Shown piece after piece: positions 1 to 64,000 of a DNA stretch of 64,000 bases. The notes below the pieces were generated by a model. It had not been told where the DNA came from and ran no database searches. It worked only from the letters and a program-made list of their open reading frames with translations. Origin of the DNA: Candidatus Frankia nodulisporulans (GTDB lineage: Bacteria; Actinomycetota; Actinomycetes; Frankiales; Frankiaceae); the NCBI RefSeq assembly GCF_902806475.1, contig NZ_CADCWS010000001.1, forward strand, positions 1 through 64,000, written 5' to 3'. Every line of letters starts with the position of its first letter. Position 1 is the stretch's first letter. The position numbers and the translations under genes are program-made.

Positions 1-794
1 TTAACCTACGGCCATTGGGCCGTGGCCAGAGCCGCGACGCGGATGCCCTCATCTCGCTCGCCGAGGCGTTCCTGCATCATCAGGCGCCGAAGCTCCAGAA
101 CTCGCCACACACGTTCAACGTCCACGTCACCGCTCCCGGGACGGATGAGGACGAGGGCAGCGCCCACGCCGACGAGACGGCGTCCGAGGCCGCGCGCGAT
201 AAGGCCGACGTCGCCGGTCAGGATGTTCCGCGGAACCGCAGCAACAGCGAGCAGTCCGAACGCAGGACGCAGGCGTCACGAGGGCGGGTTCCCGCTGGTC
301 TCGCTTCCGTCGGCGGCTGGACCGTCGGACTGCCGGCCGGCATGGTCAGCCGGCTTGGCTGCGACGGCATGATCCGTGCGTTGCTGACCGACCGTGAGAA
401 CAACCCGTTGCGTCTGGGCCGGCGCAACCGGCTACCCACCAGCAGAGTTCGTGACGCCGTGTATCTCCGCGACGAGGGCGTCTGTCGGTTTCCCTCCTGC
501 GAGCACACGCGCTGGCTGCAGATCCATCATCTGGATGAATGGCATGCTGACGGCGGTGAGACGAACATCGAAAGGCTGTTGCTCGTCTGCGGCACGCATC
601 ATCGCGCCATCCACGACCAGAATCTTGCGCTTCGCCGTGACCACGACGGCACGGTTACCGTTCATGCTTCCGATGGCCGGGTTCTTCTCGGCACGCCGCC
701 CGCGAATCGCGATTCCGGTTCTCAGCCCGTCCTCGTCCCGACCCTTGACGCGGCCATTCTCGACGAAGGAGAACGATATGGGCTGACGGCGTAG
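1..794 (+). CDS. DUF222/HNH endonuclease-domain protein (13E12-type), C-terminal part
   Basis: The frame is open to the left edge, so this is the C-terminal part of a gene that begins outside the window; a TTG at 15 is available but probably not the start. The last 120 residues hold an HNH nuclease-like fold: a CxxxxC pair (CRFPSC), then IHHLDEW, then a CGTHH motif, as in the DUF222/HNH proteins of actinobacteria (the 13E12 family of mycobacteria). These proteins are multicopy and of unproven function; some behave like mobile or repeat-associated genes. The middle is hydrophilic and poorly conserved. It runs convergent with the RodZ-like gene, with 13 bases between them. Family call is firm; activity is not shown. 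Confidence 0.8.
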   Translation, partial: NLRPLGRGQSRDADALISLAEAFLHHQAPKLQNSPHTFNVHVTAPGTDEDEGSAHADETASEAARDKADVAGQDVPRNRSNSEQSERRTQASRGRVPAGLASVGGWTVGLPAGMVSRLGCDGMIRALLTDRENNPLRLGRRNRLPTSRVRDAVYLRDEGVCRFPSCEHTRWLQIHHLDEWHADGGETNIERLLLVCGTHHRAIHDQNLALRRDHDGTVTVHASDGRVLLGTPPANRDSGSQPVLVPTLDAAILDEGERYGLTA

Positions 795-807
795 CGCAGC
801 TGACAGG

Positions 808-1659
808 TCAGTTGACGCTGGCCGACGGTGCGGTGGCGAGCGCGGCCGAGCCACCGCCGCCGCCTACCTCACAGCCGCCGGAGTCCGCCGCGCTAACGGT
901 GATCGTGACCACCTGGCCCTCACCGCCGGAAGAACCGAGTGCCCGGCCGTTGCAGGACAGGGCGACAGCGCCGGCATTTCCCATCCGAATGCGCAGTGCG
1001 CCGGGAGCGGTGATTGTGCGGGAATCTCCGGACTGGAGTAGCTGAGAGAGAAGAATGTGACTCTGATCGTCGCGAACCTCCAGCCAGCTCTGGGCTTCTG
1101 GAGTGGTCAGCACGAGATTCACCCCGGCAGGAGCGGGAGTGGTGGGTGGCGGAGCACTGGCCGACGGCGGCGGGGCCGCGGGCTCGCTCGCTGGGGTGCT
1201 CGGCTGACCTTGGCGCGCAGAGTCAGACGAATCAGACGAATCGCCACCGGGCAACAGGAGGATGACGATGGCGACCAGACACACTGCCAGCAGAGAAACA
1301 ATCATGGCGGTGCCCCAGCGGAAGGTACGGCCGCCGCCACGGGAGGATCCGCGCAGCGGATCGAACTCACCCGGGGGGACGACGAGAACCGGGCCGGCCA
1401 CCGACTCATGGGTTGCGTCGTAGGCGGCCAGTACTGGGCCGGGCTCAAGACCCAGAGTCGTCGCGATGCTGCGGAGGTGACCACGGGCGTACACCGTGCC
1501 GCCGCAGTGCGCGTAGTCGTCTCGCTCGATCTCTTCGATCAACGCGACCCGGACCCGCGTGCGCTCGCTGACCTCGTCGACTGTCAGGCCACGTTCGCGG
1601 CGGGCCGCGGCGAGCTGCGAGCCGGCGCTGGCCGGCTGCGGATCGTCCACGGACTGCAT
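808..1659 (-). CDS. RodZ-like helix-turn-helix membrane protein (HTH_25/DUF4115)
   Basis: 283 residues. An N-terminal HTH of the Xre/RodZ type spans about 13-75 (LAAARRERGLTVDEVSERT). A single membrane segment lies at about 117-140, followed by a Pro/Ala/Ser-rich linker and a C-terminal beta domain (about 180-265) like DUF4115. In rods RodZ links MreB to the envelope; in actinobacteria the homologue next to ftsK is little studied, so a role in cell shape or division is inference. A GGAGGT ribosome site lies about 7-12 bases before the ATG at 1659. It lies downstream of ftsK on the same strand with a 114-bp gap. Confidence 0.8.
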   Translation of the reverse strand: MQSVDDPQPASAGSQLAAARRERGLTVDEVSERTRVRVALIEEIERDDYAHCGGTVYARGHLRSIATTLGLEPGPVLAAYDATHESVAGPVLVVPPGEFDPLRGSSRGGGRTFRWGTAMIVSLLAVCLVAIVILLLPGGDSSDSSDSARQGQPSTPASEPAAPPPSASAPPPTTPAPAGVNLVLTTPEAQSWLEVRDDQSHILLSQLLQSGDSRTITAPGALRIRMGNAGAVALSCNGRALGSSGGEGQVVTITVSAADSGGCEVGGGGGSAALATAPSASVN

Positions 1660-1773
1660 GACGCGACCTCCGCACCGTCCGTTTGCTGCCTACTACAGTG
1701 GAGGCACCCGGGTGCGAGTGTACGGTTCCCGACCCGGCGCTGAAAGCGGACTCACCCGGGCGTGCTCCCCCAG

Positions 1774-4410
1774 TCAGCCGGCTCGCAGGGTGGTGAGCAG
1801 GCCTTCCAGTTCGTCGGGCATGACCAGCACGTCGCGGGCCTTGGAGCCCTCGCTGGCGCCGACGATGCCGCGGCTTTCCATCAGGTCCATCAGGCGGCCG
1901 GCCTTGGCGAAGCCGACCCGCAGTTTGCGCTGCAGCATCGACGTCGAGCCGAACTGGGTGCTGACGACGAGCTCCACGGCTTGCAGGAACAGGGCCAGGT
2001 CATCGCCGATCTCCTCGTCGATGTCCTTCTTCGGCTCGCTGCCCGGATCGAACACGTCCACCCGGAACGCGGGCGGGGCCTGTTCCTTGGTGTGGTCGAC
2101 GATGGCGGCGATCTCGTCCTCGGAGACGAAGGCGCCCTGGATGCGCGCCGGCTTACCGGCGCCCATCGGCAGGAACAGGGCGTCGCCGAGGCCGACGAGC
2201 TTCTCGGCGCCGGCCTGGTCGAGGATGGTGCGGCTGTCCGCGAGGGAGGCGGTCGCGAACGCCAGGCGGGACGGGACGTTCGCCTTGATCAGACCGGTGA
2301 CGACGTCCACCGAGGGACGCTGCGTGGCGAGGACCAGGTGGATGCCGACGGCGCGGGCCATCGCCGTGATCCGGCAGATGGCGTCCTCGACGTCGCGCGG
2401 GGCGACCATCATCAGGTCGGCCAGCTCGTCGACGATGGTCAGGATGTACGGGTACGGGGTGTACACCCGCTCGGAACCTGGCGGGGCGACGATCTCGCCG
2501 GAGCGCACCTTGCGGTTGAAGTCATCGACATGACGTACTCCGCAGGCGGCGAGGTCCTCGTAGCGGTTCTCCATCTCCTTCACGACCCACTGCAGCGCGT
2601 CCGCGGCCTTCTTCGGGCTCGTGATGATCGGGGTGATCAGGTGCGGGATGCCCTGGTAGCTGGTGAGCTCCACGCGCTTGGGGTCGACCAGCACCATCCG
2701 GACCTGATCGGGGGTCGCCCGGGCCAGCACCGACGTGATCAGCGTGTTGATGCAGGTCGACTTGCCCGCGCCGGTCGCGCCCGCGATGAGGATGTGCGGC
2801 ATCTTCGCGAGGTTCGCCAGGACGTAGCCGCCCTCGATGTCCTTGCCAAGGCCCACGACCAGCGGATGGGAGTTGCCAAGCGCCTCACCGCTGCGCAGCA
2901 CGTCGCCGAGGGACACCAGCTCCCGGTCGGTGTTCGGGATCTCGACGCCGACGGCGCTCTTGCCCGGGATCGGGCTGATGATCCGCACGTCCGGGCTCTT
3001 CACGGCATAGGCGATGTTCTTTCCCAGCTGGGTGATGCGTTCGACCTTCACCGCCGCGCCGAGTTCGACCTCGTAACGGGTCACTGTCGGGCCGCGGGTG
3101 AAGCCGGTGACCCGGGCGTCGACCTTGAACTGGGCGAACACGTCGGTCAGCGAGGCGATCACCGTGTCGGTCGCCGCGGAACGGACCTTCGGCGGTGTCC
3201 CGGACCGCAGCAACGTCGGGGACGGCAGCACGTAGTCGCCCTCGCCCGGTGGCACCAGGAACTCGATCTGTTCGGCGGCGGCAGGCAGGCCGGTCGCCGT
3301 GTCGGCGGCACCCGCGGTCGCCTTCGCGGCCCGCTCCCGCCGACGCGGGCTGGGCGCCGGGGCGGCCGCGGCGGGCTGGGCGGGTTCCGGTGTGGCGTAG
3401 CCGGTGTCGGCCTCGGGGCCGGCGACCTCGCCGAACAGATCCAGGCCGACGTCCGCGGACGCGGCGGCCACCGGGTCGGGGGCTGGCTGACGGCGCCGGG
3501 AGCCACGGCGACCGGCTGGCCGGTCGGCCTCGACGTCGTACACCTCGACGGGTGCGGAGACAGCCGCGGCGGCGGGGGCGGCGTGGAACTCCTCGTCGTA
3601 GTCGGCCTCGGGCTCGGGGTCCTGGCCGGCACGCGGCTCGCGGACACCGGCGGTGAGCCGGTCGACGAGGGCGATCAGGCGTTCCGGGACCTGACGAATC
3701 GGGGTCGCGGTGATCACCAGGACGCCGAACAGCGCGAGCAGTACCAGCAGCGGGACGGCGATCATGGGGGTCACGGCGCTGGCCAGGGGCAGCCCGCCGA
3801 TCAGACCGACGAGGCCGCCGGCACCCCGCACCCGGCTCAGCCCGTCACCGAGATCCGGCAGGCCACGAGCGATGTGCACCACGCCGAGCGCGCCGACCGC
3901 GAACGCCGACCAGCCGATCACCACACGGCCGCGGCTGTCGGGGTCGGTCGGCGAGCGGACCAGCCGCCAGGCGGCGCCCAGACCGAACAGGGGCAGCATC
4001 CAGGCACCGGCGCCGACGAACAGCTCAAGCGTGCCGGCCACGAAGTCGCCGACCGGCCCGCCGGCGGCGAACCACACCGCGGCGACGGCGAGGATCGCAC
4101 CGCCGAAGGCGGCCAGACCCAGCCCGTCCCGCCGGTGGGCCGGGTCGATGCGCAGATCGCGCGCATTGCGCCCGGTGTGCCGCAGCACCGTGCCGAGCAG
4201 CGTCGCCACCGACATCCATGACCGGTAGCAGGTGCGTACGACAACCTGCCCGATCAGCAACGACAGCGGCGGCCGGGTAGGCCGGGCTGGCCGGACCGCC
4301 GGTCGTGCTGGCGGGCGAGCCTTGCCGCCCTGACGTCCGCCGCCCCCAGGTCGGGGCGTGGCCGTCCCCGTCTGCGCACGCGCCCGCGCGCCACTAGTCC
4401 GTGTGGCCAC
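1774..4410 (-). CDS. ftsK: DNA translocase FtsK/SpoIIIE
   Basis: 878 residues, normal for actinobacterial FtsK. A basic Pro/Gly-rich N-terminus is followed by several membrane segments (about 85-240), an Ala/Pro linker, then the motor: beta region, Walker A GATGAGKST at 544-552, Walker B-like ILTIVDELADLMM, and a C-terminal winged-helix gamma domain that reads KOPS-like sites. It pumps DNA at the septum so the chromosome is cleared before division and feeds XerC/D (xerC is in this window). It follows rnj on the same strand with an 87-bp gap. Confidence 0.96.
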   Translation of the reverse strand: MATRTSGARARAQTGTATPRPGGGGRQGGKARPPARPAVRPARPTRPPLSLLIGQVVVRTCYRSWMSVATLLGTVLRHTGRNARDLRIDPAHRRDGLGLAAFGGAILAVAAVWFAAGGPVGDFVAGTLELFVGAGAWMLPLFGLGAAWRLVRSPTDPDSRGRVVIGWSAFAVGALGVVHIARGLPDLGDGLSRVRGAGGLVGLIGGLPLASAVTPMIAVPLLVLLALFGVLVITATPIRQVPERLIALVDRLTAGVREPRAGQDPEPEADYDEEFHAAPAAAAVSAPVEVYDVEADRPAGRRGSRRRQPAPDPVAAASADVGLDLFGEVAGPEADTGYATPEPAQPAAAAPAPSPRRRERAAKATAGAADTATGLPAAAEQIEFLVPPGEGDYVLPSPTLLRSGTPPKVRSAATDTVIASLTDVFAQFKVDARVTGFTRGPTVTRYEVELGAAVKVERITQLGKNIAYAVKSPDVRIISPIPGKSAVGVEIPNTDRELVSLGDVLRSGEALGNSHPLVVGLGKDIEGGYVLANLAKMPHILIAGATGAGKSTCINTLITSVLARATPDQVRMVLVDPKRVELTSYQGIPHLITPIITSPKKAADALQWVVKEMENRYEDLAACGVRHVDDFNRKVRSGEIVAPPGSERVYTPYPYILTIVDELADLMMVAPRDVEDAICRITAMARAVGIHLVLATQRPSVDVVTGLIKANVPSRLAFATASLADSRTILDQAGAEKLVGLGDALFLPMGAGKPARIQGAFVSEDEIAAIVDHTKEQAPPAFRVDVFDPGSEPKKDIDEEIGDDLALFLQAVELVVSTQFGSTSMLQRKLRVGFAKAGRLMDLMESRGIVGASEGSKARDVLVMPDELEGLLTTLRAG

Positions 4411-4497
4411 CGTCGAAACGGTACACAGGAAGGAGGCCTAGTCACTGCAACCCCGACGAACCGGGCGTGCCGCGGCGCGTGCGGCGGCACGCGCCGC

Positions 4498-6183
4498 TCA
4501 GACCTCCAGCACCACCGGAAGGATCATGGGGCGGCGACGGTAGTTCTCGTTCACCCAACGGCCAACGGTCCGCCGCACGAGTTGCTGCAGCGCGGCGGTG
4601 TCGTTCATACCGGTGCGCATCGCGTCGGCGAGGGCGTCTGCGACGAGTTTCGCCACCGGGTCGAAGGTGCTACGCGAATCGGTGAACCCGCGGGCCGACA
4701 TGTCCGGCCCGACGACGACCTTGCCGGCCGCGGCGTCCACCACGACGGTGATCGTGATGAAGCCCTCCTCGCCGAGGATGCGCCGGTCCTTCAGGCTCGG
4801 CTCCCCGACATCGCCGACGGCGGCGCCGTCGACGTAGACATAACCGCAGGGGACCACCCCGGTGATCCGGGCCCGACCGTCGAGCAGGTCGATGACCATG
4901 CCGTCCTCGGCGAGCACGACGTGGTCGGCGGGCACGCCGGTGGCCTCGGCGAGCTTGGCGTGCGCGCGCAGGTGACGCCATTCGCCGTGCACGGGCATGA
5001 CGTTGGACGGCCTGGTCGCGTTCAGCACGTACAGCAGTTCACCGGCCGGCGCGTGGCCCGAGGTGTGGACCTTGGCGACGCCCTTGTGGACGACCCGCGC
5101 ACCGTGGCGGGTGAGCCCGTTGATGACCCGGAAGACGGCGTTCTCGTTGCCGGGGATGAGGCTGGAGGCGAGCACGACCGTGTCACCGGTCTCGATCCGG
5201 ATCTGGTGGTCCCGGTTGGCCATCCGCGACAGTGCCGACAGCGGCTCACCCTGCGAACCGGTGGAGACCAGGCAGATGTTGCGGTCGGGCAGCGAATCGA
5301 GGTCACGCAGGTCGACGACGAGACCCGGTGGCACCCGCAGCAGCCCCAGGTCACGGGCGACACCCATGTTGCGCAGCATCGAGCGCCCGACGAAGCACAC
5401 CGAACGGCCATGCGCCTCGGCCGCCTCGAGTACCTGCTGCACCCGGTGCACGTGGCTGGAGAAGCAGGCGACGATGATCCGCCTGGTCGCGTCCCGGAAC
5501 ACCCCGTCGAGCACGGGGGCGATCTCCCGCTCCGAGGTGACGAACCCTGGGACCTCGGCGTTCGTCGAGTCGGACAGCAGCAGGTCGACACCTTCGCGGC
5601 CGAGCCGGGCGAAACCGCCGAGGTCGGTCAGACGCCCGTCCAGGGGGAGCTGGTCCATCTTGAAGTCGCCGGTGTGCAGCACGAGGCCGGCGTCGGTGCG
5701 GATGGCCACGGCGACGGCGTCCGGAATCGAGTGGTTGACCGCGAAGAACTCGCACTCGAACGGGCCGTAGTTGTGCCGCTCCTCCTCCCGGATCTCCTGC
5801 GTGACCGCCTTGATCCGGTGCTCGGCGAGCTTGGCCGTCAGCAGCGCCAGGGTGAGCCGGGTGCCGATGATCGGAATGTCGCGACGTTCACGCAACAGGT
5901 AGGGGACGGCGCCGATGTGGTCCTCATGCGCGTGGGTGAGGATCAGCGCGTCGATGTCGTGGAGACGGTCCCGAATGGCGGTGAAGTCCGGCAGGATCAG
6001 GTCGACGCCGGGCTGGAAGTCCTCGGGGAACAGGACACCGCAGTCGACGATCAACAGCCGGCCGGCGTGTTCGAAGACCGTCATGTTGCGACCGATCTCG
6101 CCCACCCCGCCGAGCGGGATGATGCGCAGACCGTCGGCGCGCAACGCCGGCGGGGGTCCGTACTCAGGGTGCGGATGGCTCAT
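4498..6183 (-). CDS. rnj: Ribonuclease J (metallo-beta-lactamase/beta-CASP)
   Basis: 561 residues, full length. The zinc-binding HxHxDH motif (THAHEDHIGAVP) lies at about 84-89; further metal ligands are in NHSIPD and HTGDFK; beta-CASP and a C-terminal domain follow. RNase J has 5'-3' exo- and endonuclease activity in mRNA decay and rRNA maturation. The ATG at 6183 overlaps the dapA stop by four bases (ATGA), so it is probably translationally coupled to dapA, an arrangement conserved in actinobacteria. Confidence 0.96.
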   Translation of the reverse strand: MSHPHPEYGPPPALRADGLRIIPLGGVGEIGRNMTVFEHAGRLLIVDCGVLFPEDFQPGVDLILPDFTAIRDRLHDIDALILTHAHEDHIGAVPYLLRERRDIPIIGTRLTLALLTAKLAEHRIKAVTQEIREEERHNYGPFECEFFAVNHSIPDAVAVAIRTDAGLVLHTGDFKMDQLPLDGRLTDLGGFARLGREGVDLLLSDSTNAEVPGFVTSEREIAPVLDGVFRDATRRIIVACFSSHVHRVQQVLEAAEAHGRSVCFVGRSMLRNMGVARDLGLLRVPPGLVVDLRDLDSLPDRNICLVSTGSQGEPLSALSRMANRDHQIRIETGDTVVLASSLIPGNENAVFRVINGLTRHGARVVHKGVAKVHTSGHAPAGELLYVLNATRPSNVMPVHGEWRHLRAHAKLAEATGVPADHVVLAEDGMVIDLLDGRARITGVVPCGYVYVDGAAVGDVGEPSLKDRRILGEEGFITITVVVDAAAGKVVVGPDMSARGFTDSRSTFDPVAKLVADALADAMRTGMNDTAALQQLVRRTVGRWVNENYRRRPMILPVVLEV

Positions 6184-7139
6184 GCGGACTCTCCCGCTGC
6201 GACGACGGCATATCGATGGCCGTGGGCTGATTCGGGCGCGAGGGTGACATCCAGGCCGGGCACGGCAGCGAGGTCGACGCGCAACTGGGTGATCTCGGCG
6301 GGCGTCGCGTCGACCAGGGGCGGGCGGACCGGCCCAGCGGGCAGGCCCGCGGCCGCCAGCGCCGCCTTCGCGAGGATCACCCCCTGGCTGCGGAAGATGC
6401 CCTCGAAAGCGGGCAGTAGTGCCTCGTGCAGTGCCCGGGCCCGGGTGGCATCACCCGCGGCGAAGGACTCGATCATGGTGCGGATGGCGCGGGTCGCCAC
6501 ATGTGACACGACGCTGATCACTCCGCAGCCGCCGATCGACAGCAGCGGCAGGGTGAGCGCGTCGGTGCCGGCGTAATAGGCCAGGTCGCTACGGGCCAGC
6601 ACTCGGGAGGAGGCGGCCAGGTCGTCCTTGGCGTCCTTGACGGCGACGATCCGTGGATGCTCAGCCAGACGCAGCAGCGTCTCGGATTCGACCGGCACTC
6701 CTGTCCGGACCGGGATGTCATAGATCATGACGGGCAGGTCGGTCGCGTCGGCGACGAGGGTGAAGTGGCGCAGCAGGCCCGCCTGCGGTGGCCGACTGTA
6801 GTAGGGCGCCACCACGAGCAGCCCGTCAGCACCGGCCGCCGCGGCGGCGCGGGCGAGTTCGACGGAGTGCGCGGTGTCGTTGGTGCCGACCCCGGCGACC
6901 ACCCGGGCGCGCCCACCGACCGCCTCCGCGACGACCCGGATCAGCCGGGTCTTCTCGGCGTCGCTCGTGGTCGGCGACTCGCCTGTGGTGCCGTTGACGA
7001 CGAGCGCCTCATTGCCCACCTCGACCAGGTGGGTCGCGAGCGCGGCGGCACCCGCCTCGTCCAGGGCACCATCCGCCCCGAACGGCGTGATCATTGCCGT
7101 GATCATGCGCCCGAACGGCGCCGGCGGCAACACTGACAT
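6180..7139 (-). CDS. dapA: 4-hydroxy-tetrahydrodipicolinate synthase
   Basis: Condenses pyruvate with aspartate semialdehyde, the first committed step to diaminopimelate and lysine. The TIM-barrel family signatures are clear: VNGTTGESPT near the N-terminus, the catalytic tyrosine in MIYDIPVRTG, and the Schiff-base lysine at about 168 (IVAVKDAKDD). The ATG at 7139 gives 319 residues and begins like other actinobacterial DapA (MSVLPPAPFGRM); an upstream start at 7169 would add ten unconserved residues. It precedes rnj with a 4-base overlap. dapB lies about 13 kb away, so the pathway genes are not clustered. Confidence 0.95.
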   Translation of the reverse strand: MSVLPPAPFGRMITAMITPFGADGALDEAGAAALATHLVEVGNEALVVNGTTGESPTTSDAEKTRLIRVVAEAVGGRARVVAGVGTNDTAHSVELARAAAAAGADGLLVVAPYYSRPPQAGLLRHFTLVADATDLPVMIYDIPVRTGVPVESETLLRLAEHPRIVAVKDAKDDLAASSRVLARSDLAYYAGTDALTLPLLSIGGCGVISVVSHVATRAIRTMIESFAAGDATRARALHEALLPAFEGIFRSQGVILAKAALAAAGLPAGPVRPPLVDATPAEITQLRVDLAAVPGLDVTLAPESAHGHRYAVVAAGESA

Positions 7140-7729
7140 ACCGGTCACGCTAGAGCGCACCTCCGACAATCGTCTCTTCCGGCCGGCTCACATCGCACGG
7201 CCCACCGAACCCACATTCACCGTCTCCACCAGTCCACGCTTCGAGCACACACCGATCCGCGCATCAGATGGCCGGCCCATCGTCCATCGAGCCGGCCACG
7301 CCGGCCAGACCGGCGTGTCACCCATGGTGCGCGTCCGCCCACAACGGACGCCCATGGGGCACCTGCCGGCGGCGAGCCACGAAGCCCGGGCCGCCCGCAG
7401 GCGAGCAACACCGACCCGTCCCCGAGCCGCGCCCCGGGGACGATCGACGCATCTCACGTTCAGTGAGCGCGCACGGACCCTCCGGGTACACGACCGGGCG
7501 AACGGGTCGCCCGGTCGGCTCCCTGCCCGCCAGCACCCAGCATGTTGCGATCCAGCCGCTGCCACAGTTCCCGGCGCCCGAGACGTACCAGCGACCGCAG
7601 CCCGCCGGCCCGTGATGCGCCAAGGGCAACACCCGGGCCGTAGTTCTTCGGCATCCGCCACCGTCCCGTCAGCCGCTTGGGGGCCTTCAGAGTACCGCCA
7701 CGAAGCCGGTCGAGGATGGTGGCAACCGG
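7140..7729. other. Gap of 590 bp before dapA, no convincing gene
   Basis: This stretch must hold the dapA promoter and the 3' end of the transcript for the 571-residue membrane protein. A short minus-strand frame of 64 codons (7460-7654, beginning MPKNYGPGV) is the only candidate gene. Its ATG has no clear ribosome site and I recognise no family, so I do not call it. The frame of the 571-residue protein does not extend into the gap. Confidence 0.5.
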
Positions 7730-9445
7730 TTATCCGGACTCCATCCGTGGCCCGGATGATGCCAGCGGCACTCCGAGCGGCCCCGCCGACACCTCGACCG
7801 GGGCCGCCAGCGCCCCCGCCCGCACCCCCGAGAGCGAGCCGGCCTCCGCCGGGGCGCGCCACCCGGCGGCCCGCGCACCGGCCAGCACGGACAGGGCGAC
7901 CAGCAGCATGAGCAGGGCTGTCTTCGCCGGGCCGAGCACCCACGCGGCCAGGCTGGAGCGCTCGCGGGTGAGCAGCAGCGTCGCCGCGAACGACGACGGA
8001 AGGGTGATCACAGCGACCGCGTCCGGGGCGAGATCGATCGGTAGCACCGACACCACGACGGTGAGCAGCATCAGCAGACCGACCCCCGCGGTCACCCGGC
8101 TGACGTCCGCCGACACGCTGAGCCGGACCACCAGCCGAGATCGCGGCGGGCGGCGGGCGTCGGTGGTGTAGAAGGCGAAGACCTCCCGGTTGCGTTGTAG
8201 GTCCTCGATGTAGGTGCGGCCGACCGGATCGCCGAACTGGTCGACCATCACCGGAGTGTCCAGTTCGATGGACGTGTCGTCGGTGCCGATGCTGACGTGG
8301 TAGCTGCCGGTGCCGGCGGAGTCGACATCGATCAGCGCCGCGGGGCGCAGCGCGGCCCGCCAGCGCGCCGACCACCGGGCGACCCCGGACCCGCCAGCGC
8401 CCCCACCGGGACCAGGCCCACCGGGTACCGCACGACCGCGTACCAGAACGGTCCGCAGTTCCTCGCTCGACTTGATCAGGAACGGTCGGTACGGGTCCAC
8501 GGTGATGGCTGCCAGCGCCTCCCAGCGCCGGCCGTACTCCGCGACGGTGGTCAGCACCGGCTCGGCGGGCGGGCCGGCCAGCACCAGCGCGTCGACCCAG
8601 GTGACGAACGCGCCGAGATAGCCCTCGATCGCGTCCGGATCGAGCCCGTCGGGGACGTCCGGGTCACGCCAGAGCTCACCGACCGCGAGCAGCAGGGTCT
8701 CGGCGCTGCTCAGCGCGTCGAACGGCTCCGCCAACGCGGTCGCGAGCACCCGCTCGGTGTCGGCGACGAGTTCGCCCCAGCGGGCCAGCCGCGGCCGCGG
8801 TACGTCGAGGTCGGCCTCGAGGGCGAGGTAGGCCTCGAGGGCGTCCGGACGCACCGGCCGACCGGCGGGGGGAAGCAGGACCGGATAGTTACCCGAGAGC
8901 CGGCCGGGCCGAAAGCGCGAGATCGCGTCCACGACGCGGCGTGCCGGCATCTCCAGGGGGACGCCGGCCGCGTCGGCGAGCCGCGCGACCAGGTTGCCCT
9001 GTACCGCGACGGAGGTGCCGTACGGCATCAGATGGGCGTCGGTGCCGCCCGGACCGACGAGGTCGAAGGCCACCAGGGCGCGTTTGGACAGGGTCGAGAC
9101 CGGCACCAGGACGCTGACCTCGGCGGGGAGCCGACCGGACGTGTCGACGCGGCCGGCCCCGGTGGCCGGGACGATCTCGGTGAGCACCTCGTCCAGCGGA
9201 CCCCAGTTGACCGACCGGGCCAGCCGGCAGCGGTTGGCGCTGACCAGCGTGAACTGGTCGACGACCCGGCGCCGCAGCCCCTGGTAGCGCGGGGGTGGGG
9301 CGAGCAGGGTCATCGTGACCTCGTCGACGTCGGTGAGGTCGAGCACCGAGGCGTGGGCGGCGTCGTCGCGTCGACGCCACCGCCACGGCCGCCCGAGACC
9401 AGGCCGCCCGCCCGCGCCGCTCGCACCACCAGGCATGCCTGCCAC
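7730..9445 (-). CDS. Unrecognised 571-residue protein with C-terminal membrane segments
   Basis: I do not recognise the family. The N-terminal 60% is soluble and moderately conserved in appearance (LAPPPRYQGLRRRVVDQFTL, then a block around AEVSVLVPVSTLSKRALVAF). The C-terminal third has two or more hydrophobic helices (VTAGVGLLMLLTVVVSVLPI and ALLMLLVALSVLAGARAAGW), so the bulk probably faces one side of the membrane. The start is GTG at 9445 or ATG at 9436. A perfect inverted repeat touches the GTG, and a TAATGT box inside it could drive a leaderless message. It sits between thyX and dapA on the same strand with gaps on both sides, so it is probably its own unit. Confidence 0.6.
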   Translation of the reverse strand: MAGMPGGASGAGGRPGLGRPWRWRRRDDAAHASVLDLTDVDEVTMTLLAPPPRYQGLRRRVVDQFTLVSANRCRLARSVNWGPLDEVLTEIVPATGAGRVDTSGRLPAEVSVLVPVSTLSKRALVAFDLVGPGGTDAHLMPYGTSVAVQGNLVARLADAAGVPLEMPARRVVDAISRFRPGRLSGNYPVLLPPAGRPVRPDALEAYLALEADLDVPRPRLARWGELVADTERVLATALAEPFDALSSAETLLLAVGELWRDPDVPDGLDPDAIEGYLGAFVTWVDALVLAGPPAEPVLTTVAEYGRRWEALAAITVDPYRPFLIKSSEELRTVLVRGRAVPGGPGPGGGAGGSGVARWSARWRAALRPAALIDVDSAGTGSYHVSIGTDDTSIELDTPVMVDQFGDPVGRTYIEDLQRNREVFAFYTTDARRPPRSRLVVRLSVSADVSRVTAGVGLLMLLTVVVSVLPIDLAPDAVAVITLPSSFAATLLLTRERSSLAAWVLGPAKTALLMLLVALSVLAGARAAGWRAPAEAGSLSGVRAGALAAPVEVSAGPLGVPLASSGPRMESG

Positions 9446-9468
9446 AAGTCAGGACATTACCTGACTTG
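9445..9468. promoter_or_regulatory. Perfect 9-bp inverted repeat at the start of the 571-residue gene
   Basis: CAAGTCAGG, six bases, then CCTGACTTG: a perfect dyad. On the minus strand the centre reads TAATGT, a fair -10 box, placing a transcript start at or near the GTG at 9445. This fits an operator covering a leaderless promoter. The regulator is unknown and no good -35 was found. Confidence 0.45.
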
Positions 9469-9524
9469 AACGGCGCGTTCCCTCACCGTGGGTCAACCTG
9501 GACCGGCGAGCGGGCCGCGGGTGG

Positions 9525-10343
9525 TCAGCCCTCGCCGACCAGCGGGCTGGAGGCGACCTCGGTGCCGTCGTCGAGGGTGGAGATGCGGAAGTCGGCGAAC
9601 ACGTTCGGCGCCACGGCCTGCAGCTCCCGCAGGATCGTCACGGCCAGGCCGCGGATCTCCACGTCGGCGTGCTCGCTGGCCCGCATCGCGATGAAGTGCC
9701 GCCAGGCCCGGTAGTTGCCGGTGACCACGATCCGCGTCTCGGTCGCGTTCGGCAGCACCGAACGGGCTGCCTGGCGGGCCTGCTTACGCCTGGAGGTCGG
9801 CGCGGAGACGTCGGCGAAGTGCTTCTCCAGGCCTTCCAACAGTTCACCGTAGGCGGCCAGGGAGGCGGCCGTGGCCCGCTGGAACAGCGCGTGCAGCGCC
9901 GGGTCGGCGGCGACCACCTCGGGTTCGACGACGGCGGCGTCCCGCTCGGGGACGTAGCGCTGCGACAGCTGGCTGTAGGAGAAGTGCCGGTGGCGGACCA
10001 GCTCGTGGGTGAGGCTGCGGGACACCCCGGTGACGTAGAGCGTGACGGTGCCGTGTTCCAGGACCGACAGGTGCCCGACGTCAAGGATGTGGCGCAGGTA
10101 GCCGGCGTTCGTCGCGGTCGCCGGGTTCGGCTTGCTCCAGCTCTGGTAGCAGGCCCGGCCGGCGAACTCGGCCAGCGCCTGACCACCGTCGGCATCGGTG
10201 CTCCAGGGGACGTCCGACGGTGGGAGGAACTCCGTCTTCGCGATCACCTGGACCCGCGGGTGGTCCGGCGCTGGTACGGCGCCGTCCCTGGACTCCGACC
10301 CGGGCACCGGTTCGGCTGCCGGCTGCGACACTGCCACCTCCAT
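9525..10343 (-). CDS. thyX: FAD-dependent thymidylate synthase ThyX
   Basis: Makes dTMP from dUMP with methylene-tetrahydrofolate and FAD. The signature RHRxxSxxxxR is present ([13 protein letters not shown], about 117-129), with the flanking [10 protein letters not shown] block conserved. The frame runs open upstream to 10595, but the upstream part is Arg/Gly-rich and unlike the family; the ATG at 10343 gives 272 residues, close to the usual 220-270. It sits near dapA, as in mycobacteria. Confidence 0.95.
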
Positions 10344-10625
10344 CCGACCCGCGACCCGGGATCGGGCACGGACCTCCCAACGGTAGACGCTGGCGTCACC
10401 CCGCGAACCGCCGCATCCGGTCGAGCGTCCGGCAATCCGTCGATCAGGGCCAGCAATGCGCCGAGCCGGCCAGCAATCGCCCAAGCGGGCCGGTGTCGGC
10501 ATCCACTTACCCGTCCGGTCACGCGATCGACGCGCGACGGTTGGGCCCCCCGCGACGCGTGGTACACCGGAGATGGACGCCTCGCCGCTCCCCAAACGGC
10601 AGGTGTCCGCATCGCCCGCACCCGC

Positions 10626-10657
10626 GGCGAGACCCGGCCTGGCCGGGGGTCTTCGCC
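10626..10657 (-). terminator. Putative hisS terminator hairpin
   Basis: GGCGAGACCCGGCC pairs with GGCC...GGGTCTTCGCC across a one-base loop, with two small bulges. Lies about 135 bp past the hisS stop. There is no T-run, as is usual in high-GC actinobacteria. Confidence 0.4.
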
Positions 10658-10760
10658 CCCGTCACCCCCCGGCCACCGGGCCCGCGGCGGTGGGCGGCCC
10701 TCCCGCGATGGCGCGGCGGCATCCCCGCCGCGCGCATCCGGGCCGACCGACCTGCCGACC

Positions 10761-10790
10761 GGCCAGATCGGCCAGATCGGCCAGATCGGT
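10761..10790. repeat. Triplicated 10-mer abutting the hisS stop
   Basis: Three perfect copies of GGCCAGATCG end at the base before the hisS stop codon (10791-10793). The copies are noncoding. Confidence 0.85.
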
Positions 10791-12140
10791 TCAGGCGCTC
10801 GGCGGCGTCCATCCGGTCGGGTCGGCGGTGGTCTGGTCGCCGGTGGTCAGATTCTTGACCTCGTGGTCACGGCCGTCGTCGAACGGAGGGAACCAGACGT
10901 GGCCGATGCCCTTGCGCACCGCGTACCGGACCTGTTTGGCCAGCTTGTCGGGCTGGTGGTAGGTCTCCACCCGCAGGCCACGCCCGCGCAGCTGCGCCGC
11001 GGTGGACAGCGCCGCCGCCCGGCGGGCCGCCGACGGGATGACGACGAGCACATCGGCGGGACTTGCCGGGCCCAGCGTCAGCAGCCCCTCGGCGAGCAGC
11101 TTCGCGAAGATACGGGTCAGACCGATCGAGATGCCGACGCCGGGCAGGCTGCGGCGGATGAACGAACCGGCCAGGTTCTCGTAGCGCCCACCGGAGCAGA
11201 TGCTGCCGAAGTCCGGCCAGTCCACGAACTTCGCCTCGTAGACGGTGCCGGTGTAGTAGTCGAGGCCGCGGGCGATCGACAGGTCGGCGACCACGCTGCC
11301 GGCGGGCAGGTCGGCCAGGTCGGCCAGTACGGCGGCGAGCTCATCCAGGCCTTCGTCGAGCAGATCCGACTTGACCCGCAGCTCCCGAACCCGCTCGACC
11401 ACCTCGGCGTCGGAGGCCACCCGGATCGCGGCGAGGTCCAGGCAGGCCTGGACCTGGTCCGGGGCGAGACCGGCCCGCGTCGCGAGCAGGTCACCGACCC
11501 CGACCCGGCCGATCTTGTCCATCCGGTCGACGATGCGGATCACCGCGAGCGGGTCGGCGACGCCGAGCCCCTCGTAGAAACCCTGCAGAACCTTCCGGTT
11601 GTTGATGTTGAGGGTCCACGGTGGGACACCCAGGGTGGTGAGCACCTCGTGCACGATCCGCGGCAGTTCGGCGTCGAAGTGCAACGGCATCCGGTCGACG
11701 TTGATGACGTCGATGTCGCACTGGGTGAACTCGCGGAACCGGCCCTCCTGGGGCCGCTCGCCCCGCCACACCCGCTGCGTCTGGTACCGCTTGAACGGAA
11801 AGACGAGCTCGTTGAAGTGCGCGGCGACGTACCGGGCGAACGGCACGGTGAGGTCGAAGTGCAGACCGAGCCGGGCGCTGTCGTCGTCGGCGTCGGCCTG
11901 CAGCCGGCGCAGGGCGTAGACCTCCTGCGAGGTCTCCCCCTTGGCCATCAGCACGTCGAGGGCCTCGACCGAGGGTGTCTCCACCGAGCAGAACCCGTAG
12001 CTCTCGAAGATCCGCCGGATCGTGTCGAGCCAGCGCTGTTCGATGACCCGGACCTCGGGCAACCACTCGGGAAAGCCGCTGATGGGCAGGGGCCGCACGA
12101 TCGGCGCGTCGCCGGGCGCCGCCACGTTCTCCTGGACCAT
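10791..12140 (-). CDS. hisS: Histidyl-tRNA synthetase
   Basis: Class II synthetase, 449 residues, full length. Motif 2 region (YQTQRVWRGERPQEGRFREFTQCDID), the histidine-specific ARGLDYYTGTVYE block and the C-terminal anticodon domain are present; the motif 3 arginine is in the GVGISIGLTRIF segment. Charges tRNA-His with histidine. It is flanked by gaps on both sides and is probably transcribed alone. Confidence 0.96.
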   Translation of the reverse strand: MVQENVAAPGDAPIVRPLPISGFPEWLPEVRVIEQRWLDTIRRIFESYGFCSVETPSVEALDVLMAKGETSQEVYALRRLQADADDDSARLGLHFDLTVPFARYVAAHFNELVFPFKRYQTQRVWRGERPQEGRFREFTQCDIDVINVDRMPLHFDAELPRIVHEVLTTLGVPPWTLNINNRKVLQGFYEGLGVADPLAVIRIVDRMDKIGRVGVGDLLATRAGLAPDQVQACLDLAAIRVASDAEVVERVRELRVKSDLLDEGLDELAAVLADLADLPAGSVVADLSIARGLDYYTGTVYEAKFVDWPDFGSICSGGRYENLAGSFIRRSLPGVGISIGLTRIFAKLLAEGLLTLGPASPADVLVVIPSAARRAAALSTAAQLRGRGLRVETYHQPDKLAKQVRYAVRKGIGHVWFPPFDDGRDHEVKNLTTGDQTTADPTGWTPPSA

Positions 12141-12245
12141 CCTCGTACCCTACCGGTGGATATCCACATCTCGGGGATCCCCGCTGCGGCCGGCCATCCC
12201 CGGCCCGCCGGCGACCGGCCGCCGGCGGCCGATCAGCCGATCGCC

Positions 12246-13799
12246 CTAGCCGACCTGTGGCGCGTGGGCCGGCATCCGGGTGGCCGCGGCGACCTGCGCG
12301 GGCGGTGTCGACGCGGCGGACGTCGGCACCGGCCACTGGGCCGGGACGCCGGTGGGGATGACCCCGGTCGGCCGGCCGGGCGCCAGGTAGACCCAGCCGG
12401 CCTGCCGCCAGCGGTCGCCGTCCAGGGCGTGCCGGGCGTCGATGACCACCCGGCGACGCATCAGCGGGCCCAGCCTGGCCGGGTCAAGCTCGGCGAACTG
12501 CCGCCATTCGGTGAGCAGCACGACCGCGTCCGCCCCGGTGACCACGCTGTCCTCGACCCGGTCGCTGTAGGCGACCGTCGGCAGCGCCCGGCGGGCGTTA
12601 TGCGTGGCCACCGGGTCGACGACGGTGACCTGCGCGCCGGTGCGGGCCAACAGGTCGGCCACGGCGAGGGCGGGTGAGTCCCGCACGTCGTCGGAGTTCG
12701 GTTTGAACGCGGCGCCGAGCACGAGCAGCCGACGGTGCGCGAGCGTGCCGTCGAGGGCCGCGGCCAGCAGTTCGACGACCCGGTCGCGCCGACGGTTGTT
12801 GATCTCGTCGATCTCGCCCAGAAACCGCAGCGCGACACCGACGCCGAGCTCATCGGCCCGGGCCTGGAAGGCGCGGATGTCCTTGGGCAGGCAGCCACCT
12901 CCGAAGCCCACCCCGGGCCGCAGGAAGTTCCCGCCGATGCGCACATCGTGGGACAGCGCCTCGGCCAGCGTCAGCACATCGGCGTCGACGGCCTCACACA
13001 CCTCGGCCATCGCGTTGATGAAGGAGATCTTCGTCGCGAGGAACGAGTTGGCCGCGGTCTTGACCAGTTCGGCGGTGGCGTAGTCGGTCACGATCACCGG
13101 GACGCCCTGGGCGATCACCGGGGCGAACGCGGCCCGCAGCGCGCCTTCGGCGGCCGGCGAGGCCACACCGAAGACCAGCCGGTCCGGTCGCAGGGTGTCG
13201 GCGACCGCGAAACCCTCCCGCAGGAACTCCGGGTTCCAGGCCAGCTGGACGCCTCCGAGCGCGGCGGCGGCGCTGCTCGAGCCGGCGGCGGCGCCGTTCG
13301 TCCCGGCGGCGGCGCCGTTGGTGTGGTTGGCGGGGGCGAGCCTGGCCAGCGTCTGGGCGATGCCGGCGGCGGTGCCTGCGGGCACCGTGGACTTGCCGAC
13401 GACCAGGCAGGGACGGGTCAGCAGCGGTGCCAGCCGCTCGATCGCGGCGTTGAGGTGGCTCAGGTCCGCGCCGTTGCCGCCGGCCTGCTGCGGAGTGCCG
13501 ACGCAGACGAAGTGGACGTCGCCGAACGCGGCGATCTCCTCGAAGGAGGTGGTGAAACGCAGCCGACCGGTGGCCAGGTTCGCCCGTAGCAGGTCGGCGA
13601 GATCGGGCTCGAAGAACGGGATCTCGCCCGCGGACAGCCGCTCGATCTTCGACTGGTCGACGTCGACCGCGAGTACCTCGAATCCCAGCTCCGCCATGCA
13701 GACGGCATGGGTGGCGCCGAGATATCCGGTTCCGACGACCGTCAGGCGCGGTCGGGACGTGCGGTCCGCTGCCTGGTCAGGGCGCTCCGGCGTGGTCAT
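12246..13799 (-). CDS. UDP-glucose 6-dehydrogenase
   Basis: Oxidises UDP-glucose to UDP-glucuronate with two NAD. The NAD-binding motif VVGTGYLGATHA is at the N-terminus; the catalytic cysteine is in GGGCLPKDIRAF (about C303). 517 residues, longer than the usual 440-460 because of an Ala/Gly/Asn-rich insertion (around NGAAAGTNGAAAG) and a Pro/Ala-rich C-terminal tail. Its ATG shares one base with the galE stop (TGATG), so the two are coupled. With the UDP-glucuronate decarboxylase upstream it would supply UDP-xylose. Confidence 0.93.
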   Translation of the reverse strand: MTTPERPDQAADRTSRPRLTVVGTGYLGATHAVCMAELGFEVLAVDVDQSKIERLSAGEIPFFEPDLADLLRANLATGRLRFTTSFEEIAAFGDVHFVCVGTPQQAGGNGADLSHLNAAIERLAPLLTRPCLVVGKSTVPAGTAAGIAQTLARLAPANHTNGAAAGTNGAAAGSSSAAAALGGVQLAWNPEFLREGFAVADTLRPDRLVFGVASPAAEGALRAAFAPVIAQGVPVIVTDYATAELVKTAANSFLATKISFINAMAEVCEAVDADVLTLAEALSHDVRIGGNFLRPGVGFGGGCLPKDIRAFQARADELGVGVALRFLGEIDEINNRRRDRVVELLAAALDGTLAHRRLLVLGAAFKPNSDDVRDSPALAVADLLARTGAQVTVVDPVATHNARRALPTVAYSDRVEDSVVTGADAVVLLTEWRQFAELDPARLGPLMRRRVVIDARHALDGDRWRQAGWVYLAPGRPTGVIPTGVPAQWPVPTSAASTPPAQVAAATRMPAHAPQVG

Positions 13800-14842
13800 C
13801 AGGCTCCCTCGTCGTCATATCCGGTCGGGTTGAGGCGCTGGAACTCCCAGGCGTCCCGGCACATCTGGGCGACGTCGTGGCGCGCCGTCCAGCCAAGCGC
13901 CTCGCGGGCGAGCGTCGGGTCGGCCACCAGGGCGGCGACGTCCCCGGCGCGGCGCGCCATGATGCGCCGGGGCAGTTCTCGTCCGCAGGCCGCGGAGAAG
14001 GCCGCGAGCAGTTCCAGGACGGATGTCCCCTGGCCGGTGCCCAGGTTGATGACCCGGTGCCCGGCGACATCGCGAAGGTGGTCCAGGGCGAGGCGGTGGC
14101 CGTGGGCCAGGTCGACCACGTGGATGTAGTCGCGCACACCGGTGCCGTCCGGGGTCGGGTAGTCGTCCCCGAAGACGGACAGTTCGGCGCGGCGTCCCAC
14201 CGCGACCTGCGCGATGTAGGGCATCACGTTGTTCGGCACGCCGCGCGGGTCCTCGCCGAGCAGGCCGGACGGGTGCGCACCGACCGGGTTGAAGTACCGC
14301 AGCGAGGTGATGTGCCAGCGCGGGTCCGCGACGCACAGGTCGGCGAGGATCTGCTCGCAGATCCACTTCGTGCGCGAGTACGGGTTCGTCGGACGAGCCG
14401 GCGCGTCCTCGGTGATCGGCACCTTGTCGACCGTGCCGTGGATGGCGCAGGACGAGGAGAAGACCAGGTCCCGCACGCCGTGTTCGCCCATCACGTGCAG
14501 CAGGCCGAGGGTCGCGCCCACGTTGGAGTCGTAGTAGGCCAGCGGCATCTCGACCGACTCGCCGACCGCCTTGCGCGCGGCGAAGTGCACCACCGCGTCG
14601 ATCGGCTGGCGGCGGAACAGTTCGTCGAGGGCGGCCCGGTCCCGCACGTCGAGGCGGACGAAGTCGAGTTCACGATCGGCGATCTTGCCAATCCGGTCGA
14701 GCACCCGGGGCGAGGAGTTGAGGAAGTTGTCGACCCCGATCACCCGGTGTCCCGCGGCCAGCAGGTCCACACAGGTGTGCGAACCGATGAATCCCGTCGC
14801 CCCGGTGACCAGGACCGTTCTGGTGGCCTGCGTCGACGTCAT
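13799..14842 (-). CDS. galE: UDP-glucose 4-epimerase
   Basis: Short-chain dehydrogenase fold with NAD motif GATGFIGSH, a SSSCAIHG segment and the catalytic YxxxK (NPYSRTKW). Interconverts UDP-glucose and UDP-galactose. The ATG at 14842 gives 347 residues; an upstream ATG at 14863 adds seven unconserved residues. Coupled to the dehydrogenase downstream by a 1-base overlap. A perfect 14-bp palindrome lies about 120 bp upstream. Confidence 0.93.
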   Translation of the reverse strand: MTSTQATRTVLVTGATGFIGSHTCVDLLAAGHRVIGVDNFLNSSPRVLDRIGKIADRELDFVRLDVRDRAALDELFRRQPIDAVVHFAARKAVGESVEMPLAYYDSNVGATLGLLHVMGEHGVRDLVFSSSCAIHGTVDKVPITEDAPARPTNPYSRTKWICEQILADLCVADPRWHITSLRYFNPVGAHPSGLLGEDPRGVPNNVMPYIAQVAVGRRAELSVFGDDYPTPDGTGVRDYIHVVDLAHGHRLALDHLRDVAGHRVINLGTGQGTSVLELLAAFSAACGRELPRRIMARRAGDVAALVADPTLAREALGWTARHDVAQMCRDAWEFQRLNPTGYDDEGA

Positions 14843-14963
14843 CGTCGCGCCCCCTTCATCCACGCCGCTGGCACCCTCGTCGTCGACATCTCGGCGGCCG
14901 ACGTCCGGCCAGCCGGAACCGGGACAACATAACTCCCTGGTCGCGCGGCGGCCCCCCGGTGAA

Positions 14964-14977
14964 TCACACCGGTGTGA
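14964..14977. promoter_or_regulatory. Perfect 14-bp palindrome between the UXS gene and galE
   Basis: TCACACCGGTGTGA is a perfect palindrome in the 162-bp gap upstream of galE. It could be an operator for galE and the UDP-glucose dehydrogenase gene. No matching site was noticed elsewhere in the window, and no regulator gene is nearby. Confidence 0.4.
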
Positions 14978-15004
14978 GCCGGCGGGCTGGTGTTCACCCG
15001 GCGG

Positions 15005-15958
<954 letters not shown>

Positions 15959-16430
15959 GTGAAGTGCTCCCGGAGCTGAATCATTAAGGACGATTTAAGG
16001 TTCACTCCGACGACCGGCCGGTCCGACCGGCCGGATCGTGCGGCCCACAGGCCACCTGACCGGCCCTGGCAGCGATGCCAGGCAGCTGGGCCAAGCCCCT
16101 CTCCCCACGCCTGGATGGCTGGGAAAAGGGCCATCGGATCAACCACAATCGACGGGGAGAGACTGCTGCCGCAGCGATCGGCTGTACACCATCCGCCTGC
16201 CCTGCATCGCCTGGGAAATGATGCCCTGACCTCGCCGCACGGCCACCCCCAAGATTCTGACCAGATCAGCCCGACCGACCTCTTTGGGCATGGTACACAG
16301 CCTCCCGGGCGCCTTCAGGGGACCCCTCCCTTACGTCAGCGCGGCGACGGGAAATCCCATCCGCACCACCTGGGAGGCCGGCTCCTGCTGATCGGTCCGG
16401 AAACTACACCGGCGTCGTCATTCGGGCGGA
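15959..16430. other. Gap of 472 bp upstream of the UXS gene
   Basis: No gene is convincing here. Next to the UXS start is an A/T-richer patch (15982-16002) with a near-repeat ATTAAGGACG/ATTTAAGG; on the minus strand it contains TAATGA, a possible -10. The rest should hold the 3' end of the Hsp70-partner transcript. No RNA gene recognised. Confidence 0.45.
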
Positions 16431-18824
16431 TCACGTCGGGGGTGGATTCCGCGCGGTGTCTGGTTCGAGGCGCAGCCAGGCCGCCGCCGTCGGCGCGATC
16501 ACCAGCCGGCCGCTGTCGCGGGTTCCGCGGAACACCGCGACGTGCAGTGGCCGTTCGGCCGGCAGGACCACCCCGCCCTCACGGCGGTGACGTGCACTGG
16601 TCACCCTGCGGGTGAACGCCCCCGGGTCGGTCGCCGACCGCGGCCGCTCGTCGACACGGGCCACCACCACCATCTCGGCGCAGTCCGCCGGCCAGTTCCA
16701 GCGCAGCCGACCGGACTCCCAGCGCAGGCCGATCGTCGACGGCGGCGGCGACACCGTCCTCGGCGTAGACGGCCCATCACCCGCCTCGGGCACCGAGGCG
16801 ACCTCGGCGGGGGCATCACTACGGGTGGGGGGCGACCAGACCGGGCCGAGACCCGCGCTGACCGCGTAGGCCACCTCGCCCGCGGACGCGCCGCCGTCGG
16901 CCAGCTCGGTCGCCGACGTCACGCCGACCACCCGGCTGGCGCCGTCCCCGCCGATCCGACTGACCCGGTAGCGGACCTCGCCCGGCGTCGTCGACGCCTG
17001 CCAGCGCACCACCACCGACCCGGCCTCCCAGCCCACCCACACCCCCGCGGGCGCGGCCACCGCCCCCGGTGTCGGCCCCTGCTCCCGCGTCGGCGCTGGC
17101 CTCGACCCACCGGTTGCCGCCGTGGCGTCGCGCAGGGCGAGCGCCTCGGTGTGGTCGGCGACCAGCGCCAGTGCCTCGTCGATCAGACGCGACCGCTCCT
17201 GGGCGCCGCCTGGTCCTGTGCCGTCTGGTCCCGTGCCGTCTGGTCCCGTGCCGTCTGGTCCCGTGCCGTCTGGTCCCGTGCCGTCTGGTCCCGTGCCGTC
17301 TGGTCCCGTGGTCGCGGCGGCACGTGCCCGGGCGACGAGATCGTCGGCGGCGGCGCATCGTGCCTCGGCGAGGGAGAGCAGTTCACCGGGCAACTGGCCG
17401 CCCGGACCTGGCACGTCGGCGGCCACGGCGACCACCGGACGCACGGCGTCGAGCACCGCGCGATAGCGCGCGGCGGCGGCCAGCTCGGCGAGCCTGCCCC
17501 AGGCGGTGGCGGCGGCCCGGATCGCCGCCTCGACCTCGTCCCCCACGGCGCGAATGGGCGGCAGCGTCTCTCCCGCGCCCTCCCGCGCGGCGGCGACATG
17601 ATCGCTGGCCGCCACGGGACGTCCGGCCCGCAGCGCCGCCCGCGCCCGCGAGACGTGGACGCGCCAGTCGAGGGCGCCCCGGGTCGGGCCGGCGGCTGGG
17701 CGGCGCGCCGAGTGGTCCGCGGGCCGCGAGGTCGAACCACCCGGCTCGCCGGCCGGCGCGGCGGTCCCGCCGCGCCGGGAGCGGGCACCGGACGCGGGCG
17801 CCTCGGCGATCGGGGGCAACGGTGGGGCGGCGACACCGTGTTCGCGGGCGAGTGCCCGCACGACGGCCTGGGCCCGGTGCGGGTCGAGACCGTCAGCCAG
17901 GGCCGCAGCGACGAGCCGGGCCGCCTCCGCGGGCAGCAGGGCGTCCTCGACCAGGACGGCGGCGGCCACCTGTGGGCGCAGCCGGGTGGTGGTGTCGGCG
18001 GCGAGGGCGTCCAGGTACGCGTGGGGGTCGCCGTCGACGAGCAGGGTCTGGACGGCGGCCAGCAGGTCGTCGAGCAGCGCCCGGCGGCGATCTGGTCGAC
18101 GGGCCCGGTTGCGGGCCAGCGCGGCGTCGCGGGCGGCGCGGATCCGCTCGGGCGAGGCGTCCGTGGGCAGGCCGAGCAGGTCGAACAGGCCGCGCGGCGG
18201 GGTGGTCGCGGCGATCCGGGCGAGTTCGTCCAGGTCGGAGCGGATCTGGCGGAGCACCGCGGGCGAGACCTGCTCGCCGTGGGCCGGGCCGGTGGCCGCC
18301 TCGGTGCCGGCGGCGGGCAGGACGCGATGCCGGCGGATACGGGTGTCGAACTCGGCGGCGGTGATGTCCTGGGTCGCGGCCCAGGTACGCAGGCCCTCGA
18401 GGCGGTCCGCGGGCAGGCCACCGAAGCGGGCGACGAGTCGACGGGCGGCGGCGTCGAGGGCGGCGAAGCGCTCGTCGTCCCGCTCGGCGCGGGCCGCGGC
18501 GACCCGTTCGGACAGGGCCAGCCGGGTGGTGCGGTCGGCGAGGGCCGCGGCGAGTTCGGCGTGCCGCTCGAGCAGCCCGATGATCGCACCGCGGTAGCGG
18601 GGATGGTCCCGGTTGCGCTGCCAGAACGCCCAGACCTCGTCGATGCGGGCCTGGACCTGGGTGTCGGTGAGGGTGGCGACGGCGGCCAGCGGGATGTCGT
18701 AGATCTCGAACGGGTCGCTGTGTTCGGCGCCGCCACGGCGGTGCACCGACGCGAGCACGCGGGCGCGGTAGTCATCCGGGGTGAAGTCGGGAAGCGTGGG
18801 TCCGGGCGGGCCGACGGCGGGCAT
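16431..18824 (-). CDS. Hsp70-partner protein: J-like domain (RPD) plus fibronectin-III-like repeats
   Basis: 797 residues, no overall family recognised. The N-terminal 200 residues are helical and charged. At about 214-270 is a J-domain-like segment (FDLLGLPTDASPERIRAARD...) whose catalytic HPD is R243-P-D. An Ala/Arg-rich helical region follows, then a perfect TGPDG pentapeptide repeat near 505-535, then two fibronectin-III-like beta domains (about 590-690 and 700-797; WVGWEAGSVVVRWQAST, IGLRWESGRLRWNWP). It starts five bases past the Hsp70 stop, so the two are co-translated. Role as a co-chaperone or substrate adaptor is inference from the fold and the pairing. Confidence 0.65.
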   Translation of the reverse strand: MPAVGPPGPTLPDFTPDDYRARVLASVHRRGGAEHSDPFEIYDIPLAAVATLTDTQVQARIDEVWAFWQRNRDHPRYRGAIIGLLERHAELAAALADRTTRLALSERVAAARAERDDERFAALDAAARRLVARFGGLPADRLEGLRTWAATQDITAAEFDTRIRRHRVLPAAGTEAATGPAHGEQVSPAVLRQIRSDLDELARIAATTPPRGLFDLLGLPTDASPERIRAARDAALARNRARRPDRRRALLDDLLAAVQTLLVDGDPHAYLDALAADTTTRLRPQVAAAVLVEDALLPAEAARLVAAALADGLDPHRAQAVVRALAREHGVAAPPLPPIAEAPASGARSRRGGTAAPAGEPGGSTSRPADHSARRPAAGPTRGALDWRVHVSRARAALRAGRPVAASDHVAAAREGAGETLPPIRAVGDEVEAAIRAAATAWGRLAELAAAARYRAVLDAVRPVVAVAADVPGPGGQLPGELLSLAEARCAAADDLVARARAAATTGPDGTGPDGTGPDGTGPDGTGPDGTGPDGTGPGGAQERSRLIDEALALVADHTEALALRDATAATGGSRPAPTREQGPTPGAVAAPAGVWVGWEAGSVVVRWQASTTPGEVRYRVSRIGGDGASRVVGVTSATELADGGASAGEVAYAVSAGLGPVWSPPTRSDAPAEVASVPEAGDGPSTPRTVSPPPSTIGLRWESGRLRWNWPADCAEMVVVARVDERPRSATDPGAFTRRVTSARHRREGGVVLPAERPLHVAVFRGTRDSGRLVIAPTAAAWLRLEPDTARNPPPT
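17221..17310. repeat. Six perfect 15-bp tandem repeats in the Hsp70-partner gene
   Basis: CCGTCTGGTCCCGTG repeated six times without change, plus a diverged copy on the left. Encodes repeated TGPDG in frame. The identical DNA suggests recent expansion by slippage; copy-number changes would keep the frame. Confidence 0.97.
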
Positions 18825-18829
18825 CGGGC

Positions 18830-20614
18830 TCAGATCCCAGGGTTCGCGGCGCCGGGGCCGGAGCCGAAACCGGGGCCGGTGGCCCGTTCCCGACGGGCCC
18901 GAGCCACCTGTTCATGTTCCCGGGCGACGTCGGCCTGGCTGAGCGCCGCCGAGGTCTCCACCCGGACCGTCAGCGGCCGCTGCGCCAGACCCTCGTGGGT
19001 CGCGGTGACCTCGAGGATGCCGTCGAAGCCCATCCGGAACTGGATGTGGATCTGCGAGCCGGCCGGGAAACCGGCGGGAATGCCGGTGATCTCCGCCTCG
19101 GCGATCACCTTGTTGTCCTCGACCCGAGGCGACTCGACCCCACCGGCCTGTTCGACGACGTGGACGATGACCGCGTCCTGGTCGTCGCGAACCGTTCCGA
19201 ACGACCGTCCGACGGCGACCGGCAGCCGGTCGTTGCGGTGCACCAGGAACACCGCGTTCTGGTCACCGAACCGGTTGAGCGCGAGCACCCCGAAGCCGCG
19301 GGACACCACGTTGACGACCTGGACCTCGACCGTCCGGCGGACCCGGGACGCCGGCAGGTCCAGGGCCTGCGCCAACCGGTGGCAGGCCGCGTCGAGCGCC
19401 TCCGGGGCGGCCGCGTCGACCCCGGCCCCGTCGACCAGCTGACCGCGGGTGACCAGATCCGCGAGGACGAGTCGTTCCAGCGCCTTCTTCTCACCGTAGA
19501 TCGCCGCGCCACGGGCGACGGCCAGGTCAGGATCGGTGAGCGCCACCGGAACACCGAACTCGGCGGCCAGCCGTCGGGCGACCGCCGGCATCCGCGAGGC
19601 GCCACCGACCAGCAGGATCTGGTCGATGCCACGCACCCCGCGGGCCAGCGCCGCCTGCTGGGCGGCCCGGGTCAGGGCGATCGTGCGGTCCAGCAGGCCG
19701 GCGGTGAGCTCCTCGAGCGCCGACCGGGTCAGCACCACCTCGGTGCGCCGGCCGTCATGCTCGACGACGACGGTGGTCCGCTCGACGTCGGTGAGCTCGC
19801 GGCGGGCCCGTTCGGCGGCGAGCAGCAGGACCTGGGCCGCCTCGGAGGAGTCCAACGGGTCCGGTGCGCCGGGATGTTCGGCGAGGAAGCGGTCACCGAG
19901 CAGCAGCACGATCTTCTCGTCCCAGTCCGCTCCGCCCAGCTGGTGGTCGCCGTCGATGGCGACGACCGACACCCGCCGGTCGGCCAGTTCCACCACCGTC
20001 ACGTCGAACGTGCCGCCGCCCAGGTCGTAGACGAGCGCGACCTCCTCGGCCACCGTGCCCGGGCCACCGAGGGTGCGCCGGCCGCCGATCTCGAACCGGG
20101 CGAACCCGTAGGACAGGGCGGCGGCCGTCGGCTCGTTGATGACATCGACGACGGACAGCCCCGCGTACTCGCCGGCGAGTACCGTGGCGCGCCGTTCCTC
20201 GTCGCCGAAGTAGGCCGGGACGGTGATGACGACGTCGTGCACCGGTTCGCCGGTCGCCAGGGCCGCGTCGGAGACGAGGGCCTTGAGGATCAGCCCGCTG
20301 ACCGCCGGCGCCGACCAGGCCGTGCCCTGGGTGACGAAACGCCAGTCGCCGTCACCCATCCTGCGTTTGACCAGGGAACAGACGTCGTCGGGACGGGCGC
20401 GGGCGAGTTCACGGGCCGGCTGACCGGTGATGTAGTCGTCGGCGCCGACGAACAGCACCACGCTCGGCAGGGTCTGCGCGTCCCCCGCCAACGGGACTAT
20501 CCGCGGCTCACCGGTCTCGGTGACCCGGGCCACGCAGCTGAACGTCGTCCCAAGATCAATACCGTAGACGCTGTGGGAGCTCGCCGCCGAGCGGCGGTCA
20601 AGGTGTCCGACCAC
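18830..20614 (-). CDS. Hsp70-family chaperone (DnaK-like, short lid)
   Basis: Actin-like ATPase domain with phosphate-1 YGIDLGTTFSCVA, phosphate-2 VYDLGGGTFDVTVVEL and adenosine motif ILLVGGASRMPAVA, followed by a substrate-binding beta domain (about 410-560). The alpha lid is reduced to a short Arg-rich tail, so it is shorter than the about 620-residue DnaK. The frame is open to 20650; I prefer GTG 20614 (594 residues), where TAGGTT seven bases upstream could make a leaderless message. It is not dnaK itself: no grpE or dnaJ adjoins it; its neighbour is a J-like partner five bases downstream. Confidence 0.85.
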   Translation of the reverse strand: MVGHLDRRSAASSHSVYGIDLGTTFSCVARVTETGEPRIVPLAGDAQTLPSVVLFVGADDYITGQPARELARARPDDVCSLVKRRMGDGDWRFVTQGTAWSAPAVSGLILKALVSDAALATGEPVHDVVITVPAYFGDEERRATVLAGEYAGLSVVDVINEPTAAALSYGFARFEIGGRRTLGGPGTVAEEVALVYDLGGGTFDVTVVELADRRVSVVAIDGDHQLGGADWDEKIVLLLGDRFLAEHPGAPDPLDSSEAAQVLLLAAERARRELTDVERTTVVVEHDGRRTEVVLTRSALEELTAGLLDRTIALTRAAQQAALARGVRGIDQILLVGGASRMPAVARRLAAEFGVPVALTDPDLAVARGAAIYGEKKALERLVLADLVTRGQLVDGAGVDAAAPEALDAACHRLAQALDLPASRVRRTVEVQVVNVVSRGFGVLALNRFGDQNAVFLVHRNDRLPVAVGRSFGTVRDDQDAVIVHVVEQAGGVESPRVEDNKVIAEAEITGIPAGFPAGSQIHIQFRMGFDGILEVTATHEGLAQRPLTVRVETSAALSQADVAREHEQVARARRERATGPGFGSGPGAANPGI

Positions 20615-20621
20615 ACCCGGG

Positions 20622-20627
20622 AACCTA
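20622..20627 (-). promoter_or_regulatory. Possible -10 box for the Hsp70 gene
   Basis: TAGGTT on the minus strand matches TANNNT and ends seven bases before GTG 20614, consistent with leaderless transcription. No clear -35, and no CIRCE or HAIR heat-shock operator was seen. Confidence 0.3.
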
Positions 20628-20686
20628 TCTTTTGCGGTCTCCGACAGCACTCCCCGGCACCTTGGTGCCAGGCCGATGCCGCCCGG

Positions 20687-20716
20687 CCCGCCGGGGACCC
20701 GCCGGGGACCCGCCGG
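20687..20716. repeat. Tandem 11-mer next to the dapB stop
   Basis: CCCGCCGGGGA twice, then a partial third copy, ending one base before the dapB stop codon (20718-20720). Confidence 0.8.
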
Positions 20717-20717
20717 C

Positions 20718-21524
<807 letters not shown>

Positions 21525-22871
21525 TCAGCTGGCGACGGCGGCGCTGAAATCGTGGTCGTCGAACGGCCCGATGACGCCCAGCGCCCAGGGCTGCGCCACC
21601 AGGGTCGCCGCGATCTCGCGTACGTCCTCGAGTGTCACCGCGTCCACCCGGGCGATGATCTCGGAGACCGAGAGCAGTTCCCCGTGGGCGAGTTCGCTCT
21701 TGCCCAGCCGGCTCATCCGCGAGCCGGTGTCCTCCAGGCCCAGCACGAGCGAGCCGTGGCTCTGCCCGCGGGCCCGGTCGAGTTCCTCGGCGGTGATCCC
21801 GCGCTCGGCGATCGCCCGCACCTCGTCCCGGGCGATCGCGAGCACCTCGTCGGCGCGCCGCGGACCGCAACCGGCGTAGACGCCGAACAGGCCGGCGTCG
21901 GCGAAGTGGGAGGCGAACGAGTACACCGAGTAGGCGAGCCCGCGCTTCTCCCGGACCTCCTGGAACAGCCGGGAGCTCATCCCGCCGCCGAGCGCGGTCG
22001 AGAGCACCCCGAGGGCGAACCGGCGTGGGTCGTGCCGGGACAGCCCGACCGTGCCGAGTACCAGGTTCGCCTGCTCGGTCGGCCGCTCGGAGACCACGAT
22101 GCCGGGTGCCGGCGGGTAGGCGTACCGCCCGGCGCGCACCGGCCGCGGCGTGACACCGGCGCCCAGGCGCGCACCGAACGCGTCGGCGACCAGGTCGAGC
22201 GCACGCTCGTGCTCGAGGTTGCCGGCCACCGCGACGACCAGCGCCGGGGGAACGTAGCGACCGTGGTAGTAGTCGGCGATCGTCTCCCGGCCGAGCCCCT
22301 CGATCGACTCGATCGTGCCGAGCACCGGCCGGCCGAGCGCCGAGGAACCGAGCATGGCCTCGGCGAACACGTCGTGGACGACGTCCCCCGGGTCATCCTC
22401 GTGCATGGCGATCTCCTCGAGGATCACGCCCCGCTCGGCCTCGACGTCGTCGGCGGTCACCAGCGAGCTGGTCACCATGTCGGCGACGACGTCGACGGCC
22501 ATCGGCAGATCGGTGTCGAGCACCCGCGCGTAGTAGCAGGTGTACTCCTTGCTGGTGAAGGCGTTCAGGTCGCCGCCGACCGCCTCCACCGACGCGCTGA
22601 TGGTCAGCGCGTCCCGTCGGGTCGTCCCCTTGAACAGCAGGTGCTCGAGGTAGTGCGAGCAGCCCGCGGTCACCGGTGTCTCGTCGCGCGAGCCCACGCC
22701 CACCCAGACGCCGATCGCGGCCGAGCGGACTCCCGGCACCCGCTCGGTGATGACCCGAAGGCCGCTGGGCAGCACCGTGCGGCGCACGGTGCTGCCCAGC
22801 GGCGATTCGCTGGTGAACCCGCCGGTGGTCAGCCGGGACGGGGCCAGGTCCGGGGTAGGCGTGTCGGTCAC
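21525..22871 (-). CDS. M16-family zinc metalloprotease
   Basis: Pitrilysin-type protease with the inverted zinc motif HxxEH (CSHYLEHLLFKGT) near residue 75, followed by ISASVEAVGGDLNAFTSKEYTCY, and a C-terminal inactive half (VREKRGLAYSVYSF). GTG 22871 gives 448 residues, normal for the single-chain M16B enzymes next to pnp in actinobacteria. The frame continues upstream inside pnp but loses similarity. Ten bases separate it from the pnp stop, so it is in the pnp operon. Substrate unknown. Confidence 0.92.
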   Translation of the reverse strand: MTDTPTPDLAPSRLTTGGFTSESPLGSTVRRTVLPSGLRVITERVPGVRSAAIGVWVGVGSRDETPVTAGCSHYLEHLLFKGTTRRDALTISASVEAVGGDLNAFTSKEYTCYYARVLDTDLPMAVDVVADMVTSSLVTADDVEAERGVILEEIAMHEDDPGDVVHDVFAEAMLGSSALGRPVLGTIESIEGLGRETIADYYHGRYVPPALVVAVAGNLEHERALDLVADAFGARLGAGVTPRPVRAGRYAYPPAPGIVVSERPTEQANLVLGTVGLSRHDPRRFALGVLSTALGGGMSSRLFQEVREKRGLAYSVYSFASHFADAGLFGVYAGCGPRRADEVLAIARDEVRAIAERGITAEELDRARGQSHGSLVLGLEDTGSRMSRLGKSELAHGELLSVSEIIARVDAVTLEDVREIAATLVAQPWALGVIGPFDDHDFSAAVAS

Positions 22872-22881
22872 GACGCGGCCG

Positions 22882-25080
22882 TCAGGAGGTCGACGCCGCG
22901 TCGGCGGCCTCGGCGATCGGCGAGAGCGAGATCTTGCCGCGGTTGTCGATCTCGGTGATCTCCACCTGGAGCTTCTGCCCGACGGTGAGCACGTCCTCGA
23001 CCTTCTCCACCCGCTTGCCGCCGGAGAGCGTCTTGAGCTTGGACACGTGCAGCAGACCGTCCCGACCCGGGGTGAGCGACACGAACGCCCCGAAGTTCGT
23101 GATCTTGACGATCGTGCCGAGGTAGCGCTCGCCGACCTCCGGCATCTGCGGGTTCGCGATCGCGTTGATCGCCGAACGGGCGGACTCGGCGGACGGGCCG
23201 TCCACGGCACCGATGTAGATCGTGCCGTCGTCCTCGACGGTGATCTCGGCGCCGCTGTCGGCCTGGATCTGATTGATCATCTTGCCCTTGGGCCCGATCA
23301 CCTCACCGATCTTGTCGACCGGGATCTTGACCGAGATGACCCGCGGGGCGTGCGCGGACATCTCGTCCGGGCTGCCGATGGCCTCGGCCATCACGTCCAG
23401 GATCGTCAGCCGCGCGCCGCGGGCCTGCTGCAGCGCGGCGGCCAGCACCGAGGCGGGAATGCCGTCGAGCTTGGTGTCCAGCTGCAGCGCGGTGACGAAG
23501 TCACGGGTGCCGGCGACCTTGAAGTCCATGTCGCCGTAGGCATCCTCGGCGCCGAGGATGTCGGTCAGCGTGACGTAGGTGCCATCGGCGTGGATGAGAC
23601 CCATCGCGATGCCGGCGACCGGCGCCTTGAGCGGCACACCGGCGTTGAGCAGCGACAGCGTGCTCGCGCAGACCGAACCCATCGAGGTGGAGCCGTTGGA
23701 GCTCAGCGCCTCGGAGACCTGGCGGATCGCGTAGGGGAACTCCTCGCGGCTGGGCAGCACCGGCAGCAGCGCCCGCTCGGCGAGCGCGCCGTGGCCGATC
23801 TCGCGACGCTTGGGCGAACCCACCCGGCCGGTCTCACCGGTGGAGTACGGCGGGAAGTTGTAGTTGTGCATGTACCGCTTGGTGCGGTCGGGGTTGAGCG
23901 TGTCGACCGTCTGCTCCATGCGCAGCATCGCGAGCGTCGTGACGCCGAGGATCTGCGTCTCGCCCCGCTCGAACAGCGCCGAGCCGTGCACCCGCGGGAT
24001 GTAGTCGACCTCGGCCGACAGCGCCCGGATCTCGGTCGTCGACCGACCGTCGATGCGCACACCCTCGGTGGCGATCCGGGAACGCACCAGCTTCTTGGTC
24101 AGCGCCCGGTAGGCCGGATTGATCTCCTTCTCCCGACCCTCGAACTGGGCGGCGACCTTCTCCGCCGCGAGCCCGCGGACCCGGTCGAGCTCGGCCTCGC
24201 GCTCGGTCTTGCCGGCGATGCGCAGCGCCGCGCCCAGCTCGTCGCCCACCGCGGCGGACAGCGCGTCGAACACGTCGTCCTGGTGGTCGACGAAGACCGG
24301 GAACTCCCGGATCGGCTTGCCGGCGGCCGCGGCCAGTTCGCTCTGCGCCCGGCACAGCTCGCGGATGGCGGGCTTGGCGGCCTCCAGACCCGCGGCGACG
24401 ACCTCCTCGGTCGGCGCGGGAGCGCCCCCGGCGATCAGCTCCACCGTGCCCGGGGTCGCCTCCGCCTCCACCATCATGATCGCCACATCGCCGCCGTCGA
24501 CGACCCGGCCGGCGACGACCATGTCGAAGGTGGCCCGGGAGAGCTCCTCGTGCGTCGGGAAGGCGATCCACTCACCGTCGACGTAGCCGACCCGGGTCGC
24601 ACCGATCGGACCGGAGAACGGCAGACCGGACAGCGTCGTCGACGCGCTCGCCGCGTTGATCGCGACCACGTCGTAGAGGGTGTTCGGGTCCAGGGCGAGC
24701 ACGGTGGCCACGACCTGGATCTCGTTGCGCAGGCCCTTGGCGAACGACGGGCGCAGCGGCCGGTCGATCAGCCGACAGGTGAGGATCGCGTCCTCGCTGG
24801 GCCGGCCCTCACGGCGGAAGAACGAGCCGGGGATGCGCCCGGCGGCGTACATCCGCTCCTCGACGTCCACCGTCAGGGGGAAGAAGTCGAGCTGTTCCTT
24901 GGGCTGCTTGCTGAACGTGGTCGCGGACAGCACCATGGTGTCGCCCAGGAAGGCGACCGCCGATCCGGCGGCCTGCCTGGCCAGCCGGCCGGTCTCAAAA
25001 CGCACCGTGCGGGTACCGGCCGGGGTCGCGATGACCGCCTCTGCCGCATGTGTCGAGTCGTCCACTCGAAGCCACTCCAT
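22882..25080 (-). CDS. pnp: Polyribonucleotide nucleotidyltransferase (PNPase)
   Basis: 732 residues. Two RNase PH-like domains (first about 20-230; second about 330-560 with [18 protein letters not shown] and [12 protein letters not shown]), then KH (about 590-650, [13 protein letters not shown]) and S1 (about 660-725) RNA-binding domains. Phosphorolytic 3'-5' RNA degradation; in actinobacteria it also polymerises RNA tails. Downstream of rpsO, separated by two strong hairpins, as in many bacteria where pnp is autoregulated through its leader. Confidence 0.97.
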
Positions 25081-25254
25081 CCTCGTCGTCGGCCGGGTCC
25101 ACGCAGCCGATCGTGTGTTCCGGCCGGGTCCGCGTTTCGAGGATGCCGGTGCTCAGTCGAGGCCCCCGGGAACACGAGCGGAAAGCTCGCACCCGGCGAC
25201 CACGACCGAGGACCGGCGGATCTCGCCGTCACGGACCCGGTCAGGTCCTTCATC

Positions 25255-25279
25255 GTGCCGGCGGGACTCCCGCCGGCAC
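25255..25279 (-). terminator. Strong 11-bp hairpin in the rpsO-pnp gap
   Basis: GTGCCGGCGGG, loop ACT, CCCGCCGGCAC: a perfect stem between rpsO and pnp. Could be a second terminator or a processing/regulatory structure in the pnp leader, as the RNase III hairpin is in E. coli. Which of these is inference. Confidence 0.6.
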
Positions 25280-25313
25280 CTGCCGCACCGGGTACCTACC
25301 CCCCGATGCGGCA

Positions 25314-25344
25314 GAGGGAGCGTCCCGAGCGGGTCCGCTCCCTC
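25314..25344 (-). terminator. Hairpin 8 bp past the rpsO stop
   Basis: GAGGGAGCG pairs with CGCTCCCTC across 13 bases. Located directly after rpsO, it fits a leaky terminator or an mRNA 3'-end stabiliser. Confidence 0.6.
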
Positions 25345-25351
25345 TTGGGCG

Positions 25352-25621
25352 CTATCGACGTAGCCCGAGTCGCTCGATCAGCGACCGGTACCGGTTGATG
25401 TCGGTATTCGACAGGTAGTTCAGCAGCCGGCGCCGGCGCCCGACCAGCAGGAGCAGGCCGCGGCGGCTGTGATGGTCGTGCTTGTGCACCTTGAGGTGCT
25501 CGGTCAGGTCACTGATCCGCCTGGTCAGCATCGCGACCTGGACCTCCGGCGAGCCGGTGTCCCGCTCCACGGTGGCATAGTCCGACATGATCTTCTGCTT
25601 GACGTCGCTCGCGAGCGGCAC
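25352..25621 (-). CDS. rpsO: 30S ribosomal protein S15
   Basis: 89 residues, exact family length. Typical S15 blocks [19 protein letters not shown] and [20 protein letters not shown] are intact. Binds the central domain of 16S rRNA early in 30S assembly. First gene of the rpsO-pnp-M16-dapB stretch; two hairpins follow it. Confidence 0.98.
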
Positions 25622-25853
25622 GCTGAACCCTCTCCTCTGCTTCGGGACGGCGTGCGTCCGGGGTCTTCACCACCCGGATCGACAGCCGGTCCGCGGCCAC
25701 CTCGCCGCTGGATCCGGACACGCCACTCCCGCCTGACCCCGAAGCTTATCAACCGACGGCGAACCCCCCGGTCACCGGCCGGCCATCCGCGCCCGACCGC
25801 CCTCGCCCGTCCGACCTGGGCTCCCACCGATCGAGGCTCCCCGCGACCTGGGC

Positions 25854-26783
25854 TCACACCGGCAGGGTCACCGTCCGGGTCGTCTCGACGTCGGCGGCCA
25901 TCTGGGTGACCAGTTCGTCCACCGAGTCGAAGCGCAACGTCGGACGCAGCCGATGGGTGAACTCGTACGCCATGTACGCGCCGTAGAGGTCGCCGTCGAA
26001 ATCGAGCAGAAACGCCTCCACCCGGCGCTCTCGCCCGGCGAAGGTCGGATTCGTGCCGATGGAGATCGCGGCCGGCTGGCGATGCTCCCCCCAGCAGGCG
26101 AACCCGGCGTACACGCCGTCGGCCGGCACCGCGGCCCACGGCGTCGCCTCCATGTTCGCGGTCGGATAGCCGATCGTGCGACCGCGGGCGTCGCCGTGCA
26201 CGACCTCACCCTCGACCCGGTGCGGGCGACCGAGCGCCGCCGCGGCCGACTCGACGTCACCGGCCGCGACCAGACGGCGGATCTCCGTCGAGGACAGCAC
26301 CCGCTCCCCCGCCCGGACCAGCGGCACGCCGCGCACCTCGAACCCGGCGGCCGCGCCGTCGGCGATGAGCGTGCTCAGCCGCCCGGCCGCCCGGTGGCCG
26401 TAGCTGAAGTTCTCCCCGACCACCACGACGCTGGCCCGCAGCCGCCGCAGCAGGATCTCGTGGACGAAGTCGGATGCCGACACCTGGCTGAACCCGGCCG
26501 TGAACGGCTGCACGCACAGTGCGTCGACACCGATCTCGGCCAGCAGCTCGGTCTTGTAGCGCAGGGTGGTCAGCAACGCCGGATGGCTGCCGGGACGCAG
26601 CACCTCGCCGGGATGCGGATCGAAGGTCAGCGCCAGCGCCGGCTGGCCGCGATCGTGCGCCAGGGCCACCGCCTCACCGATGATGCGCCGGTGGCCCCGG
26701 TGCACGCCGTCGAAGAAACCGATCGTGACCACCCCGCCGCCCCACTCGGCCGGCGTGTTCTCGGCGCCCCGCCACGTATGCAC
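25854..26783 (-). CDS. ribF: Bifunctional riboflavin kinase / FMN adenylyltransferase
   Basis: Makes FMN then FAD from riboflavin. The N-terminal nucleotidyltransferase has GFFDGVHRGHR and the LTFDPHPGEVL block; the C-terminal flavokinase has TIGYPTANM and the EAFLLDFDGDLYG segment. GTG 26783 (VHTWRGAENTP...) gives 309 residues, as usual. Same strand as truB, which lies 113 bp upstream. Confidence 0.95.
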   Translation of the reverse strand: MHTWRGAENTPAEWGGGVVTIGFFDGVHRGHRRIIGEAVALAHDRGQPALALTFDPHPGEVLRPGSHPALLTTLRYKTELLAEIGVDALCVQPFTAGFSQVSASDFVHEILLRRLRASVVVVGENFSYGHRAAGRLSTLIADGAAAGFEVRGVPLVRAGERVLSSTEIRRLVAAGDVESAAAALGRPHRVEGEVVHGDARGRTIGYPTANMEATPWAAVPADGVYAGFACWGEHRQPAAISIGTNPTFAGRERRVEAFLLDFDGDLYGAYMAYEFTHRLRPTLRFDSVDELVTQMAADVETTRTVTLPV

Positions 26784-26896
26784 GCAGGGAAGCCTAGGAC
26801 ATTCCCGCGCTGCACCGTCCGGGCGGCACCACCACCGGTGGCGCACCGGGCCACGCGGCCCTCGGCGCCCCCGGTCACCGCGACCGGATATCCACC

Positions 26897-27787
26897 TCAG
26901 GCCGGGGCGAACACGACCAGCGAGCGGACGGTGTCGGCGGTCTCCTCCACCAGCGCCAGCATCGTCCCGTCCGGGTCGAACACCCCGTAGGTACCGGGCT
27001 GTCCCAGCGGCGTCAGGCGCCGGCCGTGGGTGACGTCGACAGCCTGCGCGCCGGCGACCTCACGGCGGGCGAAGCTGGTCGACACCGCCTCCCCCAGCGG
27101 TGTGAGCGCCGCCGCTCCCCGCTGCGCGAAGGTGTCCAGACTCACCGCCGCCGCCAGCGCGAAGGGACCCACGACGGTGCGCCGCAGCGCCACCAGATGC
27201 CCCCCGCATCCCAGCGCCGACCCGAGATCACGCGCGAGCGCCCGGATGTAGGTACCGCTGGAGCAGTCCACCACCACGTCGAGGTCGTCGCCGCGGCGTG
27301 CCAACAGGTCGAAGCGGTGCACCGTGACCCGCCGGGCGGCGAGTTCCACCTGTTCCCCGGCGCGGACCCGGGCGTAGGCCCGCACACCGTCGACCTTCAC
27401 CGCGCTCACGCTCGAGGGCACCTGGTCGATCGGACCGGTGAGCGCGCCCAGTTCCCGGCGCAGCGCCACGTCGTCGACGTCGACCGGCCGGTCCACCAAC
27501 GGCTCGCCCTGCGCGTCGTCGGTGGTGGTCGTCCGGCCGAGACGGATCGTCGCCGTGTAGGTCTTGTCCGTCAGCGCGAGATGGCCCAGCAGCCGGGTGG
27601 CGCGTCCGGCGCCGAGCAACAGCACCCCGGTGGCCATCGGGTCGAGGGTGCCGGCGTGACCGATCCGGCGCTGCCCCAGAATCCGTCGGGCCCGCGCGAC
27701 CACGTCATGGGAGGTGCAGCCGGCCGGCTTGTCGAGGACGAGCAGGCCGTCCACCTGCGGGCCGGTGCCGCGTCCGTGCGGACTCAC
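26897..27787 (-). CDS. truB: tRNA pseudouridine-55 synthase
   Basis: Isomerises U55 in the tRNA T-loop. Catalytic aspartate lies in GHAGTLDPMATGVL; KPAGCTSHDVV and the SGTYIRALARDLG block are typical, and a PUA-like C-terminal region follows. GTG 27787 overlaps the nrnA stop by four bases (GTGA) and gives 296 residues, so it is probably coupled to nrnA. Confidence 0.96.
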   Translation of the reverse strand: MSPHGRGTGPQVDGLLVLDKPAGCTSHDVVARARRILGQRRIGHAGTLDPMATGVLLLGAGRATRLLGHLALTDKTYTATIRLGRTTTTDDAQGEPLVDRPVDVDDVALRRELGALTGPIDQVPSSVSAVKVDGVRAYARVRAGEQVELAARRVTVHRFDLLARRGDDLDVVVDCSSGTYIRALARDLGSALGCGGHLVALRRTVVGPFALAAAVSLDTFAQRGAAALTPLGEAVSTSFARREVAGAQAVDVTHGRRLTPLGQPGTYGVFDPDGTMLALVEETADTVRSLVVFAPA

Positions 27788-28800
27788 CGGGCGCCCAACG
27801 CCGTGGCCGGTGCCAACGCCGCGCGTACCTGGTCCATCAGCGGGACGAGTTCGGCGGTGGAGCGAAAGCCCGCGGCCAGCCGGTGCCCGCCGCCGCCGAG
27901 GGTCACGCACACGGCGCCGACGTCGAGACCACCGCGTGAGCGCACCGACACGTTCCAGCCGGTGCTGTCCTGCCGGCAGATCAGCGCGACCTCCGCGTCC
28001 GACACCGAGCGCAGGATGTCGATGAACCCCTGGATCTCGTCCGGGGCGAGGCCTGCCGCCAGCAAATCCCGCTGCTCACACCAGCTCCAGACCAGGTCGT
28101 GCTCGGGTTCGAGGCGGGCCCGCCCGAGCACCGAGCCCAGCAGCTGGACATAGCCGAAGGGATGGTCGTCCCACAGGTCCCGGCTGATCAGGTCGTGGCG
28201 GATGCCGGTCTCCAGCAGGCGGGCGGCCAGCCGGTGCTCCGCGGCCGTCGTCGCGGCGGAGCGAAACGATCCGGTGTCGGTGACCAGGCCGGCGTAGAGG
28301 GCGGCGGCCATGTCGACGTCCAACGGCACGCCGAGCGCGTCGATGACGTCGACGGCCAGCACGCTGGTCGCCGCGGCCGTGCTGTCGACCAGGTTGACGG
28401 CGCCGAAGCGGGTGTTGGACGGATGATGGTCGATCACCACGGTCCGGGTGCCGGGTGCCGTGGCCGCCGCGGCGAGCCGACCCAGGCGTGCCGGGCTGTC
28501 GGCGTCCAGGGTGACGACCAGGTAGGGGGCGACGCCGATCGCGGCCGGGTCGACCAGCAGCTCCTGGCCGGCGAGGAAACGCAGCGTGCGGGGCACCGCG
28601 AACGGTTCGGCGTCGAAGGACACCCGGACCCGGGCGCCCAGACGGCGCAGCGCCAGCCCCAGGGCCAGCGCCGAACCGAGGCTGTCGGCGTCCGGAGCGA
28701 CGTGCGCCGCCAGCAGGATCTCCTCGCCGGCGGCGACGGTTTCGCGTAGCAGCCCGACGAGTGCCATCCGGTCCGCCGCGGGGCCGCTCCGATCGATCAT
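27784..28800 (-). CDS. nrnA: DHH/DHHA1 phosphoesterase (NrnA-like nanoRNase/pAp phosphatase)
   Basis: 338 residues. DHH-family motifs: the AAHVAPDADSLGSALAL metal site, the VIDHHPSNTRF DHH motif and the C-terminal DHHA1 signature GGGGHRLAAGF. Members degrade 2-5-nt RNAs and dephosphorylate pAp; mycobacterial relatives also hydrolyse cyclic di-AMP-type nucleotides, so the exact substrate is open. ATG 28800 used; ATG at 28767 would give a shorter form. Lies between rbfA and truB. Confidence 0.92.
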   Translation of the reverse strand: MIDRSGPAADRMALVGLLRETVAAGEEILLAAHVAPDADSLGSALALGLALRRLGARVRVSFDAEPFAVPRTLRFLAGQELLVDPAAIGVAPYLVVTLDADSPARLGRLAAAATAPGTRTVVIDHHPSNTRFGAVNLVDSTAAATSVLAVDVIDALGVPLDVDMAAALYAGLVTDTGSFRSAATTAAEHRLAARLLETGIRHDLISRDLWDDHPFGYVQLLGSVLGRARLEPEHDLVWSWCEQRDLLAAGLAPDEIQGFIDILRSVSDAEVALICRQDSTGWNVSVRSRGGLDVGAVCVTLGGGGHRLAAGFRSTAELVPLMDQVRAALAPATALGAR

Positions 28801-28843
28801 CGCCCGTCTCCCTCGCCGTGCCCGCCGACCCGCGAGCCTTCCC

Positions 28844-29386
28844 CTAACGGCCTGTCACATCAAGGTCGCCGACCGCGCCGCGGTCCCGATCGTCGAGGTA
28901 CCCCCGGCTGTCGTCGGTACCCTCGTCCACGGCGTCATCATCCTCGAGCGGGTCGTCCTCGTCGATCACCCGCGGACGTCGATAGGGATCTTCCTCGCCG
29001 GCGGGGCTCGCGTCCCGACGGACCTCCACCAGCCGGGCGTCCCGTGCCCGCGCCACACTGATCAGATCCTCGAGATGACGGGCGTCATCGGGCAGCCGGT
29101 CGTGCACGAAGGTCAGGGTCGGGGTGTTCTTCACCCCGGTGGCCCGGCCCACCTGGCTGCGCAGCAGTCCGCGGGCCGACTCCAGCGCCTCGGCCGAGGC
29201 CTGCCGGTCGGCCTCGCCGCCGTAGACGGTGTAGAAGACCGTCGCGTCCACCAGGTCCGGGCTGACCCGGACATCGGTCACCGTGACCATGCCGAGCCGA
29301 GGATCCTTGACACCGCGTTCCAACATGGACGCGACCACCTCACGGATGCGCACCGCCAACCGGCGCGCCCGGGCTGGATCCGCCAC
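28844..29386 (-). CDS. rbfA: Ribosome-binding factor A
   Basis: KH-like fold (about residues 1-120: LAVRIREVVASMLERGVKDPRL, then VTVTDVRVSPDLVDATVFYT) needed for late 30S maturation and 16S 5'-end processing. The C-terminal 50 residues are acidic and low-complexity, an extension common in actinobacteria. Start is GTG 29386. Follows the DUF503 gene by 51 bp in the nusA-infB operon. Confidence 0.95.
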   Translation of the reverse strand: MADPARARRLAVRIREVVASMLERGVKDPRLGMVTVTDVRVSPDLVDATVFYTVYGGEADRQASAEALESARGLLRSQVGRATGVKNTPTLTFVHDRLPDDARHLEDLISVARARDARLVEVRRDASPAGEEDPYRRPRVIDEDDPLEDDDAVDEGTDDSRGYLDDRDRGAVGDLDVTGR

Positions 29387-29437
29387 CGTCCACCTCCTCG
29401 TTCACATGTCCGTCGTCGTCCCCGCGGGCCCCGTCCG

Positions 29438-29767
29438 CTACCGGACGGCCGGATCCGGGAAGGACGCACCATCCGCGTCGTCCTCGGTGAACACCCGTTC
29501 GCGGGCGGCGAGAACGTCGACTTCCGGGCGCTGCGCGACGAGCTGCTCGCAGGCGCACAGTACCTCCATGCAGTGGCCACGGTCCGCGGCCACGACCGCC
29601 ACGCCGATCTCGGCGCGACGATGCAGGTCGAGCTGACCGGTCTCGGCCACACTGACCGCGAAGCGACGGCGCAGCTCGGCCACGATCGGCCGGACCACGG
29701 ACCGCTTCTCCTTCAGGGAGTGCACGTCCCCGAGAAGGAGATCAAGGCTCAGACTTGCGATCCACAT
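29438..29767 (-). CDS. DUF503 / YlxP-like protein
   Basis: 109 residues from ATG 29767, the family's usual size. The N-terminus WIASLSLDLLLGDVHSLKEKR is diagnostic; CMEVLCACEQLVAQRPEVDVL is near the C-terminus. Function is not established; genes of this family sit between infB and rbfA across Gram-positives, suggesting a role in translation or ribosome assembly. The upstream part of the frame overlaps the end of infB and is not coding. Confidence 0.9.
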   Translation of the reverse strand: MWIASLSLDLLLGDVHSLKEKRSVVRPIVAELRRRFAVSVAETGQLDLHRRAEIGVAVVAADRGHCMEVLCACEQLVAQRPEVDVLAARERVFTEDDADGASFPDPAVR

Positions 29768-29841
29768 GACATCCCCGTCGGACGGGGCGCCACCACCGCC
29801 GGGGCCGACCGATCCGACCGGCCCCGGCGACGTGTGGTGCC

Positions 29842-32800
29842 TCAGGTGCGGGGAACCTCCCGCTGCTCGAAGGCCTCGATGATGTCGTCCACCTTGATGT
29901 CGTTGAACGACCCGAGCCCGATACCGCACTCGTAGCCCTCGCGCACCTCGGTGGCGTCGTCCTTGAACCGCTTGAGCGACTCGACCGTGAGGTTGTCCGC
30001 CACGACCACGCCATCGCGGATGAGGCGGGCCTTGACGTTGCGCCGGATGATCCCGGAGCGGACCAGCGAACCCGCGACGTTGCCGATGCGCGGCACCCGG
30101 AAGACCTCCCGGACCTCGGCGGTGCCGAGCTGGGCCTCCTCGTAGACCGGCTTGAGCATGCCCTTGAGCGCGTTCTCGATGTCCTCGATGGCCTGGTAGA
30201 TCACCGAGTAGTAGCGGACCTCGACGCCCTCGCGGTCGGCCAGCTCCGTCGCCTTGCCCTGCGGCCGGACGTTGAAGCCGATGATCACCGCGTCGGACGC
30301 CGATGCCAGCATCACGTTCGTCTCGGTGATCGCACCGACACCGCGGTCGATGATCCGCAGACCCACCTCGTCGCCCACATCGATCTTGAGCAGGGCGTCC
30401 TCGAGGGCCTCGACCGAACCGGAGACATCGCCCTTGAGGATGAGGTTGAGCTGGGTCTTCTCGCCTTCCTTCATCCGCTCGAGGATGTTCTCCAGCGTCG
30501 GACGGCCACGGCTGAGCGCGAGCTCGGCGTTGCGCTCGCGGGCCTGGCGGCGCTCGGCGATCTGACGGGCCACCCGGTCCTCGGGCACCACGAGGAAGTT
30601 GTCCCCGGCGTCGGGAACGCTCGTGAAGCCGAGCACCTGCACCGGACGGGCCGGACCCGCCTCGGTCACCTGGTCGCCATGCTCGTCGAGCATGGCGCGC
30701 ACCCGGCCGAACGCCTCGCCGGCGACGACCGAGTCACCGACGCGCAGCGTGCCGCGCTGGACGAGCACCGTCGCCACCGGGCCGCGACCACGGTCGAGAC
30801 GACCTTCGATCGCGACACCCTGGGCCTCGCTGTCCGTCGGCGCCCGCAGGTCCAGCGAGGCGTCGGCGGTGAGCACGATGGCCTCGAGCAGGCCGTCGAT
30901 GTTGACCCGGTTACGGGCGGAGACGTCGACGAACATCGTGTCGCCGCCGTACTCCTCGGCGACCAGGCCGTACTCGGTGAGCTGGCCGCGGACCTTGGCC
31001 GGGTCCGCGCCCTCCTTGTCGATCTTGTTGACGGCCACGACGACCGGCACGTTCGCCGCCTGGGCGTGGTTGAGCGCCTCGATGGTCTGCGGCTTCACGC
31101 CGTCGTCCGCCGCGACGACCAAGACCACGATGTCGGTGACCTGGGCGCCACGGGCACGCATGGCGGTGAAGGTCTCGTGGCCCGGGGTGTCGATGAAGGT
31201 GATCGGCCGGTCGGAACCGTCGACCGTCGCCCGCACCTGGTAGGCACCGATGTGCTGGGTGATACCACCGGCCTCACCCGCGACCACGTCGGTGAACCGG
31301 ATGGCGTCGAGCAGCTTCGTCTTACCGTGGTCGACGTGACCCATGACGGTCACGACCGGCGGCCGGGTGACGAGCTCGACGTCGTCGCCGTACGCCCCAC
31401 CGAAGGACAGGTCGAAGCTTTCCAGCAGCTCCTTGTCCTCGTCCTCGGGGCTGACGATCTGCACCTCGTAGCCGAGGGTGACGCCCAGCAGCTGCAGCGT
31501 CTCGTCGGTGCAGGACTGCGTCGCGGTCACCATCTCGCCAAGCTGGGTGAACACGACCTGGACCAGCGCACCGGGGTTCGCGTCGATCTTGTCAGCGAAG
31601 TCCGCCAGTGAGGCGCCGCGCGGAAGACGAATGGCCTGCCCGTTGCCACGGGGGACCATCGCGCCCATCCGCGGCGCCTCCAGGCCGCTCTCCCATTCCT
31701 GCCGCTTCGCCCGCTTGGACTTGCGCTGGCGTCCGGGACGCCCACGCCCACCGGGGCCGAACGCTCCCGCCGTGGTACCGCCGCGACCGCGACCGCCGGC
31801 CGCCGGCCGACCGCCACCGCCGCCACCGGGACGACCCGGCGCACCGCCACGGCCGGCGAAGCCGCCGGGACGCGCGCCGCCGCCACCGCCACCGGGACGC
31901 CCGGGAGCGCCGCCGCCACCGCCGCCACCGCCACCGGGACGCCCGGGAGCGCCGCCGGCCGGACGAGGCTGGAACATGTTCGCGTTCGGGCGCGGACCAC
32001 CACTACCACCCGGACGCGGGCCACCGCTGCCACCCGGGCGCGGCGGCATGCCGCTGCCCTGGCCACCGGGGCGCGAACCGGGCCGCGGCGGAACCGAGCC
32101 GGGCGAGGGACGAGGCCCACCGGGACCGCCGGGGCCAGCGCCACCGGGACGCGAGCCACCGGGGCGCGGACCCGGCCGCGGACCACCGGCACGCGGCGGC
32201 GAGGCCGGGGACTGACCACCGGACTGAGCGCCCGACGGGCGGGGCCCGGCGGACGGTGTCGTGTAGGGGTTGTTACCGGGCGAGCTCGGCCGGGGACCCG
32301 GACGCGGGCCTGGCCGGGGCGCGCCACCAGCCGGGGCGCCACCGGGCCCGGCCGGAGCCGAGCCACCGGGGCCACCCGGACGGGACCGGCCACCCGGGGC
32401 CGCCGGCGTGCCGGGGCGCGGACCTGCCGCCGCCGGAGTCGACGCGGGTGCCGCGGGCGCGGACGGTGCCACGGGCGCCACCGGTGCGGCGGGCGCCGCG
32501 GCGCTGGCCGCCACGGGACGAGGCGCCGCCACCGGCGCCGGGCTCGGCGGACTCACCGGTGCCACGACGGGGCTGGGCGCGGACTGCACCGACGGCGCGG
32601 GCGCGGACGGCCCGGACGCGGGAGCCGGTCGGGCCGGAACGGGACCAGGGCGACCGGGAACCGGCCGGGGGCCGGGACGCGGTGCGGGGCCGGGACGCGG
32701 CGGCGGGCCCGGACGGGCTCCGTTGCCGGCGGGCCGGCCACCGGGGCGACCGCCACCGGCGGCACCACCCTCGGCCGGGAACGCCTCCTTGAGCTTGCGC

Positions 32801-32931
32801 ACGACGGGTGCCTCGACAGTGGACGAGGCGGACTTCACGAACTCACCGAGATCTTTCAGCTTGGCGAGAACGGTCTTGCTGTCGACACCAAGCTCCTTGG
32901 CGAGCTCGTGTACGCGGGCCTTTCCTGCCAC
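29842..32931 (-). CDS. infB: Translation initiation factor IF-2
   Basis: 1029 residues, at the long end of the family. Conserved N-domain at 1-50 ([20 protein letters not shown]), then about 380 residues of extremely Pro/Gly/Arg-rich linker (about 60-440), then the GTPase domain with P-loop GHVDHGKT near 531 and NKID, then domains II-IV. Brings fMet-tRNA to the 30S subunit. GTG 32931 is preceded by AGGAGCACC. The linker accounts for the extra length; the GTPase core is normal. Confidence 0.97.
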
Positions 32932-32992
32932 GGTGCTCCTTCTATCGGCCCGCGGTCCGTGCCCGCGTGACCTCGTTACCTGCCGGTCGTGA

Positions 32993-33490
32993 TCATGGCT
33001 GGGTGCTCATTGAGCGATCATCGCTGTCTCGACCTGCTTCCGTGTCGACGTCATGTGGCGCCGCCTGTGTACCTGGCCGGATGCCGGCTACCGCCGATGC
33101 CCGAGCCCTCCCTGCCGACACCCCGCTGCCGCGCGGTGCCCCTCTTTCTTTACCCGATTTCTCGGCCAGCCGGGACCCCGACGGCCGCTCCGGGCGACCA
33201 ACCCGCGTCACCGGGTCGACCACCCCGGAACCGAGCTGCTCCAGGTACCGCCTGATTCGCTCCGCCTCCAGTGGACCCGGCACACGCAGGGCCCGGGGGA
33301 ACGCCTTGCGACGCTCCGCGAGCTCGAGACATGCCTGATCCGGATGCAGGTGCGCACCCCGGCCACGTAGCCGACGACGAGCATCCGGCAGGAGCTCGGC
33401 ACCGTCCACGACGATACGCAGGAGGTCGGAACTCGGCGCGCGGCTTCGACATCCAATACAGGTACGGATGGGTTCCGCACGGCACGCCAT
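32993..33490 (-). CDS. YlxR-like RNA-binding protein (DUF448)
   Basis: 165 residues. The YlxR fold is at the N-terminus: RTCIGCR and [22 protein letters not shown]. In other bacteria YlxR modulates RNase P and expression; here function is inferred only from family. The C-terminal 80 residues are a basic extension. Eight bases follow the nusA stop before its ATG, so it is in the rimP-nusA-ylxR-infB operon. Confidence 0.93.
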
Positions 33491-33497
33491 GACCAGT

Positions 33498-34559
33498 CTA
33501 TCCCGCCCGCCCCCGGGAGGGGCCGCCCGTCGCGGAAGATCGGCGCACGGCCGGGGCGTCGCCGGCCGACTCCGCCTCCGCCGTCGGACCTTCCGCGTCG
33601 GAGTGGATGTCGATACGCCAGCCGGTCAGCCGGGCGGCGAGCCGGGCGTTCTGCCCTTCTCGACCGATCGCCAGCGACAGCTGGTAGTCGGGAACGACCA
33701 CCCGGGCCGAGCGACTGGCCAGGTCCGTCACGTCGACCCGGGCCACCCGGGCCGGTGACAGCGCACTGCCGACGAACGTCGCCGGGTCCGCCGACCAGTC
33801 CACGATGTCGATCTTCTCACCGCGTAGTTCGGCCATGACCGCGCGCACCCGGGCGCCCATCGGCCCGATGCACGCCCCCTTCGGGTTCACCCCCGCCACC
33901 TTCGACCGCACGGCGATCTTGCTGCGGTGACCGGCCTCACGGGCGATCGCGGCCAGCTCCACCGTCCCGTCGGCGACTTCGGGGACCTCGAGCCGGAACA
34001 GACCCTTGACCAGTTCGGGATGGGTGCGCGACAACGTGACGGTCGGCCCGTGCATGCCCCGGGCGACGTGCACCACGTAGCACTTGATCCGGTCACCGTG
34101 CTCGAGCCGCTCGCCGGGCACCTGCTCGGCCGGCGGCAGCACGCCCTCGATCGTGCCGAGGTCGACCAGGACCACCTTGGAACCGGCGCGCTGCCCGTGG
34201 TGCTGCACCACACCGGAGACGATCTCGTGCTCCCGATCGGCGTACTGCCCGTAGGTCGCCTCCTGGCGAGCCTCCCGCAGCCGCTGCATGATGACCTGCT
34301 TGGCGGTCATCGTGGCGATCCGGCCGAAGTCGTCCGGTGTGTCGTCGTACTCCCGGCTGGCGCCGTCGGGCCCCTGCTCGCGGGCGAGCACCGCCACCTC
34401 GCCGCTGGTGCGGTCGATGACCACCCGGGCGTCCGGCGCGGAGCCCGGGGTGTGGTGGTAGGCCGTGAGCAGGGCGGTCTCCAGCGCCTGCAGCAGGGTT
34501 TCGAAGGAGATCTCCTTCTCCCGCTCGATCCCGCGCAGTGCGGCCACGTCGAGCTTCAC
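33498..34559 (-). CDS. nusA: Transcription termination/antitermination protein NusA
   Basis: 353 residues, normal for actinobacteria, which lack the C-terminal acidic repeats of E. coli NusA. N-terminal RNA-polymerase-binding domain (about 1-120), S1 domain, then two KH domains ([40 protein letters not shown]). GTG 34559 overlaps the rimP stop by four bases (GTGA), so it is coupled to rimP. Confidence 0.97.
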
Positions 34560-35266
34560 CGGGTCATCTCCTCACCGGCCGCGCTCTCGGCGCCGACCTG
34601 ACGGCCCTCGTCACTGGTCATCGGATCCGGATCGGCCGGCGGATCGAGATCGTCATCCGGTGCCGAGGACGGCGCATCGGTAAGATCATCATACCCGGTG
34701 GCGGAGAACTCCACCTCGACGGTGGCCCGGGCCACCCGCTCGAACGCGATCCGGTCGATCCGGCGCGGCTGGGGACGACCCCGCCTGGCCGGCCCGACCG
34801 CCACCGAGAGCTCTGCCCCGGTCTCGTCGGCGGACACCACTCGACCCGAGACCTCGACGTCCTCGAGGTCCCGCACGGTCACCAGCCGACCCACGGCCCG
34901 CCGCCAGTGCCGCGGCCGGGTCAGCGGACGATCCACCCCCGGCGACGTGACCTCGAGCACATAGGCGCCGCCGGTCAGTGGCTCACCGGCCGCCTCGGCC
35001 GCGTCGAGCAGCTCCGAGACGGCCCGGCTGGCCTCGGCCACCACGTCCAGATCGATGCCGCCGTCGCGGTCCACCACCACCCGGACCACGCTGCGCGCAC
35101 CGGCCTTGGTCACCACCACATCTTCGAGATCGAAACCCGCCTCGGCCAGGCTGGTCTCCAGCCTGGCCCGCACCTGCGGACGCACCACCGCACCGGAGTG
35201 CCGGCCCGCCCCGGCCGCACCCCGGCCTTTCCCCCGCCCGGAACCGGAGTCCCCCGCGCCTGACAC
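34556..35266 (-). CDS. rimP: Ribosome maturation factor RimP
   Basis: 236 residues; the conserved core is about residues 30-190 ([39 protein letters not shown]-like block). Assists 30S assembly. The N-terminal 28 residues are Gly/Arg-rich and the C-terminal 45 are acidic extensions outside the family core. First gene of the rimP-nusA-ylxR-infB operon; GTG start. Confidence 0.95.
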
Positions 35267-35746
35267 CTACCTTGTCCCTTCCCGCATCCGTTCATCCGAT
35301 CATCTCGCCGACCCGGCTCACGGGCCGCTCGACGCCGTCGGCGCCACCACCGCACAGGGCGGCGGAGCACTCGCGGCGGCCGAACACCCGGACCGGGACC
35401 CGCGCCCCGCCGATACGCCCTGGTTCGTGACGCTCCGCGCCCAGGACCCGCCCAACCGTGCAGGGCGGGTGGCACCGGCACCGTCACAGGGCGCCGCCAC
35501 GCAGCTCATGTCACGGGACACGGGACGGCCATTGAGGTGACACCCGCGCCTCGTGCGCGGTGGTCGGCGTCAACGAATGAGATCCCCAGGGTACGTCCCC
35601 CCGCGGACGGGCCATCCGCCGCCCACCCGAGGCGGAGATCGGCCGGCTCACGGGGGCACCCGCGTGGGGTCCGCGCACACCATCACGGGTCGCCGACGTC
35701 GGCGTGCGCGGGGCATCACCCGTGCGGTGTGCGAAGCTTGCTGACC
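35267..35746. other. Divergent gap of 480 bp between rimP and the DUF4439 gene
   Basis: Must contain the promoter of the rimP-nusA-infB operon and that of the DUF4439 lipoprotein. I see no small gene that survives inspection: short minus-strand frames have Ser/Ala/Pro-rich shadow composition. No confident -10/-35 pairs or RNA elements. Confidence 0.45.
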
Positions 35747-36922
35747 GTGGACTCCGCGCGGCGCACACCCGCCTCCCGGCGGCGGGTTCTGGCGGGGCTG
35801 GGCACGATCGCGCTGGCCGCGGCAACCGGTGCCGGCTGTTCCCGGACCGGATCGACCGGAGCCGGCGTGCCCGGGCGGGCCCTGTCGGCCGCGGATGTGG
35901 CCGCCGCCCGGGCCGCGGTCACCCGCGCGGCGGCGCTCGCGGTCGCCTACGGCACGGCCGCCCAGCGACATCCGGCGCGGCGTGCCCTGTTCGAGACCCT
36001 GCGTGACCATCACGAGGTCGCCGTCACCACCGTCGCCGCGCAGGTCCCGGCGGCCGCCCCCACGACAGTCCCACCCGCCACGGCGACCGGACCCGCCGGG
36101 CGCCCCACCACCGCGGCGCCGACCCGGGCGAACGGCGAGGTACCGGCTGACCTGTTGCCGGCCGGCACCGACGACTCGCCCGCCGCGCTCCACGCCACGA
36201 TCGAGACCCTGCACGGCGCCGAGAGCGCCGCCACCACCGCGGCCCGCGGCGACGCCCTCGAGGTCAGTGGGCTGCTCGCCCCCCTGTTCGCGAGCCTGTT
36301 CGCCGCCGGAAGCGCCCAGAGCGAAATGCTCGACCGGGACGGCGACCCCGCCCTGGCCACGGCGACGACCACACCGACGGCCTCGCCCGCCGCGACCGCA
36401 CCGGCGACATCAGCGACCTCGGCGGCGAACCCGACGGCGGCGCGGGTGGCCGCACCACCACCGCAGGCAGCCATCCTGCGGGCCCTGACCACCATGCTCG
36501 CGGCCAGCCATGGCGCGATCTATGCGACGGCCACGGCCGGCGGGGCGCTCGCCCCACAGGCGGCGACAGCGGCGGGTGCGCTCGCCCGCCAGCGCGCCCG
36601 CGAGGGCTGGCGGGCCCATCTGCGGCTACGCGACCAGCTGATCGCCCAGATCGAGGCGCGCGGTGGCGCGCCGGTGCCGGCACTGGCCGCCTACCGGCTG
36701 CCGACCACACCGGTCGACGTGCCCACCGCCCTGCGCCTGCTGGGCCAGGTCGAGGACGTCTGCGCGGCCGCCGCCCACGACGCCACCGCGCAGGTCGGCA
36801 CCGACCTGCGGGCACTCACCGTCGACGCGCTGGCCGGGATGGCGCTGCGGGCCCAGCGGGCCCGGCTGGCCGCCGGCGCGTCGCCGGCCACCGCCAGCCG
36901 TGCCCTGCCCGGTGCGACCTGA
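35747..36922 (+). CDS. DUF4439 ferritin-like-domain lipoprotein (probable Tat substrate)
   Basis: GTG 35747 gives 391 residues (TTG 35738 is also possible). The N-terminus has a twin-arginine signal (ASRRRVLAGLG), a hydrophobic stretch and a lipobox ending at GAGC, so it is probably an exported lipoprotein. Two Ala-rich four-helix segments match the DUF4439 ferritin-like fold (about 60-130 and 250-375; YATATAGGALAPQAATAAG and LRDQLIAQIEARGG). Function unknown. Divergent from rimP, the same neighbourhood as in mycobacteria. The stop lies inside a tandem 14-mer. Confidence 0.75.
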   Translation: MDSARRTPASRRRVLAGLGTIALAAATGAGCSRTGSTGAGVPGRALSAADVAAARAAVTRAAALAVAYGTAAQRHPARRALFETLRDHHEVAVTTVAAQVPAAAPTTVPPATATGPAGRPTTAAPTRANGEVPADLLPAGTDDSPAALHATIETLHGAESAATTAARGDALEVSGLLAPLFASLFAAGSAQSEMLDRDGDPALATATTTPTASPAATAPATSATSAANPTAARVAAPPPQAAILRALTTMLAASHGAIYATATAGGALAPQAATAAGALARQRAREGWRAHLRLRDQLIAQIEARGGAPVPALAAYRLPTTPVDVPTALRLLGQVEDVCAAAAHDATAQVGTDLRALTVDALAGMALRAQRARLAAGASPATASRALPGAT

Positions 36923-36938
36923 CCGGTGCGACCTGACC
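36911..36938. repeat. Tandem 14-mer spanning the DUF4439 gene stop
   Basis: GGTGCGACCTGACC twice, perfect; the first copy carries the TGA stop (36920-36922), the second is past it. Confidence 0.9.
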
Positions 36939-37026
36939 GACGGGCCCGGACCCCCGCGTCCGCCGCGGTGCGGATCTCACCTGGTCGCGGTCGCGGCCCG
37001 GTCGAGGTGCTGGCGTGGGCGTGGTC

Positions 37027-37482
37027 TCAGCGCGCGCTCCACGCGCCGGGCTCACCGCTGAGCGAGGTGACGATCTCGGGCAGCCGGCCACCGGCGACGT
37101 CCGCGAGGGTCACGTTCTCCAGCACCCGGCGCAGGTTCACCCGGACGGCGATCCACACGTCCTGCAGGTTCTTGGCGGCGCCCTCGTAGTGGGCGTCCTC
37201 CGGACGTCGGCCACGCACACTGGCCAGCGGACCGTCGGTCACCCGGATCACCGAGGCGATCGTGATCTCGCCGGCGGGCCGGCCCAGCTGATAGCCGCCG
37301 TCGGCCCCGCGCCGACTCTGGACGAACCCCGCCCGACGCAGATCGGTGAGGATGTTCTCGAGGAAGCGCAGCGGCAGATCCTGGGCTTGGGCCAGCGACT
37401 CGCCCTTGACGAGTTGCCCGTCACTCGCCGCCAACGTCAGGAGTGCGCGCAGCGCGTAGTCGGCGCGAGCGGAGATCTGCAT
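37027..37482 (-). CDS. Rrf2-family transcriptional regulator without Fe-S cysteines
   Basis: 151 residues. Begins MQISARADYALRALLTLAAS, the standard Rrf2 winged-helix start; recognition region LRRAGFVQSRRGADGGYQLGRP. It contains no cysteine at all, so unlike IscR or NsrR it cannot hold an Fe-S cluster through Cys ligands and resembles CymR-type sulfur regulators. It lies 41 bp after the ABC permease gene on the same strand and is probably co-transcribed with it, suggesting control of the SsuABC-like genes or sulfur metabolism. Target is inferred. Confidence 0.9.
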   Translation of the reverse strand: MQISARADYALRALLTLAASDGQLVKGESLAQAQDLPLRFLENILTDLRRAGFVQSRRGADGGYQLGRPAGEITIASVIRVTDGPLASVRGRRPEDAHYEGAAKNLQDVWIAVRVNLRRVLENVTLADVAGGRLPEIVTSLSGEPGAWSAR

Positions 37483-37523
37483 GCAGCCATTGTGCCGGCG
37501 ACGTGCGCCGACGTGCCGACCGG

Positions 37524-38612
37524 TCAGGATTGACCGGCTTCACCACCACCATTCGCACCGCCGCCGTCGTGGCCGATCGCGCCCGGGCCAGCCGGCGGGT
37601 AACCCGCGGCTGTGGCCTCGGCGGACCCGGGCGCCGCCGTGTTCCTCGACCGGCCGCGCTGCGCGGCGCGCACCGCCGAGTTACCCTCGGCCACCAGCCC
37701 ACGACGGGCCCGCAGCTGACGATCGGCGGCGTTGAAGGCGGCGTCGACGACCACACCGATGAAGAAGATGGTGATCATCGAGGCCATCACGCCGACCGCG
37801 TCGAGCAGTTCGCGGGAGTTCTGCAGGTCCGCCCCGATCGACGGGTGCCCGGGCACGATCACCAGGAGCTCACCGGCCATCAGACTGCGCCAGGAGAAGG
37901 CCCAGCCCTGTTTGAGTCCGGCCAGCACCGAGGGCAGCGCCGCCGGCGCCACGACGTACCGGTAGAGCGAGAACCCGCGGGCACCCATGCTGCGGCCCAC
38001 CCGGACCAGCAGCGGCGGCACATAGTCGACGCCGTAGATCACGCCGTTGGCGATCGAGGGGGCCGCGCCGAGGATGACCACGAACAGGATCGCCGACTCG
38101 CTCAGCTTGAACAGCAGGATGGCCAGCGGGAACCAGACGACCGAGGGCATCGTCTGCAGTGAGGTGATGAACGATCCGATCGCCGTGCGCAGCACGGTGA
38201 ACCGGGCGACCGCCAGACCGACCACGCCGCCGATCACCACGGCGAGCGCGTAGCCCTTGAGCGCCCGCACGATGGTGCGGACCAGCGCGTCCCAGAAGTG
38301 GCCGGTGCCCAGGCGGCTGCCGAACTCCCGCAACGCCGACACCGGGCCGGGCAGCACATAGGTGGGCTTCCAGCCCGACCAGACCACCAGCTGCCAGACC
38401 AGCAGGAACACGACGAGCGCGCCGATCTTCGGCCAAGCCGCCGCCCAGGCCCGACCCGCCAGCGGCCGGCTCTGCGCGGTCGGGATGTCCAGCGCGTCCA
38501 GACCGGCGAGGACACCCGGGTCAAGGTCGTCCGCCGCGGTCCGGGTGTCACCCGGCGCGCTGGTGTCGCCCTTGGTCAGGGAACTCCGGTTGATGCCGAT
38601 GTCAGTGGCCAT
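37524..38612 (-). CDS. ABC transporter permease, SsuC/TauC/NrtB type
   Basis: Six or so membrane helices with the ABC-2 cytoplasmic EAA-like loop (RVGRSMGARGFSLYRYVVAPAALPSVLAGLKQ). ATG 38612 (MATDIGINRSS) overlaps the end of the ATPase gene by 11 bases, giving 362 residues including an N-terminal hydrophilic region and a C-terminal Gly/Ala-rich tail not found in most SsuC. Substrate probably an alkanesulfonate, taurine or nitrate; sulfonate is favoured by the Rrf2 neighbour. Confidence 0.9.
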   Translation of the reverse strand: MATDIGINRSSLTKGDTSAPGDTRTAADDLDPGVLAGLDALDIPTAQSRPLAGRAWAAAWPKIGALVVFLLVWQLVVWSGWKPTYVLPGPVSALREFGSRLGTGHFWDALVRTIVRALKGYALAVVIGGVVGLAVARFTVLRTAIGSFITSLQTMPSVVWFPLAILLFKLSESAILFVVILGAAPSIANGVIYGVDYVPPLLVRVGRSMGARGFSLYRYVVAPAALPSVLAGLKQGWAFSWRSLMAGELLVIVPGHPSIGADLQNSRELLDAVGVMASMITIFFIGVVVDAAFNAADRQLRARRGLVAEGNSAVRAAQRGRSRNTAAPGSAEATAAGYPPAGPGAIGHDGGGANGGGEAGQS

Positions 38613-39363
38613 GACGGCCGACCTCCTCACGCAGCCGAGTGGTCACCCGGGTGGCGAGTTCGGCCACCTGGGTCGAGTCGATCCGTCGTGGTCGGTCGAT
38701 GTCGACGTCGAAGACCTCGGCCACCCGCCCGGGCCGGGACGACAGCAGCACGATGCGGTCCCCGAGCCGGACGGCCTCCCGCACGTCGTGGGTCACGAAG
38801 ATGACCGTGACCCCGGTCTGCCGCCAGATCCGTTCGAGCTCGTCGTGCAACAGGTCCCGGGTCATCGCGTCGAGCGCGCCGAACGGCTCGTCCATGCACA
38901 GGATGTCGGCCTCCTGCGCGAAGGCCCGGGCGAGGCTGACCCGTTGGCGCATCCCACCGGAGAGCTCGTGCGGGCGACGGTCCGCCATCCCGGCGAGGCG
39001 GACCATCGAGAGCAGCTCGTCCACCCGGGCTCGACGTTCGGCCCTGCGGATGCCGCGCAGCCGCAGCGGTACCTCGACGTTGCCGCCGGCGGTCAGCCAC
39101 GGCAGCAACGCGGAGTCCTGGAACATCATCCCGGTCCGCCGACCGGCGGTGTCCACCGTGCCGGTCGACGGGGCGTCCAGGCCGGCGATCAGCCCGAGCA
39201 GGGTCGACTTACCGCAGCCCGACGCGCCGAGCAGACAGAGGAACTCCCCGGACCGGACGTCCAGGCTCACGTTGTCCAGGGCCTGTACCTGGGCTGCGCC
39301 GGTGCCGAAGAACCGGCTGACGCCGTCGATGCGCAGGGCCGTGTCGGGCAGGACTGCGGTCAT
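38602..39363 (-). CDS. ABC transporter ATP-binding protein, SsuB/TauB type
   Basis: 253 residues from ATG 39363 (MTAVLPDTALRIDG). Walker A GASGCGKST, Q-loop MMFQDSALLPW, signature LSGGMRQRVSLARAF, Walker B ILCMDEPFGALD and H-loop VIFVTHDVREAV are all intact. Energises the permease encoded just downstream, whose start overlaps this gene. The frame continues upstream to 39819 but inside the substrate-binding-protein gene and is not coding. Confidence 0.95.
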   Translation of the reverse strand: MTAVLPDTALRIDGVSRFFGTGAAQVQALDNVSLDVRSGEFLCLLGASGCGKSTLLGLIAGLDAPSTGTVDTAGRRTGMMFQDSALLPWLTAGGNVEVPLRLRGIRRAERRARVDELLSMVRLAGMADRRPHELSGGMRQRVSLARAFAQEADILCMDEPFGALDAMTRDLLHDELERIWRQTGVTVIFVTHDVREAVRLGDRIVLLSSRPGRVAEVFDVDIDRPRRIDSTQVAELATRVTTRLREEVGRHGH

Positions 39364-39389
39364 GGGTTGTTCCCCCGGTCGAACTGGTC

Positions 39390-39417
39390 GCGGGCCCCGG
39401 TGCTGACCGGGGCCCGC
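39390..39417 (-). terminator. 12-bp hairpin between ssuA-like and ssuB-like genes
   Basis: GCGGGCCCCGGT, loop GCTG, ACCGGGGCCCGC. A perfect stem 11 bp past the binding-protein stop. Probably a partial terminator or 3'-stabiliser that lets more binding protein than transporter be made, a known layout in ABC operons. Confidence 0.65.
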
Positions 39418-39428
39418 CCTACGAATGA

Positions 39429-40514
39429 TCAGGAATCGGCGACGGTGGCCTTGCCCTGCTTGGTCAGGACGTCGTTGAGCGTGGTGAGATCGAAGATCCC
39501 GTCCAGCTTGGCGCCCTTGAGCAGGCCAAGCTCCTCCTGGTGCTGGGCCGACAGCAGCAGCGACTTCGCGATCGGGTCCGGGGTGAAGGTGAGCGACTTC
39601 CAGGCCGAGGCGAGCACCTTGTCGGGCAGCGGCTTGCCGGTGAGCTTGCTCAGCGCGGTGTTGGCGACCGTCGCACCCGCGGCCAGGTCGGCGTTGAGCC
39701 CGTTGATCGACTCCACGTTCGCCGTGACGAGGCGCCGGACGATCTCCGGGTTCTTCTTGAGGTAGTCGGTGCGCACGATCAGCAGCGTGGTGACGAACTT
39801 GCCGTTCGTCTCGGGCCACTGGTCGGCCTCGTTGACGAGCACCTTGCCGCCGGCGGCCACCAGCCGGGACGCGGTCGGCTCGGGCACCCAGGCGCCGTCG
39901 ATCGCCTTGTTCTGGAAGGCGTCCACCGTCAGGGAGTTGTCCTGCGGCTTGATCGAGACGTCACCGCCACCCTGGGTGTCGGTCTTGAGGCCGTTCTTCT
40001 TCAGGAAGTAGCGCAGCGCCACGTCCTGCGTGTTGGCCAGACCCGGGGTGGCGATCGTCTTGCCCTTGAGGTCGGCGACCGAGGCGATCTCGGGCCGGAC
40101 CACCAGGGACGCGCCACCGGAGGTCACCCCGGAGATGATCCGGATCGCATCACCGTTGGACTTGATGAAGCTGTTGACCGCGGGGTTCGGGCCGATGTAG
40201 CCGGCGTCGATCGCGCCGGAGAGGATCGCCTCGCCCTCCTGCGTACCGGAGTTGAACGTCGCGGGCTTCAGCGTGACCCCGGAGCCGAGGTCCTTGGTGA
40301 AGATGCCCTTCTCGACCCCGTACAGCGCCGGCGCGTGGGTGAGGTTCGGGAAGTAGCCCAGCCGGAGCGTTCCGCTGACCTGGCCGGGCGTGGAGCTGGT
40401 CGAGTCGACCGACGAGCCGTCGCTGCCCGAACTGGAGCAGCCGACCAACGCGAGCGCCACGGCGCCCACGGTGATCAGTGGCGTCAGAGCACGCCACAAG
40501 CGGCTCGATTTCAT
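39429..40514 (-). CDS. ABC transporter substrate-binding lipoprotein, SsuA/NrtA type
   Basis: 361 residues from ATG 40514. Signal peptide with lipobox ALVGC at about 22-26. Typical solute-binding blocks: RLGYFPNLTHAPALYG, GAIDAGYIGPNPAVNSF, KGKTIATPGLANTQDVALRYF, and DGAWVPEPTASRL, as in aliphatic-sulfonate/nitrate/taurine binders. First gene of the importer operon; upstream gap has a small inverted repeat. Confidence 0.92.
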   Translation of the reverse strand: MKSSRLWRALTPLITVGAVALALVGCSSSGSDGSSVDSTSSTPGQVSGTLRLGYFPNLTHAPALYGVEKGIFTKDLGSGVTLKPATFNSGTQEGEAILSGAIDAGYIGPNPAVNSFIKSNGDAIRIISGVTSGGASLVVRPEIASVADLKGKTIATPGLANTQDVALRYFLKKNGLKTDTQGGGDVSIKPQDNSLTVDAFQNKAIDGAWVPEPTASRLVAAGGKVLVNEADQWPETNGKFVTTLLIVRTDYLKKNPEIVRRLVTANVESINGLNADLAAGATVANTALSKLTGKPLPDKVLASAWKSLTFTPDPIAKSLLLSAQHQEELGLLKGAKLDGIFDLTTLNDVLTKQGKATVADS

Positions 40515-40572
40515 GTAAACCCCCAGTTCACGCGGGCGATGGCCCGCGCCATGCAAGTCGATCGAAGTCATC

Positions 40573-40589
40573 GGGATGGTAAGCATCCC
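40573..40589. promoter_or_regulatory. Inverted repeat upstream of the SsuA-like gene
   Basis: GGGATG, five bases, CATCCC. On the minus strand TACCAT within it could be a -10 box, about 60 bp before the ATG. Candidate operator, possibly for the Rrf2 regulator at the end of the operon; untested. Confidence 0.4.
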
Positions 40590-40709
40590 AGATAACCCCG
40601 ATACTGGCCATGTGCGGCCATCGTCCGGACATGGTTGCGCAACAATTCACACCACATCGCCACACATTCGGCGCAAAACGGACGACGCCGGTGGTCCGGG
40701 GGTCGAGCG

Positions 40710-40744
40710 CGGGGTCAGAACAGGAGCACGGGGTCAGAACAGGA
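40710..40744. repeat. 16-bp direct repeat spanning the GNAT gene stop
   Basis: CGGGGTCAGAACAGGA occurs at 40710-40725 and again at 40729-40744; the second copy contains the stop of the GNAT gene (40734-40736), the first lies past it. Confidence 0.95.
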
Positions 40745-41585
40745 TCGAGGCGAAGGTGTCGACCCGCTGGAAACCGACCCGCTCGTAGACCCGCCGGGCG
40801 GCATGGTTGAAGTCGTTCACGTACAGGCTGACCTTCGGCGCCAGCGCGGCGCGGGCCAGCGCGACGACACTCGCGGTGCCGGCCGCGCCGAGCCCGCGGC
40901 CACGCAGCGCCGGGTCGACCCAGACCCCCTGGATCTGGCAGACATCCCCGGCGACCGCGCCGACCTCGGCCTTGAACAGCACCCGGCCGTCGACGATGTG
41001 GGCGAACGAGCGGCGTTGGCCGATGAACTCGGCGACGCGGGCCCGGTAGAGGGTGCCGCCGTCGGCGAGCACCGGCGACACGCCGATCTCCTCGGTGAAC
41101 ATGGCGATGCAGGCCGGCAGCAGGACATCCAGCTCGTCGGGCCGCACAGGCCGCACGAGCGGATCGGGGGCGACCAGCGGCGGACCGTCGATGACCAGCA
41201 GCGGCTGGTCATCGCGGATCTCGCGGGCCCGGCCCCAGACCGGCTCCAGATAGCGCCACATCGTCATGACCGACGAGGAGAGACCGACGACGGAGGAGCA
41301 TCTCCGGCCCTGGCGGCGGGCCCGTTCGGCGAACAGTCTCGCCGACACCGGACCCGCCGCGACGGGCCAGAGATTGGCTCCGGAGTAACACACCGCGGCC
41401 AGATGTCCGTCCACCAGGTGGCCCCACATCTCGGCGCCGAGGCGCCAGGGGTCCAGCCCGGCGGCCTCGACTCGCGAGGCCACGAAGACATCGGCGACGG
41501 GATTGCGGGCCAGCAGCTCACGCACCGCGGGAAGATCGCGGTCATCGAGCAGACGCGTCGGCGCGGAACGCAGCGGCAGGCCCAT
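40734..41585 (-). CDS. GNAT acetyltransferase with N-terminal DUF4081
   Basis: 283 residues. N-terminal DUF4081-like half (about 1-130; RLLDDRDLPAVRELLARNPV) and C-terminal GNAT domain (about 140-283) with the acetyl-CoA loop VWVDPALRGRGLGAAGT and the closing NDFNHAARRVYERVGF. Substrate unknown. Twelve bases follow the ispG stop; the dxr-rip-ispG-GNAT order is conserved in actinobacteria, so it is probably co-transcribed with the MEP-pathway genes. Confidence 0.92.
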   Translation of the reverse strand: MGLPLRSAPTRLLDDRDLPAVRELLARNPVADVFVASRVEAAGLDPWRLGAEMWGHLVDGHLAAVCYSGANLWPVAAGPVSARLFAERARRQGRRCSSVVGLSSSVMTMWRYLEPVWGRAREIRDDQPLLVIDGPPLVAPDPLVRPVRPDELDVLLPACIAMFTEEIGVSPVLADGGTLYRARVAEFIGQRRSFAHIVDGRVLFKAEVGAVAGDVCQIQGVWVDPALRGRGLGAAGTASVVALARAALAPKVSLYVNDFNHAARRVYERVGFQRVDTFASILF

Positions 41586-41597
41586 CCGGCGGACCGA

Positions 41598-42752
41598 CTA
41601 GCTGACGGAGACGGTGGGCTCGCCGGAGGCGGTGCCCGCGTCCGTCATCTGCTCGGCCAGGCGCATGGCCTCCTCGATGAGGGTCTCCACGATCTGTGCC
41701 TCCGGCACCGTCTTGATCACCTCGCCGCGGACGAAGATCTGGCCCTTGCCGTTTCCGGAGGCCACGCCGAGGTCGGCCTCACGCGCCTCGCCCGGCCCGT
41801 TCACCACACATCCCATCACGGCGACGCGCAACGGGACCTCCATGCCCTCCAGGCCGGCGCTGACCTGGTTCGCGAGGGTGTAGACATCGACCTGGGCCCG
41901 CCCGCAGGACGGGCAGGACACGATCTCGAGCTTACGCTCGCGCAACCCCAGGGACTCCAGGATGGCGGAGCCGACCTTGACCTCCTCCACCGGCGGTGCG
42001 GACAGCGACACCCGGATGGTGTCGCCGATCCCCTCCGCCAGCAGCGCGCCGAAGGCCACCGACGACTTGACCGTCCCCTGGAACGCGGGGCCGGCCTCGG
42101 TGACACCGAGGTGCAGCGGGTAGTCGCAGGACTGGGCGAGCAGGCGGTAGGCCTGGATCATCACGACCGGGTCGTGGTGCTTCACCGAGATCTTGATCTC
42201 GCGGAAGTCGTGCTCCTCGAACAGCGAGCACTCCCACAGCGCCGACTCGGTAAGCGCCTCCGGGGTGGCCTTGCCGTACTTGGCCAGCAGGCGCTTGTCG
42301 AGCGAACCGGCGTTGACGCCGATCCGGATCGGGACGCCGGCGCCCTTGGCCGCGCGGGCGATCTCGCCGACCTTGTCATCGAAGGCCTTGATGTTGCCGG
42401 GGTTGACGCGGACCGCGGCGCAGCCGGCATCGATCGCGGCGAAGACGTACTTCGGCTGGAAGTGGATGTCGGCGATGATCGGGATCGGTGACTTGCGGGC
42501 GATCTCCGGCAGGGCGTCGGCATCGTCCTGGCTTGGTACCGCCACCCGGACGATCTGGCAGCCCGAGGCGGTGAGCTCGGCGATCTGCTGCAGGGTCGCG
42601 TTGACGTCCGAGGTCAACGTCGTGCACATGGACTGAACGGAGACCGGAGCGTCACCCCCGACCGGGACATTGCCCACGTGGATCTGCCGGCTCTTGCGCC
42701 GCGTACCGAGCGGTCGCGCCGGAGCGGATGGCATGCCCAGAGTAACGGTCAC
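41598..42752 (-). CDS. ispG: (E)-4-hydroxy-3-methylbut-2-enyl-diphosphate synthase
   Basis: Penultimate step of the MEP isoprenoid pathway, using a [4Fe-4S] cluster. TIM-barrel N-terminal part ([33 protein letters not shown]) and C-terminal cluster domain with [10 protein letters not shown] and [12 protein letters not shown] cysteines intact. GTG 42752 ([11 protein letters not shown]) gives 384 residues; the frame upstream to 42839 shows no family similarity. dxr, another MEP gene, is about 1.3 kb upstream. Confidence 0.96.
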
Positions 42753-42891
42753 GTTGTCCTCACTGGCGAATCGAGAAAAGGGATCGACGTACGACTGATT
42801 CGGCCTGTCGACTGCGGGACGCAGGGCAGTAGTACGCAACGCGGCGGACTGCCCGGGTCGCCTCCGACCCGCGCCGGGCCACTGATGCGCG

Positions 42892-44076
42892 TCACTGGTT
42901 CAGACGGATGGGATTGATGATGTCGGCGGACAGCAGGAGCAGGCTGAACCCGAGCAGAACGACGACCGTGGCGTACGTGGCCGGTAGCAGCTTGGCGAAA
43001 TCAACCCTTTTGACAGGTCCACGGTATCCCCGCAGCCGACGCAGGCCATGTCGGGCCTGTTCGAAGCCCAGGACGGCGATATGGCCACCGTCCAGCGGAA
43101 GCAGCGGGAGCAGGTTGAAGATTCCCACCGCCAGGTTGATCGCGGCGACCAGAACGAGGAACTGACGCAGCCGGTCAACACCGGAACTGTCCGGCGCCGA
43201 CACGACATCCCCGCCGATGCGAGCCGCGCCCACCACGCTGATGAAGCCCTCTGGGTCCCGGTCCTTGTCGAAGATCTTACCCAGGTCGTCGAGGCGATGA
43301 GTCAGCGTGTCATACATCCCGGTGAACCCGGAGCCGATCACCGAGAACGTGTGCGGCACCGCGGCGAGCGGGCCGTAGTGCACCGTTTCGGTCCCCGGAC
43401 GCACACCGAGCGCACCGACCGGATCGTTGCCGGCGGCGCCGGTCAGCCGGTTGCGCCGGACCTCGACGAGGTTCGGGGTGAGCGTGAGGTCGCGCCCGTC
43501 GCGGCGGACGACCAGCGTCGCCGGGCCGGCGCCGTGCTCGCGCACCTGGCGGGTGAACTGGGCCCAGCTGTCCACGGCCACGCCGTCGAAGCTGCGCACC
43601 CGGTCACCGGGACGCAGCCCGGCCGCCGCGGCGGGGCCGGGACCCGCGCAGGTCGCCGTCGCCGCCACACAGCTCGTCGACCCGATCTTCGACTCGCTGA
43701 TCTGCGTGGTCCCCATCGTGACCAGTACCCCGTAGATCAGCACCATGGCGATGACGAAGTGCACGAACGACCCGGCTGACATGACCACGAGGCGGGCCCG
43801 GGCCGGCGCGTTGTAGAACGCCCGCGGCTCGTCCGCCGGATCGATCTCCTCCAGCGGCGTCATTCCCTCGATCTTCACGAAACCGCCGGCCGGGATGGCC
43901 TTGACCCCGTACTCGGTCTCGCCGCGGCGACGTGACCACAACGTCGGACCGAAACCCACGAAGAACTTCGACGCCTTCATGCCGTAGTGCCGCGCGGTCA
44001 CGAAATGACCGGCCTCGTGCGCCACCACGGACACGAGCAGTGCGGCGGCGAACGCCACGATGCCGAGAATCTCCAT
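42892..44076 (-). CDS. Site-2 zinc metalloprotease (RseP/Rip1 family, M50)
   Basis: 394 residues. The HExxH site (HEAGH) is at 20-24 inside the first membrane helix; the third ligand is in [20 protein letters not shown] domain lies at about 130-215 ([19 protein letters not shown]). Cleaves anti-sigma factors or other membrane substrates within the bilayer. Lies between dxr and ispG, as Rip1 does in mycobacteria; substrates here are not known. Confidence 0.95.
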
Positions 44077-44104
44077 CAGGCCGGCCTCCGCCGACAGGGA
44101 CAGC

Positions 44105-45337
44105 TCACACTGCCTCCCGCTCGCTGTTGCGCCGGATCAGCCGCTGCGCGGTCTCGCGGGCGTCCCGCTCGGTGGCGAAGACCTCCTCGAGCGAAGGGTG
44201 ATCGATCACCTGGTGCTCGGAGATCACCTCGGCCACCAGATCGACGATCCGGACGAAGGGCAGGCGACCGGCGAGGAAGGCCGCGACCGCCTCCTCGTTG
44301 GCCGCATTGAACACCGCGGGCGCCGTTCCGCCCCGGCGACCGGCCGTACGGGCCAGGTCCACCGCCGGAAAGGCCGTGGTGTCCAGCGGCTCGAAGGTCA
44401 GGGCCTGCGCACGGGTCCAGTCCATCGGCGGCTGCGCGTGGGCCACCCGGTCCGGCCAGCCCAGGGCGAGCGCGATCGGCAGGCGCATGTCCGGCGGGGA
44501 GACCTGGGCGATGGTGGAACCGTCGGTGAACTCGACCATCGAGTGCACCAGCGACTGGGGGTGCACGACGACCTCGATGTCGTCGTAGGGAACGCCGAAG
44601 AACAGGTGGGCCTCGATGAGCTCCAGACCCTTGTTCATCAGGGTGGCCGAGTTGATGGTCACCACCGGCCCCATGTCCCAGGTCGGATGGGCCAGCGCCT
44701 GCTCCCGGGTGACCGCGGCGAGCTCGTCGCGCCGACGGCCGCGGAAGGGCCCGCCGCTGGCCGTGAGGACCAGCTTGCGCACCTCCTCCTGCCGGCCGCC
44801 ACGCAGGCACTGGGCCAGCGCCGAATGCTCGGAGTCGACCGGGACCAGCCGGTTCGGGTCGCCGCCGAGCGCGTCGAGCACGAGCGGACCGCCGGCGACC
44901 AGCGACTCCTTGTTCGCCAACGCCACCGTGTGCCCGGCGGCCAGCGCCGACAGCGTCGGAGCCAGACCCACCGACCCGGTGATGCCGTTGAGCACCGTGT
45001 CGCACGGCCAGGCCGCGATCTCACTGGCCGCGTCCGGCCCGGCGAGGATCTTCGGCACCGCGAACTCGCCCTTGCGGTAACCCCGCCGACTCGCCTCGGC
45101 GAAGAAGGCGAGCTGCAGATCCTGGGCCGCCGACGCCGCGGCCACACCCACCGCCTGCACGCCGAGATCGAGAGCCTGGGCCGCGAGCAGGTCGACCCTG
45201 GACCCGCCACCCATCAGCGCCACCACCCGGAAGCGCTCCGGATTGCGTCGCACGACGTCTATGGCCTGGGTTCCGATCGAGCCGGTGGACCCGAGCAGAA
45301 CAACTTCACGCAGGTTCGAAGCCTCCACCACACCCAC
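44105..45337 (-). CDS. dxr: 1-deoxy-D-xylulose 5-phosphate reductoisomerase
   Basis: Second step of the MEP pathway: DXP to MEP with NADPH. NADPH motif LLGSTGSIGTQAIDVV at the N-terminus; metal and substrate loop VPVDSEHSALAQCL; ASGGPFRG and the ATLMNKGLELIEAH block are intact. The start is one of three clustered GTG codons (45337, 45331, 45328), about 408-411 residues; the long Arg/Pro-rich open frame further upstream is not family-like. A 28-bp gap precedes the site-2 protease. Confidence 0.95.
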   Translation of the reverse strand: MGVVEASNLREVVLLGSTGSIGTQAIDVVRRNPERFRVVALMGGGSRVDLLAAQALDLGVQAVGVAAASAAQDLQLAFFAEASRRGYRKGEFAVPKILAGPDAASEIAAWPCDTVLNGITGSVGLAPTLSALAAGHTVALANKESLVAGGPLVLDALGGDPNRLVPVDSEHSALAQCLRGGRQEEVRKLVLTASGGPFRGRRRDELAAVTREQALAHPTWDMGPVVTINSATLMNKGLELIEAHLFFGVPYDDIEVVVHPQSLVHSMVEFTDGSTIAQVSPPDMRLPIALALGWPDRVAHAQPPMDWTRAQALTFEPLDTTAFPAVDLARTAGRRGGTAPAVFNAANEEAVAAFLAGRLPFVRIVDLVAEVISEHQVIDHPSLEEVFATERDARETAQRLIRRNSEREAV

Positions 45338-45503
45338 ATTCTCGCAGGCCGCTCGCCGGGCCGGAGCCCCCCTGTTCGGTTCATGACAGGTACCACCCGA
45401 TGATGCGCAATGGGTCCGAGGGGTAACCGTGATCGTGACGTCCGGGTCCACCCGTCCGGGCCGACCGGCAGGGGCCCCCTTCGCCGCCTGCTGCCGGCCC
45501 CGT

Positions 45504-46859
45504 TCAGCGGGCGCGCACGGCCCCGTTCTGGACGGCCGTGGTGGGCGTGACCTGCGGCGCGGGGGCGGTGGTCGCGGGTGTCTGCCCGTCGCCATCCACC
45601 GGTGGGGCCGTGGACCCGCTCGCCGTCGGCGCGGGCGCGGTGGGCGGCGCGCTCGCCCCCGCCGGGCCGCTCGGGGCGGTCGGGGTGGGGGCCTGCGGGG
45701 CCACCGACGGGCCCGGCACCGTGGTGCCACCACCGGTGGCGGCGTCACCGCCCAGGTCGGCCGCCGTCGGCGTGTAACCGAAGAAGGTGAGCGCGACGAT
45801 GGTGGCGTTCAGTGCCATCGACGTCGCACCGCGCTCCGGGCGGGCCTGGGCGCCGGGCCAGGTGTGCCCGCCGGCCTGCATGACCAGCAGCCCGACGTCG
45901 CGGTCAGCCGGGCAGCCCGACCACACCGTGCGGGACCAGTCGGCGGTGTCGACGGCCGAGGAGCGGGCGCCCGAGCAGCCCAGCGCGGAGGCGTACCGGG
46001 CCAGCCGGTCGGGCGCCGGCTGGGCGACGCTGCCGGTGTACGGCGCCGCCCGCGCCGGCCCGCCACCGTCCAGCGGTGCGATCGGGTCCCCCGCCCCGTG
46101 GATCTCCAACAGGCTGGCGGACGGCCGAGCGCACGACGTCGGCAGCACACTCGCCGCCACCGCCACGGCCGCGACGAAGCGACCCGGCAGCCCGCACAGC
46201 GCGGTGAGCACCATGTCCGCGCCGTCGGCGTAGCCCACGGCGAAGATCCGCTCGACGTCCAGGCACATCTGGCCGGTCAGATCGTTGAGCAGCAGCCCGC
46301 TGAACAGCACGTCGTCGGGCCCGACCGCCGCCGAACGCGGGAAGTTCCACCGGGCGCGCTCCCCGACCGGGAAGGCGACCACGAACCCCGCTCTGGTGCC
46401 CTGGTCAGCCAGGTGCGTGTACGCCTCGAGATCGAACGCGCTCTGACCGGTGTCGTGGTAGCCGACGAGCAGCGGCAGCGGCCGGGCCGCGCCACCGGCC
46501 GCGCCGGTGGGCACCGCGAGCACGTAGGACCGGGTCACGCCGGCGACCTGCAGCGTGCGGGTACTGACCCCCGAGGGCAGCGTCCGACCGGTCACACAGC
46601 CACTGGTCGGCGGCGGGGGAACCGTTGGCGTCGGTGTGGCGGACGACGCCGCGGCCGCCCGCGGACTGTCCGAACCCGCCGGGCCGCCATCGGCCGCGGT
46701 CGTCCTCGCCGGGCCCGGCCCGCGCGACATCGCGTACCACAGCAACACCAGCAGGACGCCCACAGCCGCGACGATCGGCAGCCACACGGTGTTCGTCGTG
46801 CGGGTCCGGTGCCGCAGCGCCGCGCGACGTCGGCCCCCCGGCGGACTACCGGAGGCCAC
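45504..46859 (-). CDS. LpqC/PHB-depolymerase-like exported protein lacking the nucleophilic serine
   Basis: 451 residues from GTG 46859, which overlaps the rlmN end by 14 bases. An N-terminal signal anchor (about 24-42) and a Ser/Thr/Pro linker precede an alpha/beta-hydrolase domain close to feruloyl-esterase/PHB-depolymerase proteins ([14 protein letters not shown]..., [22 protein letters not shown]). The aspartate and histidine of the triad are present, but the nucleophile elbow, normally GxSxG, reads G-Y-A211-D-G. The C-terminal 90 residues are Pro/Ala/Thr-rich. A binding or structural role is more likely than hydrolysis; this is inference. Confidence 0.8.
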
Positions 46860-48150
46860 GGCGCTGGGCCGGTTCGGCGGCCAGTTGGCCGCAGGCGGCA
46901 GCGATCTCCCGCCCCCGGTTGTCACGCACCGTCGTGGAAATGCCACGCTCGCGCAACCGGCGAACGAACGCCCGCTGCCCGGACTCCGCGCTGGCCCGCC
47001 AGGACGAGCCGGCCGTCGGGTTGAGTGGGATCAGGTTCACGTGTGCCAACTGGCCGGAGAGCAGGGTGGCCAGGGCGTCCGCCCGAGGCACGTCGTCGTT
47101 GACGCCGTCGATCAACGCGTACTCGATGCTGACCCGCCGCCCGGTGCGCTCGGCGTAGGCCCACGCCGCGGCCAGCACCTCGGCCACCGGCCACCGGTTG
47201 TTGATCGGGACCAGTTCGTCGCGCAGTTCGTCGTCCGGCGCGTGCAGGGACACCGCGAGCGTCACCGGCAGTCGCTGCTCGGCCAGCCGGTGCATCGCCG
47301 GCACCAGGCCCACCGTGCTGACCGTGAGACCACGCGCGGACAGTCCGAGCCCCTCCGGCGGCTCGGCCACCAGACGGTGCAGCGCCGCGAGGAGAGCGTC
47401 GAAGTTGGCCAGCGGCTCCCCCATCCCCATGAAGACGACGTTCGACAGCCGCCGGTTGCCCTCGCCGAGGTCGCCACGGCGCAGCGCCCGCGCCGCGTGG
47501 ACGACCTGCTCCACGATCTCCCCTGTCGACAGGTTGCGGGTCAGCCCGCCCTGACCGGTGGCGCAGAACGGGCAGCCCATCCCGCAGCCGGCCTGGCTGG
47601 AGACACAGACCGTGGCCCGGTCCGGATAGCGCATGATCACCGACTCGATGAGCGCGCCGTCCCCGGTCCGCCAGGCGATCTTGCGGGTCTGGCCGTCATC
47701 GCAGGTCAGTGTCTTGGCCGGGGTGAGCAGCCGCGGCAGCAGCGCCGCGAGCAGGGGCTCACGGATCCGCTCGGGCAGATCGGTCATCTGCGCGGCCGTG
47801 TCGGCGTCGAGCAGCCGGGCGAAGTAGTGCCGGGAGAGCTGGTCGGCACGGAAGGCCGGCAGGCCCAGCGAGACGGCGACCGCCCGACGATCCTCCCGGC
47901 AGAGATCGGCCAGGTGTCGGATGGGCCGCCCCGTCCGCCGCGACAGGGTCAGGCTGACCGACCGGTCGGCTGGCGCGGATGCCTGCGCCGTGGGGGCCGC
48001 TGGCGTGGGAGTCGCCGGCCCGGGTTGGGCTGACCCGGGTTGGGCTGACCCGGGTTGGGCTGACCCGGGTTGGGCTGACCCGGGTTGGGCTGACCCGGGT
48101 TGGGCTGACCCGGGTTGGGCTGACCCGGGTTGGGCGGTCGAGGAAGTCAT
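46846..48150 (-). CDS. rlmN: 23S rRNA/tRNA (adenine-C2) methyltransferase RlmN
   Basis: Radical-SAM enzyme, CxxxCxxC at about 189-196 ([17 protein letters not shown]); [13 protein letters not shown] and the C-terminal [15 protein letters not shown] segment, with its methylatable cysteine, are present. Methylates A2503 of 23S rRNA and A37 of tRNAs. 434 residues; the first about 45 are seven AQPGS repeats and a Thr/Pro/Ala stretch before the family core begins near [12 protein letters not shown]. The start could instead be internal, which would place the repeats in the leader. Confidence 0.93.
48031..48135. repeat. Seven perfect 15-bp tandem repeats at the rlmN 5' end
   Basis: TGACCCGGGTTGGGC seven times, plus a 12-base partial copy on the left. 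Read as AQPGS repeats on the minus strand, just after the ATG. Identical copies imply recent expansion. Confidence 0.97.
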
Positions 48151-48244
48151 AGCGGCTCCAGTGTGCCAGCCAGCCGCTGCCCAGACGAATACGGTGATTC
48201 GCCCCGGACCCGCGGGGCGGCCCGGACGTCCAGGTCAGCCGACG

Positions 48245-49147
48245 TCAGTGCAGGAAGGCTGTCAGCAACAGCCAGGAGACGGGAGCGGTGCACAGCAGCG
48301 AGTCCAGCCGGTCCATGATGCCGCCATGGCCGGGTAGCAGACTGCCCATGTCCTTGATACCGATGTCCCGTTTGAGCAGCGATTCGCCGAGATCCCCGAC
48401 GGTGGCGGTGGCGGCGGTGGCCAGCCCCAGCAGCATCCCCTGCCAGGCATGCGCCCCCAGCGGCCAGGCGACCACCACCGCGGCGACGGTCACACAGGCG
48501 AACACGGAACCGGCGAAACCCTCCCAGGACTTCCCCGGTGACACGCTGGGTGCCAGCTTGTGGCGACCACCGGAGAGCACGCCGGCCGCGTAGCCACCGA
48601 TGTCGCTGGCCACCACCGTGCCGATGAAGGCCAGCACCCGAAAGCTGCCCTGGGACGCCCCGGTCAGCAGCGCCGCGAACCCGGCGGGGAAGCCCACATA
48701 GGCGGCGACGAACACGATGCCGGCCAGATCACGCAGCAGTCCGCCGCTCGGCCCGAGGACCCGCATGACGATCGCGGCCGCGATCGTCACCAGCACCGCG
48801 GCCAGCAGGCCGTCCAGCCCACCGAGAAAGGCGACGGGAGGGATCACGAACGCGCCCACGGCCAGCGGCACGATCGGGATGCGCCGTCCGGTCAGGCGCA
48901 GCGCGCGGATGACCTCGACCGTCCCGATCGCGACCGCGGCACCGACCACGACGGTGAACGCCGCACGGACGGTGAACAGCGTGACCAGGATGATCGCGCC
49001 CAGCAACGCGCCGACGCCGATCGCCGCCGGTAGGTCGCGTCCCGCTCGGGACCGCCGGGGCGGGGCCGTCATCGGTGCTTCGGGGTTCGCGCTCTGCCCG
49101 CCGTCAACCACGGTCGGGCCGTTGACTGCCGTCATGAAGGCTTTCAT
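48245..49147 (-). CDS. cdsA: Phosphatidate cytidylyltransferase
   Basis: Converts phosphatidate and CTP to CDP-diacylglycerol, the branch point of phospholipid synthesis. 300 residues with about eight membrane segments; the CDS signature is at the C-terminus (KRDIGIKDMGSLLPGHGGIMDRLDS). Follows frr on the same strand with a 42-bp gap, the standard order. Confidence 0.95.
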   Translation of the reverse strand: MKAFMTAVNGPTVVDGGQSANPEAPMTAPPRRSRAGRDLPAAIGVGALLGAIILVTLFTVRAAFTVVVGAAVAIGTVEVIRALRLTGRRIPIVPLAVGAFVIPPVAFLGGLDGLLAAVLVTIAAAIVMRVLGPSGGLLRDLAGIVFVAAYVGFPAGFAALLTGASQGSFRVLAFIGTVVASDIGGYAAGVLSGGRHKLAPSVSPGKSWEGFAGSVFACVTVAAVVVAWPLGAHAWQGMLLGLATAATATVGDLGESLLKRDIGIKDMGSLLPGHGGIMDRLDSLLCTAPVSWLLLTAFLH

Positions 49148-49189
49148 CCCGACGCAGAAATCCGGTTCGAACAGGGCGACCCGCGCGGA

Positions 49190-49747
49190 TCACACTGACA
49201 GCAGATCCGCTTCCTTGAGTCGGAGCAGCTCGTCGACCTGCCCGACATAGCGGTGCGTGGCCTCGTCGAGGTCCTTCTCCCCCCGGCGGCCCTCGTCCTC
49301 ACCGGCGTCGCCGTCACGGACGATGCGGTCGATGGCGTCCTTGGCGTGTCGCCGCACGTTACGGATGCTGATCTTGGCGTCCTCGGCCTTGCCGCGCGCG
49401 ACCTTGACCAGGTCCCGGCGACGCTGCTCGGACAGCTCCGGGAAGACGATCCGGATGATCGTGCCGTCGTTGCTGGGGTTGACGCCCAGATCCGAGTCCC
49501 GCACGGCCTTCTCGATCGCCGCCAGTGACGACTTGTCGTACGGCGTGACGATCACCATGCGTGGCTCGGGGATGTGGAACGACGCGAGCTGCTGTACGGG
49601 TGTCAGGGCACCGTAGTAGTCCACCACGATCTTGGAGAAGACCGCGGGGGTGATGCGGCCGGTACGGATGTTCGCGAAGTCCTCCTTGGCGACCGTGACG
49701 GCCTTCTCCATCTTCTCCTCAGCATCGAGAAGTGTGTCGTCGATCAC
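49190..49747 (-). CDS. frr: Ribosome recycling factor
   Basis: 185 residues, exact family size. [22 protein letters not shown] at the N-terminus and [32 protein letters not shown] in the long-helix region are typical. Splits post-termination ribosomes with EF-G. GTG start. The usual upstream neighbour pyrH is absent; a 307-bp gap with a strong hairpin separates it from tsf. Confidence 0.97.
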
Positions 49748-50054
49748 CGCAGTTCCTTCCGTCCGCTGCTCGCTACGATCACGATGCTCGCACAGCCGTC
49801 CGACGCAGTGTCCCGTACCGGCTCACCGCCGGGTGGCCCGGGGTGGCACGCCACGCCACGGTCGATGAATCCCACCCGCCGGTGGGTGCCGGCCGGTGCT
49901 CCTGCTGGAGGCCCGACCGGAGGACCGGCCGGGGCCCGGCAACGCGAAACCGGCGGGTGGTCAGGTCGACCACCCGCCGGTTGGTCCGGTCTGATCCGAT
50001 CCGATCCGCGGTTCCCCGCGGCCGACCGGATCAGCGCGACCGGTGCGCCCGTGC
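49748..50054. other. Gap of 307 bp between tsf and frr where pyrH is usually found
   Basis: No UMP-kinase remnant in any frame: no GxxGG-type nucleotide motifs or family blocks. Holds a strong hairpin (49948-49982) and, presumably, the frr promoter. A short ATCCG direct repeat lies near 49995-50008. Confidence 0.6.
49948..49982 (-). terminator. Strong 15-bp hairpin past tsf
   Basis: AACCGGCGGGTGGTC, loop of five bases, GACCACCCGCCGGTT: a perfect stem followed on the minus strand by TCGCGTT. Fits an intrinsic terminator of the rpsB-tsf operon, implying frr has its own promoter. Confidence 0.75.
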
Positions 50055-50669
50055 TCAGGCCTGCCGGATGTTGAACCGGGAGAACCTGGCGATCTCGATC
50101 TTCTCGCCCAGTGTCGCGCCGGCCTGGTCGACCATGGCCCGGATCGTGAGCTTTCCGTCCTTCACCCAGGGCTGGTCCAGCAGGACGCTGGCCTTCACGT
50201 AGCCGTTGACCCGGCCCTCGACGATCTTCGTGATCGCGGCCTCGGGCTTGCCCTCTTCCCGCGCGGCCGCCTCGTAGATCTTCCGCTCGGCCTCGAGCAC
50301 CTCGTTGGGGATCTCGTCGGCGTTCACGTACAGCGGGTCAGCCGCCGCGATGTGTTGCGCGAGGTCGCGGGCCAACTGCTTGAAGCCCTCGGTCTTGGCC
50401 ACGAAGTCCGTCTCGCAGCGCACCTCGACCAGCACGCCGAGGGTCGGCGGGAGCTGCGGGTCGGTCCGGTGCAGGTAGGACTCGACCAGGCCGTTGGCGG
50501 CGCTACGGGCGGCACGCTTGGCGACCTGCGCCTTGCCCTTCTCCCGCAGCCAGGCCTTTGCCTTCTCGAAGTCGCCGTCGTGGTCGACCAGCGCCTTCTT
50601 GACGTCGCTCATCCCGGCCCCGGTCAGTTCGCGGAGCTTGCGGATGTCAGCAACGGGGATGTCTGCCAT
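50055..50669 (-). CDS. tsf: Elongation factor Ts
   Basis: 204 residues from ATG 50669 (MADIPVADIRKLRELTGAGMSDVKKAL), the short actinobacterial form. Coiled-coil and dimerisation parts of the E. coli protein are reduced; the TDFVAKTEGFKQLARDLAQHI block is intact. Exchanges GDP on EF-Tu. 147 bp after rpsB, with which it is probably co-transcribed. Confidence 0.96.
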   Translation of the reverse strand: MADIPVADIRKLRELTGAGMSDVKKALVDHDGDFEKAKAWLREKGKAQVAKRAARSAANGLVESYLHRTDPQLPPTLGVLVEVRCETDFVAKTEGFKQLARDLAQHIAAADPLYVNADEIPNEVLEAERKIYEAAAREEGKPEAAITKIVEGRVNGYVKASVLLDQPWVKDGKLTIRAMVDQAGATLGEKIEIARFSRFNIRQA

Positions 50670-50816
50670 GGTGCTCTTCTCGTCGGTGAGATCGAATGCT
50701 GTCGTTGTCCAGACCGGGGCGCGCGGCACCGCGGGGTCGGATCAACGGTCTCACGAGCTGTCCGCCCATGCCGCCGTGGGCCGACCCGCCTCGAAGCCGC
50801 CCGGCCCCGAGGGGGA

Positions 50817-51779
50817 TCAGACCGCCGAACCGACCGGGGCCTGGGGCTCGCTCTCGGCGGCCACGGCAGCCGCGTCGTCGACCGCGGGCGTCTCGGTGGC
50901 CGCGCTCGCCTCGGTGACCGCGGGCGTCTCGGTGGCCGCAGGCGCGTCGCTGGCCGCCTCGGCATCGGTGGCCGGGGCCGCGTCGGCCGCCGACGCCGCG
51001 CCCTCACCGCGCAGCACCGCCTGCTCCCACTCGGCCAGCGGCTCGTTGCCCGTCGCCGGCTCGGGCTTGGCGTCCGCCGAGCTCGAGGCCCCGGCCCGGG
51101 ACATCAGACCATCGGCGACCGCGTCCGCGACCACACGGGTCAGCAGGGCGGCGCTGCGGATGGCGTCGTCGTTGCCCGGGATCGGGTAGTCGACCTCGTC
51201 GGGGTCGCAGTTGGTGTCGAGGATGGCGACCACCGGGATACCCAGCTTGCGCGCCTCACCGACCGCGATGTGCTCCTTCTTCGTGTCCACGACCCACACG
51301 GCGCTCGGCACCCGGCTCATGTCACGGATACCGCCGAGGGTCCGCTCGAGCTTGGCCTTCTCCCGGCTCAGCACGAGCTGTTCCTTCTTCGTGCGGACCT
51401 CGGTGCCGCCGGTGACCTCGATCTCCTCCAGCTCCTTGAGCCGCTGGAGCCGCTTGTAGACGGTGGAGAAGTTGGTCAGCATGCCACCGAGCCAGCGCTC
51501 CTTGACATACGGCATCCCGACCCGCGCGGCCTGCTCCTCGATGGCCTCCTGCGCCTGCTTCTTCGTGCCGATGAACAGCACCGTGCCGCCGTGGGCCACG
51601 GTCTCCTTGACGAAGTCGTACGCGCGGTCGATGTACGAGAGGGTCTGCTGCAGGTCGATGATGTAGATGCCGTTACGCTCTGTGAAGATGTAACGCTTCA
51701 TCTTCGGGTTCCAGCGCTTGGTCTGGTGCCCGAAGTGAACGCCGCTCTCCAGCAGCTGCTTCATCGTGACGACGGCCAT
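50817..51779 (-). CDS. rpsB: 30S ribosomal protein S2, long acidic/Ala-rich tail
   Basis: 320 residues. Family core about 1-235 ([52 protein letters not shown]). The remaining 85 residues are an Ala/Glu/Thr/Pro-rich tail not needed for the S2 fold. First gene of rpsB-tsf; upstream on the minus strand a TATCAT box (52021-52026) could be a -10, with a weak -35. Confidence 0.97.
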
Positions 51780-52424
51780 GGCACGTCGCTCCTCTCCGCC
51801 CGGCCGCAGCCGGACGCCTCGGTTGTGACGGCGCCGCCCCGCGGCTGGCGCCCCTGACGCCCGTGGTCATGGCCGTCGCAGGTGCGACGGACCGAGGCGA
51901 CCCTCCCGAGAACCTGCCCCGCGGGCTGTTCCGCCAGCGGCGATACCGGCGGTCAGACCAGCTGCGGGCCGGTCGGAAGTGGGCGTGCGAACTGGGTTCG
52001 GAGACCGATCCCAGTGGTCATGATACCCGCCCGAGCGCCGGGGTCTCAGCGGCTGTCACCCCACGCCGGGACCCCCGTCACCGGCCGCGTGGACCGGCAC
52101 GTCGGCGCGGCCGGCGCGACCGTCGAATCGATCTTCGACCCGGCGGCGTACCAGCCCCGTCCACAGCCTCCCCCGGGACGGTGACCCAGCCGCTGTCCCG
52201 CAACGGTTCGTCCCGCTGTCGCCGCATCGCAGGTCAGCGGCGTGACCGCGGCCTTCCCCGCGCAAATTGTCCACAGCGCGAAACATCGTGCTTTCCAAGC
52301 CGTGGAATTACCCGCACCGTGGAACGTGGTCGACCCGCCGCTTCGCGGGTCGACCAGCGGCGGCCGGGAGCACCCCGGACCATCCCGGCCGCCGCGCCTC
52401 CCCCGACCCCGGAGGTCGTTGCCC
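51780..52424. other. Divergent gap of 645 bp between rpsB and the M23 gene
   Basis: Contains the rpsB leader (about 240 bases if the TATCAT at 52021-52026 is a -10), a perfect actinobacterial DnaA-box-like 9-mer TTGTCCACA (52267-52275) and a perfect 11-bp hairpin (52328-52355) 70 bp before the M23 start. No gene or tRNA recognised; the open frames have shadow composition. Confidence 0.5.
52328..52355. promoter_or_regulatory. 11-bp hairpin in the M23 leader region
   Basis: GGTCGACCCGC, loop CGCTTC, GCGGGTCGACC: perfect stem about 70 bp upstream of the M23 ATG. Could be an attenuator, an operator or a terminator of an unseen transcript. Confidence 0.4.
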
Positions 52425-53393
52425 ATGCCCCGCACACCCCGTCCCGATCCGTGGTGGTTCGTCGTGCCGACGTTGGCCATCCTGATCGCCCTGGGCTGGC
52501 CTTCGCGCCTGCCGGTCAACCCTCGAGCGGACCCGCGAGCCAACGTCCTGTCCGGGCTGCCGGCACTCGCGGCGGCGCCGGGCGCCGAGGTGCCCCCGCC
52601 GCCCCGGCCCGGCCCGCCGCGTGGCGCTGTCGCCGTGGTCGATCCGATCCGCCAGGCCCTCGCGCCGCTGGCTCATCCGGCCGTGCCGAACGCGACGCCC
52701 GCCACGCTGCCGGTCGCGACGGCCACCCCAGGTGGCTCGATCACCCATCTGACCCCCGATCCTCTCCCCGGGCCGGGTGTTACCAGGCCCGGGGCTTCCA
52801 GGCGACCGGCCCTGCCCCCGCCGGTCGCTACCCGTCCGGGCGGCGGCGCGACCTCACCCGCCGCGCCGCCGCCCGGCACCGGGCATCCCCTGGGCGTCAC
52901 CGCCTCGCCGACGGTCGGGGTACCCGCACCGGCCGCGAGCGGCTCGGCTACGGCTGCTGGCGGGTCCCGACCCAGGTTGGGATGGCCGCTACCCGGGCCG
53001 GTCGCCGTCAGCCGCGCCTTCGAGCGACCGGCGACGCCGTTCGGGCCCGGGCACCGCGGCGTTGATCTGCCCGCCCCGCCCGGCGGCCCGGTGATCGCGG
53101 CCGCCGACGGCACGGTGAGTTTCGCCGGGCCGGTGGCGGGCCGCGGCGTGGTGACGGTCACGCACGGCGAGCTGCGTACGACCTACGAACCCGTGCTTCC
53201 CACCGCCCAGGTCGGCACGGTACTGCGCGCCGGTGAACCGCTGGGCACCCTGCTGGCCGGTCACGGTGGTTGCCCGGCTCCGGCCTGCCTGCACTGGGGG
53301 CTGCTCCGCGGCAGCGAGTACCTGGATCCGCTGGGCATGTTCCGTCGCGTCCCACCCCGCCTGCTACCGCTGGGCGGCGTCAACGCCAGGTAG
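52425..53393 (+). CDS. M23 (LytM) peptidase-domain exported protein
   Basis: 322 residues from ATG 52425, with a perfect GGAGGT nine bases before it. N-terminal signal/anchor helix (about 10-25: WWFVVPTLAILIALGWPS), a Pro/Ala-rich stalk, and a C-terminal LytM domain with zinc ligands in GHRGVDLPAP and CLHWG. Probably a cell-wall endopeptidase or its regulator. Plus-strand gene divergent from rpsB, the neighbourhood seen in other actinobacteria. Convergent with xerC. Confidence 0.9.
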   Translation: MPRTPRPDPWWFVVPTLAILIALGWPSRLPVNPRADPRANVLSGLPALAAAPGAEVPPPPRPGPPRGAVAVVDPIRQALAPLAHPAVPNATPATLPVATATPGGSITHLTPDPLPGPGVTRPGASRRPALPPPVATRPGGGATSPAAPPPGTGHPLGVTASPTVGVPAPAASGSATAAGGSRPRLGWPLPGPVAVSRAFERPATPFGPGHRGVDLPAPPGGPVIAAADGTVSFAGPVAGRGVVTVTHGELRTTYEPVLPTAQVGTVLRAGEPLGTLLAGHGGCPAPACLHWGLLRGSEYLDPLGMFRRVPPRLLPLGGVNAR

Positions 53394-53430
53394 GAGCACC
53401 GCCTCGTCAGGCGGCGCGGAACAGGTCGTC

Positions 53431-53459
53431 ATCCCCGGGTCGGTCAGGCCCGGGGATGC
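53431..53459. terminator. Bidirectional hairpin between M23 and xerC
   Basis: CATCCCCGGG, loop of nine, CCCGGGGATG. The loop carries the xerC stop codon (53444-53446), so the stem spans the last xerC codons. Placed to terminate both converging transcripts. Confidence 0.55.
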
Positions 53460-54472
53460 GCCTGTTCGAAGGCCGCCCGGAGCCGTTCGGGCGTCACATG
53501 GGTGTAGATCTGCGTGGTCGCGAGACTGGCATGGCCGAGAAACTCCTGGACCGAACGCAGGTCGGCGCCCCCCTCGAGCATGTGCGTCGCCGCCGAGTGG
53601 CGCAGCCCGTGCGGGGTCAGCCCCGCAGGCAGGGCGGCGTCAGCCATACGTAGCCGCAGCACCCGCCGGACGGCGCGCGGATCGAGGCGTCCACCGCGCT
53701 GACCCAGCAGCAGGGCCGCCCCCGCGGCACCGGTCGACAACCACGGTCGCCCGGCCCGCAGCCAGGCGCGCAGGGCCGCCGCGGCTGGCACCCCGAAGGG
53801 CACACTGCGTTCCCGGCCGCCCTTGCCCCGCACCCGCAGCAGGCGCCGTTCATCGTCCACGTCGCCGAGGTCGAGGCCACACAGCTCGGAGACCCGCAGC
53901 CCGCTGCCGTACAGCAGTTCCAGCACCAGGTCATCGCGCAACGCGACAGCGCGCCGGGTCCGCGCCGCCGCCTCACGCTGCTGGCCCACCCCCGCGGCCG
54001 ATGCCGCCGCCGATGCCGGCGGCGGCGAGGGCGGGGGTGCCGAGGCGAGCAGGGTTCTGGCCGCCTCGGCGCTGAGGATCTGCGGGACCTGGCGGACCGT
54101 GCGCGCGCCGACCAGGCGGGCGGCGACATCCTCGGTGAGGTGGCCACGGCGGGCGGCGAAGGCGCAGAAGACCCGCGCCAGTGAGGCCCGACGCGCCAGC
54201 GTGGCCGGGGCGACCCCGGCCACGCGCATGGCGGCCAACCAGCCGCGCAGAAGGTTCAGATCCAGCTCGGCGAGATCGGCGGCCCCGGCCCGCGCCGCGT
54301 GCGCGCGCAGACCCGCGAGGTCACCCAGATAGGCCCGGACGGTCTGCGGGGACCGGTTGCGCTCGGCGATGAGATGGCGCCGGAAGGCCACCGTCGCCTC
54401 GGCCCAGCCCTGGCCGCCGTCACCCGCCTCCGCGGGTTCCTGTCCTGCCGTCACGTCCTGTTCTGCCGTCAC
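53444..54472 (-). CDS. xerC: Tyrosine recombinase XerC
   Basis: 342 residues, slightly longer than the usual 300. N-terminal SAM-like DNA-binding domain (about 25-120), catalytic domain with Arg (YGSGLRVSELCGLD), HxxR (HGLRHSAATHML), the GHASLATTQIYTHV segment holding the second His and the nucleophilic Tyr. Resolves chromosome dimers at dif with XerD and FtsK. Ala/Pro-rich insertion near 160-180. Confidence 0.93.
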   Translation of the reverse strand: MTAEQDVTAGQEPAEAGDGGQGWAEATVAFRRHLIAERNRSPQTVRAYLGDLAGLRAHAARAGAADLAELDLNLLRGWLAAMRVAGVAPATLARRASLARVFCAFAARRGHLTEDVAARLVGARTVRQVPQILSAEAARTLLASAPPPSPPPASAAASAAGVGQQREAAARTRRAVALRDDLVLELLYGSGLRVSELCGLDLGDVDDERRLLRVRGKGGRERSVPFGVPAAAALRAWLRAGRPWLSTGAAGAALLLGQRGGRLDPRAVRRVLRLRMADAALPAGLTPHGLRHSAATHMLEGGADLRSVQEFLGHASLATTQIYTHVTPERLRAAFEQAHPRA

Positions 54473-54534
54473 GTCCAGGACGGTGCCGGTGGCCGGGCAT
54501 ACCCGTCAAGGCCTGCGCGCGGGCCGGCCGAACC

Positions 54535-55707
54535 TCACTGCCGGCGGGTGGTGGACGGGGCCCGGCCGAGTTCGGTGAGCCGGTATCCCCCGGGCACCGC
54601 GTCGACGAGCCCCTCGACGACCAGCGGCCCCAGCATCGCCAGCACGTCCTGGGGTCGCAGGCGCACCGCACCGGCCAGTGCGGACAGTCCGATCGTGGCC
54701 CGGGCGGGCATCGCGTCCAACAGCTCGCGGACGATCGCGGACAGCCCGTCGCGGGCGTCGCGGACGTTCTCGCGCCCGGCGAACGAACCGATGTCGGCGA
54801 TCTCCTCGCAGATGTCGTCGGCGCTGGTCACGAGGGTGGTCTGCTCCCGGAAGTCGCGTAGCAGCCGATGACAGCCGGCGCTGGTGGAGCTGGTCACCGG
54901 ACCCGGCACGGCCAGCACCTGACGCCCGAGCCGCCGCGCGTGCGCGACGGTGTTCAGCGCCCCGCTGCGCAGCCCCGCCTCGACGATCACCGTTGCCCGG
55001 CCCAGCGCGGCGATCACCCGGTTGCGGGTCAGGAAGCGGCGCCGAAACGGCGGTGTGCCCGGTGCGATCTCGCTGATGACGGCGCCGACGTCGGCGATCT
55101 CGGCCAGCAGTCCTGCGTGCGCGCCCGGGTAGGGCACATCGACACCACCGGCGAGCACCGCGATCGTGCGGCCGTGGGCGGCGGCGTCGATGCCGAAAGC
55201 GGCTCCTGACACGATCGTCCAGCCACGTTCGGCCAGGTCGAAGGCGATCTCGCCGGCCAGATGGAGCCCGTAGCCCGTCGCCGCCCGACATCCCACCACC
55301 GCGACGCTCCTCGCCGCGAGTGCCTGCGGATCCGCCGGACCACGCACCCACAGACACAACGGCGCGCCCGGCAGCGCACCGCCCCGCTCCCCGGGCAGGC
55401 GATCCAGAGCGTCCAGCGAGGTCGGCCACTGCGGATCACCGGGGCACACCAGGCGGGCCCCCACCCGGGCGGCGGCCTCCAGATCGCGGTGTGGGTCGAC
55501 CCCCGGGTGCGCCGCCCGGGCCCGCTCCCACACCGCCGCGGCACCGAACCGGCCCACCTCGAGAGCCACCGCACGCCGCTCCGGGCCGTAGGCGCGGGAC
55601 AACGCGACCCGGGCGAGCCGCTCCGGGCTCGACGCGTCGCCACCGGCCGCCTCGATCGGCCCCGGCCGGACCGGCTCCGGCTCGGCGGACTCGCCGCGCG
55701 CGCTCAT
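54535..55707 (-). CDS. dprA: DNA-processing protein DprA
   Basis: Loads RecA on incoming single-stranded DNA in transformable bacteria; role in actinobacteria unclear. Rossmann-like DprA/Smf domain (about 95-300; VAVVGCRAATGYG, VIVEAGLRSGALNTVAHARRLG) and a C-terminal winged-helix (about 315-385). ATG 55707 overlaps the comM stop by four bases (ATGA), so it is coupled to comM; 390 residues. Confidence 0.93.
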   Translation of the reverse strand: MSARGESAEPEPVRPGPIEAAGGDASSPERLARVALSRAYGPERRAVALEVGRFGAAAVWERARAAHPGVDPHRDLEAAARVGARLVCPGDPQWPTSLDALDRLPGERGGALPGAPLCLWVRGPADPQALAARSVAVVGCRAATGYGLHLAGEIAFDLAERGWTIVSGAAFGIDAAAHGRTIAVLAGGVDVPYPGAHAGLLAEIADVGAVISEIAPGTPPFRRRFLTRNRVIAALGRATVIVEAGLRSGALNTVAHARRLGRQVLAVPGPVTSSTSAGCHRLLRDFREQTTLVTSADDICEEIADIGSFAGRENVRDARDGLSAIVRELLDAMPARATIGLSALAGAVRLRPQDVLAMLGPLVVEGLVDAVPGGYRLTELGRAPSTTRRQ

Positions 55708-57261
55708 CTCGCCCACCCGGGCAGCCGCAGATCGAGGGCAGCCCCGACCTGTTCGGCTCCTGGCTGCGACCGATCGGCGAGATCGGCGAACGTCCAGGCC
55801 AGGCGCAGCACGCGGTCGAGCCCGCGCAGGGTCAGCAGGCCCCGTTCAAGGGCCCGTTCGGCCGGCGCGACCACCCCGCGGGGCAGCGGCCAGTCGCGGC
55901 GCAGCACCGGACCGGGCACCTGGGCGTTACACCGCCATGGGGTGTCGGCCCATCGGGTGGCCGCCCGTTCGCGGGCTCGCGCGACCCGGGCGGCCACCGT
56001 GGCTGTCGGCTCGCAACGCCGCGCGTCGGCGCGCAGCTCGGCCCGACTTGGCACACTGAGCGCCACCTGGATGTCGATGCGGTCCAGCAACGGCCCGGAC
56101 AGCCGGGCGAGGTAGCGCCGACGGACCAGGCTCGGGCACTCGCAGGCCGCCGAGCGCGACCCCTGCGCCTTCGCGCACGGACATGGATTGGCCGCGAGAA
56201 CGAGCTGGAACCGCGCCGGGAAGCGGGCGGTCACCCGGGCCCGGGCGATCTCGATCGTGCCGGTCTCCATCGGCTGGCGCAGCGCGTCGAGGCTTGACCT
56301 GCCGAATTCCGGAGCCTCATCGAGGAACAGGACGCCGTGGTGCGCCTGACTGGCCAGGCCTGGTCGTACCACCGCCGCACCCGAGCCGACCAGCGCCGCG
56401 GGCGTGGCGCTGTGATGCGGGTTGCGATAGGGCGGCCGGGTGATCAGCGGGGCCTCGACCGGAAGCTGCCCAGCCACCGAATGGACCGTGGTGACCTCCA
56501 GGGCGGCGCCGCGGTCGAGATCGGGCAGCAGGCCCGGGAGCCGGTCGGCGAGCATCGTCTTGCCGCTGCCGGGTGGGCCCTGCATGTACAGGTGGTGGCC
56601 GCCCGCCGCGGCGACCTCCACCGCCAGGCGCCCCCGGCTCTGCCCGACCACCTCGGCCAGGTCACCCGCCTCGTCCACCGGTATGCCGGGTGGGGCCGCC
56701 GTGGCCCCCGGGCTGCGCGGTGAGGCCTCCCGGACCGGGGCGGGTGCCGCTCCCCGGAGCATGGCGAGCACTCCGGCGAGATCCTCGGCCGGCTCCACCC
56801 GGGCGCCAGGCACGAGTGCGGCCTCGGCGGCGTTCGCCGCCGGCACGACCACCCGCTCGATGCCGGCCCGGGTCGCGCGGAGCACCGCTGGCAGCACCCC
56901 CCCGCACCGCCCGCACCCGCCCGTCGAGGGCCAGTTCCCCCAGGAAGAGCCACCCGCGCAGGGCGTCGCGGGGCACCACCGCGGCCGCACCGAGCACCGC
57001 GACCGCCATCGCCAGGTCGAATCCGCTGCCCGCCTTGGGCAGGGTCGCGGGAAACAAGCCGATGGTGATGCGCCGGTCCGGCCAACGTTCGCCGGAGTTG
57101 ACCACGGCGGCACGAATCCGGTCCCGTGCCTCGTGCAGGGCCGCGTCGGGCAGGCCGACCAGGGTGAGGCGGGGCAGGCCGGCGGCCAGATCCGCCTCCA
57201 CCTCGACCAGGTGACCCTCGACGCCCAGGACGGCCACCGCCTGCGTGCGTGCGAGCGCCAT
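55704..57261 (-). pseudogene. comM: ComM/YifB-family Mg-chelatase-like ATPase, split by a +1 frameshift
   Basis: The N-terminal part is read from ATG 57261 (MALARTQAVAVLGVEGHLVEVEADL) to GELALDGRVRAVRG, then the frame shifts; the rest of the family sequence continues in another frame (GVLPAVLRATRAGIERVVV onward, Walker A GPPGSGKTML, Walker B FLDEAPEFG, cysteines CPCAKAQ...CECP). The break is in a run of seven G on the minus strand (56897-56903); six would restore one frame of about 518 residues. Could be a sequencing error, a true mutation or slippage. The ATG shares one base with the yraN stop. Confidence 0.88.
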
Positions 57262-57617
57262 CAGAACGCCCCACGCAGGTGCTCGATGCTGACCGGACCC
57301 TGCCGCGGCCGGAACACCAGCACCACGTCGAAGCGCACCGGGGACGGCGGATGTGGATGTTCGGCGAGCCAGCGTGCCGCCAGCCGGCGGATCCGGGCGG
57401 CCTTGGGGCCCACCACCGCTTCCGCCGCGGACCCGAACCTGGTGCTCGACCTGGTCTTGACCTCGCAGAACACCAGAGCGCCACCGTCGCGCACGACGAT
57501 GTCGAGCTCGCCGTCGCGGCAGCGCCAGTTGCGGTCGAGGATCGCCGCCCCGGCCTGGGCCAGGTGCTGGCAGGCGACCTCCTCGCCGAAGCGACCCAGC
57601 TCGTCCTTAGCCCGCAT
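57261..57617 (-). CDS. YraN family (UPF0102) nuclease-fold protein
   Basis: 118 residues, normal size. N-terminal LGRFGEEVACQHLAQAGAAIL and the core metal residues in ILDRNWRCRDGELDIVV ... VFCEVKTRSS, the endonuclease-like D...ExK motif. Activity unproven. Shares one base with comM. Confidence 0.93.
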   Translation of the reverse strand: MRAKDELGRFGEEVACQHLAQAGAAILDRNWRCRDGELDIVVRDGGALVFCEVKTRSSTRFGSAAEAVVGPKAARIRRLAARWLAEHPHPPSPVRFDVVLVFRPRQGPVSIEHLRGAF

Positions 57618-57708
57618 CGTCGCGCTCCCGTCCGCGGCGGGGCATTCGCCCGTCTGTCGGACCTCAGCGTCCGCGCGATCCGGGAGCCGAACCAGCGACG
57701 GTCACCGG

Positions 57709-57737
57709 CCTGTGGACACCGCGACGCTGTCCACAGG
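57709..57737 (-). terminator. Hairpin past the DUF2469 gene
   Basis: CCTGTGGACA, nine bases, TGTCCACAGG: perfect 10-bp stem 53 bp past the DUF2469 stop. Each arm is one base off the actinobacterial DnaA box TTGTCCACA, but a terminator is the simpler reading. Confidence 0.5.
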
Positions 57738-57790
57738 GCCAGATCAGACAGGGGCGAGCATCCGCGGGACGAGCATGGGGAGCGGACGGT

Positions 57791-58087
57791 TCAGAGCTCC
57801 GCCTTGGTCAGCTCCTCGACGTTGATGTCCTTGAACGTCACAACTCGAACATTCTTCACGAATCGGGCTGGACGGAACATGTCCCAGACCCAGGCGTCAC
57901 GCAGGGTCAGCTCGAAGAAGACCTCTCCGTCCCCGCTGTTCCTGATCTCGATCTGGTATTCGTTCGCGAGGTAGAACCGACGCTCCGTCTCGATGACGTA
58001 CGAGAACAGGCCGACGACATCGCGATACTCGCGATAGAGCTGAAGCTCCATCTCGGTCTCGTACTTTTCGAGATCTTCCGCGCTCAT
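57791..58087 (-). CDS. DUF2469 protein
   Basis: 98 residues, strongly conserved across actinobacteria and of unknown function. Acidic, no membrane segment; starts MSAEDLEKYETEMELQLYRE and contains VIETERRFYLANEY. ATG overlaps the rnhB stop by four bases (ATGA), so it is coupled to rnhB. Codon and amino-acid use is less Ala/Pro-biased than in its neighbours. Confidence 0.93.
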   Translation of the reverse strand: MSAEDLEKYETEMELQLYREYRDVVGLFSYVIETERRFYLANEYQIEIRNSGDGEVFFELTLRDAWVWDMFRPARFVKNVRVVTFKDINVEELTKAEL

Positions 58088-58821
58088 GCGTACTCCGTGA
58101 CGCCGGGCAGGCTGGTCGCAAGCACCGTGTCCTCCAGGCGCGAAGATCGGGCGTCCCCCGTCGGTGTCGCGTGCGCAGCCACGTTCACGTACGACTTCCG
58201 ATGCTCGTCACACGGCCCGTACCGCGCCAGCGCCGCCGTGTGGGCCGCGGTGACGTATCCCTTGTGTTGCGCGAAATCGTACTCGGCATAACGCGTGTGC
58301 AACGCCCGCATGATCCGGTCCCTCGTCACCTTCGCCACGATCGAGGCCGCCGCGACACACGCGGCGACCCGATCCCCCTTCACCACCGCCAACGACTCCG
58401 TGCCGAAGCCGGCGACCGGAAACCCGTCGGTAAGGACATAACCGGGCCGCTGGTCCAGGCGCGCCACCGCACGGCGCATGCCGGTGATGTTCGCCGTGTG
58501 CACACCGACCTGGTCGATCTCGGCCGCGGAGATCACGATCGCGGCCCAGGAGACCGCTGCGAGCATGATGTCGTCGAACAGCCGCTCCCGCACCGCCTCG
58601 GTCAGCAGTTTCGAATCCGCCAGCCGTCCCAGTCGCCGTCCGCCGTCCGCCGGCAGCACCACGGCGGCCACGACCAGCGGGCCGGCACAGGCACCCCGCC
58701 CGGCTTCGTCGACGCCCGCCACCGGGCCCAGCCCACGGCGCGCCAAGGCGCGTTCATAGCCGAACAGGCCCGCGTCACGGCGCACCGTGGCCCGCCGCGG
58801 TGTCATGGACAACAGCGTCAC
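58084..58821 (-). CDS. rnhB: Ribonuclease HII
   Basis: Removes ribonucleotides from RNA-DNA hybrids. Active-site motif AGVDEAGRGACAGPLVVAAV with the D-E pair, DSKLL, and the downstream YVLTDGFPV and DRIMR blocks. GTG 58821 overlaps the lepB stop by four bases (GTGA), favouring this start (245 residues); ATG 58806 is an alternative. Coupled to lepB and to DUF2469. Confidence 0.94.
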   Translation of the reverse strand: MTLLSMTPRRATVRRDAGLFGYERALARRGLGPVAGVDEAGRGACAGPLVVAAVVLPADGGRRLGRLADSKLLTEAVRERLFDDIMLAAVSWAAIVISAAEIDQVGVHTANITGMRRAVARLDQRPGYVLTDGFPVAGFGTESLAVVKGDRVAACVAAASIVAKVTRDRIMRALHTRYAEYDFAQHKGYVTAAHTAALARYGPCDEHRKSYVNVAAHATPTGDARSSRLEDTVLATSLPGVTEYA

Positions 58822-60038
58822 CCGTCCCGGCCCCGACCTGCGACCTGGGCCGCCTGGTCCCAACGCCGCCGCGAGCGCCATGCCGGCGCCACACCGATGG
58901 ACAGCGCCACCAGCGTCGGCCCGTCGGCCGAGATCGGCTCCGAGCCGGACGGATCCGCCGGGCCGGCCGAACCGGCGGCCGGCCCCAGGGCGGCCGGGCT
59001 GGGCGCGGTCGGCCGCGGCGTGACGCGCGAGGACGATGACGTCGCCGCGGCGGGGATGCCGCTGAACGTGCCGGGGACACCCAGGAAACCGAACCGGTTC
59101 AGAGGCCAGACCCGCACGAACGCCCGTCCGACGACCTTGCTCTGCGGGACGGGTCCGTTCTGCCGGGCGTCCGAGGACGCGCCGCGATGGTCACCCATCA
59201 CCCACAGGTAGCCGTCGGGCACCTTCACCGGGCCGAAACGCTGGTAGTCGTTCTCGTAGACGTAGGACTCGTCGAGGGGATGGCCGTTGACCGTCACCCG
59301 GCCCTCCGCGTCGCAGCAGGCGACCGTGTCCCCACCCACGCCGATGACCCGTTTGATGAAGTCCGTCTCGCTCGGGGCGCCGAGGCCAAGCAGGCGCTGT
59401 ACGTCCCGAACCAGGCGACTGACGACGTTCGTCGGCTTGGGAACGATCGACTCCTGATGGTCGAATCCGGTGCCCTTGCCATTGAAGACCACCACCTCGC
59501 CCCGATGGACGTCGCGGAAGTGGTACACCACCTTGTTCACCAGGACGCGGTCGTTGATCAGCAACGTCCGTTCCATGGACTCGGACGGGATCCAGAAGGC
59601 CTGGACCAGCAGCGCCTTGATGAGCAGCGCCAGCAGGAAGGCCACCAAGACCAGAACCGGCAGCTCGCGCAGGAACGAGCCACGCCCACGCGGACCGGAG
59701 CCACGCGGGTCGGAGCCAGGGCGTCGATCCGCGTCGGTCGTACCCGCGTCGGTCGTACCCCTGTCGCCCGCGTCCGAGCCGCCCGCATCCGGGCCGCCCG
59801 CGGGGGGACGCCCACCTGGGCCAGCCCCGGCGTCGTCGGTGGCGGACAGCGCACCGCTCGGGTGTGGGGGCGCGGCCGCGCCCCAGGCGGGCGCGCTCTG
59901 CTCCGGGTCGCGCCGAGCGGCTGATGGCGACGGCCGTTCGGCCGCGAGCGGGTCCGCACCCGCCCAACCGTCGGCGTTCGACTCATCACCGTCCGCATGT
60001 GAATGTGGACGGTGACCACCCGGGATCGCTGCGTTCAC
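58818..60038 (-). CDS. lepB: Signal peptidase I
   Basis: 406 residues, much longer than the typical 200-290. A hydrophilic Pro/Ala/Gly/Asp N-terminal region (about 1-120), one membrane helix (about 125-148: LVLVAFLLALLIKALLVQAF), then the catalytic Ser S154 in PSESME and Lys K229 in DFIKRVIGVGGD, and GYLWVMGDHRGASSDAR. Cleaves Sec signal peptides outside the membrane. The C-terminal 85 residues past the family core are a Ser/Pro/Ala tail. Ser and Lys intact, so active. Confidence 0.95.
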   Translation of the reverse strand: MNAAIPGGHRPHSHADGDESNADGWAGADPLAAERPSPSAARRDPEQSAPAWGAAAPPHPSGALSATDDAGAGPGGRPPAGGPDAGGSDAGDRGTTDAGTTDADRRPGSDPRGSGPRGRGSFLRELPVLVLVAFLLALLIKALLVQAFWIPSESMERTLLINDRVLVNKVVYHFRDVHRGEVVVFNGKGTGFDHQESIVPKPTNVVSRLVRDVQRLLGLGAPSETDFIKRVIGVGGDTVACCDAEGRVTVNGHPLDESYVYENDYQRFGPVKVPDGYLWVMGDHRGASSDARQNGPVPQSKVVGRAFVRVWPLNRFGFLGVPGTFSGIPAAATSSSSRVTPRPTAPSPAALGPAAGSAGPADPSGSEPISADGPTLVALSIGVAPAWRSRRRWDQAAQVAGRGRDG

Positions 60039-60220
60039 TCCGCCACCTCGCTGGTTCAGCCGTCAGAGCTCATCGGACCGGCCGACGTGCCAACAGCCGC
60101 CCTCGCGACGACGTTGCGGACCGTGACTCCCATCTTGGTCCAGAAACGAGGTCAACACGCGGACGGAGTGCCGGCAAGTCGCCAACCAGGACCCAGGCGG
60201 GACACGGAGGACCGAGATCC

Positions 60221-60577
60221 TCAGCGCGCGATCGGCTCGCGCTTCTCCTTGATCTTCGCGGCCTTGCCGCGCAGCTGACGAAGGTAGTAGAGCTTGGCGC
60301 GCCGCACGTCACCGCGCGACACGATCTCGACCTTGGAGACGATCGGGCTGTGCACCGGGAAGGTGCGCTCCACCCCGACGCCGAAGCTCACCTTGCGCAC
60401 GGTGAAGGTCTCCCGCACGCCACCGCCCTGGCGGCGGATGACGGCACCCTGGAACACCTGGATGCGCTGACGGTTTCCTTCGACCACCCGCACGTGAACC
60501 TTGAGGGTGTCGCCCGGCCAGAACTCGGGCACGTCGGTCCTCAGCGACTCGGCGTCGAGGCTGTCCAGGGTGTGCAT
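60221..60577 (-). CDS. rplS: 50S ribosomal protein L19
   Basis: 118 residues from ATG 60577 ([24 protein letters not shown]). Standard blocks [33 protein letters not shown] and [16 protein letters not shown]. Sits between trmD and lepB in the usual order. Confidence 0.98.
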
Positions 60578-60819
60578 GGCAGTCGCTTCCTGAAGAAAGT
60601 GGGGGTGGATCGCCCGGCGGCCGATGGCCGCAGCGAACGATCCGTGTTCGAGCCCGACCCGGACCACACGTCGACCTACGCCACCGCGGGCATCCCGCGG
60701 GGAGCGACCAAGCAGGGGTCACCGAGCCGGCCACGAACCGGCGGACACTGCATTCTACTGTGCCACACGCGCGGGTGACCCGACCGTGCGACCCAGAGTG
60801 GTCGCGCTTCGTGACGAGA

Positions 60820-61530
60820 TCAGTCGGCTTCGCGATCGGTCCGGGTGGCCTCGGCCAGCAGGTCCGGGCGGCGCTGGCCGGTACGCGTGAGTGACTGCTC
60901 CCGCCGCCAGCGGGCCACCGCGCCGTGATCGCCCGAACGCAGCACGGCGGGAACCTCCATGCCCCGCCAGACCTGCGGCCGGGTGTACACCGGCGCCTCG
61001 AGCAGCCCGTCGGAGAACGAGTCCTCGGCCGCCGACGCGCTGTTGCCGAGCACGCCGGGCAGCAGCCGAGCCACCGCTTCCAGGATGACCAGGGTCGCCA
61101 CCTCACCGCCGGCGAGCACGTAGTCCCCGATGGAGATCTCGTCGTCGGCCCAGGCCTCGACCACCCGGGAGTCGATGCCCTCGTAGCGACCGCAGCAGAA
61201 CACCAGCCATGGCTCCCGCGCCAGCTCCTCGGCCTTGCGCTGGGTGAAGGGCATCCCGGCCGGGGTCGGGACGACGACGCGCGGCCGGGACCCGGGGACG
61301 GCAGCGGAGATCTCGGTCAGCGCGGCGTCCCAGGGTTCTGGGCGCATGACCATCCCCGGCCCACCCCCGTAGGGGGCGTCATCGACGGTGCGATGCAGAT
61401 CGCTGGTCCAGGTGCGCAGGTCGTGCGCCCGCACGTCGAGCGTCCCGCGTTGCTGGGCCCGCCCTACCAGCGACAGCCGCAACGGCTGCAGGTAGTCGGG
61501 AAAGATGGTGACCACATCGGCACGCATCAC
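60820..61530 (-). CDS. trmD: tRNA (guanine-N1-)-methyltransferase TrmD
   Basis: SPOUT methyltransferase that makes m1G37. Trefoil-knot segments [16 protein letters not shown] and [15 protein letters not shown] with [15 protein letters not shown] are intact. 236 residues; start GTG 61530 or ATG 61527. Lies 39 bp after rimM. Confidence 0.97.
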
Positions 61531-61569
61531 GAGGCTCCGCTGGGACGTGGACTGGCCCGCCAGCCCGGA

Positions 61570-62130
61570 TCAGTCGAGCTCCAACAGGCCCGGCGGCGGG
61601 TCGACCACGATGCGCCCGGCCACCGGATCCACCGTCGGGACGATCTCTCGAACGAACGGGACGAGATGTTCGCCGCCGCCTGGGCGTGCGATGGCGAGCA
61701 GGTCTCCCGCCGGGGAGTGGATGATGTCGGTGACCCGCCCGAGCGGCGCGTCGGTGGTCGTCACGGCCGCGAGGCCGACCAGGTCGCGATCCCACCAGAG
61801 ATCAGCGGGATCGCCGTCGGCCCCACCGGCGGCATCGTCGTCGTCGGCCGGCGATCCGGCGTCGGAGGCGTCGATGGTGAGCAGTACGTTGCGCAAGGTC
61901 TCGGCCGCGAAACGATCGCCGATGCCCTCGAAGCACAGCAGCAGACGGCCCGAGTGCCACCGGGCGTCGGTGACGGTGAGGGCCGCGCCGCCGCCCGCAC
62001 GCCCGAGGACCGCACCGACCGTGAACCGGCGCTGCGGCAGGTCCGTGCGAACCTCGATCGTGACCTCGCCGCGCACGCCGTGCGGTCTACCGACCCGTCC
62101 GACGACGATCGGGTCGTCGACGCCGGCCAT
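61570..62130 (-). CDS. rimM: Ribosome maturation factor RimM
   Basis: 186 residues. N-terminal RimM domain starts VVGRVGRPHGVRGEVTIEVRTD; C-terminal PRC barrel (about 105-180) with LGRVTDIIHSPAGDLLAI and VDPPPGLLELD. Helps 30S head assembly at S19. An acidic Asp/Ala loop (about 90-105) separates the domains. Precedes trmD on the same strand. Confidence 0.95.
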   Translation of the reverse strand: MAGVDDPIVVGRVGRPHGVRGEVTIEVRTDLPQRRFTVGAVLGRAGGGAALTVTDARWHSGRLLLCFEGIGDRFAAETLRNVLLTIDASDAGSPADDDDAAGGADGDPADLWWDRDLVGLAAVTTTDAPLGRVTDIIHSPAGDLLAIARPGGGEHLVPFVREIVPTVDPVAGRIVVDPPPGLLELD

Positions 62131-62175
62131 CAGCCGGCGCCGATGACAGGACGGGGGACGCTGCGCGGACGACGG

Positions 62176-62409
62176 CTAGCGGTCCACATCGACGACGTCG
62201 ATCCGCAGCCCGCGACCACCGACACCGCCCATGACGGTGCGCAGGGCGCGGGCGGTCCGCCCGCGCCGACCGATGACCTTGCCGAGGTCATCCGGATGCA
62301 CCCTGACCTCAAGAGTGCGGCCACGGCGGCCGTTGTTGAGGTCCACGCGGACATCGTCGGGATGCTCGACGATGCCGCGCACGAGATGCTCGAGGGCAGC
62401 TTCCAGCAC
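62176..62409 (-). CDS. KH-domain RNA-binding protein KhpA
   Basis: 77 residues. A single KH domain with the GxxG loop in LGKVIGRRGRTARALRTVM. Starts at GTG 62409, immediately past the rpsP TAG, so translation is probably coupled. In other Gram-positives it pairs with KhpB; partner not in this window. Confidence 0.94.
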   Translation of the reverse strand: MLEAALEHLVRGIVEHPDDVRVDLNNGRRGRTLEVRVHPDDLGKVIGRRGRTARALRTVMGGVGGRGLRIDVVDVDR

Positions 62410-62856
62410 CTACTGCCCCGCGGCCGTCGACGCATCTGCGGCCGGAGCCTCGGCACCTTCCGCCGGCGCGGCCTTCTTCGCCTTCTTCGGAGTGGTCGCC
62501 GGACGGTCCTCGGCACCGGCGGCGGCCCGGGCGGCGGCCTGGAAGACCTCACGCTTGTCGGGCTTGGGCGCGGCGACCAGCATCGGCGGCGGTGCCGGCA
62601 GGCCCTTGAACTTCTGCCAGTCACCAGTGACCTTGAGGATGGCCACGACCGGCTCGGTGGGCTGGGCACCGACCGACAGCCAGTGCCCGACCCGGTCGGC
62701 GTCGACCTTGATGATGCTCGGGTCGGACTTGGGGTGGTACTGCCCGATGGCCTCGATGACCCGACCGTCCCGCTTGGTGCGGGCGTCGGCGACGACGATG
62801 CGGTAGTGCGGCTCGCGCATCTTGCCGAGGCGCTGCAATTTGATCTTGGTTGCCAC
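62410..62856 (-). CDS. rpsP: 30S ribosomal protein S16 with C-terminal extension
   Basis: GTG 62856 gives 148 residues: the S16 core (about 1-85; [31 protein letters not shown] shortened here to its first residues [13 protein letters not shown]) plus a Lys/Ala-rich tail common in actinobacteria. First gene of the rpsP-khpA-rimM-trmD group. Frame upstream to 63009 is not family-like. Confidence 0.97.
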
Positions 62857-63169
62857 GGTGGTCGTACGACTCCAGACGTATCGGTGACCGCCGGGCCCCA
62901 CGTGGGTGCGGAGAAATCGGCGGCGGGGAGAGCACCAGCGCCGGAACGGCCACTCGGACGACGTCACCCTACGCGGGGAAACTCTGCGGGTGGACCAAGG
63001 ATCATCCACGCAGGGTCATCCACTCAGGGTTCTTCCGGGGCAGCCACACCGACGCTGGTAGGCAGGGCCTGCACTAGAGCTTACAGTCTGCCAGACCTCG
63101 TGCGGGTCGGGTGCCACCAGCATCGCGGCACCCGACCCGGGGCACCGTCACGGATGCCACCCGGGCTGG
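62857..63169. other. Gap of 313 bp between ffh and rpsP
   Basis: Holds the ffh terminator hairpin (63104-63138) and, presumably, the rpsP promoter; TAAGCT on the minus strand near 63078-63083 is a weak -10 candidate. No gene seen. Confidence 0.5.
63104..63138 (-). terminator. ffh terminator hairpin
   Basis: GGGTCGGGTGCC, loop of 11, GGCACCCGACCC: perfect 12-bp stem 31 bp past the ffh stop. Confidence 0.7.
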
Positions 63170-64000
63170 TCAGCGACCGCCGCGACGCGAACCTCGCGGC
63201 GCCGGTCCACCCGGTCCACCACCCGGCCCGCCGAGCCCGCCCTGTCCTCGCATGAGGGCTGCGAGATCCGGCATGCCGTCCGGCAGGCCGCCGGGCAGCG
63301 CGGCGCCCGGGGCGAACGGGTCGGCCGGGGTCGCCTTCGGGTTCTGCGCCTTGGTGGCCTCGGCCGCGCGCGCCGCCGGGTTGCCCTTGCGGTTGGCCCC
63401 CTTGCCCTTCTTGGGCGCCTTGCGTGCCGAGGCCTTGCCCCGGCCCCCCAGCGCCCCGGGCAGGCCCATGCCCCCGGCCATCTGGCGCATCATCTTGCGG
63501 GCCTCGGCGAACCGGTCGAGCAGCTGGTTGACCTCGGTCACCGTCACCCCGGAACCACGGGCCACCCGGGCCTTGCGCGACGCCTGCAGAATGCGGGGAT
63601 CCTGGCGCTCGGCCGGTGTCATCGACCGGATGATGGCCACCACCCGGTCGACGTCACGGTCGTCGACCTGCGCGAGCTGCTCCTTCATCTGCCCCATTCC
63701 GGGGAGCATGCCGAGCAGGTTGCCGATCGGACCCATCTTGCGTACGGCGAGCATCTGGTCGAGGAAGTCCTCGAGGGTGAACTCCGAGGCGGCCATCTTG
63801 GCCGCCATCGCCTCGGCCTGTTCGACCTCGAAGGCCTTTTCGGCCTGCTCGATCAGGGTGAGGACGTCACCCATGCCGAGGATGCGCGACGCCATCCGCT
63901 CCGGGTGGAAGACGTCGAAGTCGTCCAGCGCCTCACCGGTGGAGGCGAACATGATCGGACGGCCCGTCACCTGGGCGACCGACAGCGCCGCGCCACCGCG
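63170..64000 (-). CDS. ffh: Signal recognition particle protein Ffh, C-terminal part
   Basis: The gene begins beyond the right edge; reading continues in frame to base 64000. Seen here: the end of the GTPase domain (VTGRPIMFASTGEALDDFDVFHPERMASRILGMGD, within which the RPI and G5-like FASTGE elements lie) and the Met-rich M domain (about GNLLGMLPGMGQMKEQL; VARGSGVTVTEVNQLLDRFAEARKMMRQM) that binds signal peptides and SRP RNA. The tail after it is Gly/Pro/Ala-rich. Targets proteins to the membrane. Confidence 0.96.
   Translation of the reverse strand, partial: RGGAALSVAQVTGRPIMFASTGEALDDFDVFHPERMASRILGMGDVLTLIEQAEKAFEVEQAEAMAAKMAASEFTLEDFLDQMLAVRKMGPIGNLLGMLPGMGQMKEQLAQVDDRDVDRVVAIIRSMTPAERQDPRILQASRKARVARGSGVTVTEVNQLLDRFAEARKMMRQMAGGMGLPGALGGRGKASARKAPKKGKGANRKGNPAARAAEATKAQNPKATPADPFAPGAALPGGLPDGMPDLAALMRGQGGLGGPGGGPGGPAPRGSRRGGR

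Follow-up and report, generated by a model that had tools for sequence, protein, structure and literature searches.

The window, a stretch of 64,000 nucleotides from Candidatus Frankia nodulisporulans (contig NZ_CADCWS010000001.1, positions 1 to 64,000), carries on its minus strand a gene for an Hsp70-like protein and, starting 5 bp downstream of it, the open reading frame (ORF) of a 797-residue partner. Both ORFs of this two-gene module, which had been proposed from the sequence alone, were confirmed, the Hsp70 by Pfam. The neighbours are dapB, an M16 peptidase gene and the PNPase gene, with sugar-nucleotide genes on the side opposite dapB. Adjoining the sugar-nucleotide genes is a histidyl-tRNA-synthetase-like protein (10791-12140, minus strand), which may be either HisS itself or a diverged paralogue. 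The features of the pair are as follows.

18830..20614, minus strand: Hsp70-like gene, 594 aa from GTG (the ORF possibly starts at 20650); Pfam HSP70, E = 3.9e-87
20144..20146, minus strand: codon of residue 157, the DnaK R167 position that contacts the HPD aspartate, here Asp (alignment of 38 Hsp70s)
19325..19492, minus strand: insert before the interdomain linker (comparison with the genome's own DnaK)
19310..19312, minus strand: codon at linker position DnaK D393, here Asn (alignment with DnaK)
18935..19327, minus strand: SBD-beta without helical lid (alignment to the genome's own DnaK)
16431..18824, minus strand: partner gene, 797 aa; homologues share the upstream Hsp70 in 16/16 fetched loci
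18450..18737, minus strand: J-like domain 1, residues 30-125 (AlphaFold2 of the domain alone, pLDDT 93.8; Foldseek)
18597..18605, minus strand: HPR, residues 74-76, in the RDHP[K/R]Y loop of J-like domain 1 (sequence entropy)
17970..18212, minus strand: J-like domain 2, residues 205-285 (AlphaFold2 hairpin; Foldseek; hhalign)
18090..18098, minus strand: RPD, residues 243-245, in the helix II-III loop of J-like domain 2 (alignment, AlphaFold2)
17295..17669, minus strand: apparently alpha-helical, possibly TPR-like region, residues 386-510 (conserved in homologues, no Pfam match)
17205..17310, minus strand: tandem repeat of 15 bp x 7 encoding TGPDG in a linker, strain-specific
16797..17033, minus strand: FNIII-like domain 1, residues 598-676 (PDB profile search)
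16476..16748, minus strand: C-terminal conserved domain, originally read as a second FNIII-like domain; no FNIII match

The Hsp70 scores far below the NCBIfam DnaK equivalog cut-offs, and its nearest named relative, from Frankia sp. R82, is 93% identical. Equivalents of the ATPase residues D8, K70, E171 and T199 are present in all 38 aligned Hsp70s, the window copy included. The protein has an NBD with its ATPase residues, whereas the lid, R167 and the VLLLD linker of DnaK are missing. The original prediction described a DnaK-like protein with a reduced lid; the assignment to Hsp70 holds, but the helical lid is absent, since only 152 residues follow the start of SBD-beta compared with 239 in the genome's own DnaK. 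The spacing between GAAIYG and SRGFG is 63 residues, whereas equivalent points in the same DnaK are 15 residues apart. The linker itself, VLLLD in DnaK, reads VQVVN in the window copy and VQVVN or QVDT across relatives.

The full-length partner has no match in Pfam or NCBIfam. Of the two FNIII-like domains originally proposed, the first is supported, as all ten of its PDB profile matches are to fibronectin or an FN3 consensus (best E-value = 2.4e-4), but a sequence search with the second found no FNIII. A Pfam search with the FNIII alignment, PADLOC and a scan for sigma-70 promoters and terminators were uninformative. The TGPDG repeats are present as had been described, but they are confined to this strain; the array was not found in homologues and represents a recent in-frame expansion of a linker. 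Because of this strain specificity, a role of the repeats as a conserved functional part was rejected.

A scan of genome contigs placed the Hsp70 immediately upstream of the partner in 16 of 16 loci from six actinobacterial genera (Frankia, Parafrankia, Pseudofrankia, Gordonia, Nocardia and Pseudonocardia), so the adjacency noted in the original prediction is conserved; the order PNP-M16-dapB-Hsp70-partner is common to Frankia and Parafrankia. A profile of the partner N-terminal part matched 37 of 394 sampled genomes of the class in a survey that scored five candidates per genome and may therefore have missed distant relatives. Matching genomes include 34 of the 35 from the same family, the one exception being 63% complete, and three from one other family. 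Window-type copies occur in 29 of the matching family genomes, and a more divergent copy, hereafter Ter-type, in all 34. The genome under study itself carries a paralogous set (contig C17:5000-16000) in which DUF475 and a TerD/TerA-like protein are accompanied by a long protein whose end is GrpE-like, by a lidless Hsp70 and by a partner. This partner, of 1429 aa with a zinc ribbon and FNIII, is present in each of the 34 matching genomes of the family.

The relatives differ in the company they keep. The Hsp70 of Gordonia, Nocardia and Pseudonocardia has beside it a GrpE gene, which is transcribed divergently and scores above the Pfam cut-off, and the RefSeq annotation of Tsukamurella gives the same set as grpE, Hsp70 family and hypothetical protein. 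At Ter-type loci of Frankiaceae, GrpE-like ORFs were detected only by a family-specific profile, and none was found in the neighbourhood of window-type loci of Frankiaceae. Similarly to the Ter (TerD/TerC/DUF475) stress systems of actinobacteria, the pairs of Gordonia and Pseudonocardia as well as the C17 paralogue are flanked by TerA-like, DUF475, TerD or TerB genes, whereas the window copy, lying between dapB and sugar-nucleotide genes, has no adjoining gene of TerD/TerC type.

The original prediction recognised one J-like segment in the partner, with RPD at residues 243-245 in place of HPD. The tripeptide is where it was reported, and an AlphaFold2 model of residues 13-332 (17 sequences, pLDDT 88.5) contains two helical hairpins, in one of which RPD lies between helices 225-240 and 246-263. 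Because of this hairpin, the proposal stands on the very point on which it had been staked, a helical hairpin within residues 214-270. The count of 25 residues between the LG glycine and the tripeptide was also correct, but the corresponding number in E. coli DnaJ is 22 and not 24. What had been overlooked is the other, N-terminal J-like segment with its invariant RDHP[K/R]Y loop. In the two-domain AlphaFold2 model, the loop of this hairpin (residues ~30-112) that corresponds to the RPD loop of J-like domain 2 contains RDHPRY, and hhalign likewise pairs HPR of the first domain with RPD of the second (P = 0.014).

Foldseek searches with the two-domain model retrieved many J-domains, e.g. Ydj1 (rmsd 2.1) and the DnaK-bound J-domain in 5nro (target TM 0.74); their higher identity tentatively suggests that they map to the second hairpin. 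For J-like domain 1, the eight best matches in the PDB were all J-domain proteins, with E-values of about 1. As all Foldseek E-values are about 1 or more, the J-fold assignment rests on the composition of the match lists. At the sequence level, hhalign aligned J-like domain 2 with real J-domains along its length (P = 0.008) and gave no alignment of J-like domain 1 with them. The Pfam DnaJ profile (PF00226) matched neither the full partner nor any of 37 J-like domain 2 sequences, and PDB sequence searches with the J-like profiles produced no significant J-domain match. AlphaFold2 predicts the two hairpins confidently, but their likeness to J-domains lies below significance by sequence.

J-like domain 1 is the best conserved part of the partner. 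H74 and P75 have zero entropy among 41 Frankiaceae and Mycobacteriales sequences, and the loop is RDHP[K/R]Y throughout the 41 window-type sequences, whereas Ter-type sequences mostly have RNSAKY. In J-like domain 2, the RRPDR loop is invariant in 29 distinct Frankiaceae sequences, in which much of helix II is variable. However, conservation of RPD ends there: the site reads ELPPG, ELAAG, ELPPD and similar in 12 Mycobacteriales sequences (ELPPG and ELAAG in Gordonia and Nocardia, PPD in Pseudonocardia) and mostly RRPHDR in 20 Ter-type paralogues. RPD was accordingly rejected as a family-defining motif. HPD occurs in neither J-like loop in any of 61 distinct N-terminal sequences of the family.

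The corresponding surface of the Hsp70 has changed as well. D35 of DnaJ contacts R167 and Q378 of DnaK, and H33 contacts L391 (PMC8215388); the D35-R167 salt bridge is critical, and DnaJ D35N suppresses DnaK R167A (PMC13012618). Among the 38 aligned Hsp70s, arginine occupies position 167 in DnaK only. It is replaced by D in Frankiaceae and Pseudonocardia, by G in Gordonia and Nocardia, and by S, G or E in Hsp70s linked to GAP1-N2 GTPases (see below). In almost every member other than DnaK, the Q378 position holds Y, F or V and that of D393 holds N or T. Given the known contacts of D35 with R167 and Q378, the losses in the partner and in the Hsp70 are coherent. Moreover, position 167 is D where the tripeptide of J-like domain 2 ends in D and G where it ends in G, with Pseudonocardia (PPD, D167) falling on the D side, although this co-change may represent a single event on the tree. 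With HPD missing from both loops and its contacts lost from the Hsp70, the HPD-R167 switch cannot work as known, and low cross-talk with DnaK and DnaJ is expected.

The original prediction knew of no described system with this layout, but there is one. Kaur et al. (2020) predicted conflict systems centred on GAP1-N2 GTPases; in ~14% of them HSP70 and GrpE are accompanied, in actinobacterial neighbourhoods, by an FNIII protein with a DnaJ or TPR fusion (PMC7159879). In two other Frankia we found such loci (L117 and L118) with GAP1-N2, DO-GTPase2, GrpE, Hsp70 and an FNIII protein. Their Hsp70s are relatives of the window protein, and the profile of the J-like domain 1 family matches the FNIII protein of L117 (E-value = 9e-4 for 5000 sequences) and does not match that of L118. 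The L118 locus (C1:5085000-5104000) encodes two different Hsp70s, of 527 and 521 aa, in addition to GrpE and the FNIII protein. In the Hsp70 tree, window-type and Ter-type proteins group together with a support of 0.996, to the exclusion of the GAP1-linked Hsp70s.

Shared with this theme are an actinobacterial host, an Hsp70 of the SRG[F/Y/L]G type, its adjacency to an FNIII protein whose N-terminal part is of DnaJ type and the J-like domain 1 homologue in L117. In contrast to the theme, which includes GrpE, the window locus lacks GAP1-N2, DO-GTPase and GrpE, and its partner has two tandem J-like domains, other loops and fewer FNIII domains. The homologues at GAP1-linked loci, together with the prediction of Kaur et al., make the layout a variant of a described theme; the window pair represents a branch of this predicted conflict system that has neither GTPase nor GrpE. 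Direct membership was rejected, as no GAP1-N2 gene was found in the genome (a draft, 86% complete). Compared with DnaK-DnaJ-GrpE, the pair retains the Hsp70 NBD and SBD-beta, a J-like partner and, in relatives, GrpE, whereas HPD, R167, Q378, D393 and the lid are gone and a large insert precedes the linker. In the HscC-DjlB/DjlC system of E. coli a specialised Hsp70 likewise has its own J-proteins encoded nearby and is linked to metal stress (PMC8215388), but its Hsp70 is of a different type, and the window pair has neither HPD nor R167.

Conserved pairing, predicted hairpins and loss of the matching Hsp70 contacts thus support the proposal that the Hsp70 is a dedicated one whose J-like partner lacks HPD. 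With the key J residues missing from the partner and the matching contacts from the Hsp70, the pair probably forms a rewired branch, with private contacts, of a previously predicted bacterial chaperone/conflict system. We put the probability at roughly 60% that Hsp70 and partner are dedicated to each other, share a rewired contact and act in conflict or under envelope or chemical stress; this role is borrowed from the neighbours of relatives, which the window copy itself does not have. Via a rewired interface the J-like domains would dock the private Hsp70; a client or complex would be held by the FNIII and helical parts and remodelled by the ATP cycle of the Hsp70 under such stress or in conflict. 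Nucleotide exchange in Frankiaceae might be provided by the GrpE-like protein of the Ter-linked paralogue or by the general GrpE, or there might be none. A more specific and rather doubtful version is an insulated Hsp70 machine with a re-engineered J-domain switch. Here the bridge between the HPD aspartate and DnaK Arg167 would have given way to reversed chemistry (basic loop residues against Asp167 in Frankiaceae, Gly with Gly in Gordonia and Nocardia), with two half-motif J-like domains, one having HP without D and the other PD without H, acting jointly.

The main rival, although unlikely, is a stable heterodimer akin to yeast RAC (Ssz1-Zuo1), in which a lidless Hsp70 is paired with a J-protein; the window pair would then serve as a constitutive co-chaperone or scaffold without a J-stimulated cycle. 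Loss of the lid, of R167 and of HPD from both J-like domains, as well as the strict gene pairing, would fit such a complex. However, the missing lid is the only feature that the pair shares with RAC itself, no ribosome-binding part was seen and no homology evidence links the two as pairs; the ATPase residues are fully kept, and the GrpE-like factor adjoining the pair in relatives implies nucleotide cycling. We consider it quite improbable that the helical hairpins of the J-like segments are ordinary ones with no relation to J-domains and that the partner is a client adaptor binding the Hsp70 otherwise. The absence of significant sequence or fold scores agrees with this idea, but it leaves unexplained the composition of the best fold matches of J-like domain 1, the position of RPD and HPR in mutually aligned loops and the DnaJ domains on FNIII partners of the GAP1-N2 theme (PMC7159879). 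Least credible is participation in trans in a GAP1-N2/DO-GTPase conflict system whose other genes lie elsewhere in the genome: related HSP70, GrpE and FNIII partners do occur at the GAP1-N2/DO-GTPase2 loci of other Frankia, yet GAP1-N2 was found neither near the window pair nor in a 99% complete single-contig relative (G006) carrying the pair.

To our knowledge, HPD and its partner arginine in Hsp70 are treated as universal. A conserved pair in which both of these elements differ offers a natural experiment on the mechanism by which a J-domain drives its Hsp70, and could also provide an orthogonal set of Hsp70 and partner. The dedicated pair would also extend a predicted conflict system, for which we found no experimental support, by a branch with Ter links and no GTPase. 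In the draft genome as a whole, eight TerD-domain stretches are spread over several contigs, and two further ORFs, of 543 and 915 aa (contigs C250 and C270), match the Hsp70 profile on part of the actin-like domain only.
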